Both the position numbers and the translations under genes were made by a program. The notes below the pieces were generated by a model. It did not search any database. It was not told the origin of the DNA and saw only the letters and a list, made by a program, of their open reading frames with translations. From NCBI RefSeq assembly GCF_001428305.1, contig NZ_LMRZ01000005.1, positions 248,001 to 312,000 of the forward strand: DNA of 64,000 bases, written 5' to 3'. This DNA is from Janibacter sp. Soil728. Its GTDB lineage: Bacteria > Actinomycetota > Actinomycetes > Actinomycetales > Dermatophilaceae. Shown here piece by piece: positions 1 through 64,000 of the stretch; positions within the stretch are counted from its first letter, which is position 1; the number at the start of each line of letters is the position of its first letter.

Positions 1-290
1 GTCATGTGGTTGCCGTCCTGCGGCGTCGAGGCCTTGTCCCCCTGGGCGACGACGACGAAGGAGTCCGGCTCGGCCCGACGTGAGGTGATGTGGTCCACGT
101 CGACGGAGCTGCACCCTGCGAGGGCGGCGAGGAGGAGCTCCACCGGGGTGAAGTCGTCGGTCGAGCCGTCGCCGATGGTGATCGTGCCACCACGGGCGTT
201 GTGCAGCTCGTAGCGTCCGAGGGCCAACCGCGTCAGCTCCACGCTGCGGTGCCCCGGGCCCGATCCGCCCGTCGTCTCGTCACTCGTCAT
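1..290 (-). CDS. OsmC family protein, 3' end beyond the window
   Basis: The first 96 codons read on the minus strand from an ATG at 290, preceded by a GGAGG-type ribosome site. The translation has the OsmC/Ohr pattern: an N-terminal beta strand (GRYELHNARGGTITIG), then TPVELLLAALAGCSSVDV, in which the Cys of AGCSS is the first redox-active cysteine of the family. The second conserved cysteine and the C-terminus lie outside the window. Known members reduce organic hydroperoxides or are general stress proteins; which this one is cannot be told from the visible half. Confidence 0.85.
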   Translation of the reverse strand, partial: MTSDETTGGSGPGHRSVELTRLALGRYELHNARGGTITIGDGSTDDFTPVELLLAALAGCSSVDVDHITSRRAEPDSFVVVAQGDKASTPQDGNHM

Positions 291-360
291 GTCTGCCTCC
301 ACCTGCTGGGTCCGGTCCGCGTCCCGATCTGTCGGTCCGATCCTCGCAGACTCGGCCGAC

Positions 361-366
361 TAGCCT
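361..366 (+). promoter_or_regulatory. -10 box TAGCCT for a leaderless start
   Basis: TAGCCT ends 6 nt before the ATG at 373, so transcription should begin at or next to the start codon. No Shine-Dalgarno sequence is present. Confidence 0.6.
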
Positions 367-372
367 GAGCGC

Positions 373-969
373 ATGTCCGACACCTCACCCGGCCGCCTCA
401 TCCTCCTACGCCACGGGGAGACGCAGTGGAGCCGGGAGGGGCGTCACACCGGCACCACGGACGTACCGCTCACCGAGATCGGTCGCTCCCAGGCACGGGC
501 CAGCGGGCAGCGGTTGACCGAGCTGACGACAGACCCCGTGCTGGTGCTCTCCTCGGACCTGCAGCGCGCCCGGGTCACCGCCGAGATCGCCGGACTTGCC
601 GCACAGGTCGACCCTGACCTGCGCGAGTGGGACTACGGCGGGTACGAAGGCCGCTCCACCGCCGAGATCCGTCAGGAGAGCGGCACCGACTGGGATGTCT
701 TCCGCGACGGTGTCGTGCCGGGGGCCACTCCCGGCGAGACCGTGGAGGAGGTCGCCGCGAGGGCATCTCGCGTGCTGGTGCGCGCACGGCCTCACCTGGA
801 GCGCGGGGACGTCGTGCTCGTCGGGCACGGGCACACCTCTCGCATCCTGGCGACGGTGTGGTTGCGCACCTCACCGCGACTGGCGGCGCAGCTCACCCTC
901 GACCCGGCTCGGTTGTCGGTGCTGGGCCACCACCGCGAGGACCCGTGCATCGTCAGCTGGAACTGCTGA
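373..969 (+). CDS. histidine phosphatase family protein (phosphoglycerate mutase-like)
   Basis: This 198-aa protein has the histidine-phosphatase signature RHGE at residues 13-16; the His is the phospho-acceptor. The downstream SSDLQRARVTAEIAG motif, the EWDYGGYEG segment and the second catalytic His in VLVGHGHTSR complete the family pattern. It is probably a cytosolic small-molecule phosphatase (for example acid phosphatase or CobC-like). The substrate is not determinable, and no cobalamin genes are nearby. The start at 373 is supported by the adjacent TAGCCT and the RHGE position. The gene converges on the GCS2 gene with a 6-nt gap. Confidence 0.9.
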   Translation: MSDTSPGRLILLRHGETQWSREGRHTGTTDVPLTEIGRSQARASGQRLTELTTDPVLVLSSDLQRARVTAEIAGLAAQVDPDLREWDYGGYEGRSTAEIRQESGTDWDVFRDGVVPGATPGETVEEVAARASRVLVRARPHLERGDVVLVGHGHTSRILATVWLRTSPRLAAQLTLDPARLSVLGHHREDPCIVSWNC

Positions 970-975
970 CCCACC

Positions 976-2457
976 TCAGGGCAGCGGCCACGTGTGCACC
1001 GGGTCGTTGCTGTGCATGTGCTCGGAGTAGAGCCTGGTCATCTCGGCCAGGGCACCGGCCCGTTCGAGGCCCCCGTCCTCGAGCCGTCGCACGCACTCCG
1101 TCTGCCACACGGCTCCGTTGACGCCGGTGGTGCAGCGGCCCTCGATGACGTCGAGGTAGCGCGTGATCACGGTGTCGGACACGCCCCAGTCCTCGAGGCC
1201 ACGCCTGGCCATCGGCAGCAGGTGCCTGACCACCAGCTCGTCGGCGCCCAGCTCACCCAGGCCCGGCCAGTACAGGCGGGCGTTGATCCCGTCGCGGGCC
1301 GCCGCCTCGAAGTTGGCCTGCGCAGCGGGGAAGGACATCTGCGTCCAGATGGGCCGGTCCTCGCTGGCGAGCATGCGCACCGTGCCGTAGTAGAAGGCCG
1401 CATTGGCGAGGGTGTCGATGATTGTCGGGCCGGCCGGCAGCACGCGATTCTCGACGCGGACGTGAGGGCGGCCGTCGCCCGGGTCGTAGATCGGTCGGTT
1501 CCACCGGTAGACCGTGCCGTTGTGCAGGTTGAGCTCCCCCAGCTCCGGGGTCCCACCGGCGTCGAGCACCGCGACGGGGTCCTCTTCGGTGGCCTCCGCC
1601 AGGAGTGCGGGGAAGTAGCGCACATTTTCCTCGAAGAGGTCGAAGATGGAGGTGATCCACCGCTCGCCGAAGAAGACCCGCGGCCTGACCCCCTGGTTCT
1701 TCAGCTCGATCGGGCGGGTGTCCGTGGCCTGGCTGAAGAGCGCGATCCTGGTCTCGGCATGCAGGCGCCGTCCGAAGAAGAAGGGTGAGTTGGCGGCGAG
1801 CGCGATCTGGGGTGCCGAGATCACCTGGGCGGCGTTCCAGTGGTCGGCGAACTGACCGGGCCCGACCTGGAGGTGGAGCTGGACGGAGGTGCAGGCCGAC
1901 TCGGGCGCGATCGAGTCGGCGAAGGTGTGCAGCCGCTCCCCCGTCGGCCCCTCGATGTCGATGACGATGTCCTCGCCGCGGGCGACGAAGATCGAGTCGT
2001 TGAGCGCGGTGTACCGGTTGTTGGCACTGATCCACTCGCCCTGGAAGTGCTCGGGCCGGATCGTCGGCAGGATCCCGACCTGCAGGATGCTCGCGCCGGC
2101 CTCCCGCGCCTTGCCCTCAGCTCGGTTGAGGGAGGTGCGCAGGCTCTCCTCGAGCTCGAGTGCGGAGTCACCCGGCAACGGACGCGGTGCCACGTTGAGC
2201 TCGATGTTGAACTGCGCGAGCTCGGTCTGGTAATCGGGGTCGGCGATGGCCTCGAGCACCTCGTCGTTGACGAAGGCGGGCTGCTGGTCCTCGTCGACGA
2301 GGTTGAGCTCGATCTCGATGCCGGTGAGCGGCACCTCGTCGTCGAAGGCACGCTCGGCGAGCATCCGTTCGAAGACGTCGAGGTTCTGCCGTACCTTCTC
2401 GCGGTAGCGCTGGCGCTCCTCACGCGAGTAGCTCTGCGCAGTGACTTCCTTACCCAT
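976..2457 (-). CDS. glutamate-cysteine ligase family protein (GCS2 type)
   Basis: The 494-aa protein carries the GCS2 ATP-grasp-like fold seen in bacterial gamma-glutamyl ligases: GIEIELNLVDEDQQP near the N-terminus (the glutamate/metal site), QFNIELNVAPRPL, and a later VRVENRVLPAGPTIID segment. These enzymes join the gamma-carboxyl of glutamate to an amine; in actinobacteria paralogues serve ergothioneine or other thiol pathways, so the exact amine is uncertain. I place the start at the ATG with GGAGAGGTGGA just upstream rather than at the longer open frame. A -10 box TAGATT lies at 2489-2494. Confidence 0.82.
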   Translation of the reverse strand: MGKEVTAQSYSREERQRYREKVRQNLDVFERMLAERAFDDEVPLTGIEIELNLVDEDQQPAFVNDEVLEAIADPDYQTELAQFNIELNVAPRPLPGDSALELEESLRTSLNRAEGKAREAGASILQVGILPTIRPEHFQGEWISANNRYTALNDSIFVARGEDIVIDIEGPTGERLHTFADSIAPESACTSVQLHLQVGPGQFADHWNAAQVISAPQIALAANSPFFFGRRLHAETRIALFSQATDTRPIELKNQGVRPRVFFGERWITSIFDLFEENVRYFPALLAEATEEDPVAVLDAGGTPELGELNLHNGTVYRWNRPIYDPGDGRPHVRVENRVLPAGPTIIDTLANAAFYYGTVRMLASEDRPIWTQMSFPAAQANFEAAARDGINARLYWPGLGELGADELVVRHLLPMARRGLEDWGVSDTVITRYLDVIEGRCTTGVNGAVWQTECVRRLEDGGLERAGALAEMTRLYSEHMHSNDPVHTWPLP

Positions 2458-2488
2458 GACTCCACCTCTCCGCCGAGCGACTGTGATG

Positions 2489-2494
2489 AATCTA
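2489..2494 (-). promoter_or_regulatory. -10 box TAGATT for the GCS2 gene
   Basis: TAGATT on the minus strand lies 31 nt before the ATG at 2457. It would give a leader of about 25 nt carrying the GGAGAGGTGGA ribosome site. It is back to back with the leaderless promoter of the kinase gene. Confidence 0.5.
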
Positions 2495-2559
2495 CCCACG
2501 GGTCGCCCCTGTGGCGAGGATCAGACCATGGTCGGATGCGCGGTCCCCTCCGTCATGCC

Positions 2560-2565
2560 TACGCT
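2560..2565 (+). promoter_or_regulatory. -10 box TACGCT for a leaderless GTG start
   Basis: TACGCT is 6 nt before the GTG at 2572. This geometry, and the absence of any ribosome site, favour 2572 over the in-frame ATG at 2536. Confidence 0.55.
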
Positions 2566-2571
2566 CGCCGG

Positions 2572-3831
2572 GTGACACCCGAGGCCAGCGAGGCGCGTCG
2601 GGGTCCGCGCGACGCGGTCCCGGCGTGGTTCCGTGCGCACCGGGCCCTCGTCGACCTGCTCCTCGCCGGAGTCATCTGGCTCATGACGGGTGCGCTCTTC
2701 GGCGTCTCCTACTCCGGGCTGCCGGACAGTGATCCGGGGCTGCTCACCCTCCTCGTCATCGCCTCGGCGCACACCCTGCCGCTCACCTGGCGACGCACCC
2801 GGCCCGACGTCTCCTTCGGCATCATCGCCGTGGCGCACGTCGCCCAACTGGTGCTGACGGATGCCCCGATGCCCTCCAACATCTCGGTGCTGCTGTCCGC
2901 CTACGCGGTCGCCGCGTACTCGCGGCGCCGCCCGGTGCGGCAGGTGGCTCTCCTGGCCGCGGCTCTGGGCGGTGCCCTCGCGAGCTGGGACTGGGTCAGC
3001 TACGGCCAGACCAGCGTGTCGGGCCACGTGCTGCTCGCCACCTTCTACAGCGGGCTGGCCCTCGTGTGCTGGCTGTGGGGCGACCTCACGCGCAAGCGTC
3101 GGGAGCTGGTCTCTCGCCTGCGCGAGCAGAACGATGCCCTGCGTCGCGACCGTGACCAGCGTGCACGACTGGCAGCGCAGGACGAGCGGACCCGCATCGC
3201 CCGGGAGATGCACGACATCGTCGCCCACTCGCTGAGCGTCGTCGTCGTGCAGGCCGACGGGGCCGCCTACGCCGCAGCGCACTCGGCGGACTTCGACCGG
3301 GAGCAGGCTCGCCGGGCGCTCACGACGATCGGGACCACCGCGCGTGAGGCGCTGTCGGAGACACGTCGGCTGGTCGGGGTGCTGCGTACCGCGGAGGACG
3401 AAGGGGGTGACCCCACCGGCCTCGTGTACACCCCCACCGAGAGCCTGGGTGATCTGGCCGAGCTGGTGGACCGCGTTGCGGCATCAGGGATCGACGTCGT
3501 CCTGGAGCAGGATGTCGACCTGGCGACGGTGCCCCGGGAAACCGGGCTGGCTGCGTACCGGATCGTCCAGGAGTCGCTGACCAATGTCATCAAACACGCT
3601 GGTCCCGGTGCCCGGGTGCGTGTCCTCGTCGAGTCCGCCCGCGGCCTGCGGGTGGAGGTCCGCGACGACGGCCGGGGTGCGGCAGCGAGCGACGACGGCA
3701 ACGGACACGGCCTGATCGGGATGCGCGAACGAGCTGTCAGCGTGGGTGGGACGATGACGGCCGGCCCGGCGACCGGTGGTGGCTACGTCGTTGCTGCCCA
3801 CCTCCCCTTCGACCCTGAGGACACCCGATGA
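2572..3831 (+). CDS. two-component sensor histidine kinase, NarL/DesK class
   Basis: The 419-aa protein has five or so hydrophobic segments between residues 20 and 165, then a coiled linker and a HisKA_3 dimerisation domain with ERTRIAREMHDIVAHSLS, where the phospho-acceptor His is residue 214. A HATPase_c domain follows, with the N box NVIKHA, DDGRG and GLIGMRERA. It has no large extracellular sensor loop, so it may sense through the membrane or through the adjacent exporter, as intramembrane-sensing kinases do. The stop codon overlaps the start of the response regulator by 4 nt (ATGA), so the two are translationally coupled. Confidence 0.93.
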   Translation: MTPEASEARRGPRDAVPAWFRAHRALVDLLLAGVIWLMTGALFGVSYSGLPDSDPGLLTLLVIASAHTLPLTWRRTRPDVSFGIIAVAHVAQLVLTDAPMPSNISVLLSAYAVAAYSRRRPVRQVALLAAALGGALASWDWVSYGQTSVSGHVLLATFYSGLALVCWLWGDLTRKRRELVSRLREQNDALRRDRDQRARLAAQDERTRIAREMHDIVAHSLSVVVVQADGAAYAAAHSADFDREQARRALTTIGTTAREALSETRRLVGVLRTAEDEGGDPTGLVYTPTESLGDLAELVDRVAASGIDVVLEQDVDLATVPRETGLAAYRIVQESLTNVIKHAGPGARVRVLVESARGLRVEVRDDGRGAAASDDGNGHGLIGMRERAVSVGGTMTAGPATGGGYVVAAHLPFDPEDTR

Positions 3832-4517
3832 GCGACCCGATCCGTCTGGCACTCGTCGACGACCAGGCCTTGGTGCGCGCGGGGTTCCGGATGGTCCTGG
3901 ACGCACAGGCCGACATGGAGGTGGTCGGCGAGGCGGGCGACGGGGTCGCTGCCCTGGACCTGCTCTCGAGGACCCCTGCCGATGTCGTGCTCATGGACAT
4001 CCGGATGCCGCGCATGGACGGTGTCGCCGCCACAGAGCGACTGTGCGCGCAGCCCGACCCCCCGCGGGTCATCGTGCTCACGACCTTCGACCTCGACGAG
4101 TACGCGCACGCGGCACTGCGGGCCGGCGCGTCCGGCTTCATGCTCAAGGACGCGGGGCCCGAGGAGCTGCTCAGCGCGATCCGGGCGGTGCACGGTGGGG
4201 ACTCGGTGATCGCCCCGAGCACGACCCGACGGCTCATCGAGCACTTCTCCGACCGGCTGGGGACTCCCCCTTCGCCCGCTCTCGACCCGGCCACGGACCC
4301 TCGCCTCGCCGACCTCACGGCGCGCGAGATCGAGGTCCTCGTCGCAGTCGCCCAGGGCCTGACCAACGGCGAGATCGCTGCCGAGCTCTTCCTCGCCGAG
4401 GCGACGGTCAAGACCCACATCGGTCGGATCCTGTCCAAGGCCCAGCTGCGCGACCGCGTCCAGATGGTGCTGCTCGCCTACGAGAGCGGTCTCGTGGACG
4501 TACGACCACGGTCGTAG
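3828..4517 (+). CDS. LuxR/NarL-family response regulator
   Basis: The 229-aa protein has an N-terminal receiver domain with the phospho-acceptor Asp57 in VVLMDIRMPRMDG, the conserved Thr in VLTTFD and Lys in MLKD. A C-terminal LuxR helix-turn-helix has the LTAREIEVLVAVAQGLTNGE pattern. It is the partner of the kinase immediately upstream. The ABC exporter 77 nt downstream is its most likely target. Confidence 0.95.
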   Translation: MSDPIRLALVDDQALVRAGFRMVLDAQADMEVVGEAGDGVAALDLLSRTPADVVLMDIRMPRMDGVAATERLCAQPDPPRVIVLTTFDLDEYAHAALRAGASGFMLKDAGPEELLSAIRAVHGGDSVIAPSTTRRLIEHFSDRLGTPPSPALDPATDPRLADLTAREIEVLVAVAQGLTNGEIAAELFLAEATVKTHIGRILSKAQLRDRVQMVLLAYESGLVDVRPRS

Positions 4518-4594
4518 TCGCCTCTCTCCCAGGCCTGCACAACCAGACCGGGGACCGATGTGCGGCACCCCCCTTCGCGACGAAGGTGGTGGGT

Positions 4595-5365
4595 ATGACG
4601 ACAACGACCCAGCACACACACCCGGCGACCACGCCACCCGGTGCCATCGCCGCACGGACATCGGGCCTGACCAAGACGTTTGGTGCGAAGGGAGCCGGCG
4701 TCACCGCCCTCGACGCGGTCGACGTGAGCATCGAGTCAGGGCGCTTCACCGCGATCATGGGTCCCTCCGGGTCCGGCAAGTCGACCCTCATGCACTGCCT
4801 CGCCGGTCTCGAGACACCCACGAGCGGCCAGGTCCTCGTCGGTGACACCGACCTGACCCGGTTGTCAGACAAGGCGCTCACGCTCCTGAGACGGGAGCGG
4901 ATCGGCTTCGTCTTCCAGTCCTTCAACCTGCTGCCGATGCTCACTGCGCGGCAGAACATCGTCCTCCCGCTCACCCTCGCCGGGCGCTCGGTCGATGCCG
5001 AGCGACTCGCCCACATCACCGGGATCCTGGGGATCGACGACCGGCTGAGTCACCGCCCGAGCGAGCTCTCCGGCGGCCAGCAGCAACGGGTCGCCGTCGC
5101 CCGCGCGCTGATCACCGCCCCGGACGTGCTCTTCGCCGACGAACCGACCGGAGCGCTGGACTCCCGCTCCTCGACGCAGATGCTGGCCTTCCTGCGCAGC
5201 AGCGTTCGCGAGCTCGGCCAGACGATCGTCATGGTCACCCACGACCCGCGGGCCGCGTCCTACGCCGATCGGGTCCTGCTGCTGGCTGACGGCCGGCTCG
5301 CCGGCGAGCTGCTCGACCCGACCGAGGACTCCGTCCTGGCAGCCATGAAGGGTCTGGGTGACTAA
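4595..5365 (+). CDS. ABC transporter ATP-binding protein (MacB/LolD type)
   Basis: The 256-aa protein has Walker A GPSGSGKS at residues 56-63, the Q loop in FVFQSFNLLP, signature LSGGQQQRVAVARAL and Walker B VLFADEPTGALD. The MacB-like family powers exporters or lipid-extracting permeases of the FtsX type, matching the next gene. The start is the ATG after GGTGGTGGGT; the open frame continues far upstream but overlaps the response regulator in another frame. The N-terminal His/Thr-rich stretch of about 20 residues looks unstructured. The gene ends 2 nt before the permease starts. Confidence 0.93.
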   Translation: MTTTTQHTHPATTPPGAIAARTSGLTKTFGAKGAGVTALDAVDVSIESGRFTAIMGPSGSGKSTLMHCLAGLETPTSGQVLVGDTDLTRLSDKALTLLRRERIGFVFQSFNLLPMLTARQNIVLPLTLAGRSVDAERLAHITGILGIDDRLSHRPSELSGGQQQRVAVARALITAPDVLFADEPTGALDSRSSTQMLAFLRSSVRELGQTIVMVTHDPRAASYADRVLLLADGRLAGELLDPTEDSVLAAMKGLGD

Positions 5366-5367
5366 CG

Positions 5368-7845
5368 GTGCTCTCCCTCTCTCTCGCATCGCTGCGCCAC
5401 CAGTCGCGGCAGTACCTCGCACCCGGCCTCGCGGTCGTGCTCGGCATCGCCTTCATCGCCGCCACACTCGTGCTCACCGGCACGATGAGCTCCTCGATCC
5501 GGCAGGCCGTGGCCGGGCAGTACGAGCCCTACCAGTCCGTCGTCGTCGCTGAGGCAACGGACACGGAGATCCCGTCGGGGGTGGCCGACCAGGTCGCTGC
5601 GGTCAAGGGAGTCACCGCAGTGGACCCTGTCCGCACTGGCGCCGGGCTCCTGCGCACCGCCACGGGCGAGTCCTACGCGATGATCACGACCGAGTCGGCC
5701 ATCACTTCGCACCCCGTGCTCGAGGGCCGCGCACCGCGTGCACCGACCGAGATCGCCCTGTCCAGGACCGTGGCCGCGGGCAGTCAGCTCGAGGTGGGCG
5801 ACACCGTTCCTGTGACCGCCGCTTCTGGTGAGTCCGCTGAACCCGTCCGGGCCACGGTCGTCGGGATCGTCGACGTCGCCGACGACCCGCGCTACGGCGG
5901 CGGCACACCCGCGGTCTTCGCCACACCGGAGGGCGTCACGGGGTTCACCGGCGCGAAGGGGTGGGAAGAGATCGCCGTCGTGGCCGCCACTGATGAGGCG
6001 GCCACCACCGCCGCCATCCGCTCCGCCCTCGAGACGAAGGGAGCGGACGTCACCGTCCTGACCGCTACTGAGCACGCGGACAACACGGTCACCGAGTTCA
6101 CCGGCGGCACCGACTTCCTCGCGGTCTTCTTCCTCGCCTTCGCGGTCATCGCGCTCTTCGTCTCCGCCATCGTCATCGCCAACACCTTCGCGATCCTGCT
6201 GGCCCGCCGCGCCAGGGAGACAGCCATGCTGCGAGCCGTGGGCGCGACCCGCGGGCAGGTCATCCGCTCTGCTCTCGCAGAGTCGCTCGTGGTGGGTGTC
6301 GTCTTCTCCGTGATGGGGGTGCTGGTCGGCATCGCCATGGCCTGGGGACTCACGAGGGCTGGCGCCTCGCTGGCCGGGGACGCCCTGCCCGACCTCGTCT
6401 TCACCGTGCCTGTCCGCGCCGTCATCGTGCCCCTCGTCGTCGGGGTGGTCGTCGTGCTCGTCGCCGCGCTGCGTCCGGTGGTCAGGTCCTCACGGGTGGC
6501 GCCGCTCGCCGCACTGCGACCGGATGCCGCGATCACGGGCCGTAGTCGCGGCGGTCGCCTGCGGATCGCTCTCGGTCTCGTCCTCATCGCCGCCGGTGCA
6601 GCCGCGCTCGTGCTCTCCGGCTCCCTTCCCTCGGTTGCGGTCGGCGTCGTCGGCGGACTCGTCTCCTTCACCGGGGTGATCATGGCCGGCAGCGTCCTCG
6701 TGCCCTGGGCCGCCCGTGCCGTCGGGCTCTTCGCCGCACGACCCTTCGGTCCGGCGGGCCGGTTGGCGATCGACAACGCGGTGCGCAACCCGGCGCGGGC
6801 CGCGGCCACCGCCTCGGCCCTGCTCGTCGGAGTCACGCTCGTGACGATGACGGCGGTCGGTGCCGCGACGACGCGCACGGCCCTCACCGACTTCATCAAC
6901 GCGCAGTACCCGGTCGATGTCGTGGTCGCGGGCACGAGCATCCCCGATGCCACGGCCGCGGCCATCCGCTCCACCGAAGGAGTCGCCGCCACCACCACGC
7001 TGACCGGGTCGAGCGTGAGCGCGAGCTGGGGCGCCTCGTCGGCCCGGCCGATGCTCACCGCGGTGAGCGACGGGCTGCGCGACGTCGTCCGCGACCCCGC
7101 CGCGATGCCCACGGTCCCTGACGGGACGGTGGTCGTCTCTGACGAGGCTGCCGGCTCCGCCGGGATCCACACCGGTGACGAGGTCATCCTGCAGGGGCCA
7201 GACGGTCGCACCCGGGTCCGAGCGCAGGTCGAGGGCGGCTTCGACACGGGCTGGCTCGTGACTGCCGCGACCCTCGCGGAGGTCGACCGTCAGCCGGCGA
7301 CGACGGCACTCTTCGCGAGGGTCGCCGACGGTGCCGACGCCACCGCAACGCTCGACGGCGTGACCGAGCTGGCTGCCGGGATCGACGAAGGGCAGGTGGG
7401 TGGAGCAGCTCCCGTGAGGGCAGCCAACATGCAAGCCCTCGACATCGCCCTCGCGGTCGTCCTCGCACTGCTCGCGATCTCGGTGGTCATCGCCGTCGTG
7501 GGGATCGCCAACACGCTCTCGCTGAGCGTCATCGAGCGCACCCGGGAGTCGGCGCTCCTGCGCGCGCTGGGCCTCACCCGGGGCCAGCTGCGCGCGATGC
7601 TCGCCATCGAAGCGGTGCTGCTGTCCCTCGTCGGCGTCGTCCTCGGTACAGCGCTCGGTGTCGCCTACGGCCTGGCTGGGGTACGCAGCCTCTTCGGGGA
7701 GCACATGACGGTCTCACCGACGCTGCCGTGGGGACAGCTGACGGCCGTGGCGCTCGTCGCGATCATCGCCGGGCTCCTCGCGTCCGTGCTGCCTGCGCGC
7801 AGGGCCGCCAGGGTCTCGCCGGCGCAGGCCCTCGCCGTGGAGTAG
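5368..7845 (+). CDS. ABC transporter permease with two FtsX domains
   Basis: The 825-aa membrane protein starts at GTG. It has one N-terminal helix (about residues 15-38), an extracytoplasmic domain of about 200 residues, and a first FtsX block of three helices near 250-370. Two more helices around 395-450 are followed by a second extracytoplasmic domain and a second FtsX block near 690-825 ending in the typical LPARRAARVSPAQALAVE. Paired with the ATPase and the two-component system it resembles actinobacterial antimicrobial-peptide or cell-envelope stress export modules. The substrate is unknown. Confidence 0.9.
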   Translation: MLSLSLASLRHQSRQYLAPGLAVVLGIAFIAATLVLTGTMSSSIRQAVAGQYEPYQSVVVAEATDTEIPSGVADQVAAVKGVTAVDPVRTGAGLLRTATGESYAMITTESAITSHPVLEGRAPRAPTEIALSRTVAAGSQLEVGDTVPVTAASGESAEPVRATVVGIVDVADDPRYGGGTPAVFATPEGVTGFTGAKGWEEIAVVAATDEAATTAAIRSALETKGADVTVLTATEHADNTVTEFTGGTDFLAVFFLAFAVIALFVSAIVIANTFAILLARRARETAMLRAVGATRGQVIRSALAESLVVGVVFSVMGVLVGIAMAWGLTRAGASLAGDALPDLVFTVPVRAVIVPLVVGVVVVLVAALRPVVRSSRVAPLAALRPDAAITGRSRGGRLRIALGLVLIAAGAAALVLSGSLPSVAVGVVGGLVSFTGVIMAGSVLVPWAARAVGLFAARPFGPAGRLAIDNAVRNPARAAATASALLVGVTLVTMTAVGAATTRTALTDFINAQYPVDVVVAGTSIPDATAAAIRSTEGVAATTTLTGSSVSASWGASSARPMLTAVSDGLRDVVRDPAAMPTVPDGTVVVSDEAAGSAGIHTGDEVILQGPDGRTRVRAQVEGGFDTGWLVTAATLAEVDRQPATTALFARVADGADATATLDGVTELAAGIDEGQVGGAAPVRAANMQALDIALAVVLALLAISVVIAVVGIANTLSLSVIERTRESALLRALGLTRGQLRAMLAIEAVLLSLVGVVLGTALGVAYGLAGVRSLFGEHMTVSPTLPWGQLTAVALVAIIAGLLASVLPARRAARVSPAQALAVE

Positions 7846-7886
7846 GCGGGCCCGGACCGGGGGTGGGGCGGCGCAGGGGGCCGTCC

Positions 7887-7913
7887 CACCCCCTTCGTCG
7901 GGCGAAGGGGGTG
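7887..7913 (+). terminator. hairpin terminator after the ABC permease
   Basis: Perfect 11-bp stem CACCCCCTTCG / CGAAGGGGGTG with a 5-nt loop and no T run. A second hairpin upstream (about 7858-7890, one mismatch) shares part of the left arm, so the two are mutually exclusive. Confidence 0.55.
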
Positions 7914-7943
7914 TCGCACCGGCGGGTTGTCGGTGCTCACTCA

Positions 7944-7949
7944 TAGCGT
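7944..7949 (+). promoter_or_regulatory. -10 box TAGCGT for leaderless sbcD
   Basis: TAGCGT lies 7 nt before the ATG at 7957. It favours this ATG over the longer in-frame start at 7927. Confidence 0.6.
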
Positions 7950-7956
7950 GGGGCTC

Positions 7957-9132
7957 ATGAAGTTGATCCACACCTCCGACTGGCACCTGGGCCGCTCCTT
8001 CCACGGGGTGGGGCTGCTCGGTGCGCAGGCGCAGTACGTGGATCATCTCGTCGAGACCGTCCGCAGCGAGGGGGTCGACGCCGTCCTCGTCTCCGGTGAC
8101 GTCTACGACCGTGCGCTGCCGGCGCCCGACGCGGTACGGCTGCTCTCCGAGGCCGCAACCCGACTCATCGACGCCGGAGCGCAGGTCATCCTCTCCAGCG
8201 GCAACCACGACTCAGCGATCCGACTGGGTTTCGCCTCGGACCTGCTCTCGCGGGCGGGGCTGCACATTCGGTCGGACGCCCGGAGCATCGGTCAGCCGGT
8301 GCTCGTCGACGACACCGCGATCTATCCCATCCCCTACCTCGAGCCGGCTGCGAGCTCGGTCACCGATGCCCTGGGCGTCACCGAGCGCTCCCACACGGCT
8401 GTCCTCGCCGCGGCCATGGACCGCGTCCGCACGGACGCGGCAGGACGGGGTCCGCGCACGGTGGCGATGGCTCACTGCTTCGCCAGCGGAGGCGCCACCA
8501 GCGACTCCGAGCGCGACATCACGACCGGTGGCGTGGCCATGGTCCCGGCGAGCACCTTCGACGGAGTCGCCTACGGGGCGTTGGGTCACCTGCACGGCCC
8601 TCAGCAGGTGAGCGAGAGCGTGCGCTACAGCGGCTCCCCCGTGGCGATGTCCTTCAGCGAGGCGGGCCACACCAAGGGCTCCGTGCTGTTCACCCTCGAC
8701 GTGGACGGCAGCGCTCACACCGAGCAGGTCGCCGCTCCGGTCCACCGCGAGCTGGCCGTCCTGCGAGGCGACCTCGACGACATCCTCGGCGGCCGTGAGC
8801 ACGCCGGCGCCGAGGCGAGCTGGGTCCAGATCACCCTGACCGACCCCGTCCGGCCGATCGGCGCGCTCGGGCGGCTGCGCCAGCGGTTCCCGCACCTGCT
8901 CCAGCTGCGATTCGAGCCCAGCGGCCGGGTGCAGTCGGTGCGCAGCTATGCCTCACGTGTCGATCGGCGCGAGCCGCTCGAGGTCTGCTGCGACTTCGTC
9001 ACCGATGTGCGGCACGGTGCTGCGGCCGACGAGGCCGAGCGCGACCTGCTGCAGAGCGCACTCGAGGCCGGGCGGCGGCGGCAGGACCGCTCCGAGGACG
9101 CGGGACGCACCAGGCGTCGGGGTGCGGCATGA
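7957..9132 (+). CDS. sbcD: exonuclease SbcCD subunit D
   Basis: The 391-aa protein is the Mre11-type nuclease of the SbcCD complex, which opens hairpins and processes double-strand ends. The metallophosphoesterase motifs appear in order: DWHLG near the N-terminus, SGDVYDR, SGNHD, MAHCF and GHLH. Length is normal for the family. The last codon overlaps the start of sbcC (ATGA). An upstream in-frame start would add ten residues, but the conserved beta strand begins at MKLIHTSDWH, so I start there. Confidence 0.96.
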   Translation: MKLIHTSDWHLGRSFHGVGLLGAQAQYVDHLVETVRSEGVDAVLVSGDVYDRALPAPDAVRLLSEAATRLIDAGAQVILSSGNHDSAIRLGFASDLLSRAGLHIRSDARSIGQPVLVDDTAIYPIPYLEPAASSVTDALGVTERSHTAVLAAAMDRVRTDAAGRGPRTVAMAHCFASGGATSDSERDITTGGVAMVPASTFDGVAYGALGHLHGPQQVSESVRYSGSPVAMSFSEAGHTKGSVLFTLDVDGSAHTEQVAAPVHRELAVLRGDLDDILGGREHAGAEASWVQITLTDPVRPIGALGRLRQRFPHLLQLRFEPSGRVQSVRSYASRVDRREPLEVCCDFVTDVRHGAAADEAERDLLQSALEAGRRRQDRSEDAGRTRRRGAA

Positions 9133-12100
9133 GGCTGCACCGCCTCACGGCCACCGCCTTCGGGCCCTTCGCCGGGACGATCGACCTCGACCTCGAGGAG
9201 ATCAGCTCCTCCGGTCTCTTCCTCATCCACGGTGCCACGGGCGCGGGCAAGACGAGCCTGCTCGACGCGATCTGCTTCGCGTTGTACGCCAATGTCCCCG
9301 GGGACCGCCTGTCGACCAGTCTGCGCAGCCAGCATGCCGAGGAGTCGGCACCGACCATCGTCGAGCTCGAGCTGACCCTGGCCGGACGTCGACTGCGCAT
9401 CCGCCGCCGCCCCGCCCACGAGCGCCCGAAGAAGCGCGGAACCGGCACCACGACAGAGCCTGCGGGAGTCCAGCTCGAGGAGCTCACCGGGCACTCCTGG
9501 ATCACCCTGAGCACCCGCATCGACGAGAGCGCACAGCTGCTCGACGACCTGCTCGGCATGGGGCTGGACCAGTTCCGGCGGGTCGTGATGCTCCCCCAGG
9601 GTGACTTCTCGGCCTTCCTGCGAGCCACCGACGAGGAGCGGCGTGAGGTCCTCGAACGGCTCTTCGACATCACGGAGTACACCGGTGTCGAGAGTCATCT
9701 GGTCGAGCGTCGGCAGCAGGTCGAGAGCTCGCTGAAGGAGTCTCGGACCCGGTTGGGCAGTCACGTCGCTCACCTGGTCGAGCTGCTCTCCTCGGTGGAC
9801 GTCGACCTGCCGGAGCCGGACCTCCAGTGGTCAGAGCTCTCCCCCGCGCCCCTCGTGCTCTCCCTGGAGTCCGTCACCGCAGTCTTCGACACCCACGCGG
9901 CCGAGGTGATGACCGAGGTCGACGAGGCCCAGCAGGCCGATGGCCGGGCCGCCTCGGCGCTGGTTCGGGCCCGCCGTGTCATCGACCTGCGCACCCGCGG
10001 GCTGGCGGCGCGCCGAGCGCTGGGTGTACTCGACGAGCTGGCGCCCCAGCACGCGGCGCGACGTGCGACATTGCACCGCGCCCGTGCCGCGGCCGAGGTC
10101 CTTCCCCTGATCGAGGCACACACCCGGTCGGCGGCAGCCCAAGCTGCTGCCGTCGCCGAGCGAGCGCGCATCCTCGACGCGCTCCCTGAGCCCCTGCGTG
10201 AGGTCGAGACGGATGAGTGGGTGGCGACGGCTCGCGAGCACGAGGTGTTGCTCACCCGTGCCCAGCACGACGCAGAGGCCCTGACTCGACTGAGGTCCGA
10301 GTCCCCTGGTGTGGCGCAGCAGATCACCGAGCAGGCCGAGCTCCTCGAGGGCGCTCAGGAGGCCGTGATCGCTGTGGATGCCCAGGTGAGGGCCGCAGCT
10401 GTGCAGCAGTCCGAGATCGACCGCGCCCGAGCCCGGATGGACGAGCTGGTGCCCCGGCTGCGCACGCTGACCCAGATCATCGAGGCACGCGCCCGGCAGC
10501 GTCGTGCGGTCACCGAGGTGCACGAGGCGACCGACGCCGCGCAGTCGCTGCGAGAGCACGTCCAGGACCTGCGTGCTGCCGTGCAGGAGCTCGTCACTGC
10601 CCGTCTGGACAACATGGCCGGTGAGCTCGCCACCCAGCTGCACGACGGTGACGCCTGCGCGGTGTGCGGTTCCACGGAGCACCCGCTGCCGGCACAGGCT
10701 GCCCGCGTGGTCACACCAGAGGAGATCACGGCGGCAGAGCACGCGGCGACGGCGCAGGCGCACCAGCACGACCGGGCCGCACAGGTGCGCGCAGAGGCCA
10801 CCTCCCGACTCGATGTCGTGCGTGCTGAGATCGCACAGCTGCTCGAGCAGCGCACGGCCACGGACCCTGAGGGAGCAGCGCCAGACGGTTCGGCGCCTGA
10901 CGTCGACGAGACAGTGGCAGCGCGCGAGGAGGTGCAGCGCGCGGCCCTCACCCAGGAGCACGCTGACCTGACCCGGGTGACGGCGCGAGCCGATGAGGTC
11001 GCCGGGCTCGTGACCGCACGGACCACTGCCGTCGAGCAGGCCCAGGACGCCGTCCGCAGCATCGAGGCGCGACTCACCGCCCTGCGCGCCCGCCACGAGC
11101 AGATCGCCGACCACCGGGTCGGCGCCCTCGAGCGTCTCCGTGAGCTGCTGGGCGAGCACGCAGCCGGTTGCCCCTGCGTCGATCTGGTCGACCCCAACGA
11201 CCAGGCTCCGTCCCAGCACGAGCTGACCGATCCAGATGCTGACGACGCCGTCGACACGGCGCCCCGAGCCGTGAAGGCTGCCATGCGTCATCACCGTGAG
11301 GTCGTCGCGCTCGTCGAGCGACTCGCCGGTGCCACCCGTGCGGCGACCCGGGCGAGCGCGACACGTGATGAGGCGTCCGCGTTGCTCGGCGCGACGCTTG
11401 GTGCCCACGACTTCGACGACGTCGACTCCGTCCTGGCCGCCGCCCGGACCACGCGCGATGTCGCTGACCTGCAGACGCAGGTCGAGGACCACCAGAGCCG
11501 GCTGCGCGCAGCCATGGCCGTCCTCGAGGAGGACGATGTCGTGACGGCCCTTGCCACGGACCTGCCTGACGTCGAGGCCTTGACGTCAGCGGCCCAGTCG
11601 GCGCGGAGCCGGGCCGACGAGGCGAAGCAGCGTCAGGCCACGGCTGCCGCCACCCAGCGACAGCTCTCTCGCATCGCCGGTCACATCCGGGGCGAGTGCG
11701 TCACTCTCGGCCCAGCGGCCGACGAGGCTGCCGTGGTCCGCAGGATGGCCGATCTGGTCAACGGCACGAGCAGCGACAACGACAAGCGGATGCGGTTGTC
11801 GACCTATGTCCTCGCGGCCCGCCTCGAGCGGATCGTCGAGCTGGCCAACGAGCGCCTGACCGTCATGGCCGACGGGCGCTATGAGTTGGCCCATGACGAC
11901 TCCTCGGCGCGTGGGCAGCGCCGAGGCGGGCTCGGGCTGCTGGTCCGCGACCTGTGGACCGGGCGAGAGCGCCCCACGAGCACCCTCTCGGGCGGTGAGT
12001 CCTTCACCACGTCGCTCGCACTGGCCCTCGGTCTGGCGGACGCGATCCGTGAGGAGTCCGGGGGCCAGGAGTTCGGGACCCTCTTCGTCGACGAGGGCTT

Positions 12101-12302
12101 CGGCAGCCTTGACCAGGACAGCCTCGAGCAGGTGCTCGACGTCCTCGACCGGTTGCGTGACGGCGGCAGGACGGTCGGCGTCGTCAGCCATGTGGCAGAG
12201 ATGCGTACCCGCATCACCACGCGAGTGCGGGTGGACAAGAGCCAGCACGGGTCGACGGTCCACGTCGAAGGCACCTCGGACTCCGCCACCGACGCAGCCT
12301 GA
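9129..12302 (+). CDS. sbcC: exonuclease SbcCD subunit C (SMC-like ATPase)
   Basis: The 1057-aa Rad50-like ATPase has Walker A GATGAGKT at residues 35-42, long coiled-coil arms, and a zinc-hook CAVC (Cys510, Cys513) that joins two molecules. The C-terminal half-ATPase has signature STLSGGESF and Walker B LFVDEGFGSLDQ. It tethers DNA ends and works with SbcD. The coiled coils are rich in Ala, Arg and Glu. An acidic stretch near residues 690-720 looks like a flexible insertion. Confidence 0.96.
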   Translation: MRLHRLTATAFGPFAGTIDLDLEEISSSGLFLIHGATGAGKTSLLDAICFALYANVPGDRLSTSLRSQHAEESAPTIVELELTLAGRRLRIRRRPAHERPKKRGTGTTTEPAGVQLEELTGHSWITLSTRIDESAQLLDDLLGMGLDQFRRVVMLPQGDFSAFLRATDEERREVLERLFDITEYTGVESHLVERRQQVESSLKESRTRLGSHVAHLVELLSSVDVDLPEPDLQWSELSPAPLVLSLESVTAVFDTHAAEVMTEVDEAQQADGRAASALVRARRVIDLRTRGLAARRALGVLDELAPQHAARRATLHRARAAAEVLPLIEAHTRSAAAQAAAVAERARILDALPEPLREVETDEWVATAREHEVLLTRAQHDAEALTRLRSESPGVAQQITEQAELLEGAQEAVIAVDAQVRAAAVQQSEIDRARARMDELVPRLRTLTQIIEARARQRRAVTEVHEATDAAQSLREHVQDLRAAVQELVTARLDNMAGELATQLHDGDACAVCGSTEHPLPAQAARVVTPEEITAAEHAATAQAHQHDRAAQVRAEATSRLDVVRAEIAQLLEQRTATDPEGAAPDGSAPDVDETVAAREEVQRAALTQEHADLTRVTARADEVAGLVTARTTAVEQAQDAVRSIEARLTALRARHEQIADHRVGALERLRELLGEHAAGCPCVDLVDPNDQAPSQHELTDPDADDAVDTAPRAVKAAMRHHREVVALVERLAGATRAATRASATRDEASALLGATLGAHDFDDVDSVLAAARTTRDVADLQTQVEDHQSRLRAAMAVLEEDDVVTALATDLPDVEALTSAAQSARSRADEAKQRQATAAATQRQLSRIAGHIRGECVTLGPAADEAAVVRRMADLVNGTSSDNDKRMRLSTYVLAARLERIVELANERLTVMADGRYELAHDDSSARGQRRGGLGLLVRDLWTGRERPTSTLSGGESFTTSLALALGLADAIREESGGQEFGTLFVDEGFGSLDQDSLEQVLDVLDRLRDGGRTVGVVSHVAEMRTRITTRVRVDKSQHGSTVHVEGTSDSATDAA

Positions 12303-12328
12303 GCCCGCCCCCCTTCGCTCAGCAAGAA

Positions 12329-12375
12329 GAACCGCCCCTTCGCATGAGTTTCGAACTCGTGCGAAGGGGCGGTTC
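12329..12375. terminator. bidirectional terminator between sbcC and gcvP
   Basis: Long inverted repeat GAACCGCCCCTTCGC / GCGAAGGGGCGGTTC enclosing a second small stem GAGTT-TCG-AACTC. It lies between convergent genes and could end both transcripts. Confidence 0.75.
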
Positions 12376-12416
12376 ATCGGGTCACCCCGAAATCGGGAGG
12401 CCCTGAGACTGGATGA

Positions 12417-15313
<2,897 letters not shown>

Positions 15314-15317
<4 letters not shown>

Positions 15318-15346
15318 GAGGCTCCCTTGGGCGTGGGTGGACACAC
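15314..15346 (-). other. possible 10-codon upstream ORF overlapping the gcvP start
   Basis: GTG TGT ... TCA TGA reads ten codons whose stop overlaps the gcvP ATG (ATGA). GGGGAGG is 6 nt upstream. The same site could instead start gcvP itself at the GTG 2 nt later (15344). Confidence 0.3.
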
Positions 15347-15373
15347 AGTCAGCCTCCCCTTCTGTCACGATCA

Positions 15374-15480
15374 ACGCTTCAGAAGTGCCTGATCCACGAG
15401 GTCCTGGCGCCTGAGAGGTTCCGGGGAGATTTGCCCCTTCGGCGCCCCGCGCAATGCGCGAGGACTCTCCCCCGCGGGGT
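15374..15480 (-). promoter_or_regulatory. glycine riboswitch (single aptamer) upstream of gcvP
   Basis: Read on the minus strand, the region holds the glycine aptamer consensus in order: GGGAGAGTCC, a GC hairpin, GCCGAAGGGGCAA, CGGAAC, CTCTCAGGCGCCAGGAC and then GGCACTTCTGAAG. Only one full aptamer is seen; the last segment looks like the ghost partner typical of singlets. The riboswitch class binds glycine and usually turns on glycine cleavage genes. It ends about 57 nt before the gcvP ATG, leaving room for translational control through the two SD-like sites. Confidence 0.93.
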
Positions 15481-15494
15481 GAGCAGCGGGCTCA

Positions 15495-15500
15495 AGGCTA
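15495..15500 (-). promoter_or_regulatory. -10 box TAGCCT for the riboswitch-gcvP transcript
   Basis: TAGCCT lies just upstream of the aptamer and would start the RNA near 15488, giving a leader of about 170 nt. The -35 region is weak (CTGACT at a short spacing). Confidence 0.45.
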
Positions 15501-15525
15501 TCAGCGCCCGACGCGAGTCAGCGCG

Positions 15526-16101
15526 TCAGGCGAGCTTGGCGCGGCGGCGAGCCGACAGCTCATCGCCCGGCAGCTCCGTGGGAGCTGAGTCCTCAGGGGC
15601 CATCCGCTCGCTGGGGATCTCGAGGAGGGACCCCTCGACCTCGCGCCAGACGCGTCCGACGGCGATGCCGAAGACACCCTGCCCGCCCTGGACGAGGTCG
15701 ATGACCTCATCGGCGGAGGTGCACTCGTAGACGCTGGCGCCATCACTCATGAGGGTGATCTGGGCCAGGTCCTCGACACCACGCTCGCGCAAGTGGTTGA
15801 TCGCGACTCGGATCTGCTGCAGGGAGACTCCTGTGTCGAGCAGCCGCTTGACGACCTTGAGCACGAGGATGTCGCGGAACCCGTAGAGGCGCTGGCTGCC
15901 GGAGCCCGCAGCGCCGCGCACGGACGGTTGGACGAGCCCGGTGCGGGCCCAGTAGTCGAGCTGTCGATAGGTGATGCCGGCCGCGCTGCAGGCAGCAGGT
16001 CCCCGGTAGCCGATGTCCTCGGAGAGCTCGGGCAGGTCGTCGTCGAACAGCACGCCCTGGGTGCGGAACTGAGTCCTACCCTCGTCGTTCGTGGCGTCCA
16101 C
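15526..16101 (-). CDS. MerR-family transcriptional regulator (Rv1830 position)
   Basis: The 191-aa protein has a MerR-type winged helix: YRGPAACSAAGITYRQLDYWARTGLVQPS, then GSQRLYGFRDILVLKVVKRLLDTGVSLQQIRVAINHL. The C-terminal part has no effector-binding domain I recognise. It starts at GTG with a strong GGGGAGG site. Gene order (gcvH, garA, ftsR-like, DUF151, this gene, gcvP) is the same as Rv1826-Rv1832, so it is the positional counterpart of Rv1830. It has its own good promoter upstream, with an inverted repeat CACACC-N11-GGTGTG in the leader that may be its own operator. Confidence 0.9.
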   Translation of the reverse strand: MDATNDEGRTQFRTQGVLFDDDLPELSEDIGYRGPAACSAAGITYRQLDYWARTGLVQPSVRGAAGSGSQRLYGFRDILVLKVVKRLLDTGVSLQQIRVAINHLRERGVEDLAQITLMSDGASVYECTSADEVIDLVQGGQGVFGIAVGRVWREVEGSLLEIPSERMAPEDSAPTELPGDELSARRRAKLA

Positions 16102-16149
16102 TGCGCCCTCCCCACTTCACCGTCGGTCCCAGCCGGTTCGGATGGGAAT

Positions 16150-16172
16150 CACACCATTGTCGTACGGGTGTG
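16150..16172 (-). promoter_or_regulatory. inverted repeat in the MerR-gene leader
   Basis: CACACC and GGTGTG separated by 11 nt span the predicted transcription start of the MerR gene. It is a candidate autoregulatory operator. Confidence 0.3.
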
Positions 16173-16178
16173 TCTTCG

Positions 16179-16207
16179 ACGCTACGGCGCACCGAGGGGG
16201 TCGTCAA
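16179..16207 (-). promoter_or_regulatory. sigma70-type promoter of the MerR gene
   Basis: TTGACG, 17-nt spacer, TAGCGT on the minus strand, one of the best housekeeping promoters in the window. Predicted start near 16172. Confidence 0.7.
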
Positions 16208-16264
16208 ACATCCTCGCCGAGCGGTCGCGCACATGTCGGTAACGATCAGGTCGCGGTGAACCGA

Positions 16265-16753
16265 TCAGCTGGCCGGCGGACCTTCGTCCGGGGCATCGAA
16301 ATCTTCGGGCGAGACATCGTCGAGGAACTCCTTGAACTTGGCGACCTCGTCCTCCTCCTCGTCGGACGACTCGATGCCGACCTCGTCGAGCACCTCGTCC
16401 GTGGCGACGATCTGCGCACCGGTGCGCAGCGCCAGGGCGACGCCGTCGGAGGTGCGGGCCGAGATCTCGGTCGCGTCGTCGAGCACGAGCGTGGAGTGGA
16501 AGACGCCTTCGAGCACGGCATCGATCCGCACGGTCACGAGCTCACGGCCCACCGCGGCGATGACGTCCACGAGCAGGTCGTGGGTCAGTGGTCGGGGCGG
16601 TACGACCCCCTCCTGCGCGTAGGCGATGGCAGTCGCCTCCGCCGCGCCGATCCAGATCGGGACATGCCGACCTCCGTCGCGCTCCCGCAGGAGAACGATC
16701 GGCTGGGAGGTGGGCATCTCCACGCGGACACCAAGGACGTCGAGCGACTTCAC
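16265..16753 (-). CDS. bifunctional nuclease family protein (DUF151)
   Basis: The 162-aa protein has the DUF151/BFN pattern: VPIWIGAAEATAIAYAQEG, then LTHDLLVDVIAAVG, and SARTSDGVALALRTGA. It ends in an acidic tail (DEEEDE). The homologue Rv1829 sits at the same place in Mycobacterium. Plant and bacterial members have been reported as nucleases, but its role here is unclear. The GTG at 16753 has TACGGT 6 nt upstream, suggesting a leaderless start. An in-frame GTG at 16777 would overlap the upstream MerR gene. Confidence 0.88.
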   Translation of the reverse strand: MKSLDVLGVRVEMPTSQPIVLLRERDGGRHVPIWIGAAEATAIAYAQEGVVPPRPLTHDLLVDVIAAVGRELVTVRIDAVLEGVFHSTLVLDDATEISARTSDGVALALRTGAQIVATDEVLDEVGIESSDEEEDEVAKFKEFLDDVSPEDFDAPDEGPPAS

Positions 16754-16759
16754 GCTCCT

Positions 16760-16765
16760 ACCGTA
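16760..16765 (-). promoter_or_regulatory. -10 box TACGGT for the DUF151 gene
   Basis: TACGGT is separated by 6 nt (AGGAGC) from the GTG at 16753. AGGAGC could alternatively act as a close ribosome site on a longer transcript. Confidence 0.45.
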
Positions 16766-16773
16766 TCCCGCGT

Positions 16774-17475
16774 TCACTCCGTCGGACCCAGCACACGGCG
16801 CACGAGAGCGATGTGAAGGTCGAGGCAGTCCTCGAGGACCTCACGTCGAACCGACTCGTCATCAACTGCTGCGGTGGCCGCACCTCGTCCGCGCAGGGTC
16901 TGCTGACCCAGGACGTGATCTGCCAAGGACAGCTCACGCTCGGCGGCACTCTTGAAGGGGCGAAGGTGGCGCACGTCGATGCCGGCCGTGACGAGAGAGC
17001 CGCAGATCCGTGCGACGTCGAGGTCTTCGGCATCGAAGTGCTCACGGTTCTTGGGCAGCAGGCCGTAGGAGATCAGCTCACGGAAGGTGCCCGTGTCGAT
17101 GTCTGCTGCGTGCTGCAGCTCGATCGCGGTCAGGCGCAGCGGCCGGGCCGCACGTGGCGACAGTCGACTGGGTTCGTCGGCGGGGCCTGCTGGTGGGGCG
17201 ACCACGCCATCGTCTGCCACGGCAAGGCCGCGGTCCATCGCGTCGAGCCGCTCACGGATCACCTTGAGCGGCCAGAAGCGGTCACGCTGAGCGGTCAGCA
17301 CGAAGCGCAGACGCTCGACGTCGCCGTCGGAGTACTTGCGGTACCCCGACGGCGTACGTGCCGGCTCGACCAGCCCCTCGCTCTCGAGGAAGCGGATCTT
17401 GCTGATGGTGACGTCCGGGAAGTCGCCCTCGAGCTGCCGGATGAGGGCGCCGATGCCGACGCGATCGTCAGCCAA
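16774..17475 (-). CDS. ftsR: FtsR-like MerR regulator (Rv1828 counterpart)
   Basis: The 233-aa protein has an N-terminal MerR helix-turn-helix: ISKIRFLESEGLVEP, GYRKYSDGDVERLRFVLTAQRD. A C-terminal helical region follows (LPKNREHFDAEDLDVARICGSLVTAGIDVRHLRPF). In Corynebacterium the homologue directly after odhI/garA is FtsR, an activator of ftsZ; gene order supports that name. The start appears to be TTG, 2 nt after the garA stop, so it is probably translated by coupling. Confidence 0.85.
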   Translation of the reverse strand: MADDRVGIGALIRQLEGDFPDVTISKIRFLESEGLVEPARTPSGYRKYSDGDVERLRFVLTAQRDRFWPLKVIRERLDAMDRGLAVADDGVVAPPAGPADEPSRLSPRAARPLRLTAIELQHAADIDTGTFRELISYGLLPKNREHFDAEDLDVARICGSLVTAGIDVRHLRPFKSAAERELSLADHVLGQQTLRGRGAATAAVDDESVRREVLEDCLDLHIALVRRVLGPTE

Positions 17476-17477
17476 GG

Positions 17478-17930
17478 TCAGCTGGCAGAGGAGCTGGCGT
17501 AGTAGACGAGCCGGAACTTGCCGATCTGGACCTCGTCGCCGGTGCGCAGTGTCGACTGGTCGATGCGCTCCTTGTTGACGTAGGTGCCGTTGAGCGACCC
17601 CACGTCGCGCACGCCGAAGCCCTGGTCCTCACGTGAGAAGACCGCATGCTTGCGGGAGACGGTGACGTCGTCGAGGAAGATGTCGCTGTCGGGCCCGCGC
17701 CCAGTGGTCACCTCGGCGTCATCGAGGAGGAAGCGGGCACCCGTGTTGGGGCCCCTCAGCACGATGAGCAGTGCCGTCGACGGCTGCAGGGCATCGACAG
17801 TCGCCTGCTCCTCGCGGGTCAGGTGATAGTCCGAGTCCGGCAGATCGGCAGGCTGGCTGCTCTCGATCCCCGTGAACTGCTGCGTCGCCGGGTCCTGTCG
17901 TGCAGGTCGGTTGGTCTCGTTGCCGCTCAT
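17478..17930 (-). CDS. garA: FHA-domain protein, GarA/OdhI type
   Basis: The 150-aa protein has a disordered N-terminus and a forkhead-associated domain (about residues 50-145) with the phosphothreonine-binding set GRGPDSDIFLDDVTVSRKHA, DVGSLNGTYVN and the C-terminal KFRLVYY. GarA/OdhI inhibits 2-oxoglutarate dehydrogenase and related enzymes unless its N-terminal tail is phosphorylated. The usual ETTS phosphorylation motif is not visible here; the nearest candidates are Thr17 and Thr21 in ATQQFTGI. The start has AAGGAGGG, and its own -10 box TAGGCT lies at 17961-17966. Confidence 0.92.
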   Translation of the reverse strand: MSGNETNRPARQDPATQQFTGIESSQPADLPDSDYHLTREEQATVDALQPSTALLIVLRGPNTGARFLLDDAEVTTGRGPDSDIFLDDVTVSRKHAVFSREDQGFGVRDVGSLNGTYVNKERIDQSTLRTGDEVQIGKFRLVYYASSSAS

Positions 17931-17960
17931 CCAGCGCTCCCTCCTTGGTGTCCGTGGTCA

Positions 17961-17966
17961 AGCCTA
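17961..17966 (-). promoter_or_regulatory. -10 box TAGGCT for garA
   Basis: TAGGCT would start a transcript with a leader of about 24 nt carrying AAGGAGGG. It lies between the gcvH terminator hairpin and garA, so garA can be expressed apart from gcvH. Confidence 0.5.
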
Positions 17967-17971
17967 CGTGA

Positions 17972-17991
17972 CCGGCCCGACAACGGGCCGG
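17972..17991 (-). terminator. hairpin between gcvH and garA
   Basis: CCGGCCC-GACAAC-GGGCCGG, a 7-bp GC stem directly after gcvH on the minus strand, without a T run. Confidence 0.5.
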
Positions 17992-18010
17992 CCCTGGGGG
18001 TGATCTGGTC

Positions 18011-18400
18011 TCAGCCGATCTCGGTCTGGTACGCCGTGGCATCGAGCAATGCCGACGTGTCAGCCCCGTCGGCCAGCTCCAGCTCGTACATCCAGCCCTG
18101 CTCGTACGGGTCGGAGTTGACCAGCTCGGGAGTCGCCTCGAGCGCGTCGTTGACAGCGGTGATGGTGCCTCCGAGCGGTGCGTAGAGGTCACTGACCGAC
18201 TTGGTGGACTCGACCTCGCCGCAGGAGTCCCCCGGCTCGATGGCGTCGCCCACGGCGGGCAGGCTCACGTAGACGACGTCGCCGAGAGCCTCCTGGGCGT
18301 AGTGGGTGATGCCGACGCGGACAATGCCCTCGCCCGCCTCGCTGACCCACTCGTGATCGCTCGTGTACCGAAGGTTCTCGGGATAGGTGGCGTCGCTCAT
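18011..18400 (-). CDS. gcvH: glycine cleavage system H protein
   Basis: The 129-aa lipoyl carrier of the glycine cleavage system has the lipoylated lysine in GEVESTKSVSDLYAPLGG. HEWV near the N-terminus and the C-terminal EQGWMYELEL are typical. The ATG at 18400 follows GAGGAGA. It moves the aminomethyl group from GcvP (coded 2.7 kb downstream) to GcvT (not in the window). No glycine riboswitch is seen before gcvH, so riboswitch control seems limited to gcvP. Confidence 0.96.
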   Translation of the reverse strand: MSDATYPENLRYTSDHEWVSEAGEGIVRVGITHYAQEALGDVVYVSLPAVGDAIEPGDSCGEVESTKSVSDLYAPLGGTITAVNDALEATPELVNSDPYEQGWMYELELADGADTSALLDATAYQTEIG

Positions 18401-18420
18401 CTGTCTCCTCAACGATCCAT

Positions 18421-19311
18421 TCACTGCGAGCCGTCAGTCGGCTCCGGGACGGGCCGAGCGTAACGAGGCGATGATTCGGTATGCAACGCCTCCACGTTGA
18501 TCGACGCGAACTCGGTGATCTCGACCTTGCCGCCCTTGCTCCGAACCGACTCCGAGACGCCCCCGGGAATCTCCATCGCGGAGCTCATGGTCTGGGGGTC
18601 TCCGATGACGATGAGCTCGTACGGCGCCTTCAGCTGGACCCCGTCGACCTCGATGCCGCCATCGGCGTCACGGAACCAGGTGCTGGCCACGACTCGTACA
18701 TCGCCGATCTGCATCGCCTCTGCTCCTGCGTCGCGCAGCTCCTGCACGGCGTCGAGCAGGGCGGGCGCGCCGACCTGGCCGTCGGTGTCGGTGATCCGTA
18801 GCCGGATCCCGGGACCGGTCGCCCGCTCGGTGCCCGCCAGGATGCCGAGGGTGTCGGCCCGCTCCTGGGCTGCCGCGATGGCCTCGGGCGAGCTGGCATC
18901 GCTGTTGGCCAGGCCGTCCTTGGTGGACTGCAGGTCGGTGATCTCGTCGTCGAGCCTCACGCCGTTCTGGGTCACGTCGTCGAGGATGCGCACCAGCTCG
19001 TCCTGCCGCAGGTCCTCCAGGCCCTGCGACTGGGTCTGGCGCACCTGGGTCGCGATGGCGAAGCCGAGGAGGGCGGCCAGCAGCAGCGCGAAGGCGTTGG
19101 CCCGCGTCAACCGTGGGCGGGCCATGAGGTAGACGCGTCGCCACGGGCTCGGTCCCGGCTGCTTGGCCGCAGCGGCAGGCGTCTCCGCCGCATCCGGAGC
19201 GGGCGCCTCGTCCGGCGTGCTCGTGTGGCTCGTGTCGGCTCCGAGGTCCTCGGGCTCCAGGTCCTCCGGCTCCAGGTCCTCGGGCCGGGCCGGGTCGCGT
19301 GCGTCCGTCAT
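18421..19311 (-). CDS. DUF881 family membrane-anchored protein (second copy)
   Basis: The 296-aa protein has an acidic N-terminus with the repeat EDLEP, one transmembrane helix near residues 70-92 (ANAFALLLAALLGFAIATQV), a coiled coil and then the DUF881 domain (TGPGIRLRITDTDG, LRDAGAEAMQIGDVRVVAST). It is related to the DUF881 protein two genes upstream. Its ATG overlaps the stop of the small basic protein by 4 nt. DUF881 proteins are coded beside sbp in many Gram-positive bacteria; the function is not established and a link to division or envelope has been suggested. Confidence 0.88.
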   Translation of the reverse strand: MTDARDPARPEDLEPEDLEPEDLGADTSHTSTPDEAPAPDAAETPAAAAKQPGPSPWRRVYLMARPRLTRANAFALLLAALLGFAIATQVRQTQSQGLEDLRQDELVRILDDVTQNGVRLDDEITDLQSTKDGLANSDASSPEAIAAAQERADTLGILAGTERATGPGIRLRITDTDGQVGAPALLDAVQELRDAGAEAMQIGDVRVVASTWFRDADGGIEVDGVQLKAPYELIVIGDPQTMSSAMEIPGGVSESVRSKGGKVEITEFASINVEALHTESSPRYARPVPEPTDGSQ

Positions 19312-19640
19312 GCCTTGAAGAGGTGTCGACGGATCGAGGCGACGTTGGAGAAGATGCGGACGCCGAGGACGACCACGACGCCTGTCGAGAGCTGCGAGCC
19401 GACCCCGAGCTGGTCGCCCAGGAAGACGATGAACGCGGCCACGACCACATTGGACAGGAAGCTGACGACGAAGACCTTGTCGTCGAAGATGCCGTCGAGA
19501 GTGGCTCGCACGGCGCCGAAGACGGCGTCGAGGGCGGCGATCACCGCGATCGGCAGGTACGGCTGGAGCCACACCGGTACGTCCGGCTGCACCACGAGAC
19601 CGAGCACGATGCCGGCCACGAGTCCCAGGGCGGGGATCAC
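19308..19640 (-). CDS. sbp: small basic protein, DUF1290 family
   Basis: The 110-aa membrane protein has three hydrophobic segments (about residues 3-18, 26-45 and 57-78 with 83-97) and the pattern PYLPIAVIAALDAVFGAVRATLDGIFDDKVFVVSF. It sits between two DUF881 genes, with ATGA overlaps on both sides, as in Rv1823-Rv1825. It starts at GTG. Function unknown; the family name refers to its Bacillus neighbour of ftsA. Confidence 0.9.
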   Translation of the reverse strand: MIPALGLVAGIVLGLVVQPDVPVWLQPYLPIAVIAALDAVFGAVRATLDGIFDDKVFVVSFLSNVVVAAFIVFLGDQLGVGSQLSTGVVVVLGVRIFSNVASIRRHLFKA

Positions 19641-20656
19641 GAGGTCTCCTTCTTCAGTGGCTTCACACGAGGTGGCTCTTGGCCGTCCGGGACGACCTTG
19701 GCCTCCCGCGTGCTGACATTGACGGCGCTGGGGAGCGTGAGCTCGTCCTGCGCGGTCAACGAGGTCTGGATGCCGTAGTTCAGGCGCAGGCTGGTGAGGT
19801 ACGAGCCGCCCTGGCCCTCGGCGAAGTTCGTCTGCATGGCGTTGGGATCGCCGATCGCCTCGATGGTGTACGGCCGGGTGAGGGGACGGAAGTTGACCAG
19901 GATCGCCTCACCGGCGAACCGGATCGCGGTGCGCGAGGTGAGCCGCTGGCCGTTGATCGTGATGGCTTCGGCGCCGGCCTGCCACAGGGCGTTGGTGACG
20001 ACCTGCATGTCACTGGACTTGACCCGGCCCTCATCGGACAGGCCCGTGCGCGGGTCACCATCAGCGCTGTTCGACGTCCCCGGGGAGTCGTCCAGCGTCA
20101 GCCGCACCCCGGGTCCCTTCACTGCTGCGAGTCCACTGGCCACGCGCTGGTCCTCGAGGACCTTGCGCTGGGTTCCGACGAGGTCAGGGTCCAGATGGGC
20201 CGTGGCGACATCGATCTCTGTCTGCAGCCCACGGATCGTGACGCCTCGCTCGTCGACGACGGCCTGCCGCTCACCGATCTGGCGGATGAGGTCCGCGCGT
20301 ACGGCCGCTCGCGACCCGTCACGATCGCGGAGCTGGGCGGTGCAGACCCCGATCATCAGGCCGATGAGGAGCAGCCACACGAGCAGCCGCAGTCGTCGGG
20401 TGCCCGTGCTGGGCGGCTTCCCCTGGGCCATGCGGGCCTCGGCCGCGGCCTGGTAGCCGGGATCGAGCGGGCGCTCGAGCATCGAGGTCAGCAGCGTCAT
20501 GGAGGCGTCCGGGCGAGGAGCGGGATGAGCCACACCGCGGGCGTCCGCGTAGTCCTCCTCGCCCTCGCCGAGGTCGTTGGCCGAGCGGGCGTCCGAAGGC
20601 GTGGCGTCTTCGGGCAGCTCGGACCTCACGCGCCGCTCCTTCAGGGTCGGGATCAC
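19637..20656 (-). CDS. DUF881 family membrane-anchored protein (first copy)
   Basis: The 339-aa protein has an N-terminal cytosolic region, one transmembrane helix (about residues 88-108, LRLLVWLLLIGLMIGVCTA), a coiled coil, and a DUF881 domain with KGPGVRLTLDDSPG, LWQAGAEAITINGQRLTSRTAIRF and YTIEAIGDPNAM. It starts at GTG with GAGG upstream. It is first in the operon with sbp and the second DUF881 gene, and the upstream gene on the other strand is divergent. Confidence 0.88.
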   Translation of the reverse strand: MIPTLKERRVRSELPEDATPSDARSANDLGEGEEDYADARGVAHPAPRPDASMTLLTSMLERPLDPGYQAAAEARMAQGKPPSTGTRRLRLLVWLLLIGLMIGVCTAQLRDRDGSRAAVRADLIRQIGERQAVVDERGVTIRGLQTEIDVATAHLDPDLVGTQRKVLEDQRVASGLAAVKGPGVRLTLDDSPGTSNSADGDPRTGLSDEGRVKSSDMQVVTNALWQAGAEAITINGQRLTSRTAIRFAGEAILVNFRPLTRPYTIEAIGDPNAMQTNFAEGQGGSYLTSLRLNYGIQTSLTAQDELTLPSAVNVSTREAKVVPDGQEPPRVKPLKKETS

Positions 20657-20677
20657 CGTGACCTCATGGCCACACGC

Positions 20678-20692
20678 ACCACCCTAGGTGGT
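20678..20692. promoter_or_regulatory. palindrome between divergent genes
   Basis: ACCACC-CTA-GGTGGT, a perfect inverted repeat in the 59-bp divergent region between the DUF881 gene and the aminotransferase. It is a candidate operator; nothing identifies its regulator. Confidence 0.35.
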
Positions 20693-20715
20693 CCACGGCC
20701 TGCGAGAGTGGAGGC

Positions 20716-21855
20716 ATGGAAAGACGCGTCCTCACCCTCGACGAGGCGGCTCTGCGCCGCCGTACCAGCATCAAGTGGCGGCTCCACGGCCCCGACGTGC
20801 TCCCCCTGTGGGTCGCGGAGATGGACGCCGTCCCAGCGCCAGCCGTGACGGACGAGCTGGCCCGCATCGCCCGGGACGGCGACCTGGGGTACCCCGTAAC
20901 CCGCCCGTACACCGAGGCCGGCGCCGCGCTCTACGCCGAGTGGGGCACTCAGGTCGAGATCTCCCTCGCCCGCCCGGTGGCCGACGTCATGGCTGGGGTC
21001 CGCGCCGGGCTCGCCGCGCTCACCGGCCCGGACGACCCGGTGTACATCACCGTCCCCGTGTACCCGCCCTTCCATGCGGTCGTGCACGAGCTGGGCCGCC
21101 GTCTGGTGCCGGTCCCCCTCTCGCCCGCAGGTCGCCTCGACTGCGCAGCGCTCGACGCCGCCTTCGCCGAGCACGGCCGGGGAGCGCTGCTGCTGTCCAA
21201 CCCGCACAACCCGACCGGGACCGTGCCGACGCGCGAAGAGCTCACGCAGGTCGCCCTCGCGGCCGAGCGTCGTGGCGTCAGGATCGTCAGCGACGAGATC
21301 CACGCCCCGCTCGTCCTGCCCGGGGCGAGCTTCACCCCCCTTCTCTCCCTGCCGGAGGCCCAGTCGGGCATGACGGTCTTCTCCCCCGCGAAGGGGTGGA
21401 ACCTCGCCGGGGCCAAGGCCGCCGTCATCTTCGGTGGGTCGCAGGCGGCCGACGCCGTGCGGGCCCTGCCACCGGGACTCGAGTACACGACGAGCCACGT
21501 GGGGGTGCGGCTGCACACGGCCGCCCTGCTCGCAGGACGCGACTGGCTCGCAGACCTCGTGCACGACCTGGACGCCAACCGGACGCTGCTCGCACAGCTG
21601 CTGGCCGAGCACCTCCCCGACGTCAGTTGGCTCCCCGTGGAGGCCACCTATCTCGCGTGGCTCGACTGCGCCCGGCTGGATCTCGGGACGGACCCTGCCG
21701 CCCACTTCCGCGACGTCGCACGGGTGGCCCTCACGCCCGGACCCCCCTTCGGAGACGGAGAGGGGTATGCCCGGCTCAACTTCGCCACCTCCCCCGCCAT
21801 CCTCACCGAGGCGATCGAGCGGATGGCAGCGTCGTTGCAGGCTCGAAGGGAGTGA
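20716..21855 (+). CDS. MalY/PatB family aminotransferase (C-S lyase)
   Basis: The 379-aa fold-type I PLP enzyme has WVAEMD, the substrate-binding NPHNPTG, SDEIHAPL with the cofactor Asp, and the Schiff-base lysine in SPAKGWNLAGAKAA. The pattern places it with the MalY/PatB group, whose members cleave cystathionine or cysteine conjugates rather than transaminate. Start ATG after GTGGAGG. No methionine-pathway neighbours, so the physiological substrate is open. Confidence 0.9.
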   Translation: MERRVLTLDEAALRRRTSIKWRLHGPDVLPLWVAEMDAVPAPAVTDELARIARDGDLGYPVTRPYTEAGAALYAEWGTQVEISLARPVADVMAGVRAGLAALTGPDDPVYITVPVYPPFHAVVHELGRRLVPVPLSPAGRLDCAALDAAFAEHGRGALLLSNPHNPTGTVPTREELTQVALAAERRGVRIVSDEIHAPLVLPGASFTPLLSLPEAQSGMTVFSPAKGWNLAGAKAAVIFGGSQAADAVRALPPGLEYTTSHVGVRLHTAALLAGRDWLADLVHDLDANRTLLAQLLAEHLPDVSWLPVEATYLAWLDCARLDLGTDPAAHFRDVARVALTPGPPFGDGEGYARLNFATSPAILTEAIERMAASLQARRE

Positions 21856-21916
21856 CCTGCGCCTCTTCCGTCAGCCACGACCGCAAGGTGTCTCGGATCA
21901 CGAAGGCGCCAGATTT

Positions 21917-21929
21917 GTTGTCGCACAAC
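21917..21929. promoter_or_regulatory. inverted repeat upstream of the ect promoter
   Basis: GTTGT-CGC-ACAAC, a perfect repeat about 30 bp upstream of the ectA -35 box. It is a candidate regulator site for ectoine genes. Confidence 0.35.
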
Positions 21930-21957
21930 CGATTTCGTCGATGTCGAGCGGTGCGGA

Positions 21958-21986
21958 TTTGATCTCTGCGCTGGTCACGTTAGGTT
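21958..21986 (+). promoter_or_regulatory. ectABC promoter
   Basis: TTTGAT, 17-nt spacer, TAGGTT. The -10 box is 7 nt before the GTG at 21994, so the ectA message should be leaderless. Confidence 0.65.
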
Positions 21987-21993
21987 GAAACAG

Positions 21994-22509
21994 GTGACCA
22001 ACGACGAAGAGACACCCCGCCAGAGCTCCCCGTCGGCCCCGTTCATCCTGCGCCAACCGTCCATCGAGGACGGCGGCGAGATGTGGCGCGTGGCCAGGGA
22101 CTCGCAGACACTCGACCTCAATTCCTCCTATGCCTACCTGCTGTGGGCACGGGACTTCGCCGCGACGAGCGTCGTCGCGCAGCGCGAGGGCAGGGTCGTC
22201 GGTTTCGTCAGCGGCTATGTCCGTCCGGACGCGCCCCAGACCCTCATGGTCTGGCAGGTCGCCGTCGACGCGGACCAGCGGGGGCACGGTCTGGCCGGGC
22301 GCATGCTCGACCACCTCGCAGCGCACGTCCCCGGGGTGAACGTCCTGGAGACGACCATCACCGACGACAACGCCGCCTCGCGAGCCCTCTTCGCCGGTTT
22401 CGCGCGCACCCACGGCGCACAGCACGAGGAGATCGACCTCTTCGTGAAGGCCCACTTCCCAGACGAAGGCCATGACCCGGAGGTGCTGCACCGCATCGGA
22501 CCGTTCTGA
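21994..22509 (+). CDS. ectA: L-2,4-diaminobutyrate N-acetyltransferase
   Basis: The 171-aa GNAT-fold enzyme acetylates diaminobutyrate, the second step of ectoine synthesis. FILRQPSIEDGGEMWRVARDSQTLDLNSSYAYLL is the EctA-specific N-terminal substrate region, and QVAVDADQRGHGLAGRMLD is the acetyl-CoA loop. The GTG start is chosen because TAGGTT lies 7 nt upstream; an in-frame TTG at 21985 is inside the -10 box. First gene of ectABC. Confidence 0.95.
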   Translation: MTNDEETPRQSSPSAPFILRQPSIEDGGEMWRVARDSQTLDLNSSYAYLLWARDFAATSVVAQREGRVVGFVSGYVRPDAPQTLMVWQVAVDADQRGHGLAGRMLDHLAAHVPGVNVLETTITDDNAASRALFAGFARTHGAQHEEIDLFVKAHFPDEGHDPEVLHRIGPF

Positions 22510-22565
22510 TCCCTGCCGCACCGACCGACCCACACCTGCCGATCCCTCCACGGAAGGACCACCCC

Positions 22566-23846
22566 ATGAGCAACCCCGCCACAGCCATCTTCACCGAGCG
22601 CGAGTCCGAGGTGCGCAGCTACTGCCGCAACTGGCCCGTCGTCTTCGACACCTCCAAGGGCGCGTACCAGACGACCGAGGACGGCGAGCGCTACACGGAC
22701 TTCTTCTCCGGCGCCGGCGCCCTCAACTACGGGCACAACAACGACATCCTCAAGGAGGCGCTCGTCGAGTACATCTCCCGCGATGGCGTCACCCACTCGA
22801 TGGACATGCACACCAAGGCCAAGCGTGAGTTCCTCGAGGCCTTCACCGAGCTGATCCTCGAGCCGCGCGGGATGACCCACAAGATCCAGTTCCCCGGCCC
22901 GACCGGGACCAACGCCGTCGAGACCGCACTCAAGACCGCCCGCAAGGCGACCGGTCGCGAGGACGTCGTGCACTTCACCAATGCCTTCCACGGCATGACC
23001 CTCGGCTCGCTCGCCGTCACCGGCAACGCCTTCAAGCGCGCCGGCGCCGGGACCCCGCTCTACCACGCGACCGCGGCCCCCTACGACGACTACATCGTCG
23101 GCGAGACCTCGGACTTCGCCTGGCTCAAGCGCATCTGGGCCGACAGCGGCTCGGGCACGAGCCTGCCCGCCGCGGTGATCGTCGAGACGGTCCAGGGCGA
23201 GGGTGGCCTCAAGGCGGCTCGTGGCCAGTGGCTCAAGGAGCTGCAGGACCTGTGCCGCGAGTACGGCGTGCTGATGATCGTCGACGACGTGCAGGCAGGG
23301 TGCGGCCGTACCGGCACGTTCTTCTCCTTCGAGGACTTCGGCCTGGACCCGGACATCATCACCCTCAGCAAGTCCATCTCCGGCTACGGTCTGCCGATGG
23401 CGCTGACCCTGATGAAGCCCGAGATCGACGACTGGGAGCCCGGCGAGCACAACGGCACCTTCCGCGGCCACAACCCCGCCTTCGTCACCGGGGCCAAGGC
23501 ACTGCGCACCTACTGGGCCGACGACACCCTCGAGAAGAACATCGCGGCGCGCGCCCAGCAGCTCACCGAGCGCCTGGAGGTCCTCGCCGGCCTCGCCGAG
23601 GGCAGCGAGCTGCGGGGCCGTGGACTGCTGTCCGGCGTCGCCTTCAAGGACGTCGAGGTGGCGGAGAAGATCGCCAAGGCGGCCTTTGCCCGCAAGCTGC
23701 TCGTCGAGACCTCCGGCCCGTCCAGCGAGGTCGTCAAGATCATGCCGCCGCTGACCATCACGCAGGAGGAGCTGGCCGGGGGTCTGGACCAGCTCGAGGA
23801 CGCTGCTCGCGAGGTCCTCGGCGCGCCCGCCCGCACGACGGCCTGA
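22566..23846 (+). CDS. ectB: diaminobutyrate-2-oxoglutarate transaminase
   Basis: The 426-aa class III PLP aminotransferase makes L-2,4-diaminobutyrate from aspartate semialdehyde and glutamate, the first ectoine step. Seen are FPGPTGTNAVETALKTARK, the cofactor-binding DDVQAGCGRTG, and the Schiff-base lysine in LSKSISGYGLPMA. The start has GGAAGGA. It is 56 nt after ectA and 42 nt before ectC. Confidence 0.96.
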   Translation: MSNPATAIFTERESEVRSYCRNWPVVFDTSKGAYQTTEDGERYTDFFSGAGALNYGHNNDILKEALVEYISRDGVTHSMDMHTKAKREFLEAFTELILEPRGMTHKIQFPGPTGTNAVETALKTARKATGREDVVHFTNAFHGMTLGSLAVTGNAFKRAGAGTPLYHATAAPYDDYIVGETSDFAWLKRIWADSGSGTSLPAAVIVETVQGEGGLKAARGQWLKELQDLCREYGVLMIVDDVQAGCGRTGTFFSFEDFGLDPDIITLSKSISGYGLPMALTLMKPEIDDWEPGEHNGTFRGHNPAFVTGAKALRTYWADDTLEKNIAARAQQLTERLEVLAGLAEGSELRGRGLLSGVAFKDVEVAEKIAKAAFARKLLVETSGPSSEVVKIMPPLTITQEELAGGLDQLEDAAREVLGAPARTTA

Positions 23847-23888
23847 TCCCCCTTCCCCACCCCGACAGACCACGACAAGGAGATCCAC

Positions 23889-24278
23889 ATGAAGGTTCTG
23901 AACGTCAACGACCTCGATGGCACCGAGTACGACGTCACGCACGGCAACTGGCAGAGCCGGCGCATGGTCCTCGCCAAGGACAAGGTCGGCTTCAGCTTCC
24001 ACATCACGATCCTCAAGGCCGGCACGTCCTCGGAGTTCTGGTACGCCAACCACGTCGAGGCGGTCTACGTCTACCAGGGCAGGGGCACGCTCCTCGACCG
24101 CGACACCGGGGAGACCTACCCCCTCGAGCCCGGCGTGATGTACATGCTCGACGACGCGGACAAGCACACCGTGACCGTCGAGGAGGACATCCACTGCGCG
24201 TGTGTCTTCAACCCCCCGGTCACCGGCCGTGAGGTCCACGACGAGAACGGCGTCTACCCGGTCCTCACCGAGGACTGA
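23889..24278 (+). CDS. ectC: L-ectoine synthase
   Basis: The 129-aa cupin cyclises N-acetyl-diaminobutyrate to ectoine. The cupin motif FWYANHVEAVYVYQGRGTLLDRDTGE and YMLDDADKHTV are clear. It begins with AAGGAGATCC before the ATG. A strong terminator follows and there is no ectD, so the operon as seen makes ectoine rather than 5-hydroxyectoine. Confidence 0.97.
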   Translation: MKVLNVNDLDGTEYDVTHGNWQSRRMVLAKDKVGFSFHITILKAGTSSEFWYANHVEAVYVYQGRGTLLDRDTGETYPLEPGVMYMLDDADKHTVTVEEDIHCACVFNPPVTGREVHDENGVYPVLTED

Positions 24279-24290
24279 GCCACGACCCGA

Positions 24291-24325
24291 CGAAGGGGAC
24301 GGACCATCCGGGTCCGTCCCCTTCG
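24291..24325 (+). terminator. ectABC terminator
   Basis: Perfect 15-bp stem CGAAGGGGACGGACC / GGTCCGTCCCCTTCG with a 5-nt loop, just after ectC and before the convergent DUF7218-like gene. Confidence 0.8.
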
Positions 24326-24333
24326 ACATGTCG

Positions 24334-24603
24334 TCAGTGGTTGCGCAGTGCTTCGATGAGCTCGTCCTTGTCCATCGAGGAGCGCCCCTCGATCTCGAGC
24401 TCGCGGGCCCGGTCGTGCAGCTCGTCGACGCTCCAGTCGTCGTAGGATCCGGACTCGCCGCCACGACGACCGACCTCCTCCCGTGAGGTGTTTGCCGCAG
24501 CGTTGGCGATACGCGCCGACTTCTCCTTGCTGGCGCCGTCGTCGCGCAGCTCCTCGTAGAGCTCAGGGTCCTTGATGCTGGGTCCGGGCTTGTCCTCGGG
24601 CAT
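24334..24603 (-). CDS. DUF7218/Rho N-domain-like small protein
   Basis: The 89-aa protein has an N-terminal IKDPELYEELRDDGASKEKSARIANAAAN segment and a C-terminal SAP/Rho-N-like helix-loop (DWSVDELHDRARELEIEGRSSMDKDELIEALRNH). Such small proteins are common in actinobacteria and may bind nucleic acid. No catalytic residues are seen. It runs against the ect operon from the other side of the terminator. Confidence 0.85.
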   Translation of the reverse strand: MPEDKPGPSIKDPELYEELRDDGASKEKSARIANAAANTSREEVGRRGGESGSYDDWSVDELHDRARELEIEGRSSMDKDELIEALRNH

Positions 24604-24709
24604 CTCGATCCACGTCCTCTCTCTGTCGTGTGCTCTTCGCCCTACCCGCAACTCACACCGACATGCTTGTGCTCGGCATGACTGCGGCGCAGCGGGGTAC
24701 GAAGGGGGC

Positions 24710-25330
24710 ATGACCTCCCCGTCGCTCAGGACGCGCGCACCATGGCGTGCGCCGTTGGACCGCACCGCCCTGCTCGTCGTCGACCTGCAGGAGGCCTTCT
24801 TCGAGGACCAGGCTCTCGCGGCCCACCGCGAGGAGATCGTGACCCGTGCCCGACAGGTCATCCGGTGGGCCGAGCGGGAGCACCTCCCGATCGTCAACGT
24901 GCGCACGATGCACCAGCGCGACCGTTCGACCTGGACGATCACGATGCTCGAGGACGACCAGGGATACCTCTTCGAGGGGGACGACCACACCGAGAACCTC
25001 TCCGAGCTCGACCTCTCAGCGGCGATCGAGGTCACCAAGACGCGCGACGATGCCTTCGTGGGGACCGATCTGGGATCGACCCTGCTCGACCTCGACATCG
25101 AGGCAGTGGTCGTCATCGGCGTCTCCACGCACACCTGCGTCCTGCTCACCGCAGCGCATGCCTTCGCCAACGACATCGAGGTCGTGCTGGTGCGCGACGC
25201 CATCGCCTCGCACCGGCCCGAGCTGCACGAGCTGACCCTCGACACCCTCAGGGACGAGTACCGATTCCCCGTCCTGAGCCCCGATGCGCTGTGCCGCGTC
25301 ACGGCGTCCGAGGACAGGGCACCCGCATGA
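24710..25330 (+). CDS. isochorismatase-family cysteine hydrolase
   Basis: The 206-aa protein has the Asp-Lys-Cys catalytic set: Asp in LLVVDLQEAF, Lys in VTKTRDDAF and the nucleophilic Cys in GVSTHTCVLLTA. The family hydrolyses amides or vinyl ethers (nicotinamidase, isochorismatase, carbamoylsarcosine amidase). The substrate is not resolved by context. TACGAA lies 6 nt before the ATG, possibly another leaderless promoter. It converges with the PfpI-like gene across a small hairpin. Confidence 0.9.
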   Translation: MTSPSLRTRAPWRAPLDRTALLVVDLQEAFFEDQALAAHREEIVTRARQVIRWAEREHLPIVNVRTMHQRDRSTWTITMLEDDQGYLFEGDDHTENLSELDLSAAIEVTKTRDDAFVGTDLGSTLLDLDIEAVVVIGVSTHTCVLLTAAHAFANDIEVVLVRDAIASHRPELHELTLDTLRDEYRFPVLSPDALCRVTASEDRAPA

Positions 25331-25340
25331 GGCCCCCACA

Positions 25341-25355
25341 GGCACGAGCCGTGCC
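25341..25355. terminator. small hairpin between convergent genes
   Basis: GGCACG-AGC-CGTGCC in the 31-nt gap between the isochorismatase-like and PfpI-like genes; a weak terminator candidate. Confidence 0.35.
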
Positions 25356-25361
25356 CTCGGC

Positions 25362-25910
25362 TCAGGTCGAGAGCAGGTCCAGGAGTGCGGCGTTGAAGGC
25401 CGGCAGGTCGTCCGGCTTGCGGCTGGTCACGAGCCGACCGTCACGCACGACCTCCTCGTCCACCCAGGTGCCGCCGGCGTTGCGTACATCGGTCTGCAGG
25501 CTGGGCCACGAGGTGACCCGACGATCGCGCAGGACATCGGCCTCGACGAGCATCCAGATGGCGTGGCAGATGGCAGCGACCGGTCTGCCACCCGTGACCG
25601 CGTCACGTACGAGCCGGACCGCGGCCTCGTCGAGCCGGAGCGCGTCGGGGTTGGCCACGCCACCCGGCAGCACCAGACCCGCGAAGTCGTCCATCGAGGC
25701 ATCGGCGACCGTGGTGTCGACGGGGAAGGTGTCTGCCGGCTCGAGGTGCTCGAAGGCCTGCACCTCGCCCGTCTCGGGCGCCACGAGCACCGGCTCCCAA
25801 CCGGCCTCCTCCAAGGCCTTCCACGGGCCGGTGAGCTCGACCTGCTCGATGCCCTCCATCGCCACGAGGACGGCGACGCGGCGGCTGTCCGTCTGGTCCT
25901 GGCTGCTCAT
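25362..25910 (-). CDS. DJ-1/PfpI family protein
   Basis: The 182-aa protein has the class I amidotransferase-like fold with the nucleophile elbow AAICHAIW, where Cys is followed by His as in PfpI/YhbO. The GLVLPGGVANPDALR segment carries the usual acidic partner site. Members act in stress resistance as deglycases, proteases or chaperones; which applies here is not clear. ATG with GGGAG upstream. Confidence 0.9.
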   Translation of the reverse strand: MSSQDQTDSRRVAVLVAMEGIEQVELTGPWKALEEAGWEPVLVAPETGEVQAFEHLEPADTFPVDTTVADASMDDFAGLVLPGGVANPDALRLDEAAVRLVRDAVTGGRPVAAICHAIWMLVEADVLRDRRVTSWPSLQTDVRNAGGTWVDEEVVRDGRLVTSRKPDDLPAFNAALLDLLST

Positions 25911-26003
25911 GCTGTGCTCCCTTCGTCGAGGTGTTGTCAGGACCCGGCCTACCCGGCGGGCCGCTCGACATGCGCGAGCACCACATCCCGGCAGGATGGA
26001 CCC

Positions 26004-26504
26004 ATGAGCGGGCACGAAGAGGCGGACGAGGGCACGCCGGGCCGGCGGGAGACGGCGGACGAGCGTGCGGACCGCAACTGGAACGACCTGCTGCAGGAGT
26101 TCCGCGTGCTGCAGACCGGCGTCCAGATCCTTGCGGGGTTCCTGCTCACGCTGCCCTTCCAGTCCGCCTTCGCCGACCTCGACAGTGCCCAGCGAGGCCT
26201 CTACCTCGTCCTGGTCCTGCTGGCCTTCCTGACGACCACCTTGCTCGTCACGCCGATCGCCGTGCACCGCCGCCTGTTCCGGCTGCAGCGCAAGGACCAG
26301 CTGGTCCGGGTGGGACACCTCGTCGCCCGCTACGTGCTCGTCGCCGTCAGTCTGCTGATCGTGGGTCTGGCGTCCTTCGTCGTGGACGTCGTCGTCGGTC
26401 GCACCGCCGCGGCGGCGGTCTGCGCCTGCATGGCGGTCGCCGTGATCGGCGCCACCGTCGTGGTGCCGTGGCTCGTGGGAAGGCGAGTCTCCTCACACCG
26501 CTGA
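26004..26504 (+). CDS. DUF6328-like four-helix membrane protein
   Basis: The 166-aa protein has a charged N-terminus (about 45 residues), the motif WNDLLQEFRVLQTGVQILAGFLLTLPFQSAF, and four hydrophobic segments near 50-68, 78-97, 118-138 and 142-160. It resembles the DUF6328 family of actinobacterial membrane proteins, function unknown. CAGGAT is 6 nt before the ATG, a slightly off-consensus version of the leaderless geometry. Confidence 0.8.
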   Translation: MSGHEEADEGTPGRRETADERADRNWNDLLQEFRVLQTGVQILAGFLLTLPFQSAFADLDSAQRGLYLVLVLLAFLTTTLLVTPIAVHRRLFRLQRKDQLVRVGHLVARYVLVAVSLLIVGLASFVVDVVVGRTAAAAVCACMAVAVIGATVVVPWLVGRRVSSHR

Positions 26505-26611
26505 TTCTTGGAATGTGGCGTTTCGGCATGCAACGAGGTGGCCTTCTCCGTACGTTGGGTCGGGTGCAAAGCCGCCTCGGCGCGGACAAATGATCAACGA
26601 CAAGGAGATCC

Positions 26612-28036
26612 ATGAGCACCCTTGGCACCTCTGGTGAACCCATCCCCGAAGCGGGGTCGGGCGGCACGGCCTTCGAGGACCTGCCGCCCCGCAAGACCAT
26701 CCGCAAGGCCGTCGCCGCCTCCGCGATGGGTAACGCGACCGAGTGGTACGACTACGGCGCCTACGCCGTCGTCGCGACGTACATCGGACAACACTTCTTC
26801 CCCGGTGAGCACGCAACGCTGCTGACGCTGGCGACCCTCGCGGTCTCCTTCATCGCGCGCCCCTTCGGCGGCTTCTTCTGGGGCCCTCTCGGCGACCGGC
26901 TGGGCCGCAAGGGCGTCCTGGCGATGACGATCATCATGATGTCAGCAGCAACCTTCTGCATCGGCCTGCTGCCGACCGCGGAGACCATCGGGATCGCCGC
27001 CCCGATCCTGCTGATCATCCTGCGCCTGGTCCAGGGCTTCTCGACCGGCGGTGAGTACGGCGGCGCAGCGACCTTCATGGCCGAGTACGCGCCGGACAAG
27101 CGTCGCGGTCTCTACGGCAGCTTCCTGGAGTTCGGCACCCTGGGTGGATTCGCCCTCGGTGCCGGCATCGTCCTGGTCCTGCAGATCGTCCTCGGTGACG
27201 AGGCGATGAGCGACTGGGGCTGGCGTCTGCCCTTCTTCGTCGCCGGACCGCTGGGTGGCATCGGCCTCTACCTGCGCTCCAAGCTCGACGAGACGCCCGT
27301 CTACGCCGACCTCGAGGACGCCGGCGAGAGCGAGGAGTCGGCAAGCCACGGCCTGCGCGACCTCATGGTCGAGTACTGGAAGCCGATGCTCACGATGGCC
27401 GGCCTGGTCGTCCCGCTCAATGTCGTCAACTACACGCTGCTGACCTACATGCCGACCTATCTGCAGACCAAGATCGGCATCGGTGAAAACCAGTCCCTCA
27501 TCGTCATCATCGTCGGTGAGCTGATCATGATGGCCCTGCTGCCCTTCGCCGGGCACTACTCCGATCTCGTCGGGCGTCGCCCGATGTGGTGGTTCTCGCT
27601 CATCGGACTCTTCGTCTTCGCGCTGCCGATGTACTACCTCATGGGCACCGGGTTCGTGGGCGCCATGGTCGGCTTCGCGGTGCTGGGCCTGCTGTACATC
27701 CCGCAGCTGTCGACGATCTCGGCGACCTTCCCCGCGATGTTCCCGGCCCACGTGCGCTTCGCCGGCTTCGCCGTGACGTACAACGTCTTCACCGCAGCCT
27801 TCGGCGGGACGGCCGCATCGGTCAACGAGGCCGCGGTCGAGGGCACCGGGTTCCTGGAGTTCCCCGCCGCTTACATGATGGGCGCCTGTGTCATCGGGAT
27901 GATCGCGATGTTCTTCGTCAAGGAGACGGCCGGCGCATCGCTGCACGGGACGCACATCCCCGAGTCCGAGCCGCAGGACTACGGGAGCGAGGCCATTGCC
28001 GAGGAGTCCGACGCGATGGACGCGGCTGGCCGCTGA
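26612..28036 (+). CDS. MFS transporter, metabolite:H+ symporter (ProP-like) family
   Basis: The 474-aa protein has twelve hydrophobic segments with the MHS-family marks GNATEWYDYGAYA, GDRLGRKG after helix 2, and RLVQGFSTGGEYGGAATFMAEYAP. Family members import proline, betaine, ectoine, citrate, shikimate or alpha-ketoglutarate with protons. The position 2.3 kb after ectABC and before nhaA makes an osmolyte plausible, but the residues seen do not prove it. Start ATG after AAGGAGATCC; -10 candidate TACGTT lies upstream. A strong terminator follows. Confidence 0.9.
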   Translation: MSTLGTSGEPIPEAGSGGTAFEDLPPRKTIRKAVAASAMGNATEWYDYGAYAVVATYIGQHFFPGEHATLLTLATLAVSFIARPFGGFFWGPLGDRLGRKGVLAMTIIMMSAATFCIGLLPTAETIGIAAPILLIILRLVQGFSTGGEYGGAATFMAEYAPDKRRGLYGSFLEFGTLGGFALGAGIVLVLQIVLGDEAMSDWGWRLPFFVAGPLGGIGLYLRSKLDETPVYADLEDAGESEESASHGLRDLMVEYWKPMLTMAGLVVPLNVVNYTLLTYMPTYLQTKIGIGENQSLIVIIVGELIMMALLPFAGHYSDLVGRRPMWWFSLIGLFVFALPMYYLMGTGFVGAMVGFAVLGLLYIPQLSTISATFPAMFPAHVRFAGFAVTYNVFTAAFGGTAASVNEAAVEGTGFLEFPAAYMMGACVIGMIAMFFVKETAGASLHGTHIPESEPQDYGSEAIAEESDAMDAAGR

Positions 28037-28048
28037 CCTGCTCGACAA

Positions 28049-28094
28049 CCTCGACGGGAGGTGCCCACGGCCCCGCGGGCACCTCCCGTCGAGG
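28049..28094 (+). terminator. terminator of the MHS transporter gene
   Basis: 18-bp perfect stem (left arm 28049-28066, right arm 28077-28094, GACGGGAGGTGCCC / GGGCACCTCCCGTC core) with a 10-nt loop. Confidence 0.8.
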
Positions 28095-28113
28095 CGTTCC
28101 ATAGACTCTGTGC

Positions 28114-28284
28114 GTGACCGGTCCCACATCGCGCGACGCTGCGCCACCCCGTCTGGCGGCTCAGGCCGCCCGCATGCGGCGGCTCCTGAGGACCGTGCGT
28201 CACCCGGGGACCAATGGCTGGACCAGCACCTGGGGCACCAATGCCCACGGGGAGATCGCGGGCTGCCCGCCACCATCCGGCTGA
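28114..28284 (+). CDS. candidate 56-aa leaderless small ORF upstream of nhaA
   Basis: In the 310-nt gap before nhaA, TAGACT (28102-28107) lies 6 nt before a GTG, the same geometry as the leaderless genes elsewhere in the window. The frame runs 56 codons (basic, with MRRLLRTVRH and GTNGWTSTWGTNAHG) and stops 62 nt before nhaA. I recognise no family. It may be a real small protein, a leader peptide, or simply the 5' part of the nhaA message. The rest of the gap holds the terminator before it and nothing I can name after it. Confidence 0.35.
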   Translation: MTGPTSRDAAPPRLAAQAARMRRLLRTVRHPGTNGWTSTWGTNAHGEIAGCPPPSG

Positions 28285-28346
28285 GGAATCACCCTTCACG
28301 GTGATCCACCCACGCCCACCACCCGCGTCGACGACAAGGCCGTCCT

Positions 28347-29630
28347 GTGTCCAACTCCTCCCCCACGCCCCCCAGCCGTCTGGCGCCGCACCAGCTGTGG
28401 CGCGGCGCCCATGCCACGGCTCAGAGCGATGCCTTCGGCGGAGCTCTGCTCCTGGGCGCCACCCTCTTCGCCCTCGTCCTCGCCAACTCGGGCGGTGTCG
28501 ATGCATACACGAGCCTGCGTGACACCACCTTCGGTCCGGAGTTCCTCCATCTCAACCTGAGCGTCGGGGCGTGGGCGGCTGACGGGCTGCTCGCCATCTT
28601 CTTCTTCGTCGTCGGCCTGGAGCTGAAGGAGGAGTTCGTCGCCGGCAAGCTGCGCAACCCGAGGGAGGCCGCGCTGCCCATCGCGGCCGCCTTCGGCGGC
28701 GTCGCGCTGCCGGCCCTGATCTTCGCTGCGATCGCGCTCTCGTCCGACTCCGAGGGGGCCATGCGCGGTTGGGCCATCCCCACGGCCACCGACATCGCCT
28801 TCGCCGTGGCGGTGCTCGCCGTCGTGGGTCGCTTCCTGCCGCCGGCACTGCGTGTCTTCCTGCTGACCCTCGCGATCGTCGACGACTTCATCGCGATCAC
28901 GATCATCGCCATCGTCTACACCGAGGGACTGCAGCTGCAGTGGCTGCTCCTGGCGGTCGTCCCGCTGGCACTCTTCGCCCTCGCGACCCAGCGCGGGATC
29001 ATCTCGTGGTGGCTGCTCGTGCCACTGGGTGTCCTCACGTGGGGACTTGTCCACGCCTCCGGCATCCATGCGACCGTCGCAGGGGTCCTCCTCGGCTTCA
29101 CCGTCCCGGTCATCGCCACCCAGCGGGCGAGAGTGCAGACGTCGACCGACTCCGACGGTGCGCCCGTCCATGACGGTGTCGCCGCCTACCTGGCCGATCA
29201 GTGGGGCGTCTTCACCACGCTCGTCGCCGTGCCCGTCTTCGCCTTCTTTTCCGCTGGTGTGGCGGTGGGAGGCCTCGACGGTCTCCGCACGGCGATGCAG
29301 GACCCCATCACCATCGGCATCATCGCCGGCCTCTTCCTCGGCAAGCCGATCGGCATCACCCTGACGACCTTCCTGCTCAGTCGCCTGCCCGCCTTCCAGC
29401 TCGACGACGACCTGCGCTGGCCGGACATCATCGGGATGGGTTTCGTGGCAGGCGTCGGATTCACGGTCTCCCTGCTCGTCGGTGAGCTCGCCTACGGTGC
29501 GGCAAGCGTCGCGGACGAGCACGTCAAGATCGGCGTCCTGCTCGGGTCACTCATCTCGGCACTGGTGGGTGGCGGCTTCCTCGCCATGCGCAGCCGAGCC
29601 GCCAGACGTGCTGGAGCCCAAGCGGCCTGA
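28347..29630 (+). CDS. nhaA: Na+/H+ antiporter NhaA
   Basis: The 427-aa membrane protein exports Na+ or Li+ in exchange for protons. It has about eleven helices, the ion-binding pair Asp-Asp in TLAIVDDFIAIT, and the family segments FFFVVGLELKEEF, GWAIPTATDIAFAVAVLA and GIHATVAGVLLGFTVPV. It starts at GTG with a weak AAGG site. It complements the ectoine and MHS genes in salt and alkali tolerance. The SDR gene converges 5 nt after it. Confidence 0.96.
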   Translation: MSNSSPTPPSRLAPHQLWRGAHATAQSDAFGGALLLGATLFALVLANSGGVDAYTSLRDTTFGPEFLHLNLSVGAWAADGLLAIFFFVVGLELKEEFVAGKLRNPREAALPIAAAFGGVALPALIFAAIALSSDSEGAMRGWAIPTATDIAFAVAVLAVVGRFLPPALRVFLLTLAIVDDFIAITIIAIVYTEGLQLQWLLLAVVPLALFALATQRGIISWWLLVPLGVLTWGLVHASGIHATVAGVLLGFTVPVIATQRARVQTSTDSDGAPVHDGVAAYLADQWGVFTTLVAVPVFAFFSAGVAVGGLDGLRTAMQDPITIGIIAGLFLGKPIGITLTTFLLSRLPAFQLDDDLRWPDIIGMGFVAGVGFTVSLLVGELAYGAASVADEHVKIGVLLGSLISALVGGGFLAMRSRAARRAGAQAA

Positions 29631-29635
29631 CCCGG

Positions 29636-30538
29636 TCAGAAGACGGGCTTGCCGCCCGTCACCCCGACCACGGTGCCCGAAACATAGCTGGCCTCCTTGG
29701 GAGCAGCGAGGAAGACGAAGGCCCCCGCGAGCTCACCCGGTTGTCCGGCACGTCCTAGCGGGGTGTCGGCCCCGAACGCCTCGATCTTCTTCTCCTCCTG
29801 GGTCGCCGGCTGCAGCGGCGTCCAGATGGGCCCCGGCGCGACGGCATTGACCCGGATTCCTCGTGACCCGACCTCCGCGGCCAGGTTGACCGTGAAGTTG
29901 TTGATCGCCGCCTTGGTCGACGCGTAGTCGAGCAGCGAGGTCGACGGCTCGTACGCCTGGATCGAGCTGACGTTGATGATGCTGGCGCCGCGGCCCAGGT
30001 GCGGCAGCGCAGCGCGGGTCAGCCAGAAGAGGGCGTGCAGGTTGGTGCGCAGCACCCGCTCGATGCGCTCGTCGCTCATGGCCTCCAGGCCCTTGTCACG
30101 GGCCATCTGGACGCCGGCGTTGTTGACGAGGACGTCCAGGCCGCCCAGACCATCGACCGCGGTCGCGACGACCTCGTCGCAGGTGCTGCGCTCACTGATG
30201 TCGCCGGGGCAGAGCACTGCGGTACGGCCGGCGTCCCTGATCCATCCGGCGGTCGTCTCGGCGTCCTCCTGCTCCTCGGGCAGGAAGGAGATCGCCACGT
30301 CTGCATCCTCGCGGGCATAGGCGATCGCGACGGCACGGCCGATACCGGAGTCGCCGCCGGTGATCAGGGCGCGCAGGCCCTCCAGACGCCCCGACCCCAC
30401 CCAGCTCTCTTCACCGTGGTCAGGGACGGGATCCATGGCGGCCGTGGAGCCGGGGAGCGACTGCTGCTGTGCGGGGAACCCTCCATCGGGTCCGGTGGCC
30501 ATGTCGGCAGCCCGCCGGCTGAGCTCTGACTCGATCAT
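29636..30538 (-). CDS. SDR-family oxidoreductase (stress-type)
   Basis: The 300-aa Rossmann enzyme has the cofactor motif TGGDSGIG, NNAGVQ, the catalytic Ser in INVSSIQAYEPST and the Tyr-Lys pair in YASTKAA. The N-terminal 45 residues (QQQSLPGSTAAMDPVPDHGEESWVGSGRLEG) match the group of general stress dehydrogenases such as YhdF. Substrate unknown. ATG at 30538 follows GAAGGAG. Confidence 0.9.
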   Translation of the reverse strand: MIESELSRRAADMATGPDGGFPAQQQSLPGSTAAMDPVPDHGEESWVGSGRLEGLRALITGGDSGIGRAVAIAYAREDADVAISFLPEEQEDAETTAGWIRDAGRTAVLCPGDISERSTCDEVVATAVDGLGGLDVLVNNAGVQMARDKGLEAMSDERIERVLRTNLHALFWLTRAALPHLGRGASIINVSSIQAYEPSTSLLDYASTKAAINNFTVNLAAEVGSRGIRVNAVAPGPIWTPLQPATQEEKKIEAFGADTPLGRAGQPGELAGAFVFLAAPKEASYVSGTVVGVTGGKPVF

Positions 30539-30600
30539 GTGCACTCCTTCGTCATGGGGACGTGGCTGCACTACCCGAGCGGATGGCGGGGGAAACCGAC

Positions 30601-31281
30601 CTACGCGGACATCGCGGCGAGCAGCTGGGCCTCAGCCCGATCGAGGTAGGTGAGCAGCGCACGCTCGGCCTCGTCGTGGTTCCCGGCCGACAGCAGTGCG
30701 GCCAGCTGTCGGTTGCCCTCGAGATAGGGCTCGTGGAAGGTGCGCGGGTCGGACATCGTGCTGAAGACCAGCCGCATCTCGGCGAGGACCTGTCGCATCG
30801 CCTCGTCGACCCGGCGACTGCCGGCCAGCGCAGCCAGGGCCTCGTGGAAGTGCATGTTGGCCGACCCCAGGCCCCGCCAGTCCTCGACAGCGGCGGCAGC
30901 ACCCCCTTCGTCCACGGCCGCGTGCAGGCGGGTGAGGTCGGAGCCATCGAGCGCCGCCTGCCGGATCGAGGACACCTCGAGGATCCGACGGAAGCGGTAG
31001 AGGTCGCGCACATCGTCGTGGTCGAGCGCCCGGACGAAGACCCCGCGGTTGAACTCGCGCACCACCAGACGCTCGTGGCCCAGGAGGTGGAAGGCCTCGC
31101 GCAGCGTGTTGCGCGAGACGCCCAGGGCCGCGCCGATGCGCTCCTCGGACAGCCGGGTACGAGGCCGCAGATCCCCCTCGATGATCCGGGTGCGCAAGGC
31201 ATCAGCGACCTTCTCGCTCGCGCTCGCACGTCCCATCGACGCGCGCTCGGACTCGAGTGCCGAGATCCAGTCGTCCACCAT
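30601..31281 (-). CDS. GntR-family regulator, FadR/FCD subgroup
   Basis: The 226-aa protein has an N-terminal winged helix (SEKVADALRTRIIEGDLRPRTRLSEERIGAALGVSRNTLREAFHLLGHERLV) and an all-helical FCD ligand-binding domain with the metal-site His set around FHEALAAL and HEPYLEGNRQL. It is divergent from the 5-oxoprolinase operon, whose promoter carries a 15-bp palindrome in its spacer. It is therefore most likely the local repressor, inactivated by 5-oxoproline or a related acid. ATG with AAGGGG 8 nt upstream. Confidence 0.92.
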   Translation of the reverse strand: MVDDWISALESERASMGRASASEKVADALRTRIIEGDLRPRTRLSEERIGAALGVSRNTLREAFHLLGHERLVVREFNRGVFVRALDHDDVRDLYRFRRILEVSSIRQAALDGSDLTRLHAAVDEGGAAAAVEDWRGLGSANMHFHEALAALAGSRRVDEAMRQVLAEMRLVFSTMSDPRTFHEPYLEGNRQLAALLSAGNHDEAERALLTYLDRAEAQLLAAMSA

Positions 31282-31333
31282 GCTGCACACCCCTTCGTCG
31301 CCGCTGTGAGTCCGACACTAGCCGAAGGGGGTA

Positions 31334-31362
31334 TTGCGGGATTGTTCAACAATCGCTAGTTT
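31334..31362 (+). promoter_or_regulatory. promoter and GntR-type operator of the 5-oxoprolinase operon
   Basis: TTGCGG (31334-31339), 17-nt spacer, TAGTTT (31357-31362). The perfect palindrome GATTGTTCAACAATC at 31340-31354 lies inside the spacer, so a bound dimer would block RNA polymerase. It looks like FadR-subgroup operators. Confidence 0.7.
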
Positions 31363-31414
31363 ACGTGATCGGGAGCACAATGAGGTGGTCCCGTGAGCAT
31401 TGAGGAGAACCACC

Positions 31415-32674
31415 ATGACGCAGGCTCCAGTCCCAGACGCGACACCGAAGCCCTCGAAGATGCCACCGCCCGGCACTGCAGGGACGGCGACCAAGGGAGC
31501 ACTCCTCGGAGCCATGTTCCTCATGGCGACCAGCGCGATCGGACCCGGCTTCATCACCCAGACCACGGTCTTCACCGCACAGCTCGGCGCGGCATTCGCC
31601 TTCGCGATCCTCATCTCGATCATCGTCGACATCGCCGTCCAGCTGAATGTCTGGCGCGTCATCGGCGTCTCCGGCATGCGCGCCCAGGACCTCGCCAACA
31701 AGGTGATCCCCGGCTTCGGCTACGTCTTGGCCGCCCTCGTCGTCTTCGGCGGGCTCGTCTTCAACATCGGCAACATCGGCGGCACCGGTCTCGGGGCCAA
31801 TGCGATGTTCGGCCTCGACGCCAAGGTCGGTGGTGCGGTGTCCGCTCTCATCGCCATCGCGATCTTCGTCAGCAAGAAGGCTGGTGTCGCGATGGACCGT
31901 ATCGTCGTGGTCCTCGGCGTGCTGATGATCGCCATGGTCGCCTACGCGGCCATCGCCACTCAGCCCCCCTACGGCGATGCGCTCAAGCAGACCGTGCTTC
32001 CCGACAAGGTCAACTTCCTCATCATCACCACCCTCATCGGCGGAACCGTGGGCGGCTACATCACCTATGCCGGCGCCCACCGCATCGTGGACTCCGGCAT
32101 CACCGGTCCTGAGCGCGTCGCCGAGATCAGCAGGGGCTCGATCACCGGCATCCTCGTCACCGGCGTCATGCGCGGGCTGCTCTTCCTGGCCATCCTCGGC
32201 GTCGTCGTCGGTGGGGTGAACCTCATCGGTGTCGACAACCCGCCGGCTGTCGCCTTCGAGGCCGCACTGGGGACGGTGGGCCTGCGCATCTTCGGCGTCA
32301 TCCTGTGGGCCGCGAGCATCACGAGTGTCATCGGCGCCTCGTACACCTCGGTCAGCTTCCTCACGACCTTCAACGAGAGGATCAAGAAGCACAGCCAGTG
32401 GGTCGTCGTCGGCTTCATCGTCATCTCGGCCTCGATCTACCTCTCCCTCGGGCAGTCCCCTGCCACACTGCTCATCCTCGCCGGCGCCCTCAACGGCCTG
32501 ATCCTGCCCTTCGGCTTCGGGATCCTCGTCTGGGTCGCCCTGCGCCGCCAGGACCTGCTGGGCGGGTACGTCTACCCCAAGTGGCTCGCCTACCTGGGTC
32601 TCGTGATCTGGCTGCTCACGATCTACCTGGGCTACCAGTCCTTCAGCGGGATCGTCGACCTCTGGAGCCAGTGA
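31415..32674 (+). CDS. YcsG-like NRAMP-related transporter
   Basis: The 419-aa protein has about eleven hydrophobic segments and aligns in pattern with the NRAMP/LeuT-fold group, but helix 1 reads SAIGPGFITQTT where true NRAMP metal carriers have the DPGN ligand motif. I see no MPH motif in helix 6. The Bacillus counterpart ycsG also sits with the 5-oxoprolinase genes. The missing metal ligands and the operon suggest a different substrate, perhaps 5-oxoproline or another organic acid. Start ATG with TTGAGGAGA. Confidence 0.85.
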   Translation: MTQAPVPDATPKPSKMPPPGTAGTATKGALLGAMFLMATSAIGPGFITQTTVFTAQLGAAFAFAILISIIVDIAVQLNVWRVIGVSGMRAQDLANKVIPGFGYVLAALVVFGGLVFNIGNIGGTGLGANAMFGLDAKVGGAVSALIAIAIFVSKKAGVAMDRIVVVLGVLMIAMVAYAAIATQPPYGDALKQTVLPDKVNFLIITTLIGGTVGGYITYAGAHRIVDSGITGPERVAEISRGSITGILVTGVMRGLLFLAILGVVVGGVNLIGVDNPPAVAFEAALGTVGLRIFGVILWAASITSVIGASYTSVSFLTTFNERIKKHSQWVVVGFIVISASIYLSLGQSPATLLILAGALNGLILPFGFGILVWVALRRQDLLGGYVYPKWLAYLGLVIWLLTIYLGYQSFSGIVDLWSQ

Positions 32675-32723
32675 CCCACTTCCGCCTTGACCAGCAGCCC
32701 GTGTGACTGACAGGAGCAGCAAG

Positions 32724-33491
32724 ATGCAGATCGACCTCAATGCAGACCTCGGCGAGAGCTTCGGCAGCTGGACCCTGGGTGACGACGACGCGATGCTCGA
32801 GGTGGTGACCAGCGCCAATGTCGCCTGCGGCTTCCACGCCGGCGACCCCTCGGTCCTGCGGCACAGCTGTGACCGTGCTGCTGACCGAGGGGTCGCCATC
32901 GGCGCCCAGGTCGGCTACCGCGACCTGGCGGGCTTCGGCCGGCGCTTCATCGACATGGTGCCGGCCGAGCTCACCGATGACGTGCTCTACCAGATCGGTG
33001 CGCTCGAGGCCTTCGCCAAGGTGGCGGGCACGCGGGTGCGCTACGTCAAGCCCCATGGCGCGCTGTACAACGCGATCGTCCACCACGAGGCGCAGGCAGC
33101 AGCGGTCGTCGAGGCCGTCGTCTCCTACGACCGCACCCTGCCCGTCCTCGGGCTGCCGGGGTCGGCGTGGCTACGACTCGCGGAGGAGGCCGGCCTGACC
33201 ACGGTGGGCGAGGCCTTCGCCGACCGTGCCTACACACCGGAGGGCACCCTCGTCTCCCGTCGCGAGCCCGGCGCCGTGCTGCACGACCCCGCCGAGATCG
33301 CCGAGCGGTGCATCCGCATCGCGACGAAGGGAGAGGTCGTCGCCACGGACGGCAGCATCGTCGCCGCACCAGCAGGGTCGCTGTGCGTGCACGGCGACAG
33401 CCCCGGAGCGGTGGAGATCGCGCGGCAGGTGCGTGCCGGCCTGGAGCAGGCCGGGGTGCCACTCACTCCCTTCGTCGGGGAGGTCGGATGA
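32724..33491 (+). CDS. pxpA: 5-oxoprolinase subunit A (LamB/YcsF family)
   Basis: The 255-aa protein begins with the family signature [14 protein letters not shown], followed by [13 protein letters not shown] and [12 protein letters not shown]. PxpA, PxpB and PxpC together hydrolyse 5-oxo-L-proline to glutamate using ATP. ATG after CAGGAGCAGC. The stop overlaps the pxpB start. Confidence 0.96.
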
Positions 33492-34102
33492 AGCTCATGC
33501 CATGCGCCGACTCCGGGCTGCTCGTGGAGATGTCCGACATGGACGAGGTGCTCGCGCTCTACGCCCACCTCGACGAGGACCTGCCGGACGGCGTCATCGA
33601 CATGGTGCCGGCCGCGACGACGCTCCTGATCACCATCGACCGCACGGTGACGGACGTGGAGCGACTGGCCCGACAGGTCTCGAGCATCTCCGTGGGGACC
33701 CACCACCGGGCGAAGACCGGCGAGGTGGAGATCCCCGTGGTCTACGACGGTGAGGACCTGTCAGAGGTCGCCCGACTCACGGGACTCGACGAGCGCGGAG
33801 TCATCGAGGCGCACACCGGGACCCCGTGGACGGTCGCCTTCTGCGGGTTCGCACCCGGCTTCGGCTACATGGTGGGTGGCGACGAGCGCCTGCAGGTACC
33901 TCGCCGTGACAACCCACGGACCAAGGTGCCGCCGGGGTCCGTCGCGCTCGCCGGTGAGTTCGCGAGCGTCTACCCCCGGGAGTCGCCCGGTGGCTGGCAG
34001 CTCATCGGCCGGACCGCGCTGGAGGTCTGGGACATCCACCGCGAGCCGCCAGCGCTGCTCGTGCCGGGGACCGTGGTGCGCTACGTGGAGTCGGCGGCAT
34101 GA
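33488..34102 (+). CDS. pxpB: 5-oxoprolinase subunit B (KipI/AHS1 family)
   Basis: The 204-aa protein has the AHS1 signature [20 protein letters not shown] followed by [20 protein letters not shown]. It forms the active unit with PxpC. Bacillus KipI was first described as a kinase inhibitor, but the operon here supports oxoproline hydrolysis. Overlaps of 4 nt with both neighbours. Confidence 0.95.
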
Positions 34103-34983
34103 GCACCTTCCGCGCGCTCGAGATCGTCGCGACCGGGCCCCAGTCGACGGTCCAGGACCTCGGCCGTGAGGGCCTCGCGGGCCTGGGCGTCGGTCGCTCC
34201 GGTGCAGCAGACCTCGGCTCGCTCCGGCTGGCCAACCGCCTGCTCGGCAATCGTGAGGGAGCCGCTGCGCTCGAGGTGACCTTCGGAGGGCTCGAGGTCC
34301 GGGCCCGCGGTGGCATGTGGGTGACCGTGACGGGTGCGATGACGCCCGCGACCATCGACGGACGGCCCGTCGGGCACGCCGCCGTGACCTGGCTGCCGGA
34401 CGGAGCCTCCCTTCGTCTGGGGCCGGCGACGGCCGGTCTGCGCAGCTATCTGGCCGTGCGTGGTGGGATCGACGTGGCGCCGGTCCTGCAGTCGCGCTCG
34501 ACCGACACGATGGCCGTGCTCGGACCTGCGGTACCCGCCCCGGGCGACCTGCTGCCGATCGGCCCGACCCCGGGTGCTCCTCCCCTGGTCGACGTCGCCC
34601 CAGTGGCCACACCCACCACGGGCGAGGTCCGTCTGCGGGTGGCCCCCGGCCCCCGGACGGACTGGTTCGTGCCTGCTGCCCTCGATGCGCTCACGGGCGG
34701 CACCTACGAGGTCACGGCCGAGAGCAATCGCGTCGGGATGCGCCTGTCCGGACCAGTGCTCGCGCGCGCCCGGGACGACGAGCTCAAGAGCGAAGGGATG
34801 GTCCCCGGCGCGCTGCAGGTGCCGCCCACCGGGCAGCCCACCCTCTTCCTCGCCGACCATCCCGTGACCGGTGGCTACCCCGTGATCGGGGTCGTCCTCT
34901 CGGACGACGTCGGTCTGGCTGCACAGGCCCAGCCGGGGCAACGACTGCGCTTCGTCCTGATCGGTGGTGCTCGGCGTGGGTGA
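34099..34983 (+). CDS. pxpC: 5-oxoprolinase subunit C (KipA/AHS2 family)
   Basis: The 294-aa protein has the AHS2 family pattern: [24 protein letters not shown] near the N-terminus, [19 protein letters not shown] in the middle and [15 protein letters not shown] near the end. It is the partner of PxpB. Coding overlaps with pxpB and nearly with the DUF1445 gene. Confidence 0.95.
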
Positions 34984-34987
34984 CTCG

Positions 34988-35776
34988 ATGATCACCACCT
35001 CGAAGGCAGCGCTCGACCCCACGGCGGCGCGGGCACGCTTCCGCGACGGGCTGCGCGTCCCCACCTCCGGCTGGAGCGCAGGCTGGACCCAGGCCAACCT
35101 CATCGCCGTCCCCCGGGAGCAGGCCTACGACGTCCTGCTCTTCGCGCAGCGCAACCCGAAGTCCTGCCCCGTCCTCGATGTCACCGAGCCCGGGGAGGTG
35201 GGCTGCGGGATCTTCGACGGCGACCTGCGGACCGACCTGCCCGGCTATCGCGTCTACGAGCACGGGGAGCTCGTGGCCGAGGTGTCGGATGTGCGCGAGC
35301 TGTGGCGCACGGACCTCGTGGCCTTCCTCATCGGGTGCAGCTTCACCTTCGAGGCAGCCCTGCTCGAGGCAGGAGTACCGGTGCGCCATGTCGAGGTCGG
35401 CAGCAATGTCCCGATGTACCGCACCAACCGGCCGTGCCGGTCCGCCGGGTCGATCGGCGGCCCTCTCGTGGTGTCGATGCGGCCGATGTCGGCGGACAAG
35501 GTCGCGACCGCCGTCCGGGTCACCTCGCGATACCCGGCCGTGCACGGTGCGCCTGTGCACATCGGTGATCCCGAGGCACTCGGGATCACGGATCTCGCAT
35601 CGCCCGACTTCGGTGAGTCGGTGCCGATCGCTGATGGGGAGATCCCCGTCTTCTGGGCGTGCGGGGTGACTCCTCAGGCCGCGGTGATGCAGTCTCGGCC
35701 CCCCTTCGCCATCGGTCACGCGCCCGGGATGATGGCGATCACCGACGCTCGGGACAGCGACTACCTCGTGCCGTAG
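34988..35776 (+). CDS. putative hydro-lyase, DUF1445 (YcsI family)
   Basis: The 262-aa protein has the family segments [43 protein letters not shown] and [12 protein letters not shown]. The related Bacillus ycsI is also in the oxoprolinase cluster. Its reaction is not established; the name hydro-lyase comes from database annotation of the family. Start ATG at 34988; a GTG at 34976 is in frame and overlaps pxpC by 8 nt. Confidence 0.88.
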
Positions 35777-35783
35777 GGCCGGC

Positions 35784-37817
35784 TCAGGTCCCGAACCAGA
35801 ACCCGCGCCCGCCGAACCAGTCGCCGTACTCGCCGGGCGCTCCCCCACCGGGCTGGCGCGATCCCAGGTAGGACCCCACGACCGCGGCGCCGAGGTCGTC
35901 CAGCTCTGGAGCCACGACCCTGCCCCCGGCGCGTCGGGCCAGCGTCTCGACGAAGCGCGCGAGCCCGGGGTCCTCCCCGAGGCGGAAGAAGGTCGTCTGC
36001 GCCCCGAGCCGCGCCGCGTGGTCGAGCTCGCGGACCGTGATGGCAATGGTGAGCGGGTGCGGTGGGTAGTCGAAGAAGGCCTCGCCGCCGGACTCGAGGT
36101 GGGCCGTCGGTTCGCCGTCCGTGACGATCAGCAGCACGGGCTGGGCATTGGGGTGCCGCCGGAAGTGACGGTTGGCCAGGAGGAGCGCGTGGTGGAGGTT
36201 GGTCCCCTTGTCCCAGTACGCGTCGAGGCCGGTCAGCTCCTCGATCTCCATGACGCTGGCGTGCCGACCGAAGCCGATGAGCTGGAGATGGTCTCCGCGA
36301 AATCGCGTGCGGATGAGGGTGTGCAGGGCCAGCGCGGTCCTCTTCATGGGAACCCAGCGCCCGTCCATCGCCATGGAGAAGGAGGTGTCCACGAGCAGCG
36401 CGACTGCCGCCTGGGTGCGCGCCTCTGTCTCGGAGACCTCGATGTCGTCGGTCGTGATGCTGCGGCGGCTGCCATCGGCGGCCCGACGCAGGACGCCGTT
36501 GAGCACGGTGCGCGGGATGTCCCAGGGTTCGGTGTCGCCGAACTCCCATGCGCGTGAGGCTCCGGACCGCTCGCCGGCCGCGCCGGCCTGGCGCAGGTCG
36601 CGCTGGCCCTGCCGTCCTGACATCCGTTGCGCGATGTCGCGCAGCAGCGCCTTGCCCAGCTGACGCATGGCCTTGGGGGTGAGCCGCAGCTGCCCCTCGG
36701 AGTCGCGTCGCACCGAGCCGCTGCTGCGCAACGCCTGCTCGAGATCACGCAGGGCGCGCGCGTCGATCGCCGCCTCGTCGCCGAGTGCTCGAGCCAGCTC
36801 GTCGAGGTCGATGTCGTCCAGGCCCGCCCCGGCATGTGACTGGGAGAGCTGGTCACCGAGCGCATCGAGCCGGGCGATGTCCTGCAGCATGCCGGTGCCG
36901 TCGCCGAGGCCGAGCCCCTGCTCTCCCCCGAACTGCTCGGCCCCGTTCCAGTCCTCACCGGGACGCAGCGCTTGCAGGTTGCCGTCGAGCCGATCCAGCG
37001 ACTCCATGAGCGCAGGTGAGCCGAAGGCCTGCGAGGACAGCTGCATCAGCTCCTCGCGCTGCTCCGGTGTCATGGAGTTGAGCAGCCGCTGCGCCGCTGC
37101 GGCACGCTGGGCCATGGCATCGATGAGCTCATCGACGTCCTGCGGGCCCTCAGGGAAGAAGTCCCCGTGCTTGTCCATGAACTCGGCGAAGTCCTGCGGG
37201 GTGTCCTCGTCCCGCTGGTGCTTCTCGAGGAGCTCGTTGAGATCGCGCAGCATCGCGTCGATGGCGGCCCGGTCGGCATCCGTGGCGCCCTCCATGGCCT
37301 GCTTCATGCCGGCGAAGCGCTGATCGAGCACCTCGCGTCCGAGCAGGTCCTTGATCTGCTCGTAGTCCGCCCGGGCCCGGGTGGACTGCCAGGGGTAGTC
37401 CTGCAGCTCGCTCACCGCGGCCGCGGTCGACGCGGAGAGGTTGTCCAGCCTCATCTCGGCGAAGTCGCGCTCGAGGTCGTCGAGGTGGACATCGCGTGCG
37501 AGCTGCTTGCGCTCCTCGAGGACAGCACGGTCCAGCAGCTCGCGGACCTCGCGGAGGGTGCCGTCGAGACCATGCTGCTGGAGCAGCTCACGGCGGCGTT
37601 CGTTGACCTGGCGGGCGAGGTCGTCCAGCCCGGTCTGCTGCCGACCGCCCCGCCGGAGGAACTCCCGCAGTGCACGCTCCGGCGAGGAACCGCCCATGAC
37701 GTCCTCGCCGATGGCGTCGAGGGCCTCGGCGATGTCGACGGGTGGCGCGAGCGGGTCTCCGCCGTCGTAACGACGGAAGCGGCTGCGGCTGCGGCTGCGG
37801 CTGCGGCTAGTGGCCAT
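35784..37817 (-). CDS. von Willebrand factor A domain protein (chelatase-like partner)
   Basis: The 677-aa protein begins with an SR-dipeptide run coded by a hexamer repeat, then a long helical region of about 400 residues. The C-terminal VWA domain (from about residue 450) has the MIDAS DTSFS in LLVDTSFSMAMDGRW. It matches the VWA partners of MoxR/Mg-chelatase-I ATPases, which act as unfolding or metal-insertion pairs. Its ATG overlaps the end of the ATPase gene by 11 nt. No tetrapyrrole genes are nearby, so metal chelation is unlikely. Confidence 0.88.
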   Translation of the reverse strand: MATSRSRSRSRSRFRRYDGGDPLAPPVDIAEALDAIGEDVMGGSSPERALREFLRRGGRQQTGLDDLARQVNERRRELLQQHGLDGTLREVRELLDRAVLEERKQLARDVHLDDLERDFAEMRLDNLSASTAAAVSELQDYPWQSTRARADYEQIKDLLGREVLDQRFAGMKQAMEGATDADRAAIDAMLRDLNELLEKHQRDEDTPQDFAEFMDKHGDFFPEGPQDVDELIDAMAQRAAAAQRLLNSMTPEQREELMQLSSQAFGSPALMESLDRLDGNLQALRPGEDWNGAEQFGGEQGLGLGDGTGMLQDIARLDALGDQLSQSHAGAGLDDIDLDELARALGDEAAIDARALRDLEQALRSSGSVRRDSEGQLRLTPKAMRQLGKALLRDIAQRMSGRQGQRDLRQAGAAGERSGASRAWEFGDTEPWDIPRTVLNGVLRRAADGSRRSITTDDIEVSETEARTQAAVALLVDTSFSMAMDGRWVPMKRTALALHTLIRTRFRGDHLQLIGFGRHASVMEIEELTGLDAYWDKGTNLHHALLLANRHFRRHPNAQPVLLIVTDGEPTAHLESGGEAFFDYPPHPLTIAITVRELDHAARLGAQTTFFRLGEDPGLARFVETLARRAGGRVVAPELDDLGAAVVGSYLGSRQPGGGAPGEYGDWFGGRGFWFGT
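37779..37808 (-). repeat. hexamer tandem repeat in the VWA gene
   Basis: Five perfect copies of AGCCGC on the coding strand give alternating Ser-Arg at the N-terminus. Changes in copy number would keep the frame. Confidence 0.85.
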
Positions 37818-39207
37818 ACACGGTCGCGCCTCCCGACGAGTCCTTGCCGATCTTGCGGGCCAGGTACAGGCCCTCGAGGACCAGCTCGAGGGCGGCGGCC
37901 CGCTCGCCGTCGGAGTCGGCGGTGAAGCGCTCGAAGATCTCGTCGTAGACGGTCGACTCGCCCAACGCGGGGAGCCCGTCGAGGAAGTCACGCGCGGTGA
38001 CCTGCTCGCCGGTCGAGATCTCGGCGCCCTCCTCGACCGCCCGCACGAGCGGTCCGAAGTCGATCCCGTGCACGAGGTGTCGGACGGTGTCGGCGACCGC
38101 GGTGCGGAGCAGGTGGGTGAGGACCTCGAGCTCACGCCCCTCCTCCCCGCTCTCGAACTCGATCTTGCCGCCGAGGACCTCGACGGCGGTCTCGAGGTCG
38201 ACGACCCTGGCCACCGGCTCGTCCTCGCCCTGGGTGGCCGCGCGGTGCAGCGCCGAGGCGGCGATGGTCTCGGCACCGGCGATGGCGAAGCGGGCACTGA
38301 CGCCGCTGCGTTGGTCCACCGCGGAGGACTCGCGCAGATTGCGGGTGAAGCGGGCAAGGACCTCGATCAGGTGGTCGGGGACCTCGGCGACGAGCTGTGC
38401 CTCCTGCCGCGTCACGGCGATCTCCGCCTCGAGCTCGCGGGGGTAGTGGGTGCGGATCTCTGCGCCGAAGCGGTCCTTGAGCGGGGTGATGATCCGACCG
38501 CGGTTGGTGTAGTCCTCGGGGTTGGCGCTCGCGAGCACGAGGACGTCGAGGGGCAGACGCAGGACATGACCGCGGACCTGGATGTCGCGCTCCTCCATGA
38601 CATTGAGCATCGCCACCTGGATCCGCTCGGCGAGGTCCGGCAGCTCGTTGATCGTCACGATGCCGCGGTGGCTGCGCGGGATGAGCCCGAAGTGGATCGT
38701 CTCGGGGTCGCCCAGGGCACGCCCCTCGGCGACCTTCATCGGGTCGACGTCACCGATGAGATCAGCGACGGAGGTGTCGGGTGTCGCCAGCTTTTCGACA
38801 TAGCGCTCGTCGCGGTGCCGCCAGAGGATGGGAAGGGAGTCGCCCAGCTCTTGTGCACGCCGCTGGGACTCGTGCGTGATCGGCTCGAAGGGATGCTCTG
38901 CCAGGTCGGAGCCGGCGATGACGGGGGTCCACTCGTCGAGGAGTCCGACGATGGTGCGCAAGAGTCTCGTCTTGCCCTGACCGCGCTCGCCGAGGAGGAC
39001 GATGTCGTGGCCCGCGAGCAGCGCTCGCTCCACCTGCGGGATGACCGTCTCCTCGTAGCCGTGCAGTCCCGGCCACGGGTCCTCACCTGCCCGCAGACGA
39101 TCGAGCAGGTTGTCGCGGATCTCCACACGCAGGGGCTTGGCGACGTGTCCGGCGGCACGCAGCTCGCCGACGGTCGAGGCGGTCGGGGCGGCAGTCGAGG
39201 TGCTCAC
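37807..39207 (-). CDS. MoxR/Mg-chelatase-I-like AAA+ ATPase
   Basis: The 466-aa protein has Walker A GERGQGKTR, Walker B and sensor in VTINELPDLAERIQVAMLNVMEERDIQVRG, and LASANPEDYTNRGRIITPLKDRFG. These are the chelatase-I-type AAA+ marks. It should work with the VWA protein coded next. The GTG at 39207 has TAGCCT 7 nt upstream; the ATG at 39213 would lie only 1 nt after that box. The 90-bp divergent region to clpP contains a palindrome that may couple both operons. Confidence 0.88.
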   Translation of the reverse strand: MSTSTAAPTASTVGELRAAGHVAKPLRVEIRDNLLDRLRAGEDPWPGLHGYEETVIPQVERALLAGHDIVLLGERGQGKTRLLRTIVGLLDEWTPVIAGSDLAEHPFEPITHESQRRAQELGDSLPILWRHRDERYVEKLATPDTSVADLIGDVDPMKVAEGRALGDPETIHFGLIPRSHRGIVTINELPDLAERIQVAMLNVMEERDIQVRGHVLRLPLDVLVLASANPEDYTNRGRIITPLKDRFGAEIRTHYPRELEAEIAVTRQEAQLVAEVPDHLIEVLARFTRNLRESSAVDQRSGVSARFAIAGAETIAASALHRAATQGEDEPVARVVDLETAVEVLGGKIEFESGEEGRELEVLTHLLRTAVADTVRHLVHGIDFGPLVRAVEEGAEISTGEQVTARDFLDGLPALGESTVYDEIFERFTADSDGERAAALELVLEGLYLARKIGKDSSGGATVYGH

Positions 39208-39214
39208 CTGCATG

Positions 39215-39220
39215 AGGCTA
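39215..39220 (-). promoter_or_regulatory. -10 box TAGCCT for the AAA+ gene
   Basis: TAGCCT, then 7 nt, then GTG 39207. The expected -35 position (about 39238-39243) overlaps the left edge of the palindrome at 39241-39257. Confidence 0.5.
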
Positions 39221-39240
39221 GACCCCTCTGCTGACAGCGG

Positions 39241-39257
39241 ATCTGCCCGGAGCAGAA
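39241..39257. promoter_or_regulatory. PopR/ClgR-like palindrome upstream of clpP
   Basis: ATCTGCCCGGAGCAGAA fits the TTCTGCC-N3-GGCAGAA palindrome that I recall for Streptomyces PopR at 12 of its 14 defined positions. It lies directly before the -35 region of the clpP pair and over the -35 region of the divergent ATPase gene. Confidence 0.6.
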
Positions 39258-39297
39258 GGGTGACGGTCCTCCCCCTTCGTCGGAGCAGGGTGGAGGC

Positions 39298-39927
39298 ATG
39301 GCTGACACACCGACCCCACGACTCTTCGACGACCGGACCAGGCGCGAGCTGCTCGACCAGCGCGTGCTCGTCCTGGACGGCGTGCTGGACGACGACAACG
39401 GCACCCTCCTCGCGGCCCAGGTGATGACTCTGGCCGCCTCTGACCCGGTCGCGGACATCGCGCTGTGGATCCATTCCCCAGGCGGCTCCGTGTCGGCGAT
39501 GCTCGCGATCCGTGACGTCATGCGACTGGTGCCCAACGACGTGAGCACGCTGGCGCTCGGGATCGCCTGCAGCGCAGGGCAGTTCCTGCTCTCCTCAGGG
39601 ACGAAGGGGAAGCGTCGCGCTCTGCCGCACTCCCGGGTCCTCATGCACCAGGGTTCAGCCGGGATCGGCGGGACCGCGGTGGATGTCGAGCTGCAGGCCG
39701 ACGACCTGCGGCACACCCGCGACACGGTCCTCGGCCTGATCGCGCGGGACACCGGGCAGCCGCTGGAGCGGGTCTTCGGGGACTCGCTGCGGGACCGGTG
39801 GTACTCGGCGCAGGAGGCGGTCGACTACGGCTTCGTCGACGCGATCGTCGCGACCTTCGACGAGGTCTCCCCGCAAGCGCGGGAACGCACGGGGTTCGCC
39901 GGCGCTCTCGTGGGGAGCACCCGATGA
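39298..39927 (+). CDS. ClpP-family protease subunit (ClpP3-like)
   Basis: The 209-aa serine protease subunit has the catalytic Ser in LGIACSAGQFLL, the His in LPHSRVLMHQ and a normal ClpP length without a propeptide. It is one of two adjacent paralogues with a PopR-like gene, the arrangement of clpP3-clpP4-popR in Streptomyces. CAGGGT is 6 nt before the ATG. The stop overlaps the next clpP start (ATGA). Confidence 0.93.
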   Translation: MADTPTPRLFDDRTRRELLDQRVLVLDGVLDDDNGTLLAAQVMTLAASDPVADIALWIHSPGGSVSAMLAIRDVMRLVPNDVSTLALGIACSAGQFLLSSGTKGKRRALPHSRVLMHQGSAGIGGTAVDVELQADDLRHTRDTVLGLIARDTGQPLERVFGDSLRDRWYSAQEAVDYGFVDAIVATFDEVSPQARERTGFAGALVGSTR

Positions 39928-40511
39928 GCACCTACCCGATCCCCAGTGTCATCGCCCAGCACCCGCGCGGCGAGCGGATCATGGACGTCTACTCGCACCT
40001 GCTCACCGAACGCATCATCTACCTGGGGACCGGCATCGACGCGGGTGTCGCCAATGCGCTCATCGCCCAGCTGATCCACCTCGAGTCGGTCGCGCCGGAC
40101 CGGGACGTCCAGCTCTACATCAACTGCGAAGGGGGTGACCCCAGCGCGATGCTCGCCGTCCTGGACACCATGCGCTACATCCGACCCGATGTCGCGACGA
40201 CCTGCGTCGGTCAGGCCGTGTCCGTCGGGGCGGTGCTGCTCGCCGCGGGGGCACCCGGCAAGCGTGCTGCGCTCTCCCACGCCCGGGTCGTGCTGCACCA
40301 GCCGTCAGCGCAGGGTCGCGGTCCCATCCCCGACCTGATCCTCCAGGCCGACGAGCTCGTTCGGGTGCGCTCGGACATCGAGGAGGTCCTGGCGTCGGCC
40401 ACCGGGCGGCCTGTCGCGGAGCTGCGCACGGACACAGACCGGGACCGGGTCTTCACCGCGACGGCCGCCAGGGACTACGGGCTCATCGACGAGGTGATGG
40501 CCACGCGCTGA
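39924..40511 (+). CDS. ClpP-family protease subunit (ClpP4-like)
   Basis: The 195-aa protein has the catalytic Ser in CVGQAVSVGAVLLA, the His in LSHARVVLHQP and the family N-terminus (DVYSHLLTERIIYLG). It probably forms mixed rings with the preceding subunit. The AAA+ unfoldase it uses is unknown; the standard ClpX/ClpC are not in the window. Converges with the xre gene 3 nt later. Confidence 0.93.
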   Translation: MSTYPIPSVIAQHPRGERIMDVYSHLLTERIIYLGTGIDAGVANALIAQLIHLESVAPDRDVQLYINCEGGDPSAMLAVLDTMRYIRPDVATTCVGQAVSVGAVLLAAGAPGKRAALSHARVVLHQPSAQGRGPIPDLILQADELVRVRSDIEEVLASATGRPVAELRTDTDRDRVFTATAARDYGLIDEVMATR

Positions 40512-40514
40512 GGG

Positions 40515-40868
40515 TCAGGCAGCGAGGGCGAGGACGGACGCCGTGGTGCGGGAGTGCTGCGGCGTCCGGACCGCCTCGGCGACGGCCAGGGTGAGGTCGA
40601 GGATGGTGACGTCGAGGGCACCACCCACCGCGGCGATCATCTCGCTCGAGGGTTCCTTGCGGCCGCGCTCGATCTCGGAGAGATATTGGGGCGAGATGCC
40701 CGCCCGGTCTGCGGTCTCCCCCAGGGTGTGGCCCCGCTCGTGCCGCAGTCGGCGCAGCTCGGTGCCCAGCGCCTCTCGCCACAAGGGCTCGCGGCGCCGT
40801 CGCCGGGCCAGGAGTGCCTGCTCGAAGGGGGTCGCCTCACGGCCTCGGGTCAGCGCTGCGTCGCTCAT
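40515..40868 (-). CDS. XRE-family regulator of the ClgR/PopR type
   Basis: The 117-aa protein has a Cro/C1 helix-turn-helix of the ClgR/PopR kind: GTELRRLRHERGHTLGETADRAGISPQYLSEIERGRKEPSSEMIAAV. It ends in Leu-Ala-Ala (SVLALAA). Streptomyces PopR and ClgR, which end in similar non-polar residues, are themselves degraded by ClpP. It is convergent with the clpP pair and has its own copy of the palindrome upstream. Confidence 0.88.
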   Translation of the reverse strand: MSDAALTRGREATPFEQALLARRRRREPLWREALGTELRRLRHERGHTLGETADRAGISPQYLSEIERGRKEPSSEMIAAVGGALDVTILDLTLAVAEAVRTPQHSRTTASVLALAA

Positions 40869-40873
40869 GCCTC

Positions 40874-40879
40874 AGCGTA
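40874..40879 (-). promoter_or_regulatory. -10 box TACGCT for the xre gene
   Basis: TACGCT, 5 nt (GAGGC), then ATG 40868. A leaderless or nearly leaderless start. Confidence 0.5.
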
Positions 40880-40907
40880 GATCCGGCGGGGTCCGGCCCG
40901 ACGGAGA

Positions 40908-40924
40908 TTCTGCTCTGGGCAGAA
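40908..40924. promoter_or_regulatory. PopR/ClgR-like palindrome upstream of the xre gene
   Basis: TTCTGCTCTGGGCAGAA is a near-perfect palindrome matching TTCTGCC-N3-GGCAGAA at all but one position. It ends immediately upstream of the expected -35 region, as at clpP, which suggests activation and self-control by the XRE protein. Confidence 0.65.
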
Positions 40925-40997
40925 CCCTCGTGCATGGCAGCGCCTGCCCCGGGTAGGGCCGCATGGACATGTCCGCCCCACGACGAGAGGACCGCAG

Positions 40998-41246
40998 ATG
41001 ACCGAGTACTCGACCGAGGAGATGGACGCGGCTCGCGAGGCCGCGCAGAAGGCGGTCGACACCGCCACCTCGTGGGACTACAGCGCCGGGGAGACCAAGA
41101 TCGCGGACAAGTTGCGCGAAGGGCTCGACGCCGCCGGCGTCACGGTGGACGACGAGGAGTTCGCCCGTCTGGTCACCGAGATCGACGCCATCGCCGCGGA
41201 CGAGTCGATCGGGCCGCCGACGGTGACGGCGGCCTCTCCACGCTGA
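40998..41246 (+). CDS. hypothetical acidic 82-aa protein
   Basis: The small acidic protein starts at ATG with GAGAGGA upstream. Helical sequence with two halves (MDAAREAAQKAVDTATSWDYS and KLREGLDAAGVTVDDEEFARLVTEI). No membrane segment, cysteine or known motif. I do not recognise a family; similar short acidic proteins occur in related actinobacteria. Confidence 0.7.
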   Translation: MTEYSTEEMDAAREAAQKAVDTATSWDYSAGETKIADKLREGLDAAGVTVDDEEFARLVTEIDAIAADESIGPPTVTAASPR

Positions 41247-41291
41247 GGCGTCGGGTCAGCCGTGATGGCAGCGGGTCCACCCGGGGGTGTG

Positions 41292-41337
41292 GTTCGAAGA
41301 AGAACCGCGACCCAGGAGTCGCGCTTGTTCTTCGAAC
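41292..41337. terminator. long hairpin after the 82-aa gene
   Basis: 20-bp arms beginning GTTCGAAGAAGAACCGCGAC (two mismatches) and a 6-nt loop. It could end the upstream transcript; no T run. Confidence 0.5.
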
Positions 41338-41361
41338 GAGCGGCTCTGGCCCGCAGAACGC

Positions 41362-41397
41362 AAGAGCCGGACCTACATTTCTGTAGGTCCGGCTCTT
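41362..41397. repeat. perfect 16-bp hairpin
   Basis: AAGAGCCGGACCTACA, 4-nt loop TTTC, then its exact complement. A smaller perfect hairpin GATGTC-CTGA-GACATC (41400-41415) follows directly and abuts the direct repeat at 41416. The 342-nt gap 41247-41588 holds only these hairpins, the repeats below and the IS end; no gene is seen. Confidence 0.8.
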
Positions 41398-41415
41398 CCG
41401 ATGTCCTGAGACATC

Positions 41416-41433
41416 ACAACGTCGGGCTGACAG
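41416..41433. repeat. left direct repeat of the tRNA-Pro 3' end
   Basis: ACAACGTCGGGCTGACAG, identical to 42894-42911. Read on the minus strand it is the last 11 nt of the tRNA body plus the discriminator base and 6 nt of flank. It is a candidate att scar. Confidence 0.75.
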
Positions 41434-41482
41434 TGTCCGAGTTCACGACATCGTCTACAGGTCGGGGCGCTAGATCCGCGAG

Positions 41483-41563
41483 TGATCGTTGACTGGTGAG
41501 TCGCGACATCGTTGACGAACTCGTGGTGGTGATCGTTGACCGGTGAGTCGCGACATCGTTGAC
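41483..41563 (+). repeat. two direct 34-bp repeats before the transposase
   Basis: Two copies, 41483-41516 and 41530-41563, starting TGATCGTTGAC and containing TGAGTCGCGACATC. They differ by one base. A third copy of the first 28 bp follows the transposase at 42794-42821, its TGA being the transposase stop. Confidence 0.85.
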
Positions 41564-41588
41564 ACTCCAAATTCGTCGACGATCGGTC

Positions 41589-42796
41589 ATGAGCTCTCGT
41601 GACAAGAATCTGGTGATCGTGCGGTCCGTGCTTGACCAGGGTCTGACCGCGACCCAAGCAGCGCAGCGTTTCGGCGTCACCCGCCAGTGGGTCCATACCC
41701 TCATCCGCCGTTACGAGGCCGAAGGCCCCGACGGTCTGGCCCCGCGAAGCCGCGCCCCGAAGTCACGCCCAAAGACCACGAGCGCGGCGGTACGCGAACG
41801 GATCATCGAGCTACGGCGACAGCTGAGCACCACGGGCGCCGACGCCGGCCCAGAAACCATCGCCTGGCACCTGCAGCACGAAGGGATGCCGGCGCCCTCG
41901 ACCTCGACCATCCGCCGGATCCTGCACTCGCAAGGCTTGGTCATTCCCGAACCGAAGAAGCGCCCGAAGTCCTCCTACATCCGCTTCGAGGCCGACCTGC
42001 CCAACGGCTGCTGGCAGGCCGACATTCCCCCAAGCACTTCGTGCAGGGAGGTGCCCCCACCCACTGGCACCTGGCCGACGGCACCCGTGTCGAGGTCTTG
42101 GACTTCCTGGACGACCACTCCCGCTACCTGCTGCACATCCGCGCCGCATCGGCCTACAGCGGACCCATGGTCGTGGACGCACTGCAGTCCCTGATCGACC
42201 AGCACGGCGTGCCAGCCTCCACGCTGACCGACAACGGACTGGTCTTCACCGCCCGGCTGGCCGGCCGCAAAGGTGGACGCAACGGCTTCGAAAAGCTCCT
42301 GGAGGCCCACCACATCCAGCAGAAGAACGGCCACCCCGGCCACCCCCAGACCCAAGGCAAGATCGAGCGCTTCCACCAAACCCTCAAACGGTGGCTCCGC
42401 GCCCACCCCCGCCCGGAAACGATCGCCGACCTACAACAACTCCTCGACGAGTTCGAGCGCTGGTACAACCACCAGCGACCCCACCGATCCGTGGCCCGGC
42501 GAACCCCCGCGACCGCGTACACGGCACTGCCCAAAGCCACGGCCGTGACCCCAGCGACCGAGCCCGAATGGCGCTCCCGCACCGACAAGATCGCCACCTC
42601 CGGCACCGTGTCACTGCGCTACGCCGGCAAGCTACGCCACCTGGGCATCGGCCGCGCCCACGCCGGCCAACCCGTCCTGATGCTCATCCACGACAACCAC
42701 GTCATCACCAGCCACGCCGCCACCGGAGAAGTCCTGACCGAGCACCACATCGACCCTGACCGCGACTACCAACCCCCGACCCGACCCCCGTCATGA
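41589..42796 (+). pseudogene. IS481-family transposase, frameshifted
   Basis: The N-terminal part (from ATG 41589) has the helix-turn-helix LTATQAAQRFGVTRQWVHTLIRRYE and reads to WQAD, which contains the first catalytic Asp. After a 32-nt insertion the reading continues in another frame: THWHLADGTRVEVLDFLDDHSRYLL, then LTDNGLVF (second Asp) and the HPQTQGKIERFHQTLKRWL segment with the catalytic Glu. Removing 42026-42057 restores one frame of about 391 codons. The element is therefore inactive unless rescued in trans. The stop TGA lies inside a terminal repeat. Confidence 0.88.
42026..42057. repeat. 32-nt palindromic insert in the transposase
   Basis: The insert starts TCCCCCAAGCACTTCGTGC and ends GGGAGGTGCCCC. 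GCAC-TTC-GTGC forms the tip and the flanking C and G runs a lower stem. It resembles the short GC-rich hairpin repeats scattered in some actinobacterial genomes. Its length, not a multiple of three, causes the frameshift right after the catalytic WQAD. Confidence 0.65.
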
Positions 42797-42844
42797 TCGT
42801 TGACCGATGAGTCGCGACATCCACGACAACCCGCGCGAACCTAC

Positions 42845-42895
42845 AAAAAAAGTCCTGAGTCGCGACACCGTGTCAACGATGTCGCGACTCAGGAC
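42845..42895 (-). terminator. tRNA-Pro terminator overlapping the IS right end
   Basis: On the minus strand a perfect 16-bp stem GTCCTGAGTCGCGACA (arms 42880-42895 and 42852-42867, 12-nt loop) is followed by seven T. The stem contains most of the right inverted repeat of the IS. Confidence 0.8.
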
Positions 42896-42899
42896 AACG

Positions 42900-42973
<74 letters not shown>

Positions 42974-43140
42974 TGGCTGCTCCCGAAGGAGCGAACGTCA
43001 CCTTAACCCACGTCAGCGGCACTCACCGAATCGGCCCCACGACGTGGGCATCTCCCCTGTGCGCACTGCCCACGGACGGCCTTGGCCTGCCATCTGGCGT
43101 AGCGTCATCGCGAACCGATGTCGACACCCGAGAGCCGAGC

Positions 43141-43506
43141 ATGAGCACGTATCAACTGCCGAAGGAGTCTGCACCCACGCGCGATCCGGGGGTGGGACTC
43201 GGGTCCGCGATCGGCGCCCTCGCGGGCCTGCTGGGCCCCGTGCTCCTCGGTCTGCTGGTGTGGGGGGCCTTCGCCGTCACCTCCGACAGCGACGCCGCCG
43301 TGCTCGTCGCGCTCCTCGTGGTCATCGCCGTCGTGACCCTTCCTCTTGCCCTGATCATCCTGGGCTTCTCACTGGTGGCGTCGGACCAGCTCCCGGGGTG
43401 GGGCCTGGGGGCCTTCGTCGCGTCGGGGACCTGGCTCGTCTCGACCGTCGCCGTCGGCATCCTCTTCCTGATCGGCGGGCTGACCGCCATCTTCGAGGGC
43501 ATGTGA
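43141..43506 (+). CDS. small membrane protein, function unknown
   Basis: The 121-aa protein has a short polar N-terminus and three to four hydrophobic segments (about 22-45, 52-76 and 85-112). I recognise no family. It is followed with a 4-nt overlap by another membrane protein, so they form a pair. Intergenic 42974-43140 contains TAGCGT at about 43099-43104, a plausible -10 box. Confidence 0.7.
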   Translation: MSTYQLPKESAPTRDPGVGLGSAIGALAGLLGPVLLGLLVWGAFAVTSDSDAAVLVALLVVIAVVTLPLALIILGFSLVASDQLPGWGLGAFVASGTWLVSTVAVGILFLIGGLTAIFEGM

Positions 43507-43874
43507 CTCCTCACGCGCCCACGCCGGAGCCGTCCTCGAGGGCGGCTGCCGTGCTCGTCGGCGTGGGCGTCGGGCTCGTCACGCCACTGGTCGGCGCAGT
43601 CCTGAGCACCGTGGCCATGGAGCGGTACGCGGGTGAGGGGCACCTGGCCAACTTCGTCCCGGTCGTGCTCGTCACGGCGACCGCTGCCCTGCTCGGCCCC
43701 CTGCTCATGCTGCTGGTGGGTGCCTTCAGCAGGTCGAGGGAGTCATTGCGTCTCCTCGCGACGGCCTGCTTCGTCGGCGCCCTCACCTGGGTGGTCGTCG
43801 TGCTCCTCGAGGTGAGCGCGCTGATCGCGACGACGGTGTGGCTGTCCGCCGCGATGGACGGCAGCCACTACTGA
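43503..43874 (+). CDS. small membrane protein, function unknown
   Basis: The 123-aa protein starts at a GTG overlapping the previous stop. It has three hydrophobic segments (about 14-36, 48-70 and 80-110) and the short linker SRSRESLR. No known motif. It converges with der 9 nt downstream. The pair is unusual in this otherwise conserved neighbourhood. Confidence 0.68.
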   Translation: MTPHAPTPEPSSRAAAVLVGVGVGLVTPLVGAVLSTVAMERYAGEGHLANFVPVVLVTATAALLGPLLMLLVGAFSRSRESLRLLATACFVGALTWVVVVLLEVSALIATTVWLSAAMDGSHY

Positions 43875-43883
43875 GGCGCGGGC

Positions 43884-45425
43884 TCAGCGACGTCCGCGCT
43901 TCTCCCGCACTCGCACGCTGATCTCGATCGGGGTCCCTTCGAAGCCGAACTCCTCGCGCAGACGACGCTCCAGGAACCGGCGGTAACCGGCCTCGATGAA
44001 GCCGGAGGCGAAGATGACGAAGCGCGGCGGGCGCGTCGAGGCCTGGGTCGCGAAGAGGATGCGGGGCTGCTTGCCCCCACGCAGGGGGTGCGGGTGCGAC
44101 GACGCGATCTCGCCCAGCACCGAGTTGAGCTTCGAGGTCGGTACTCGGCTGTCCCAGGAGTTCAGGGCCGTGTCCAGGGCCGGGGTGAGCCGGTCGACGT
44201 GCCGTCCGGTCAGGGCCGAGAGGTTGACCCGCGGCGCCCAGGTGACCTGCACGAGGTCGCGTCCGATCTCGCGCTCGAGGTAGAAGCGACGCTCCTCGTC
44301 GAGCAGGTCCCACTTGTTGTAGGCGATGACCAGCGCGCGGCCGCTCTCGACGACCTGGGTGATGATCCGCAGGTCCTGCTCGGCGATCGGCTCGTGGGTG
44401 TCGATGAGGACGACGGCGACCTCGGCCTTCTCCAGTGCGGCCTGGGTGCGCAGCGACGCGTAGAAGTCCGCACCCTTGGTCTGGTGCACACGCCGACGGA
44501 TACCAGCCGTGTCGACGAAGCGCCACTGTCGGCCACCGAGCTCGATGATCTCGTCGACCGGGTCACGGGTGGTACCGGCGACATTGTCGACGACGACCCG
44601 CTCCTCCCCGGCGAGCTGGTTGAGCATGCTGGACTTGCCGACGTTGGGACGTCCGATGAGCGCGACCCGACGGGGTCCCCCTTCGGCGACCGTGCCGCCG
44701 CTGGCCGAGACCGCGGGCATGACGTCGAGGACGGCGTCCAGGACGTCGCCGCTCCCCCGGCCGTGCAGTGACGAGACCGGGTAAGGCATCCCGAGACCGA
44801 GGTTCCACAGTGCAGCGGCGTCGGGCTCGAAGCGCTGGTCGTCGACCTTGTTGGCCACCAGGATGACGGGCTTGCCCGAGCGACGCAGCAGCTTGACGAC
44901 GGCTTCGTCGGTATCGGTGGCGCCGACGATCGCGTCGACGACGAAGACCACGACATCGGCCATCTCGATGGCGACCTCGGCCTGCTCGGCAACGCGCAGG
45001 TGGATGCCCTCGGCGCCGATCTCCCAGCCGCCGGTGTCGAGCAGCGTGAAGCGTCGCCCGGACCACTCCGCGTCATAGGCGACGCGGTCACGGGTGACAC
45101 CCGGGGTGTCCTCGACGACGGCCTCACGGCGGCGCAGCACGCGGTTGACGAAGGTCGACTTGCCGACATTGGGCCGACCGACGATCGCCACGATGGGGAG
45201 CGGTCCGGTGACGGTCTCGACCTCGTCCGGCTGGAAGCCGTCGATGAGCGCCCGGTCCTCGGGGGTCAGGTCGAAGTCCTCGAGCCCGGCACGCAGCACC
45301 CGCTCGACGCCCTCGGCCAGCGCCGGGTCATCGGTCCCGGTGGGGTCGGTGGGTTCTGGGGTGGTGTTCAACGGTGCTCCTGGAAAGTCGGTGGTCATGG
45401 CCATTGTCGCAGCCATGGGCGGCAT
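43884..45425 (-). CDS. der: ribosome biogenesis GTPase Der
   Basis: The 513-aa protein has two tandem GTPase domains with P loops GRPNVGKST (residues 83-91) and GRPNVGKSS (near 258), each with DTGG or DTAG and NKVD or NKWD motifs, and a C-terminal KH-like domain. It acts in 50S subunit maturation. A 70-residue Pro/Thr/Asp-rich N-terminal extension, as in other actinobacteria, precedes domain 1. Four in-frame ATGs (45425, 45416, 45404, 45398) make the exact start uncertain. Confidence 0.95.
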
Positions 45426-45455
45426 CAGCCGCAGTGAGACGGAAGGGGGCGTCGG

Positions 45456-46154
45456 TCAGCGCGTGCGGGCGGCGTCCACGAGCGCCATGACGGCCGCGAC
45501 GGACCCCTCGAAGTCGAGGTCGGATGTGTCGACGACCCTCACGCCCTCGGCAGCCTCGGTGAACTGCGAGACGGTGGAGTCGTCGCGGTCCCGACGCACG
45601 ACCTGGTCGCGGGTGGCCTCGATCGCGGCCCGGTCGCTGGCACCGTGGACCTCGAGCGAGCGGCGCCGCAGGCGGGCCTCCTCGCTGGCCGTGAGGAGGA
45701 TGCGCACGGGTGCGTCCGGCGCGATGACGGTCGTGACGTCACGGCCCTCGGCAACGCACGCCCCGTGCCGCTCGGCGATGTCCTCGATGAGCTCGCGCTG
45801 GCGCCGCTGCATCTCCACCCGCACCTCGGGGACGGTTGCGATGGTCGACACGAGTGAGGAGATCTCGCTCGTGCGGATCGCCTCGGCGACATCCGTGCCG
45901 TCGACCAGGACCGTCGGAGCCGCGGGGTCGTCGCCGATGGTCAGCGGCAGCCCGAGAGCGGCTCGGGTGATCGCCGCTGCGTCACCGAGATCGACCTCGG
46001 TGTGGCGGCACCACCACGTGAGCGCCCGGTACATCGCCCCGGTGTCGAGGTAGCCCGCGCCGAGGCGGGTGGCCACAGCGCGCGAGACGCTCGACTTGCC
46101 GGACCCTGAGGGTCCGTCGATACCGATGACGAAGGGGGTGGGCTGGCTGGTCAT
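45456..46154 (-). CDS. cmk: cytidylate kinase
   Basis: The 232-aa kinase phosphorylates CMP and dCMP. P loop GPSGSGKS at residues 14-21, then GYLDTGAMYRALT, and GRDVTTVIAPDAPVRILLTAS. It sits between tyrA and der as in many actinobacteria. GAAGGGG-type words surround the start. Confidence 0.95.
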   Translation of the reverse strand: MTSQPTPFVIGIDGPSGSGKSSVSRAVATRLGAGYLDTGAMYRALTWWCRHTEVDLGDAAAITRAALGLPLTIGDDPAAPTVLVDGTDVAEAIRTSEISSLVSTIATVPEVRVEMQRRQRELIEDIAERHGACVAEGRDVTTVIAPDAPVRILLTASEEARLRRRSLEVHGASDRAAIEATRDQVVRRDRDDSTVSQFTEAAEGVRVVDTSDLDFEGSVAAVMALVDAARTR

Positions 46155-46176
46155 GATGGGTCAGCCTAGTCGCCGC

Positions 46177-47301
46177 TCAGGAGTGGATCTGCCAACCACG
46201 GGCCCCCAGGGCCTCGCTCAGCGGTCCGGCGGCGGCCGGAAGGACGGAGACCTCGGCGAGGCCGAAGGGCAGGCCGAGACCGTGGTCGAGGCGCAGCTCC
46301 TCGAGGTTGACCCCTTCTTCGCCGATCTCCACGAGCAGTCGTGCCAGCTCTCCGGGGCGGTCGTCGACGACGACCCGGACGATGGCGTAGGCGGCCGGCG
46401 GGGCGCCGTGCTTGCCCGGGATCCGGGCGTGCCCGGCGTTGCCGTCGGCGATCCTGCGGGCCAGGACCGCCCGTGCTCCGGGCGCATCGGCGACGTGGGC
46501 GTCCTGCGCGAGCGCCTCGAGGGCGTCGACGACCCCGACGAGGTCCACGGACATGGCACGCAGCACCTCGGCGACCGCGCCGGCGTTGCCGGAGAGGATC
46601 TGGGTCCACAGGCCGGGGTCGCTCGCAGCGATCCGCGTGACATCACGCACGCCCTGACCGGCCAGACCGATGGCCTGCTCGCTCAGGTGCTCCAGGCGCG
46701 CTGCCACGAGGGAGGCCGCGAGCTGCGGGACGTGCGAGACGGCCGCGACGGCCGCGTCGTGGTCCTCGGCGGTCAGCGTCGTGACCGCTGCTCCGGTGGC
46801 CCGCGCCAGGGTCGAGACGAGTCGAGTGGCCCCGGGGTCGCTCCCTTCGTGCGGGCAGAGCACCCACGCCCGCCCCTCGAAGAGGTCGGCCCGGGCGCTG
46901 ATGGCACCGGAGCGCTCCCGCCCGGCCATCGGGTGGCTGCCCACATAGCGCTCGATCGGCGCGCCGGCGCGCAGGAGGTCGGCGAGCACGACCTGCTTGA
47001 CGGAGGCGACATCCGTGACGACGGCCTCGGGCCACCTCTCGAGGGCGGTGAGGACGAGCCGTGGGGCGACGTCGGGTGGCGCTGCGACGACGACGATTCC
47101 GGGATCCACCGGGCCGGTGATCCGACCTGCACCCAGATCACGGGCGAGGGCGACGGAGGTCTCCGACTGGTCCTCCAGCGTCACGTCGGCGCCGGCACCC
47201 GTGAGGGCCAGTCCGATGCTCGCCCCGATGAGCCCGGTCCCGATCACGTGCACGGGAGGAAGCGAGGCGGCCGCTCCCTTCGCCTCGACCGAAGCGGTCA
47301 C
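46177..47301 (-). CDS. tyrA: prephenate dehydrogenase with ACT domain
   Basis: The 374-aa enzyme makes 4-hydroxyphenylpyruvate for tyrosine. A Rossmann motif GTGLIG lies at residues 21-26, and the catalytic GSHPMAGRERSG follows. A C-terminal ACT domain (from about residue 305, AYAIVRVVVDDRPGELARLLVEIG) probably binds tyrosine for feedback. Starts at GTG overlapping the pseudouridine synthase gene. Confidence 0.94.
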   Translation of the reverse strand: MTASVEAKGAAASLPPVHVIGTGLIGASIGLALTGAGADVTLEDQSETSVALARDLGAGRITGPVDPGIVVVAAPPDVAPRLVLTALERWPEAVVTDVASVKQVVLADLLRAGAPIERYVGSHPMAGRERSGAISARADLFEGRAWVLCPHEGSDPGATRLVSTLARATGAAVTTLTAEDHDAAVAAVSHVPQLAASLVAARLEHLSEQAIGLAGQGVRDVTRIAASDPGLWTQILSGNAGAVAEVLRAMSVDLVGVVDALEALAQDAHVADAPGARAVLARRIADGNAGHARIPGKHGAPPAAYAIVRVVVDDRPGELARLLVEIGEEGVNLEELRLDHGLGLPFGLAEVSVLPAAAGPLSEALGARGWQIHS

Positions 47302-48209
47302 AGACCCGCGGCCTTGTACAGCTCGCTGATCTCCTGACGGCTCAGGTTGCGCCAGCGGCCCGACTTGGTCGTGCCGAGGGTGATCGGCCCGACCTGCACG
47401 CGCACCAGCGAGAGGACGGGGTGACCGACGTGCTCGAGCATGCGGCGCACGATGTGCTTGCGGCCCTCGTGGAGGATCACCTCGACGAGCGCCTTGCCCG
47501 GACGCGAGTCGACGATCTTGAAGGAGTCGACCTTCACCGGGCCGTCCTCGAGCATGACGCCCTCGCGCAGCTGCTTGCCCAGGTCCCTGGGCACCGGGCC
47601 CGGGATCTCGGCGATGTAGGTCTTCAGCACACCGTGGGCCGGGTGCTGCAGCCGGTGGGCGAGGTCGCCGTCGTTGGTGAGGATGAGCAGACCCTCGGTG
47701 TCGGCGTCGAGTCGACCGACGTGGAAGAGGCGCTCCGGGCGACCGGCGACGTAGTCACCGATGCTCAACCGACCCAGCTCGTCGGACATCGTCGTGACGA
47801 CACCCGTCGGCTTGTTGAAGGCGAGGTAGACGCGCGACTCGTCGAGGTGGACGCGCTCGCCGTCGACGTGCACGGTCTGGCGGATGGGGTCCACGCGCAC
47901 GCCGAGCTCGCGCACGACCTGACCGTCGACCTCGACCCGGCCCTCGCTGATGAGGAGCTCGCAGGCACGTCGGGAGCCGATCCCGGCCGCGGCCAGAACC
48001 TTCTGCAGGCGGGTCCCCTCGGGGTCGTGGATGTCGATCGGAGCGGCCTGCGGGGGCTGCGGCGCCAGCTCGGCCTGGCCGCTGCGGCTGCGGCCGGTGG
48101 TCCCCCGGTCGGGCTGGTTGCGGCGGCCGGGACGCGGCGGCTTCTTGGGTCCCTTGCCACGGCCTGCGCCTTGGGGGCCTCCGGGACGGCGGTTCTGGGG
48201 CGGGGTCAT
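47298..48209 (-). CDS. rluB: 23S rRNA pseudouridine synthase, RsuA/RluB family
   Basis: The 303-aa protein has a basic, Gly/Pro/Arg-rich N-terminus of about 60 residues, an S4 domain (RLQKVLAAAGIGSRRACELLISEGRVEVDG) and the catalytic Asp in VGRLDADTEGLLILTNDG. It modifies a uridine in large-subunit rRNA. Overlaps scpB by 4 nt and tyrA at its end. Confidence 0.93.
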   Translation of the reverse strand: MTPPQNRRPGGPQGAGRGKGPKKPPRPGRRNQPDRGTTGRSRSGQAELAPQPPQAAPIDIHDPEGTRLQKVLAAAGIGSRRACELLISEGRVEVDGQVVRELGVRVDPIRQTVHVDGERVHLDESRVYLAFNKPTGVVTTMSDELGRLSIGDYVAGRPERLFHVGRLDADTEGLLILTNDGDLAHRLQHPAHGVLKTYIAEIPGPVPRDLGKQLREGVMLEDGPVKVDSFKIVDSRPGKALVEVILHEGRKHIVRRMLEHVGHPVLSLVRVQVGPITLGTTKSGRWRNLSRQEISELYKAAGL

Positions 48210-48850
48210 GGGCGGGCCTCATTCATGAGTTCGTCGAGCACTGTTGCGTCGGGTAGGTAAGGGGCGATGGGCGGCAGGTCGTCCAGAGAGTTCAGACCCA
48301 TCCGCTCCAGGAAGTAGGGGGTGGTCCCGTAGAGCGTCGCGTTGGACTCTTCGTCCTTGGTGACCTCGACGATCAGTCCGCGGGTCAGCAGCGTGCGCAC
48401 GACGCCGTCGACGGTGACTCCTCGGATCGCGCTGATGCGACCCCTGGCGATCGGCTGCCGGTAGGCGATCACGGCGAGCGTCTCCAAGGAGGCGGTCGTC
48501 AGCTTGGACTGCTGGCCGTCGATGACGAAGCGCTCGACGACCGGCGCGTAGGCGTGGTGGCTGTAGAAGCGCCATCCCCCGCCGACATTGCGCACGGTGA
48601 AGCCGTGCTGGCCGTCGGCGTAGGTGCTCTCGAGCGCACCGAGGTGCTCGCGGATCTCCTCGACGGGCAGCTCGAGTGCCGACGCGAGGGCATGGTCGGT
48701 GACCGGTTCCTCGACGATCATCAGGACCGCCGCGATGGCCGCTCGGGCACCTCCGGGCAGCTCACCGACGTCGAAGGCCACCTGGACGTCGTCGCCCTCG
48801 GCCAGTGGTTCGGCCTGGGTCAGTGGGTCGGCCTGGGTGGGTTCACTCAT
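48206..48850 (-). CDS. scpB: segregation and condensation protein B
   Basis: The 214-aa double winged-helix protein of the SMC-ScpAB condensin has LMIVEEPVTDHALASAL, LETLAVIAYRQPIARGRISAIRGV and LYGTTPYFLERMGL. ATG 48850 overlaps the end of scpA by 8 nt; the open frame continues upstream but only as a shadow. Confidence 0.95.
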   Translation of the reverse strand: MSEPTQADPLTQAEPLAEGDDVQVAFDVGELPGGARAAIAAVLMIVEEPVTDHALASALELPVEEIREHLGALESTYADGQHGFTVRNVGGGWRFYSHHAYAPVVERFVIDGQQSKLTTASLETLAVIAYRQPIARGRISAIRGVTVDGVVRTLLTRGLIVEVTKDEESNATLYGTTPYFLERMGLNSLDDLPPIAPYLPDATVLDELMNEARP

Positions 48851-49766
48851 TGGGCTCCTCCTCCGCGAGCGAAGGGGGCGGTGGCTCCCCTTCGTCGAAC
48901 TCGGCACCGACGTCCACGGTGCTCTCCTGGCTGCCGGTCCAGCTGACCTCGAGGTCTCCGAGTGCCTCCGGCTGGTCGAAGGTGACCTGCTTGTCGCGGA
49001 AGAGCTCGAGCAGGGCGAGGAAGCGGGCGACGACCACGAGGGTCGTGTCCGCATCGCGCACGAGCGACCGGAAGGACAGCGCGCCCTCGGCGCGCAGCCG
49101 GTCGACGACGATGACGGCCTGCTCGCGCACGCTGACGGCGGGTGCGTGCAGATGAGTCAGCCCGATGGTCTCGGGCTCCTTAGGGGTGAGGGCGCGGGCA
49201 GCGATCATGGCCAGCTGCTCGGGCGTGATGCTCATGACGAGCTCGGGCAGCAGCGCTGCCAGGTGCGGCTCCAGGCCCGCCTGACGCGGTGTCATCCGAC
49301 CGGTGCCCGCCATGGTCTCGCCGAACTGGGCCGCGACATCCTTGAAGGCGCGGTACTGCATGAGCCGCGCGAAGAGGAGGTCGCGGGCCTCGATGAGCTC
49401 GAGGTCCTCCTCATCCCCGTCGCCGGTGTTGGGCAGCAGCCGCGAGGCCTTGATGTCGAGCAATGTCGCGGCGACGAGGAGGAACTCGCTCGTCTGGCCC
49501 AGGTCCCATGCCGGCTCGCTGGCCTGGAGGGCCCGCAGGTGCACCATGAACTCGTCGGTGACCTTGGCCAGAGCGATCTCGGTGATGTCCAGCTGGTGCT
49601 TGCTGATCAGACCGAGCAGGAGGTCGAAGGGCCCCTCGAAGTTGTCGAGATGCACGGTGAAGGCCTGCTCGGCGCCCCGCTTGGTGATGACACCACCGGG
49701 GACGGTGGCCTCTGGCGGGGTCGTGAGGGGCGAGGGGGTGGGCGCAGTGGCCGCGGGGGCCTCCAC
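48843..49766 (-). CDS. scpA: segregation and condensation protein A
   Basis: The 307-aa kleisin subunit has the N-terminal SMC-binding FTVHLDNFEGPFDLLLGLISKHQLDITEIALAKVT and a helical middle with LLVAATLLDIKASRLLP. An acidic C-terminal tail follows the winged-helix region. Starts at GTG 6 nt before the parA stop, so it is probably coupled. Confidence 0.94.
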   Translation of the reverse strand: MEAPAATAPTPSPLTTPPEATVPGGVITKRGAEQAFTVHLDNFEGPFDLLLGLISKHQLDITEIALAKVTDEFMVHLRALQASEPAWDLGQTSEFLLVAATLLDIKASRLLPNTGDGDEEDLELIEARDLLFARLMQYRAFKDVAAQFGETMAGTGRMTPRQAGLEPHLAALLPELVMSITPEQLAMIAARALTPKEPETIGLTHLHAPAVSVREQAVIVVDRLRAEGALSFRSLVRDADTTLVVVARFLALLELFRDKQVTFDQPEALGDLEVSWTGSQESTVDVGAEFDEGEPPPPSLAEEEPNE

Positions 49767-49771
49767 TGTCG

Positions 49772-50659
49772 TCAGGGAGCGCCGCCGCGCGAGATCAGCT
49801 CACGGGCCAGCTGCCGGTAGGCATTGGCCCCGGAGTGCCCGGTGGCGTAGGTGGTGATCGGCTCGGCGGCAAGAGTTGCGTCGGGGAACTTCACCGTGCG
49901 CGAGATGACGGTGTGGAAGACCCGGTCGCCGAAGTGCTCGACGACGGACCCGACGACCTCACGACTGTGCAGGGTGCGCCCGTCGTACATCGTGGCGAGG
50001 ATGCCGTCGACGGTCAGGCCGGGGTTGAGCCGGTCGGTGATCTTGTCGATCGTCTCGACGAGCAGCGCGACACCACGCATGGCGAAGTACTCGGTCTCCA
50101 GCGGGATGACGACCCCGTGAGCGGCCGTCAGCGCGTTGACCGTCAGCAGCCCCAGCGAGGGTTGGCAGTCGATCAGGATGACGTCGTAGTCGTCCAGGAC
50201 GGGGCGCAGGACGCGGGAGAGGATCTGCTCGCGCGCGACCTCACCGACGAGCTGCACCTCGGCAGCCGACAGGTCGATGTTGGCCGGGGCGACGTCCAGG
50301 CCCTCGACCGAGGTGTGCTGGATGATCTCGCTGATCTCGTGCCCGCGGGAGACGAGCAGGTCGTAGATCGTGATGTCCAGCATGTGGGTCGGGACACCGA
50401 GTCCCACGGACAGGGCGCCCTGCGGGTCGAAGTCCACGAGCAGGACACGGCGGCCGGCCTCGGCCAGTGCAGCGCCCAGGTTGATGGTCGTGGTCGTCTT
50501 GCCGACCCCGCCCTTCTGGTTGCACATGGCGATGATGCGGGCCGGCCCGTGCGAGTCCAGCGGTGCTGGCTCTGGGAAGGTGGGCAGGGGCCTGCCGGTC
50601 GGACCGTACTGGGTCAGGTCGTGCTCGAATTCGAGCGGCGGCGTCACCTCGGATGCCAC
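49772..50659 (-). CDS. ParA/Soj-family ATPase
   Basis: The 295-aa protein has the deviant Walker A KGGVGKTT (residues 49-56), DFDPQGALSVGLGV and Walker B VILIDCQPSLGLLTVNAL. It lies between xerD and scpA without a parB, the usual orphan ParA of this gene order in actinobacteria. Start GTG after GGAG; a -10 box TAGTCT lies at 50716-50721. The longer open frame upstream overlaps xerD and is not coding. Confidence 0.93.
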   Translation of the reverse strand: MASEVTPPLEFEHDLTQYGPTGRPLPTFPEPAPLDSHGPARIIAMCNQKGGVGKTTTTINLGAALAEAGRRVLLVDFDPQGALSVGLGVPTHMLDITIYDLLVSRGHEISEIIQHTSVEGLDVAPANIDLSAAEVQLVGEVAREQILSRVLRPVLDDYDVILIDCQPSLGLLTVNALTAAHGVVIPLETEYFAMRGVALLVETIDKITDRLNPGLTVDGILATMYDGRTLHSREVVGSVVEHFGDRVFHTVISRTVKFPDATLAAEPITTYATGHSGANAYRQLARELISRGGAP

Positions 50660-50701
50660 AGTCGGATCACTCCATCGGGTCTGGCGGTCGGTCAGCCTCT
50701 C

Positions 50702-50721
50702 GCTGATCAGCGATGAGACTA
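50702..50721 (-). promoter_or_regulatory. parA promoter with palindrome
   Basis: -10 box TAGTCT (50716-50721) next to the xerD stop, and palindrome GCTGATCAGC at 50702-50711 over the expected transcript start. A possible repressor site. Confidence 0.45.
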
Positions 50722-51648
50722 TCAGCGGGCGCGGGGGTGGCTTTGCGCATAGACCTCGCGCAGCTGCTGCACCGTGACCATCGTGTAGATCTGAGTGGTC
50801 GTCACGGAGGCGTGGCCGAGGAGCTCCTGGACGACCCGCACGTCGGCGCCGCCCTCCAGCAGGTGGGTGGCGAAGGAGTGGCGCATCGTGTGCGGGGAGA
50901 CGTGCCCCGTCAGGCCGGCTCGGTCCGCGGCGGCCGTGATGGCCGCCCAGGCGCTCTGCCGCGACAGCCGGGCTCCTCGCCTGTTCAGGAAGAGTGCTGG
51001 TCCCGCCTTGCCCTTCGTCGACAGCTCGGGTCGTCCGCGGACCAGCCACGACTGCACGGCCTGCGTCGCGTAGGAGCCGACGGGGACGACCCGCTCCTTG
51101 TTGCCCTTGCCCAGGAGCCGGACCGCTCCGATCTCCAGGTCGAGGTCGTCGATGTCGAGGCCGACGGCCTCCGAGATGCGTGCTCCGGTCGCGTAGAGCA
51201 GCTCCAGGAGAGCGCGGTCCCGCATCGGGACGGGCCCGTCCCCCACCCCCGCGGCGTCGATGAGTCGGGTGACCTCGTCGAGGCTGATGGCCTTGGGCAG
51301 GCGCGAAGGGGGGGTCGGCGGGGCGACGTCCTCGGCGGGGTTGTGCTGGGTGACTCCCTCGAGAGCAAGGAACTTGTGCAGTCCACGGACCGCGACGAGC
51401 GTGCGTGCCGCGGAGCTGGCGGCCAGGGGCGGGTGGGAGTCGTCCCCCGTGCGCAGAGCGGCGAGAAAACCGGCGACGTGGGCCTCGGTGACGTCCAGCG
51501 GGTCGCTGATGCCATCGGCGGCGAGGTGCTCGACGTAGCGGCCGGAGTCCCGCGTGTACGCGGAGAGGGTGTGGGCGGAGACTCCGCGCTCGACGTCCAG
51601 CTGGGTGAGCCAGGTCCGCACCGCGCGCTCCAGGGGCGTCGTGGTCAC
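50722..51648 (-). CDS. xerD: site-specific tyrosine recombinase XerD
   Basis: The 308-aa recombinase resolves chromosome dimers with XerC. Catalytic residues: Arg in [14 protein letters not shown], His-x-x-Arg in [15 protein letters not shown], and the Tyr in [20 protein letters not shown] start with AGGAG 7 nt upstream. The longer upstream frame is in a repeat region and is not convincing. It heads the run to parA, scpAB, rluB, tyrA, cmk and der. Confidence 0.95.
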
Positions 51649-51664
51649 CGGCTCACTCCTGAGA

Positions 51665-51717
51665 TCTGCGTGGCTGAACCGTTCTGCGTGGCTGAACCGT
51701 GAGGGTGGTCGAACCGT
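51665..51717 (-). repeat. tandem 18-bp repeats upstream of xerD
   Basis: Two perfect copies of TCTGCGTGGCTGAACCGT (51665-51682, 51683-51700) and a degenerate third ending GAACCGT. They lie 17 bp upstream of the xerD start, where a regulator could bind. Confidence 0.75.
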
Positions 51718-51753
51718 GGGCACTCCATTGTGCCCACGGGTGGTCGCGACCAC
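51715..51753. promoter_or_regulatory. two palindromes in the xerD divergent region
   Basis: CGTGGGCAC-TCCATT-GTGCCCACG (51715-51738) and GTGGTCGCGACCAC (51740-51753), both perfect, side by side. Confidence 0.55.
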
Positions 51754-51774
51754 GCCGGGGAGTCTAATGGGCAC

Positions 51775-52398
51775 ATGAAGCTGTATGCGGATCTACCCGC
51801 CCGTCGGACCGGTCAGATCGTCGCGGACCTGCTCATGCTCGGTTGGATTCTGCTCTGGGCATGGGTCGGGACAGTCGTGCACGCGACGACGCTCAAGCTG
51901 GGCGAGCCGGGCCATCGACTGGAGAGTGCGGGCCAAGGCTTCCGGGACAAGCTGACGACAGCCGGTGACAATGTCGACGACTTGCCGCTCCTCGACGACA
52001 AGGTGGCCAAGCCCTTCCGCGATGCAGCGGGTGCCGGATCGTCGATCGAGGACGCCGGTCGTGACCTGGTGTCTGCGGTCGACACGCTGGCGACGACCTT
52101 GGGGTGGGTCACCGCGCTGACCCCGATCCTCATCGTCGGTGCCTTCTGGTTGGCGTCGAGATGGCGCTTTGTGCGGCGAGCCACCGCCGCCCAGGCCTTG
52201 GTGGGCTCGGTCGACGACCTGGACCTCTTCGCCCTTCGCGCCATGGCCAACCAGCCCCTGCAGCGGCTGGCCCGGATCAGCGACGACCCGACGGGCGCCT
52301 GGCGGCGTGGTGACTCCGAGGTGATCCGTGAGCTCGCCCTGCTCGAGCTGAGCGACTGCGGCCTGCGGCCTCCCGAGCCCACGATCTCCGCTGACTGA
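51775..52398 (+). CDS. hypothetical membrane protein, two helices
   Basis: The 207-aa protein has a helix at about residues 16-38, an external domain rich in Asp, and a second helix at about 105-127, followed by a cytosolic tail of 80 residues ([18 protein letters not shown]). No known catalytic motif. It may be leaderless: TCTAAT is 6 nt before the ATG. Divergent from xerD. Confidence 0.75.
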
Positions 52399-52431
52399 GT
52401 TGACTGAGTTGACTGAGTTGACTGACTGACT
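52392..52431 (+). repeat. 9-bp microsatellite at the end of the membrane-protein gene
   Basis: Three perfect TGACTGAGT units (52392-52418) and a degenerate tail; the gene stop codon is inside the first unit. Confidence 0.8.
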
Positions 52432-52479
52432 GAGCTGGCGACACCGGCTCAGGCCGAAGGGTGTGCCACCGCCTATGCC

Positions 52480-52591
52480 GTTGGCCCGTACTTTGTGCCA
52501 GGGGTGTCCTGGCACACAGGTCTCGTGACACACAGGTCTCCTGGCGACAGGTCTCCTGCGACAGGTGTCCTGGCACAAAGTACGGAGCAAC
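52480..52591. repeat. 112-bp inverted-repeat element with internal array
   Basis: Outer arms of 23 bp (21 matching, perfect core CCGTACTTTGTGCCAGG) enclose 66 bp with four copies of ACAGGTCTC or ACAGGTGTC at 52516, 52532, 52547 and 52561, spaced 16, 15 and 14 bp. It fills most of the 307-nt gap 52399-52705; no gene is seen in that gap. It could be a multi-site operator for the next gene or a small MITE-like element; no target duplication is visible. Confidence 0.8.
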
Positions 52592-52705
52592 AGCAGAGCG
52601 ACACGATCGACCCGCTCGATCAACACGGCGACGCCACGCCCCTCCGTCATCCACAGGTCGGCACAAGCCCGTCGGTGGTCATGCCCCGCGTCGCAGACTT
52701 GGGTC

Positions 52706-53299
52706 ATGGAACCCGTCGACGTCGACCCTGCGGAGCAGTCTTCACTCACCTGCCCCATGGACTGCGCGGTGTGCAAGGAGCCGGGTGACTGCGAGGACTG
52801 TCTCGACTGCCTGTACTGGCCCAATGTGGTGGAGGACGACCTGTGGCACCCACCCGCGCCCCGCGGCCGCTCCCTGCCGACCAAGACCGCGCAGATGGAG
52901 GACGCGCGCAGCCGGATCGTGACAAGCCGACGCGTGGGCCTGGTCTCGCGCAGATTCCGTCGTCTGGCCCGCCTCAGCCAGCGCGAGCTCGCTGCTGAGC
53001 TCGGATGGAGCCATACGTCGGTGGGTCGGATGGAGAAGGACGCAGCCACGATGCCTCTGGGCAAGATCGAGGCCCTGCTCCAACGCGCGGGCTACCGGTT
53101 CGCCATCGTTGCCAAAGACGCTGCCACGCCCACCGAAGCGTCTGACGACCTGTGGGAGGCCGCAGACCTCATCGCCCGGGATCAGGCCGGGCGCAGGCCC
53201 AGCCCGCTGGGGTCGGTCACGTGGCACCCGCCCGAGGACCTCCGCCAGGACTCGTCCCTGCGGGGTCGTGAGTGGACCTGGCAGCGGCCCGCAAGCTGA
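52706..53299 (+). CDS. XRE-family regulator with an N-terminal six-cysteine cluster
   Basis: The 197-aa protein has cysteines at 16, 20, 23, 29, 32 and 35 (pattern C-x3-C-x2-C-x5-C-x2-C-x2-C) followed by a linker. A helix-turn-helix follows at about residues 75-130 (RRFRRLARLSQRELAAELGWSHTSVGRMEKDA, then LGKIEALLQRAGYRFAI), and a C-terminal tail. The cluster could bind zinc or an iron-sulfur centre. The start is the ATG with CAGACT 6 nt upstream. I know no named family with this combination. It converges with hisS 20 nt later. Confidence 0.78.
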   Translation: MEPVDVDPAEQSSLTCPMDCAVCKEPGDCEDCLDCLYWPNVVEDDLWHPPAPRGRSLPTKTAQMEDARSRIVTSRRVGLVSRRFRRLARLSQRELAAELGWSHTSVGRMEKDAATMPLGKIEALLQRAGYRFAIVAKDAATPTEASDDLWEAADLIARDQAGRRPSPLGSVTWHPPEDLRQDSSLRGREWTWQRPAS

Positions 53300-53319
53300 T
53301 ACCGCTGATACCTCTCTGC

Positions 53320-54687
53320 CTACTCCCCCAGCGCGACGACCTGCGGACGCAGGTCCTCCACGGGGCACTCCCATGTCGCCGCGTCGGCGTCGACCTGTTC
53401 ACCGGAGCGGATGTCCTTGACCTGGTCCCCACCGGACTCCCCGGAGTCGGGGAACCAGACGTACGGGAGCCCACGACGTTCGGCGAAGCGGATCTGCTTG
53501 CCGAACTTGGCAGCAGCAGGCGCGACTTCACACGGGATCCCCCGCGCACGCAGTGCCGTCGCCACCGCCACGGAGGCGGGGCGGCTCCCTTCGTCCGTGA
53601 CGGCCACGAGGACAGCGGAGGGCGACTTGCGGCTCGCACCGACCAGTCCCTTGCCCAGGAGCAGGCCGAGGAGCCGAGAGAGGCCGATCGAGATGCCGAC
53701 ACCGGGGTAGGTGTTCTTGCCATCGCTGGCCAGCTCGTCATAGCGACCACCGGAGCAGAAGGAGCCCCACGACTCGTAGCCGATGAGCTGCGTCTCGTAG
53801 ACAGTGCCCGTGTAGTAGTCCAGACCGCGGGCGATCTTCAGGTCCGCGACCATCGCGCCCGGCGCCGCCGCGGCACCGGTCTCGATGACGGCAGAGAGCG
53901 CTGCGAGGCCCTCGTCGAGCACGGTGTGCTCGACGCCAAGCGCCCGGACCCGCTCGACGAAGGAGGTGTCCTGAGTCCGGATCGCCGCCAGGTCGAGGCA
54001 GGCCTGCGCCTGCTCCGCGGTCCGTCCGGCCTCGACGAGCAGCGCCGCGACCTTGTCCGGGCCGATCTTGTCCAGCTTGTCGACGATGCGCAGGGTGCCG
54101 GCGACGTCCTCGATCCCCAGCCCCCGGTAGAAGCCCTCCGGGATCATCCGGTTGTTGACCTGGATGACCATCGGCGGGATCGGCAGCTTGGCGAAGATCT
54201 CGGCCATGACGAGCGGCATCTCGGCCTCGAAGTGCGGCGCCAGCTCCCCGGTGTCGACGACATCGATGTCGCACTGGGTGAACTCGCGGTAGCGCCCCTC
54301 CTGGGGCCGCTCACCGCGCCAGACCTTCTGGATCTGGTGGCGGCGGAAGGGGAAGCTCAACCGTCCGGCGTTCTCCACGACATACCGGGCAAAGGGCACC
54401 GTGAGGTCGAAGTGCAGACCGAGCTCGCTCTCACGACCTGCGCCGGTGCTGCCGCCTTCGGCATCAGCCAGGCGGTGGATCCCGTAGATCTCCTTGTCCG
54501 CATCGCCACCCTTGCCGAGGAGCCTCTCGACCGGCTCGACCGACCTGGTCTCGATCGACGGGAAGCCGTGCAGCTCGAAGGTCGAGCGGATGACATCGAT
54601 GAAGTGCTGCTCGACGACCCGCTGCTCAGGCAGGTACTCCGGGAAGCCGGACAGCGGCGTGATCTTGGTGGCGCGGGGGGTGCTCAT
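53320..54687 (-). CDS. hisS: histidine-tRNA ligase
   Basis: The 455-aa class II synthetase charges tRNA-His. Motif 1 and 2 regions are visible (FPFRRHQIQKVWRGERPQEGRYREFTQCD), together with RGLDYYTGTVYE and the motif 3 PGVGISIGLSRLLGLLL, plus an anticodon-binding C-terminal domain. Overlaps the upstream hydrolase by 4 nt. Confidence 0.95.
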   Translation of the reverse strand: MSTPRATKITPLSGFPEYLPEQRVVEQHFIDVIRSTFELHGFPSIETRSVEPVERLLGKGGDADKEIYGIHRLADAEGGSTGAGRESELGLHFDLTVPFARYVVENAGRLSFPFRRHQIQKVWRGERPQEGRYREFTQCDIDVVDTGELAPHFEAEMPLVMAEIFAKLPIPPMVIQVNNRMIPEGFYRGLGIEDVAGTLRIVDKLDKIGPDKVAALLVEAGRTAEQAQACLDLAAIRTQDTSFVERVRALGVEHTVLDEGLAALSAVIETGAAAAPGAMVADLKIARGLDYYTGTVYETQLIGYESWGSFCSGGRYDELASDGKNTYPGVGISIGLSRLLGLLLGKGLVGASRKSPSAVLVAVTDEGSRPASVAVATALRARGIPCEVAPAAAKFGKQIRFAERRGLPYVWFPDSGESGGDQVKDIRSGEQVDADAATWECPVEDLRPQVVALGE

Positions 54688-55388
54688 GACAGTCCTTGCA
54701 GATACGGGTTGGTCGCCTTCTCGCGGCCCAGCGTCGTCGCGGGGCCGTGACCGGGCAGGACGAGACTGGAGTCAGGGCGCGGATGGACAGCCCGACGAAG
54801 GGAGTCCTGCATGGCCTCGTGCGACCCGCCCGGCAGATCGGTCCGCCCGATGGACCCGGCGAAGAGCACGTCACCCGTGATGAGGGTGCGGTCCACCTCG
54901 GCCCCGGCGGGGACGCCCTCGGGCACCTGCCCCATCGCGAACATCACGGAGCCCTCGGTGTGCCCCGGCGCGTGGATGACCTCGAGGTCGATCCCAGCCA
55001 CCGTGACCACCTGGCTGTCGGTGACCTCGACGATCGTGTCGGGCTCACGCCAGGTGACCTTCTTGCCGAACTGCTGCTCGAGCATCCCGCTCAGCTGCGG
55101 TCCCAGGGACGAGGACCCCAGCGGGTCGACGAGGCGGTAGCGGTCGTCAGTGTGGATGTAGGCGGCCAGATCCCCTCCGCAGACAGGGGTCACGGAGAAG
55201 ATGTGGTCGATGTGACCGTGCGTGAGGAGCACCGCGGCCGGCTTGAGCCGGTGGGTCGTCAGCACCTCCCGCAAGGTCTCCTCGATCCCGATGCCCGGGT
55301 CGACGATGATGCACTCCTCGCCGGGGGCATCGGCGATGACATAGCAGTTTGTCCCGAAGGCCTGCGCCGGGAAGGAGAGGGTCAGCAC
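54684..55388 (-). CDS. MBL-fold metallo-hydrolase
   Basis: The 234-aa glyoxalase II-like protein has the zinc motif THGHIDHI, later APGHTEGS, TGDVLFAGSIGR and the C-terminal PGHGP. These are the family metal ligands. It commonly precedes hisS in actinobacteria. It may be a hydroxyacylglutathione or mycothiol-type hydrolase; the substrate is not resolved. Starts at GTG. Confidence 0.93.
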   Translation of the reverse strand: MLTLSFPAQAFGTNCYVIADAPGEECIIVDPGIGIEETLREVLTTHRLKPAAVLLTHGHIDHIFSVTPVCGGDLAAYIHTDDRYRLVDPLGSSSLGPQLSGMLEQQFGKKVTWREPDTIVEVTDSQVVTVAGIDLEVIHAPGHTEGSVMFAMGQVPEGVPAGAEVDRTLITGDVLFAGSIGRTDLPGGSHEAMQDSLRRAVHPRPDSSLVLPGHGPATTLGREKATNPYLQGLS

Positions 55389-55431
55389 GGCTCAAGCCTA
55401 CGTGCGGGCCCCCTCGCGCCGCGCCCTTGGG

Positions 55432-55437
55432 TAACCT
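55432..55437 (+). promoter_or_regulatory. -10 box TAACCT for a leaderless GTG
   Basis: TAACCT, 7 nt, then GTG at 55445. An out-of-frame ATG at 55443 overlaps it. Confidence 0.55.
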
Positions 55438-55444
55438 CGGGCAT

Positions 55445-56818
55445 GTGAGTGACGAGACCAACGCCCCGCGCCCTTCGGCGCCCTCGCCTGCGGCCCTGGC
55501 CCGCATGGCCCCCCGACCGCCTGCCACCCCCGCCCCCGAGGTGCCGGCGATCACGACGGACCACTCGGCATCGGCCGCTTTTGGTCGAGTGGACGAGGAG
55601 GGCAAGGTCTTCGTCCGTGAGGGCGAAGACGAACGCGAGGTCGGGTCCTACCCCGACGCCACGCCCGAGGAAGCCCTGCAGTACTTCGCCCGCAAGTACG
55701 ACGAGCTCTTCGCCTCCGCGACCCTGCTGCGCCAGCGCCTCGACGTCCCGGATGTCTCCGCGAAGGAGATCGGCGACGGCCTGAAGAGCCTGCGTGAGCA
55801 CGCCCAGGAACCCAATGTCGTCGGTGACCTGCCGGCCCTGGCCACCCTGATCACCGAGCTCGAGGAGGGGCTGGCCACCAAGCGCCAGACCGAGTCCGCT
55901 CAGCGCGCCGAGGCCAAGAAGGTGGCCAGCGCCGAGCGTGAGGCCATCGTGGCCGAGGCCGAGACCATTGCCGCGCAGCCCATCGAGAAGGTCCAGTGGA
56001 AGCAGTCCACGGCCCGCATGCGCGCCCTGCTCGACGAGTGGAAGACCCACCAGCGCGGCAAGGTCCGGTTGGACAAGGATGTCGAGAGCTCGCTGTGGCA
56101 GCGCTTCTCCAAGGCCCGCAATGGCTTCGACAAGGCGCGTCGTTCCCACTTCGCGCACCTCGAGGTCAGCCGCGGCGAGATCAAGGCCGTCAAGGAGGAC
56201 CTGGTCGTGCAGGCCGAGCGTCTGTCGACGTCCACCGACTGGAACTCCACGGCCGGAGCCTTCAAGCGCCTCATGGACGACTGGCGCAGTGCCGGCCGCG
56301 CCGGACGCAACGACGACGACAAGCTGTGGGAGCGCTTCCGTACCGCCCAGGATGCCTTCTTCAACGCCAAGGACGCCGATGCGGCGGCCGAGGACGAGGC
56401 CCACAGAGGCAACCTCGAGGCCAAGGAGACCATCCTCGCGGAGGCACAGGCGCTGCTGCCGATCAAGGACCTCGAGAAGACCAAGGCTGCGCTGCGCGAC
56501 ATCCAGGACCGGTGGGAGGCCGCGGGCAAGGTGCCGCGTGCGGACATCGCTCGGATGGAGAAGGGCATGCAGAAGGTCGAGCAGTCCGTCCGCGACCTCG
56601 AGGACAAGAAGTGGTCCAACACCAACCCCGAGCTGTCGGCTCGCGCCTCGTCGATGGCCACCCAGCTGGAGTCCAAGGTGGCTGAGCTGCGCGAGGACGT
56701 CGAGGCCGCGGAGGCCAAGGGCGACACCTCCCGGGCGGCCAAGCTGCGCGAGCAGCTGGAGGCTCAGCAGGCCTGGCTCGACCAGGCACGCAAGGGCCTC
56801 GACGAGTTCGGCGGCTGA
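55445..56818 (+). CDS. DUF349 coiled-coil protein
   Basis: The 457-aa protein has a Pro-rich N-terminus, then repeated DUF349 units of about 70 residues (ALLDEWKTHQRGKVRLDKDVESSLWQRFSKARNGFDKARRSHF; LMDDWRSAGRAGRNDDDKLWERFRTAQDAFF) and a C-terminal coiled coil. Function is unknown; the strongly helical structure suggests a scaffolding role. Leaderless by geometry. Confidence 0.9.
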   Translation: MSDETNAPRPSAPSPAALARMAPRPPATPAPEVPAITTDHSASAAFGRVDEEGKVFVREGEDEREVGSYPDATPEEALQYFARKYDELFASATLLRQRLDVPDVSAKEIGDGLKSLREHAQEPNVVGDLPALATLITELEEGLATKRQTESAQRAEAKKVASAEREAIVAEAETIAAQPIEKVQWKQSTARMRALLDEWKTHQRGKVRLDKDVESSLWQRFSKARNGFDKARRSHFAHLEVSRGEIKAVKEDLVVQAERLSTSTDWNSTAGAFKRLMDDWRSAGRAGRNDDDKLWERFRTAQDAFFNAKDADAAAEDEAHRGNLEAKETILAEAQALLPIKDLEKTKAALRDIQDRWEAAGKVPRADIARMEKGMQKVEQSVRDLEDKKWSNTNPELSARASSMATQLESKVAELREDVEAAEAKGDTSRAAKLREQLEAQQAWLDQARKGLDEFGG

Positions 56819-56837
56819 CGCTTCGGCCAACCACGCA

Positions 56838-56880
56838 CGGGAGCCCCGAGATCACGACAGCGTCGGTCCCGGGGCTCCCG
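56838..56880. terminator. hairpin after the DUF349 gene
   Basis: CGGGAGCCCCG and CGGGGCTCCCG with a 21-nt loop. The right arm lies inside the 3' end of the convergent HTTM gene. Confidence 0.6.
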
Positions 56881-57676
56881 TCATGAGTGGTCCGGGATCG
56901 TCCTGCCCGTATCGACGCAGACTCGGACGAGCCAGGAACAGCGGGTAGAGGGGCACACACGCGAGGGCGAAGGCCACCAGCTGGATAGTGCTGTCCGCCA
57001 GCAGCGTGAGGATGCTCAGGTGCAGGCCCATGCCGGCAACCACGGCGACCATCCGCAATCGGGGCACCCACAGGCCCACGGCCAGAAGCCCCATCTCGGT
57101 CACGATCGTCGCCACGGCCATGGGCTGGTAGACCCACTCTGGCAACGGATAGCGCATCCAGCCTGCGAGTGCGTCACCGGGCAGGAACATGTGGTTGATC
57201 TTGGACAGGCCAGCGAACAGGTAGAGCGCACTCAGCTGGGTCATCATCAGCAGCTGCGGCCACCAGGGGACCTCACGTCGCGGTCGGCCACGGCTCACCA
57301 GACTGTAGGCCCGGTCAGAGCGAGCGAAGGCCAGATAGGCGATCAGAAGCACGACGATGACCTGATGGCTGCTGTACGTCTGCTGGTCCCACAGGAGCAC
57401 GGTCCCCATGGTCAGGGAGTAGGCAATGGCGGCTGCCGCGGTGCCAACCCCCAGGAGGATCGACACCGACGCGGTGACGCCCACGGCCAGAACCACCTGC
57501 ACTGCCACATGGGAGACCGACGGCACCCAGTCGGTGAGCGGCATCGCCAGCTTGCCCGCGGCCAGACCGCTGAGGAGGGCGTACATCTCCAAGGTGTTGA
57601 TGAGTGCGGCTAGTGCCAGCCCGATGCGGGCGACCGCGACCGGACGTGGATCGACGTGCAGCGCAAGCCTCAGCAC
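56852..57676 (-). CDS. HTTM-like membrane protein
   Basis: The 274-aa protein has about six to eight hydrophobic segments and the HTTM-family look: DPRPVAVARIGLALAALINTLEM near the start, LYLFAGLSKINHMFLPGDALAGWMRYPLPEW, and RMVAVVAGMGLHLSILTLL. The relation is to vitamin-K carboxylase membrane domains, but the catalytic residues cannot be confirmed by eye. GTG start overlaps the upstream small gene by 7 nt. Confidence 0.82.
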   Translation of the reverse strand: MLRLALHVDPRPVAVARIGLALAALINTLEMYALLSGLAAGKLAMPLTDWVPSVSHVAVQVVLAVGVTASVSILLGVGTAAAAIAYSLTMGTVLLWDQQTYSSHQVIVVLLIAYLAFARSDRAYSLVSRGRPRREVPWWPQLLMMTQLSALYLFAGLSKINHMFLPGDALAGWMRYPLPEWVYQPMAVATIVTEMGLLAVGLWVPRLRMVAVVAGMGLHLSILTLLADSTIQLVAFALACVPLYPLFLARPSLRRYGQDDPGPLMTGAPGPTLS

Positions 57677-57981
57677 CTCACGGTCCTCAACCCATCAGGT
57701 CGCTCGACCGTCACCTGCGCGGCTCCCGGTATGGCGCACAGACGTTCTGGCAGTCGCCGGGTCCAGTCGATCTCGACCCGCGGTGAGACGGCGAAGACCT
57801 CCGCCGGGTCGTACTCCACGTCCTGCCCGTGCTCGTCCTCGACGGTCACGTCGAGACTGCCGAGCCCTGAGTACATCTGGAACCCCAGCCGCGTGGGCGG
57901 CTCGCTGGCGACCAGCGCGATGAGCGGCACACAGAATTGTGCAGCGATCACGCCCAGCACGACCCCCCGCGGCACTCCCAT
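57670..57981 (-). CDS. small protein coupled to the HTTM gene
   Basis: The 103-aa protein has a hydrophobic N-terminal helix (VVLGVIAAQFCVPLIALVA, residues 7-25) and an external beta-rich domain (LGFQMYSGLGSLDVTVED, PRVEIDWTRRLPERLC, QVTVERPDGLRTVRC). Companion proteins of this kind accompany HTTM genes in actinobacteria. TAGGCT is 7 nt before the ATG, so it is probably leaderless and heads the pair. Confidence 0.78.
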   Translation of the reverse strand: MGVPRGVVLGVIAAQFCVPLIALVASEPPTRLGFQMYSGLGSLDVTVEDEHGQDVEYDPAEVFAVSPRVEIDWTRRLPERLCAIPGAAQVTVERPDGLRTVRC

Positions 57982-57988
57982 GGCGGGC

Positions 57989-57994
57989 AGCCTA
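57989..57994 (-). promoter_or_regulatory. -10 box TAGGCT for the HTTM pair
   Basis: TAGGCT, 7 nt, then ATG 57981. Confidence 0.6.
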
Positions 57995-58075
57995 GCGACG
58001 TTCCTGGCGCTTGGGCAGGGGCCGGATGAGCGGTCCTCGCCGACTCCCTCCCGCTTCTGCTCGAAGGGGGTGTGA

Positions 58076-60367
58076 TCAGCGCTTCTTGCCGTTCCCGCCG
58101 TTGATGCGGAAGCAGTCGAAGACCGACTCGATGCGCTTGACCTGCTGGATGACGTGACTGAGGTGGGCAACCTCGCCCATCTCGAAGGAGAAGCGCAGGA
58201 TCGCCACCCGATCGCGGGAGGTCTGCACTGCGGCCGAGAGGATGTTGACCCCCGACTCGGAGAGCACGCGAGTGACATCGGAGAGCAGGCCGGCCCGATC
58301 GAGTGCTTCGACCTGGACCTGCACGAGGAAGACGCTCGTGCTGCTCGGTGCCCACTCCACCTCGATGAGCCGCTCGGACTCCTTCTTCAGCGAGGTGGCG
58401 TTGGGACACTTGACCCGGTGGACGGAGACGCCGTTGCCGCGGGTGATGAAGCCCATGATCTCGTCGCCCGGGACCGGGGTGCAGCACTTGGCGAGCTTGA
58501 CCCACAGGTCGTCCATGCCCTTGACCACCACACCGGGGTCATTGGTGCTGCGGCTGCGGCCGATCGGACCGGGCACCGTTGCCTCAGCGAGGTCCTCGGT
58601 CGCGCCGTCCTGTCCCCCGGCAGCCGCGATGAGCCGCGAGACGACATGCTGCGCCGACACGTGCCCCTCACCGACCGCGGCGTAGAGACCGTCGACGTCC
58701 TGACGTCGTAGCTCACTCGCGACGGACGTGAGTGACTCCACGGTGACCAGGCGGTGCAGCGGCAGGTTCTGCTTGCGCACGACCTTGGCGATGGCCTCCT
58801 TGCCGGAGTCGACCATCTCCTCACGACGTTCCTTGGTGAACCACTGCTTGATCTTGTTGCGCGCGCGGGCCGAGCGGACGAAGTTGAGCCAGTCGCGTGA
58901 GGGGCCCGCCCCCTCGGCCTTGGAGGTCAGGACCTCGACGGCATCGCCGTTCTCCAGCGGTGAGTCCAGTGGCACGAGCCGGCCGTTGACCCGGGCGCCG
59001 ATGCATCGGTGCCCGACCTCCGTGTGCACCGCGTAGGCGAAGTCGACGGTGGTCGCCCCGGCAGGAAGGGCGATGACCTGCCCCTTGGGCGTGAAGGCAT
59101 AGACCTCACGGGTGTTGATCTCGTAGCGCAAGGAGTCCAGGAACTCACTGGGGTCCGCGGTCTCCTTCTGCCAGTCGAGCAACTGGCGCAGCCACGCCAT
59201 CTCCCCCGCCTGACCGTCGTCGACCCGGCCACCGTCCGGGTTGCCGCGGTCCTTGTACTTCCAGTGGGCCGCGACGCCGTACTCGGCCCGGCGGTGCATC
59301 TGGTGGGTACGGATCTGGATCTCGACGGGCTTGCCCTGCGGACCGATGACCGTCGTGTGCAGCGACTGGTACATGTTGAACTTCGGCAGCGAGATGTAGT
59401 CCTTGAACCGCCCCGGAAGGGGGTTCCACCGGGCATGCAGAGCACCCAGCGCCGCGTAGCAGTCCCGCACGGTGTCGACGAGGACTCGCACGGCGACGAG
59501 GTCATAGATCTCGCCGAACTCCCGGCCGCCGACGATCATCTTCTGGTACACGGAGTAGTAGTGCTTGGGTCGCCCGGTGACCGTGGCCTTGATCCGCGCC
59601 TCACGCAGATCCGTCACCACCTGGCTCTTGACCGTCGTCAGGTACTCCTCGCGAGCGGGGGCACGCTCGGCGACGAGCCGGACGATCTCCTCGTAGACCT
59701 TGGGGTAGAGCGTGGCGAAGGAGAGGTCCTCCAGCTCCCACTTGATGGTGTTCATCCCGAGGCGGTGGGCCAAGGGCGCGTAGATCTCCAGGGTCTCCTG
59801 GGCCTTGCGCTGCGCGGACGCCGCCGAGACATAGCGCCAGGTCCGCGCGTTGTGCAGCCGGTCGGCCAGCTTGATGACGAGCACGCGGATGTCGCGAGCC
59901 ATCGCCACGATCATCTTGCGCACGGTCTCGGCCTGGGCGTTGTCGCCGTAGGTGACCTTGTCGAGCTTGGTGACGCCATCGACGAGCTTGGCGACCTCGG
60001 CGCCGAACTCCTCCTCGAGCTCATCGAGCGAGTAGTCGGTGTCCTCCACGGTGTCGTGGAGCAGCGCTGCCGCGAGAGTCACCGGGGTCATGCCGAGCTC
60101 GGCGAGGATCGTGGTGACCGCCAGCGGGTGCGTGATGTACGGGTCACCGCTCTTGCGCCGTTGACCTTCGTGAGCCCGCTCGGCGACGTCGTAGGCGCGC
60201 TCGATGATCGACAGGTCGGACTTGGGATGGCTCTGTCGCACGATCTGGAGCAGGGGGTCGAGGACACCTGGGGTTGCCGCGCGACCACTGCCCAGCCGGG
60301 CCAAGGACGCACGGGCGAGCGAGCGGGGGGAGAACCCGCTGCCACTACCGGTGTTGCGCTCGCTCAT
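58076..60367 (-). CDS. rel: bifunctional (p)ppGpp synthetase/hydrolase
   Basis: The 763-aa Rel protein has an HD hydrolase domain ([31 protein letters not shown]), the synthetase domain with [15 protein letters not shown] and [17 protein letters not shown], a TGS domain ([15 protein letters not shown]), and a C-terminal ACT domain. It makes and breaks (p)ppGpp in the stringent response. TAGGCT 6 nt before the ATG overlaps the apt stop codon, so rel has its own leaderless promoter besides any read-through from apt. Confidence 0.96.
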
Positions 60368-60373
60368 GAAGGG

Positions 60374-60379
60374 AGCCTA
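60374..60379 (-). promoter_or_regulatory. -10 box TAGGCT for rel
   Basis: TAGGCT, 6 nt, then ATG 60367. It overlaps the apt stop (60377-60379). Confidence 0.6.
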
Positions 60380-60907
60380 GACCGTGACCAGGCTCCGCAC
60401 GGCACGACCTGCCAGAGCGTCTCGACCGGGCAGTGCCTCGATCTCCACGAGGATCTCGACGCCGGGCACCACCGCACCACAGGTCTCGAGCAAGATGCAG
60501 GCCGCAGCCGCGGTCCCGCCGGTCGCCAGGACGTCGTCCACGACGAGGACCCGGGTGCCGTCGGACACCGCATCCTCGTGGATCTCGATGCGTGCCGTGC
60601 CGTACTCCAGCGCGTAGTCGACACCCACGGTCGGGCCCGGCAGCTTGCCAGCCTTGCGGACAGGGATGAAGCCCAGTCCCATGTGCAGGGCGATGGCTGC
60701 ACCGAAGATGAAGCCTCGCGCCTCGAGCCCAGCGATGGCATCGACCTTGCCCTGCCACGGCTGCGCGTGCGCACGTACGACCTCGGCAAAGAGCTCCGCA
60801 TCCGCGATCAGCGGCGTGATGTCCTTGAAGCTGACACCGGGCTCGGGGAAGTCGGGCACATCGCGCAGCGCATCGAGGATGCGCTGCGCGAGGGAACTCG
60901 TGGTCAC
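60377..60907 (-). CDS. apt: adenine phosphoribosyltransferase
   Basis: The 176-aa enzyme joins adenine to PRPP. The PRPP-binding motif VLVVDDVLATGGT and AIAGLEARGFIFGAAIA are typical. GTG start overlaps the secF stop by 4 nt. The secD-secF-apt-rel order is common in actinobacteria. Confidence 0.96.
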   Translation of the reverse strand: MTTSSLAQRILDALRDVPDFPEPGVSFKDITPLIADAELFAEVVRAHAQPWQGKVDAIAGLEARGFIFGAAIALHMGLGFIPVRKAGKLPGPTVGVDYALEYGTARIEIHEDAVSDGTRVLVVDDVLATGGTAAAACILLETCGAVVPGVEILVEIEALPGRDALAGRAVRSLVTV

Positions 60908-62127
60908 TCCTTGCCCCGACGGTTGCGCGGGGTCTTCTTCGGCTGATTGCGCGGGCCACCGGACTGCGCGTACTTGTGGACCTTGCGTCCGGTGAGGGTC
61001 TGCCCCTGCGCCTCCCCCGACACGTCACTCGCCGCGTCGACAGAGGAGGTTTCCGATCTGGCATCCCGGGGCTGTGCCGACGTCACCGTGCTGCTGCTGG
61101 CGGAGGCCTGGGCTCCCGCAGTGGCCAGAGCCGGTTCACGCGACTGGCGGGCTTGGTACTTCTCCGCATCCTTGGCCAGCTTGACGACCTCGGGGTCCTT
61201 GCGCCGCAGGTCCACCAGCAGAGGCGTGGCGATGAAGACGGACGAGAAGGCACCCACGGTCGTGCCGACGAAGAGGGCGAGTGACAGGTCGAGCAGGGTG
61301 CCCGGGCCGAGGACGGCGAAGCCGATGATCAGGACTGCCACAACGGGCAGGTTGGCGATCACCGTGGTGTTGATCGAGCGGACCAGGGTCTGGTTGACGG
61401 CCAGGTTGGCCGCCCGGTCGAAGCTCATCCGACGGTTGGCGAAGGAGGCTCGAGTGTTCTCCTTGACGTGGTCGAAGACCACGACGGTGTCGTAGAGCGA
61501 GTAGCCCAAGACGGTCAGGAACCCGATCATCGTTGCCGGCGACACCTCGAAGCCGGTCCAGCTGTAGATGCCGACGGTGATGAGCATGTCGTGCGCCAAG
61601 GCGATCATCGACGCCAGAGCCATCTTGAGGTTGCGGTAGTACAAAGCCATCATCGCCGTGGTCAGCACGATGAAGACGACGAGTGCACGCAGTGCCTGCT
61701 GGCTGACCGACTTACCCCATGAGGGGCCGATGAAGTTGGAGCTGACCTTGTTGTCCTGCACCTCGAAGGTCTTGGCCAGTGCGTCGGAGACCTCGCGGCC
61801 CTCGTCGGCGCTCAGCTCCTCGGTCTGCACCCGCACGGTGCTGCCACCGAGCGTGGAGACATTGGCCGAGGAGCCTGCTCCGGCGATGTCCCGGACGGCC
61901 GCAGTGGCCCGCTCCTCGTAGTTGGCCGGCGCCGACTGCGTGGCGACCCGGAACTCGGACCCGCCGGTGAACTCGAGGCTGAGGTTGATCGGTCGCACGA
62001 CGAAGCCCAGAGCGGCGATCGCCATGATGACCGCCGACCAGACGTACCACTTCTTCGACTGGCCGACGAAGTCGAACGATCGCCGTCCGGTGTAGAGGTC
62101 ATTGCCCCAGTCCGCCATGCGGCTCAT
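60904..62127 (-). CDS. secF: protein translocase subunit SecF
   Basis: The 407-aa membrane protein has six helices, the SecF N-terminal motif NLSLEFTGGSEF and the C-terminal GYSLYDTVVVFDHVKEN. A Lys/Arg/Ser-rich cytosolic tail of about 90 residues follows. With SecD it uses proton motive force to complete protein export. Overlaps secD by 4 nt. Confidence 0.95.
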   Translation of the reverse strand: MSRMADWGNDLYTGRRSFDFVGQSKKWYVWSAVIMAIAALGFVVRPINLSLEFTGGSEFRVATQSAPANYEERATAAVRDIAGAGSSANVSTLGGSTVRVQTEELSADEGREVSDALAKTFEVQDNKVSSNFIGPSWGKSVSQQALRALVVFIVLTTAMMALYYRNLKMALASMIALAHDMLITVGIYSWTGFEVSPATMIGFLTVLGYSLYDTVVVFDHVKENTRASFANRRMSFDRAANLAVNQTLVRSINTTVIANLPVVAVLIIGFAVLGPGTLLDLSLALFVGTTVGAFSSVFIATPLLVDLRRKDPEVVKLAKDAEKYQARQSREPALATAGAQASASSSTVTSAQPRDARSETSSVDAASDVSGEAQGQTLTGRKVHKYAQSGGPRNQPKKTPRNRRGKE

Positions 62128-64000
62128 CGTGCGCCTCCCTCTACCGGCACCTGTGCCGGGTTGTCACGATCGGCCGGGCCGTCGATGTCGAAGTTGCCCC
62201 GGCCCTTGTAGCGCACCTTGGCCTGACGCAGCGTGTTGACGTCGAAGCCGGACCACGGGTGTCCGGAGGCGAAGAACTTGCCGCGCGCCAAGATGGTGAG
62301 CATCGGGTGGGTGAAGAGCCAGAAGATCGCGAGGTCGATGAGCGTGGTCAGGCCGAGAGTGAAGGCAAAGCCCCGCACACCGGAGCTGGCCAGGACGTAG
62401 AGGACGACCGCCGCCAGGAAGTTGACGCCGTCGGCGACGAGGATCGTGCCCTTGGCCCGGGCCCAACCTGCCTCGACTGCTGCGCGCAGGTTCCTCCCTT
62501 CGCGTAGCTCGTCCCTGACTCTCTCGAAGTACACGATGAAGCTGTCGGCGGTGACACCGATGGCGATGATCAGACCTGTCACCCCCGCCATGTCGAGGCG
62601 ATAGTTGTATCCCCACGCCAACAAGGCGATCGCCAGATACGTGATGGCGAAGGCGATGAGCATCGAGCCCACGACGACGATCGACAGCGCGCGGTACTGG
62701 ACCATGGCGTAGCCGAAGACGATGAGCAGGCCGATGATGCCGGCGATGATGCCGTAGCGCAGCTGTTCCGAGCCCAGGGTCGGGCTGATCTCCTGACGCG
62801 TCTGCACGTCGAAGGACAGCGGAAGCGCGCCGAACTTCAGCGACTTCGCGAGGTTGCGGGCCTCGTCGATGGTGAAGCCGGAGATGCTCGCCTGGCCGCT
62901 GGGGATGGCCTCGTTGAAACCGGGGTCGATGAGGACCTGCGAGTCGAGGACCGCAGCCAGCGCGTTGTAGGAACCCGGGGGGTTGACCGGCGGCTGCAGG
63001 CTGGGCATCTGGACCATCTTCTTGGAGATGTCTCCGTACTCACCGCGACCCTTGCTCGTCAGCGTGAGCGAGATCTCCGGCTCGTTGGTCTGCTGGCCCT
63101 GCGGGCCGACGCGATACCCGGCCTCGGCGTTGGCGATCTCGGTACCGGCAACGACGACCGGGCCGAGGACGTACTTGATCGAGCCGTCCTGCTTGCAGGC
63201 GACGATCGCCTCACCCTCCTGCCCGGAAGGCGTCGGCTCGGGAGGCTTGGAGCAGTCGAGGTCCTGGAACTTCTGCCAGACCTTGGTGCTGATGTTGTTG
63301 GGGTCCATCGGACCGGTCGGCTTGCCGGAGGGCTTCCAGCTCTGCTGGGCCGGGTCAGCGGGGGCCGTCGCCGAGGGCTTGGCCGACGCGTCCTTCGACG
63401 GGGAGGTCTTCGCGCTCTTGGGCGACGTGGTCTTCGACGGGCTCGGCTCGGCGGTACGGGCCTGGTCGCGGGACGCCGGGGTCTCGCTGCGACTGGCGCT
63501 CGGCTGGGTCGTCTTGGACCCGCCGCTGGACGAGGCACCGTCGGACTTCTCTCCGCTCGAGGAGGGGCTGGAGGATCCGGACGTGCTGGTGTCCGAGGGC
63601 TGCGGCTGGAGCAGCGCAGGATCGCCGACGGCCGTTGCCAGCACGGGACGGAACTGCATCTGCGAGGACGCCGCGATGGCGTCCTCCTGCTCCTTGGTCG
63701 GTGTGCCCGGCATCGCGACCACGATGTTGGAGTTGCCCTGCGTGGTCACCTCGGCGCCGGTGGTGCCCTGCGAGTCGATGCGCTGCACGATGATGTCGCG
63801 CGCCTCGGCCAGCTGTTCCTGGGAGACGCTGCCGCCACCGGTGACCCGGGGCTCGAGCACGATCTGGGTGCCGCCGGCCAGGTCCAGACCGAGCCGCGGG
63901 GCCCAGGTCGCGTCCTTCTTGACCACACCGAAGCCCAGCGCGCCGGTGAGCACGATGATCCCGGCGAAGAGCCAGACGAGGGTGCGCTTGGCGTGGTCCT
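62124..64000 (-). CDS. secD: protein translocase subunit SecD, 5' end beyond the window
   Basis: The visible 3' part is about 625 residues. The first helix (VWLFAGIIVLTGALGFGVV) continues to the window edge, so the start lies outside. It has GLDLAGGTQIVLEPR, the external domain and the six-helix region with GVTADSFIVYFERVRDELREG. A Ser/Pro/Thr/Lys-rich insertion of about 90 residues (from near PSDTSTSGSSSPSSSG to PADPAQQSW) sits in the external domain and is not part of the standard fold. Confidence 0.94.
   Translation of the reverse strand, partial: DHAKRTLVWLFAGIIVLTGALGFGVVKKDATWAPRLGLDLAGGTQIVLEPRVTGGGSVSQEQLAEARDIIVQRIDSQGTTGAEVTTQGNSNIVVAMPGTPTKEQEDAIAASSQMQFRPVLATAVGDPALLQPQPSDTSTSGSSSPSSSGEKSDGASSSGGSKTTQPSASRSETPASRDQARTAEPSPSKTTSPKSAKTSPSKDASAKPSATAPADPAQQSWKPSGKPTGPMDPNNISTKVWQKFQDLDCSKPPEPTPSGQEGEAIVACKQDGSIKYVLGPVVVAGTEIANAEAGYRVGPQGQQTNEPEISLTLTSKGRGEYGDISKKMVQMPSLQPPVNPPGSYNALAAVLDSQVLIDPGFNEAIPSGQASISGFTIDEARNLAKSLKFGALPLSFDVQTRQEISPTLGSEQLRYGIIAGIIGLLIVFGYAMVQYRALSIVVVGSMLIAFAITYLAIALLAWGYNYRLDMAGVTGLIIAIGVTADSFIVYFERVRDELREGRNLRAAVEAGWARAKGTILVADGVNFLAAVVLYVLASSGVRGFAFTLGLTTLIDLAIFWLFTHPMLTILARGKFFASGHPWSGFDVNTLRQAKVRYKGRGNFDIDGPADRDNPAQVPVEGGAR

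Follow-up and report, generated by a model that had tools for sequence, protein, structure and literature searches.

How are two divergent gene pairs, one encoding a AAA+ ATPase with a VWA-domain protein and the other two ClpP paralogues, connected by a palindrome that lies between them and recurs in front of a PopR-like gene? The question arises in a window of 64,000 nucleotides from Janibacter sp. Soil728 (NZ_LMRZ01000005.1, positions 248,001 to 312,000), whose closest named locus in our comparison is that of J. limosus NBRC 16128. Open reading frames and profile matches confirm five genes in 35784-40868: a VWA gene, a AAA+ ATPase gene, two clpP paralogues and a ClgR-like XRE regulator. The VWA-domain protein (35784-37817, minus strand; 677 amino acids; Pfam VWA_2) is a partner of the Rv0959/MSMEG_5511 type and contains the MIDAS motif DxSxS...T...D, in which D477, S479, S481, T539 and D567 are invariant (A2). 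Its gene overlaps by 11 bp with that of a MoxR/ChlI-like AAA+ ATPase of the Rv0958/MSMEG_5512 family (37807-39213, minus strand; Pfam AAA_5 and Mg_chelatase), whose Walker motifs are complete. A VWA relative is present in 80 of 80 named loci, on the same strand downstream of the ATPase in at least 74. On the plus strand, genes for a ClpP3-like (39298-39927; Pfam CLP_protease, 6.6e-52) and a ClpP4-like peptidase (39924-40511; 9.5e-63) overlap by 4 bp and thus form an operon of two paralogues, both of which display Ser-His-Asp triad motifs by inspection. The last gene encodes a PopR-like XRE activator, a ClgR paralogue (40515-40868, minus strand; Pfam HTH_31 and HTH_3) with the C-terminus ...VLALAA. 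Its best NCBIfam match is ClgR, at 70.5 bits against a cut-off of 170, as expected of a paralogue. These coordinates bear out the gene arrangement proposed in an earlier sequence-only reading, in which the ATPase and VWA genes diverge from two clpP paralogues followed by a PopR-like gene.

The surroundings are mixed. Convergent with the VWA gene, a series of genes for 5-oxoprolinase-like subunits (the first of LamB/YcsF type) and for a protein similar to DUF1445 occupies 32703-35776. Past popR lie a small open reading frame of 82 amino acids (40998-41246), which is kept in a congener where the clp block is missing (G211), and a transposase-like gene (41559-42796) that is split over two frames with an overlap (41559-42194 and 41687-42796), which may reflect a programmed frameshift or decay. 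Defence-system models returned nothing relevant.

We next consider the palindromes, ATCTGCCCGGAGCAGAA at 39241-39257 and TTCTGCTCTGGGCAGAA at 40908-40924. Read towards clpP3 and popR they are identical at 15 of 17 positions, and their centres lie 49 and 48 nt upstream of the respective start codons. Within one mismatch of TTCTGCYCNGRGCAGAA, the whole 3.64-Mb genome contains two sites, which are these two palindromes, so their occurrence is not due to chance. The looser core TCTGCN5GCAGA is uninformative by itself, with nine genomic sites compared to seven for the reversed control. The near-perfect copy that had been noticed before popR is therefore real. Upon closer examination, the spacer palindrome proved to be one of two boxes in a 30-bp tandem operator (39227-39256) that the sequence-only reading had missed. 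Box B, TCTGCCCGGAGCAGA (39242-39256), is the core of the palindrome and matches the published TCTGCC-3N-GGCAGA at 11 of 12 positions. It abuts box A, TCTGCTGACAGCGGA (39227-39241; 12/12 by a relaxed score), the ATPase-proximal half of the operator, which lies over the ATPase spacer and -35 region. A single box, TCTGCTCTGGGCAGA (40909-40923), stands upstream of popR, and the sites at clpP3 and popR are each one mismatch from the published sequence. The PopR site reported in a review of work on Streptomyces reads TCTGCC-3N-GGCGAATCTGCC-3N-GGCAGA (PMC9775585). An abutting 12/12 pair was found in 0 of 200,000 shuffles of the spacer, a figure that is indicative only because the relaxed scoring was chosen after the sites had been seen.

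In each of the six Janibacter clpP3 promoters with an adjoining ATPase gene, the two boxes reach a score of 11/12 or better, and their sequences drift between species (G205, G206, G204). In 36 family loci containing clpP3, clpP4 and popR together, operator-like sites occur upstream of clpP3 and popR, with a mean best mismatch of 2.8 versus 4.8 for shuffled sequence and 4.6 for the clpP4 control. Other genera share the tandem layout at clpP3 promoters without a neighboring ATPase gene (for example L084, L087, L102 and L108), and popR has a single box. Hence, the operator belongs to clpP3 and is explained by clpP3 alone. The popR gene and the clpP operon stand tail to tail in the family loci, and the regulator ends in AA or SA in most of the 36 homologues, the ALAA end of the Janibacter protein being ssrA-like. 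ClpP1P2 degrades PopR in Streptomyces, and upon failure of ClpP1P2 the regulator activates clpP3P4 (PMC9765437, PMC12607617). Judged by its sequence, the clp arm is a further member of this known module.

The position of the operator relative to the ATPase promoter depends on the start codon. Because congeners use GTG 39207, the ATPase gene probably begins there, leaderless, rather than at ATG 39213, and only with this start does the spacer to clpP3 measure 90 bp. A predicted -10 element, TAGCCT (39215-39220, minus strand), lies 7 nt before the GTG. Two congeners that lack the clp block, G211 and G178, retain a TAG-type -10, and in many ATPase orthologues a similar element directly precedes the start. 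On the clp side, a weak -10-like element, CAGGGT (39286-39291, plus strand), may serve clpP3; it is 37 nt from the palindrome centre, equal to the distance at popR. Measured upstream of GTG 39207, box B is centred at -42 and box A at -27, and six bases separate the end of box A from the predicted ATPase -10. Thus, a PopR-type operator that overlaps both promoters, as had been suggested, is supported by the sequence. Upstream of ATPase orthologues outside Janibacter we found no convincing operator. Since box A falls within the ATPase promoter, a filled tandem operator would cover that promoter, which suggests occlusion, not co-activation; if the -42 box alone were filled, the same predicted boxes could also activate the ATPase gene.

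The two arms are not neighbors in this strain only. The divergent clp block lies beside the ATPase gene in 6 of 16 Janibacter genomes, and the ATPase is present in 9 of 16. The G211 sequence stays homologous through the ATPase promoter until directly before box B, and its clp block is missing; G178 and G199 likewise have the ATPase gene without the clp block at this place, and in G207 the clp block is present and no ATPase was detected. An additional stretch of about 0.7 kb separates the ATPase gene from clpP3 in G200 (L076, 7474-8182), where the tandem boxes stay on the clp side. The clp side of G200 is 94% identical to G204, G208 and G207 and the ATPase side 83%, a contrast that suggests recombination. 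The gene tree of the ATPase and VWA proteins mixes block-bearing and block-less Janibacter species in both subclades. This grouping fits losses in G211 and G178 and favors an adjacency that is probably ancestral in Janibacter and was later lost in some species.

Beyond the genus, the adjacency is not conserved across Micrococcales, where it had been thought worth seeking. The loci read outside the genus contained no clp block beside the ATPase-VWA pair, apart from a Nocardioides case, and a coordinate comparison of family, order and class searches found none nearby on the same contig outside Janibacter and Nocardioides among the matches listed; many compared genomes are drafts, and the count is blind to links across contig ends. 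Nocardioides sp. GY 10127 (L160, 9464-12196) is the one departure from this: its clpP3-clpP4-popR set lies about 3 kb downstream of ATPase-VWA with a BtuF-like gene in between, an arrangement that is not a shared promoter. ATPase orthologues occur in 144 of 247 class genomes and 106 of 186 family genomes, most of them without clpP3P4 nearby among the matches listed. Co-occurrence of the pair with clpP3P4 is not significant family-wide (30/47 versus 76/139; Fisher p=0.31); within Janibacter it reaches p=0.04, a value confounded by linkage and ancestry.

What the ATPase-VWA pair might do is indicated by its relatives. It shares full-length homology and the conserved ATPase-then-VWA order with the Rv0958/Rv0959-type pair. 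One class genome (L112) displays the order purN-purH-ATPase-VWA, which we take to be that of Rv0956-Rv0959, and its ATPase shares about 71% identity with the Janibacter protein; order and identity together support orthology to the Rv0958-type ATPase. MSMEG_5512 is the orthologue of Rv0958 (PMC7092591), and the Janibacter ATPase appears to be an orthologue of MSMEG_5512 on the basis of gene order and annotation, not of MSMEG_5512's own sequence. In the ClpC1 interactome of M. smegmatis, both MSMEG_5512 and MSMEG_5511 were recovered, the former also marked as a match of earlier ClpC1 studies; thermophoresis showed binding of MSMEG_5512 ("magnesium chelatase") to ClpC1, and ClpC1P1P2 did not degrade MSMEG_5512 (PMC10433963). 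No other outside evidence speaks as strongly for a Clp role, and these data point to the unfoldase, not to the ClpP3P4 ring. The ClpC1 interaction might also reflect a substrate relation, though degradation in vitro was negative. A literature search for Rv0958 together with Rv0959 found no paper.

Several readings compete over this arrangement. One is that PopR at box B, which is centred in a class II position (-42) relative to the predicted leaderless start, activates ATPase-VWA together with clpP3P4 and that the pair serves the reserve protease, a service that the sequence-only reading had raised as a possibility. The persistence of the adjacency and of both boxes in six Janibacter genomes fits such joint activation, as does the published binding of the orthologue to ClpC1. 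Against it, occupancy of box A, centred at -27, would obstruct RNA polymerase, clp-less orthologues that have no operator keep the same -10, and the pair shows no significant family-wide co-occurrence with clpP3P4. We consider joint activation unlikely. The arms might instead be bystanders, the clp block having been inserted or retained beside the ATPase gene by chance, with an operator that serves clpP3 only and a trivial effect on the ATPase. That clpP3 alone accounts for the operator agrees with this, as do the genomes that have one arm without the other (G211, G178 and, with no ATPase detected, G207) and the signs of recombination in G200. A chance neighborhood is harder to reconcile with a tree that favors ancestral adjacency retained in six species, with boxes placed within the ATPase promoter and with the ClpC1 link of the ATPase family; it is possible, if doubtful.

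The remaining alternatives concern function. A AAA+ ring ATPase next to clpP, with Walker and VWA MIDAS motifs complete, could be imagined to act as an unfoldase, docking on ClpP3P4 and delivering substrates to the ring. The IGF-type docking tripeptide loop expected of Hsp100/Clp unfoldases is not conserved in the ATPase, so feeding of ClpP3P4 is unsupported; moreover, the family is MoxR/ChlI-like, not Hsp100, and is widespread in genomes that have no clpP3P4 nearby among the matches listed. We regard this role as very improbable. Of the proposal that the pair may feed or assist ClpP, the feeding part lacks support, and a Clp link is supported by the ClpC1 binding of an orthologue. That the genes encode the I and D subunits of a magnesium or cobalt chelatase, with no connection to proteolysis, is improbable as well. 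Such an identity would explain why the best solved-structure matches are ChlI proteins, why the mycobacterial annotation reads magnesium chelatase and why a transposon upstream of mmar_4541 was found in a B12-resistance screen. However, no large chelatase subunit was identified beside the genes, and NCBIfam scores fall far below the equivalog cut-offs (33 versus 499.6 for BchD; 28.8 versus 779.5 for the VWA protein). An AlphaFold model of the ATPase has low confidence at residues 139-241, and a structure search with it returned generic AAA+ matches only.

Starting from genes, operator sequences, conservation and lineage distribution that are observed directly, we favor an explanation in which a PopR reserve Clp switch occludes the promoter of a ClpC-accessory pair, and we hold it, as a whole, to be moderately probable. 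In an ancestor of most sampled Janibacter, the PopR module would have been placed divergently next to the class-wide Rv0958/Rv0959-type operon, at a distance of about 90 bp. With its ssrA-like AA tail, PopR is probably destroyed by housekeeping ClpP1P2. Upon failure of ClpP1P2, it would accumulate, bind 39227-39256 and 40909-40923, and switch on clpP3P4 and popR. Turnover and activation are taken here, as is ClpC1 binding, from published work on relatives, and we infer all expression and binding in Janibacter. Because the outer box covers the ATPase spacer and -35, bound PopR would most likely block the ATPase promoter and so control the arms with opposite sign. The AAA+-VWA and reserve Clp arms are thus probably controlled together, more likely oppositely than jointly, and for ATPase-VWA a role as accessory chaperone to the ClpC unfoldase is likelier than one as a motor that feeds ClpP3P4. 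A less probable extension of this is a two-way switch, in which failure of the housekeeping Clp protease would turn the reserve ClpP3P4 on and the ClpC-associated pair off, changing the set of Clp accessories, and the pair would be an unrecognised class-wide Clp accessory in Actinomycetes. The Rv0958/Rv0959 pair is present in most sampled Actinomycetes, and the adjacency to a Clp operon in Janibacter, taken with the published binding of an orthologue to ClpC1, points to a role in protein quality control. The overlap of operator and ATPase promoter yields a sharp prediction of opposite signs for the two arms.

We know of no ClpP link for the RavA-ViaA, CoxD-CoxE, NorQ-NorD and ChlI-ChlD couples. 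The Janibacter pair resembles them in coupling a AAA+ ring ATPase to a MIDAS VWA protein and differs from them as a distinct sequence family (PMC7159879). By contrast with Janibacter, the mycobacterial-type Rv0958-Rv0959 locus has no clpP3P4 neighbor. The clp arm is like the S. lividans clpP3-clpP4/PopR module (Viala and Mazodier; PMC9765437, PMC9775585) in its two clpP genes in one operon, its ClgR-paralogue activator, its tandem TCTGCC-3N-GGCAGA-type operator and the C-terminal AA signal found on regulators degraded by ClpP1P2. Unlike in that module, popR in Janibacter has its own single box, and the clp arm is divergent from an adjoining ATPase-VWA operon, with the operator extending over the promoter of the latter. 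What is new at this locus is the lineage-specific overlap of a PopR operator with the promoter of an ATPase pair linked to ClpC.
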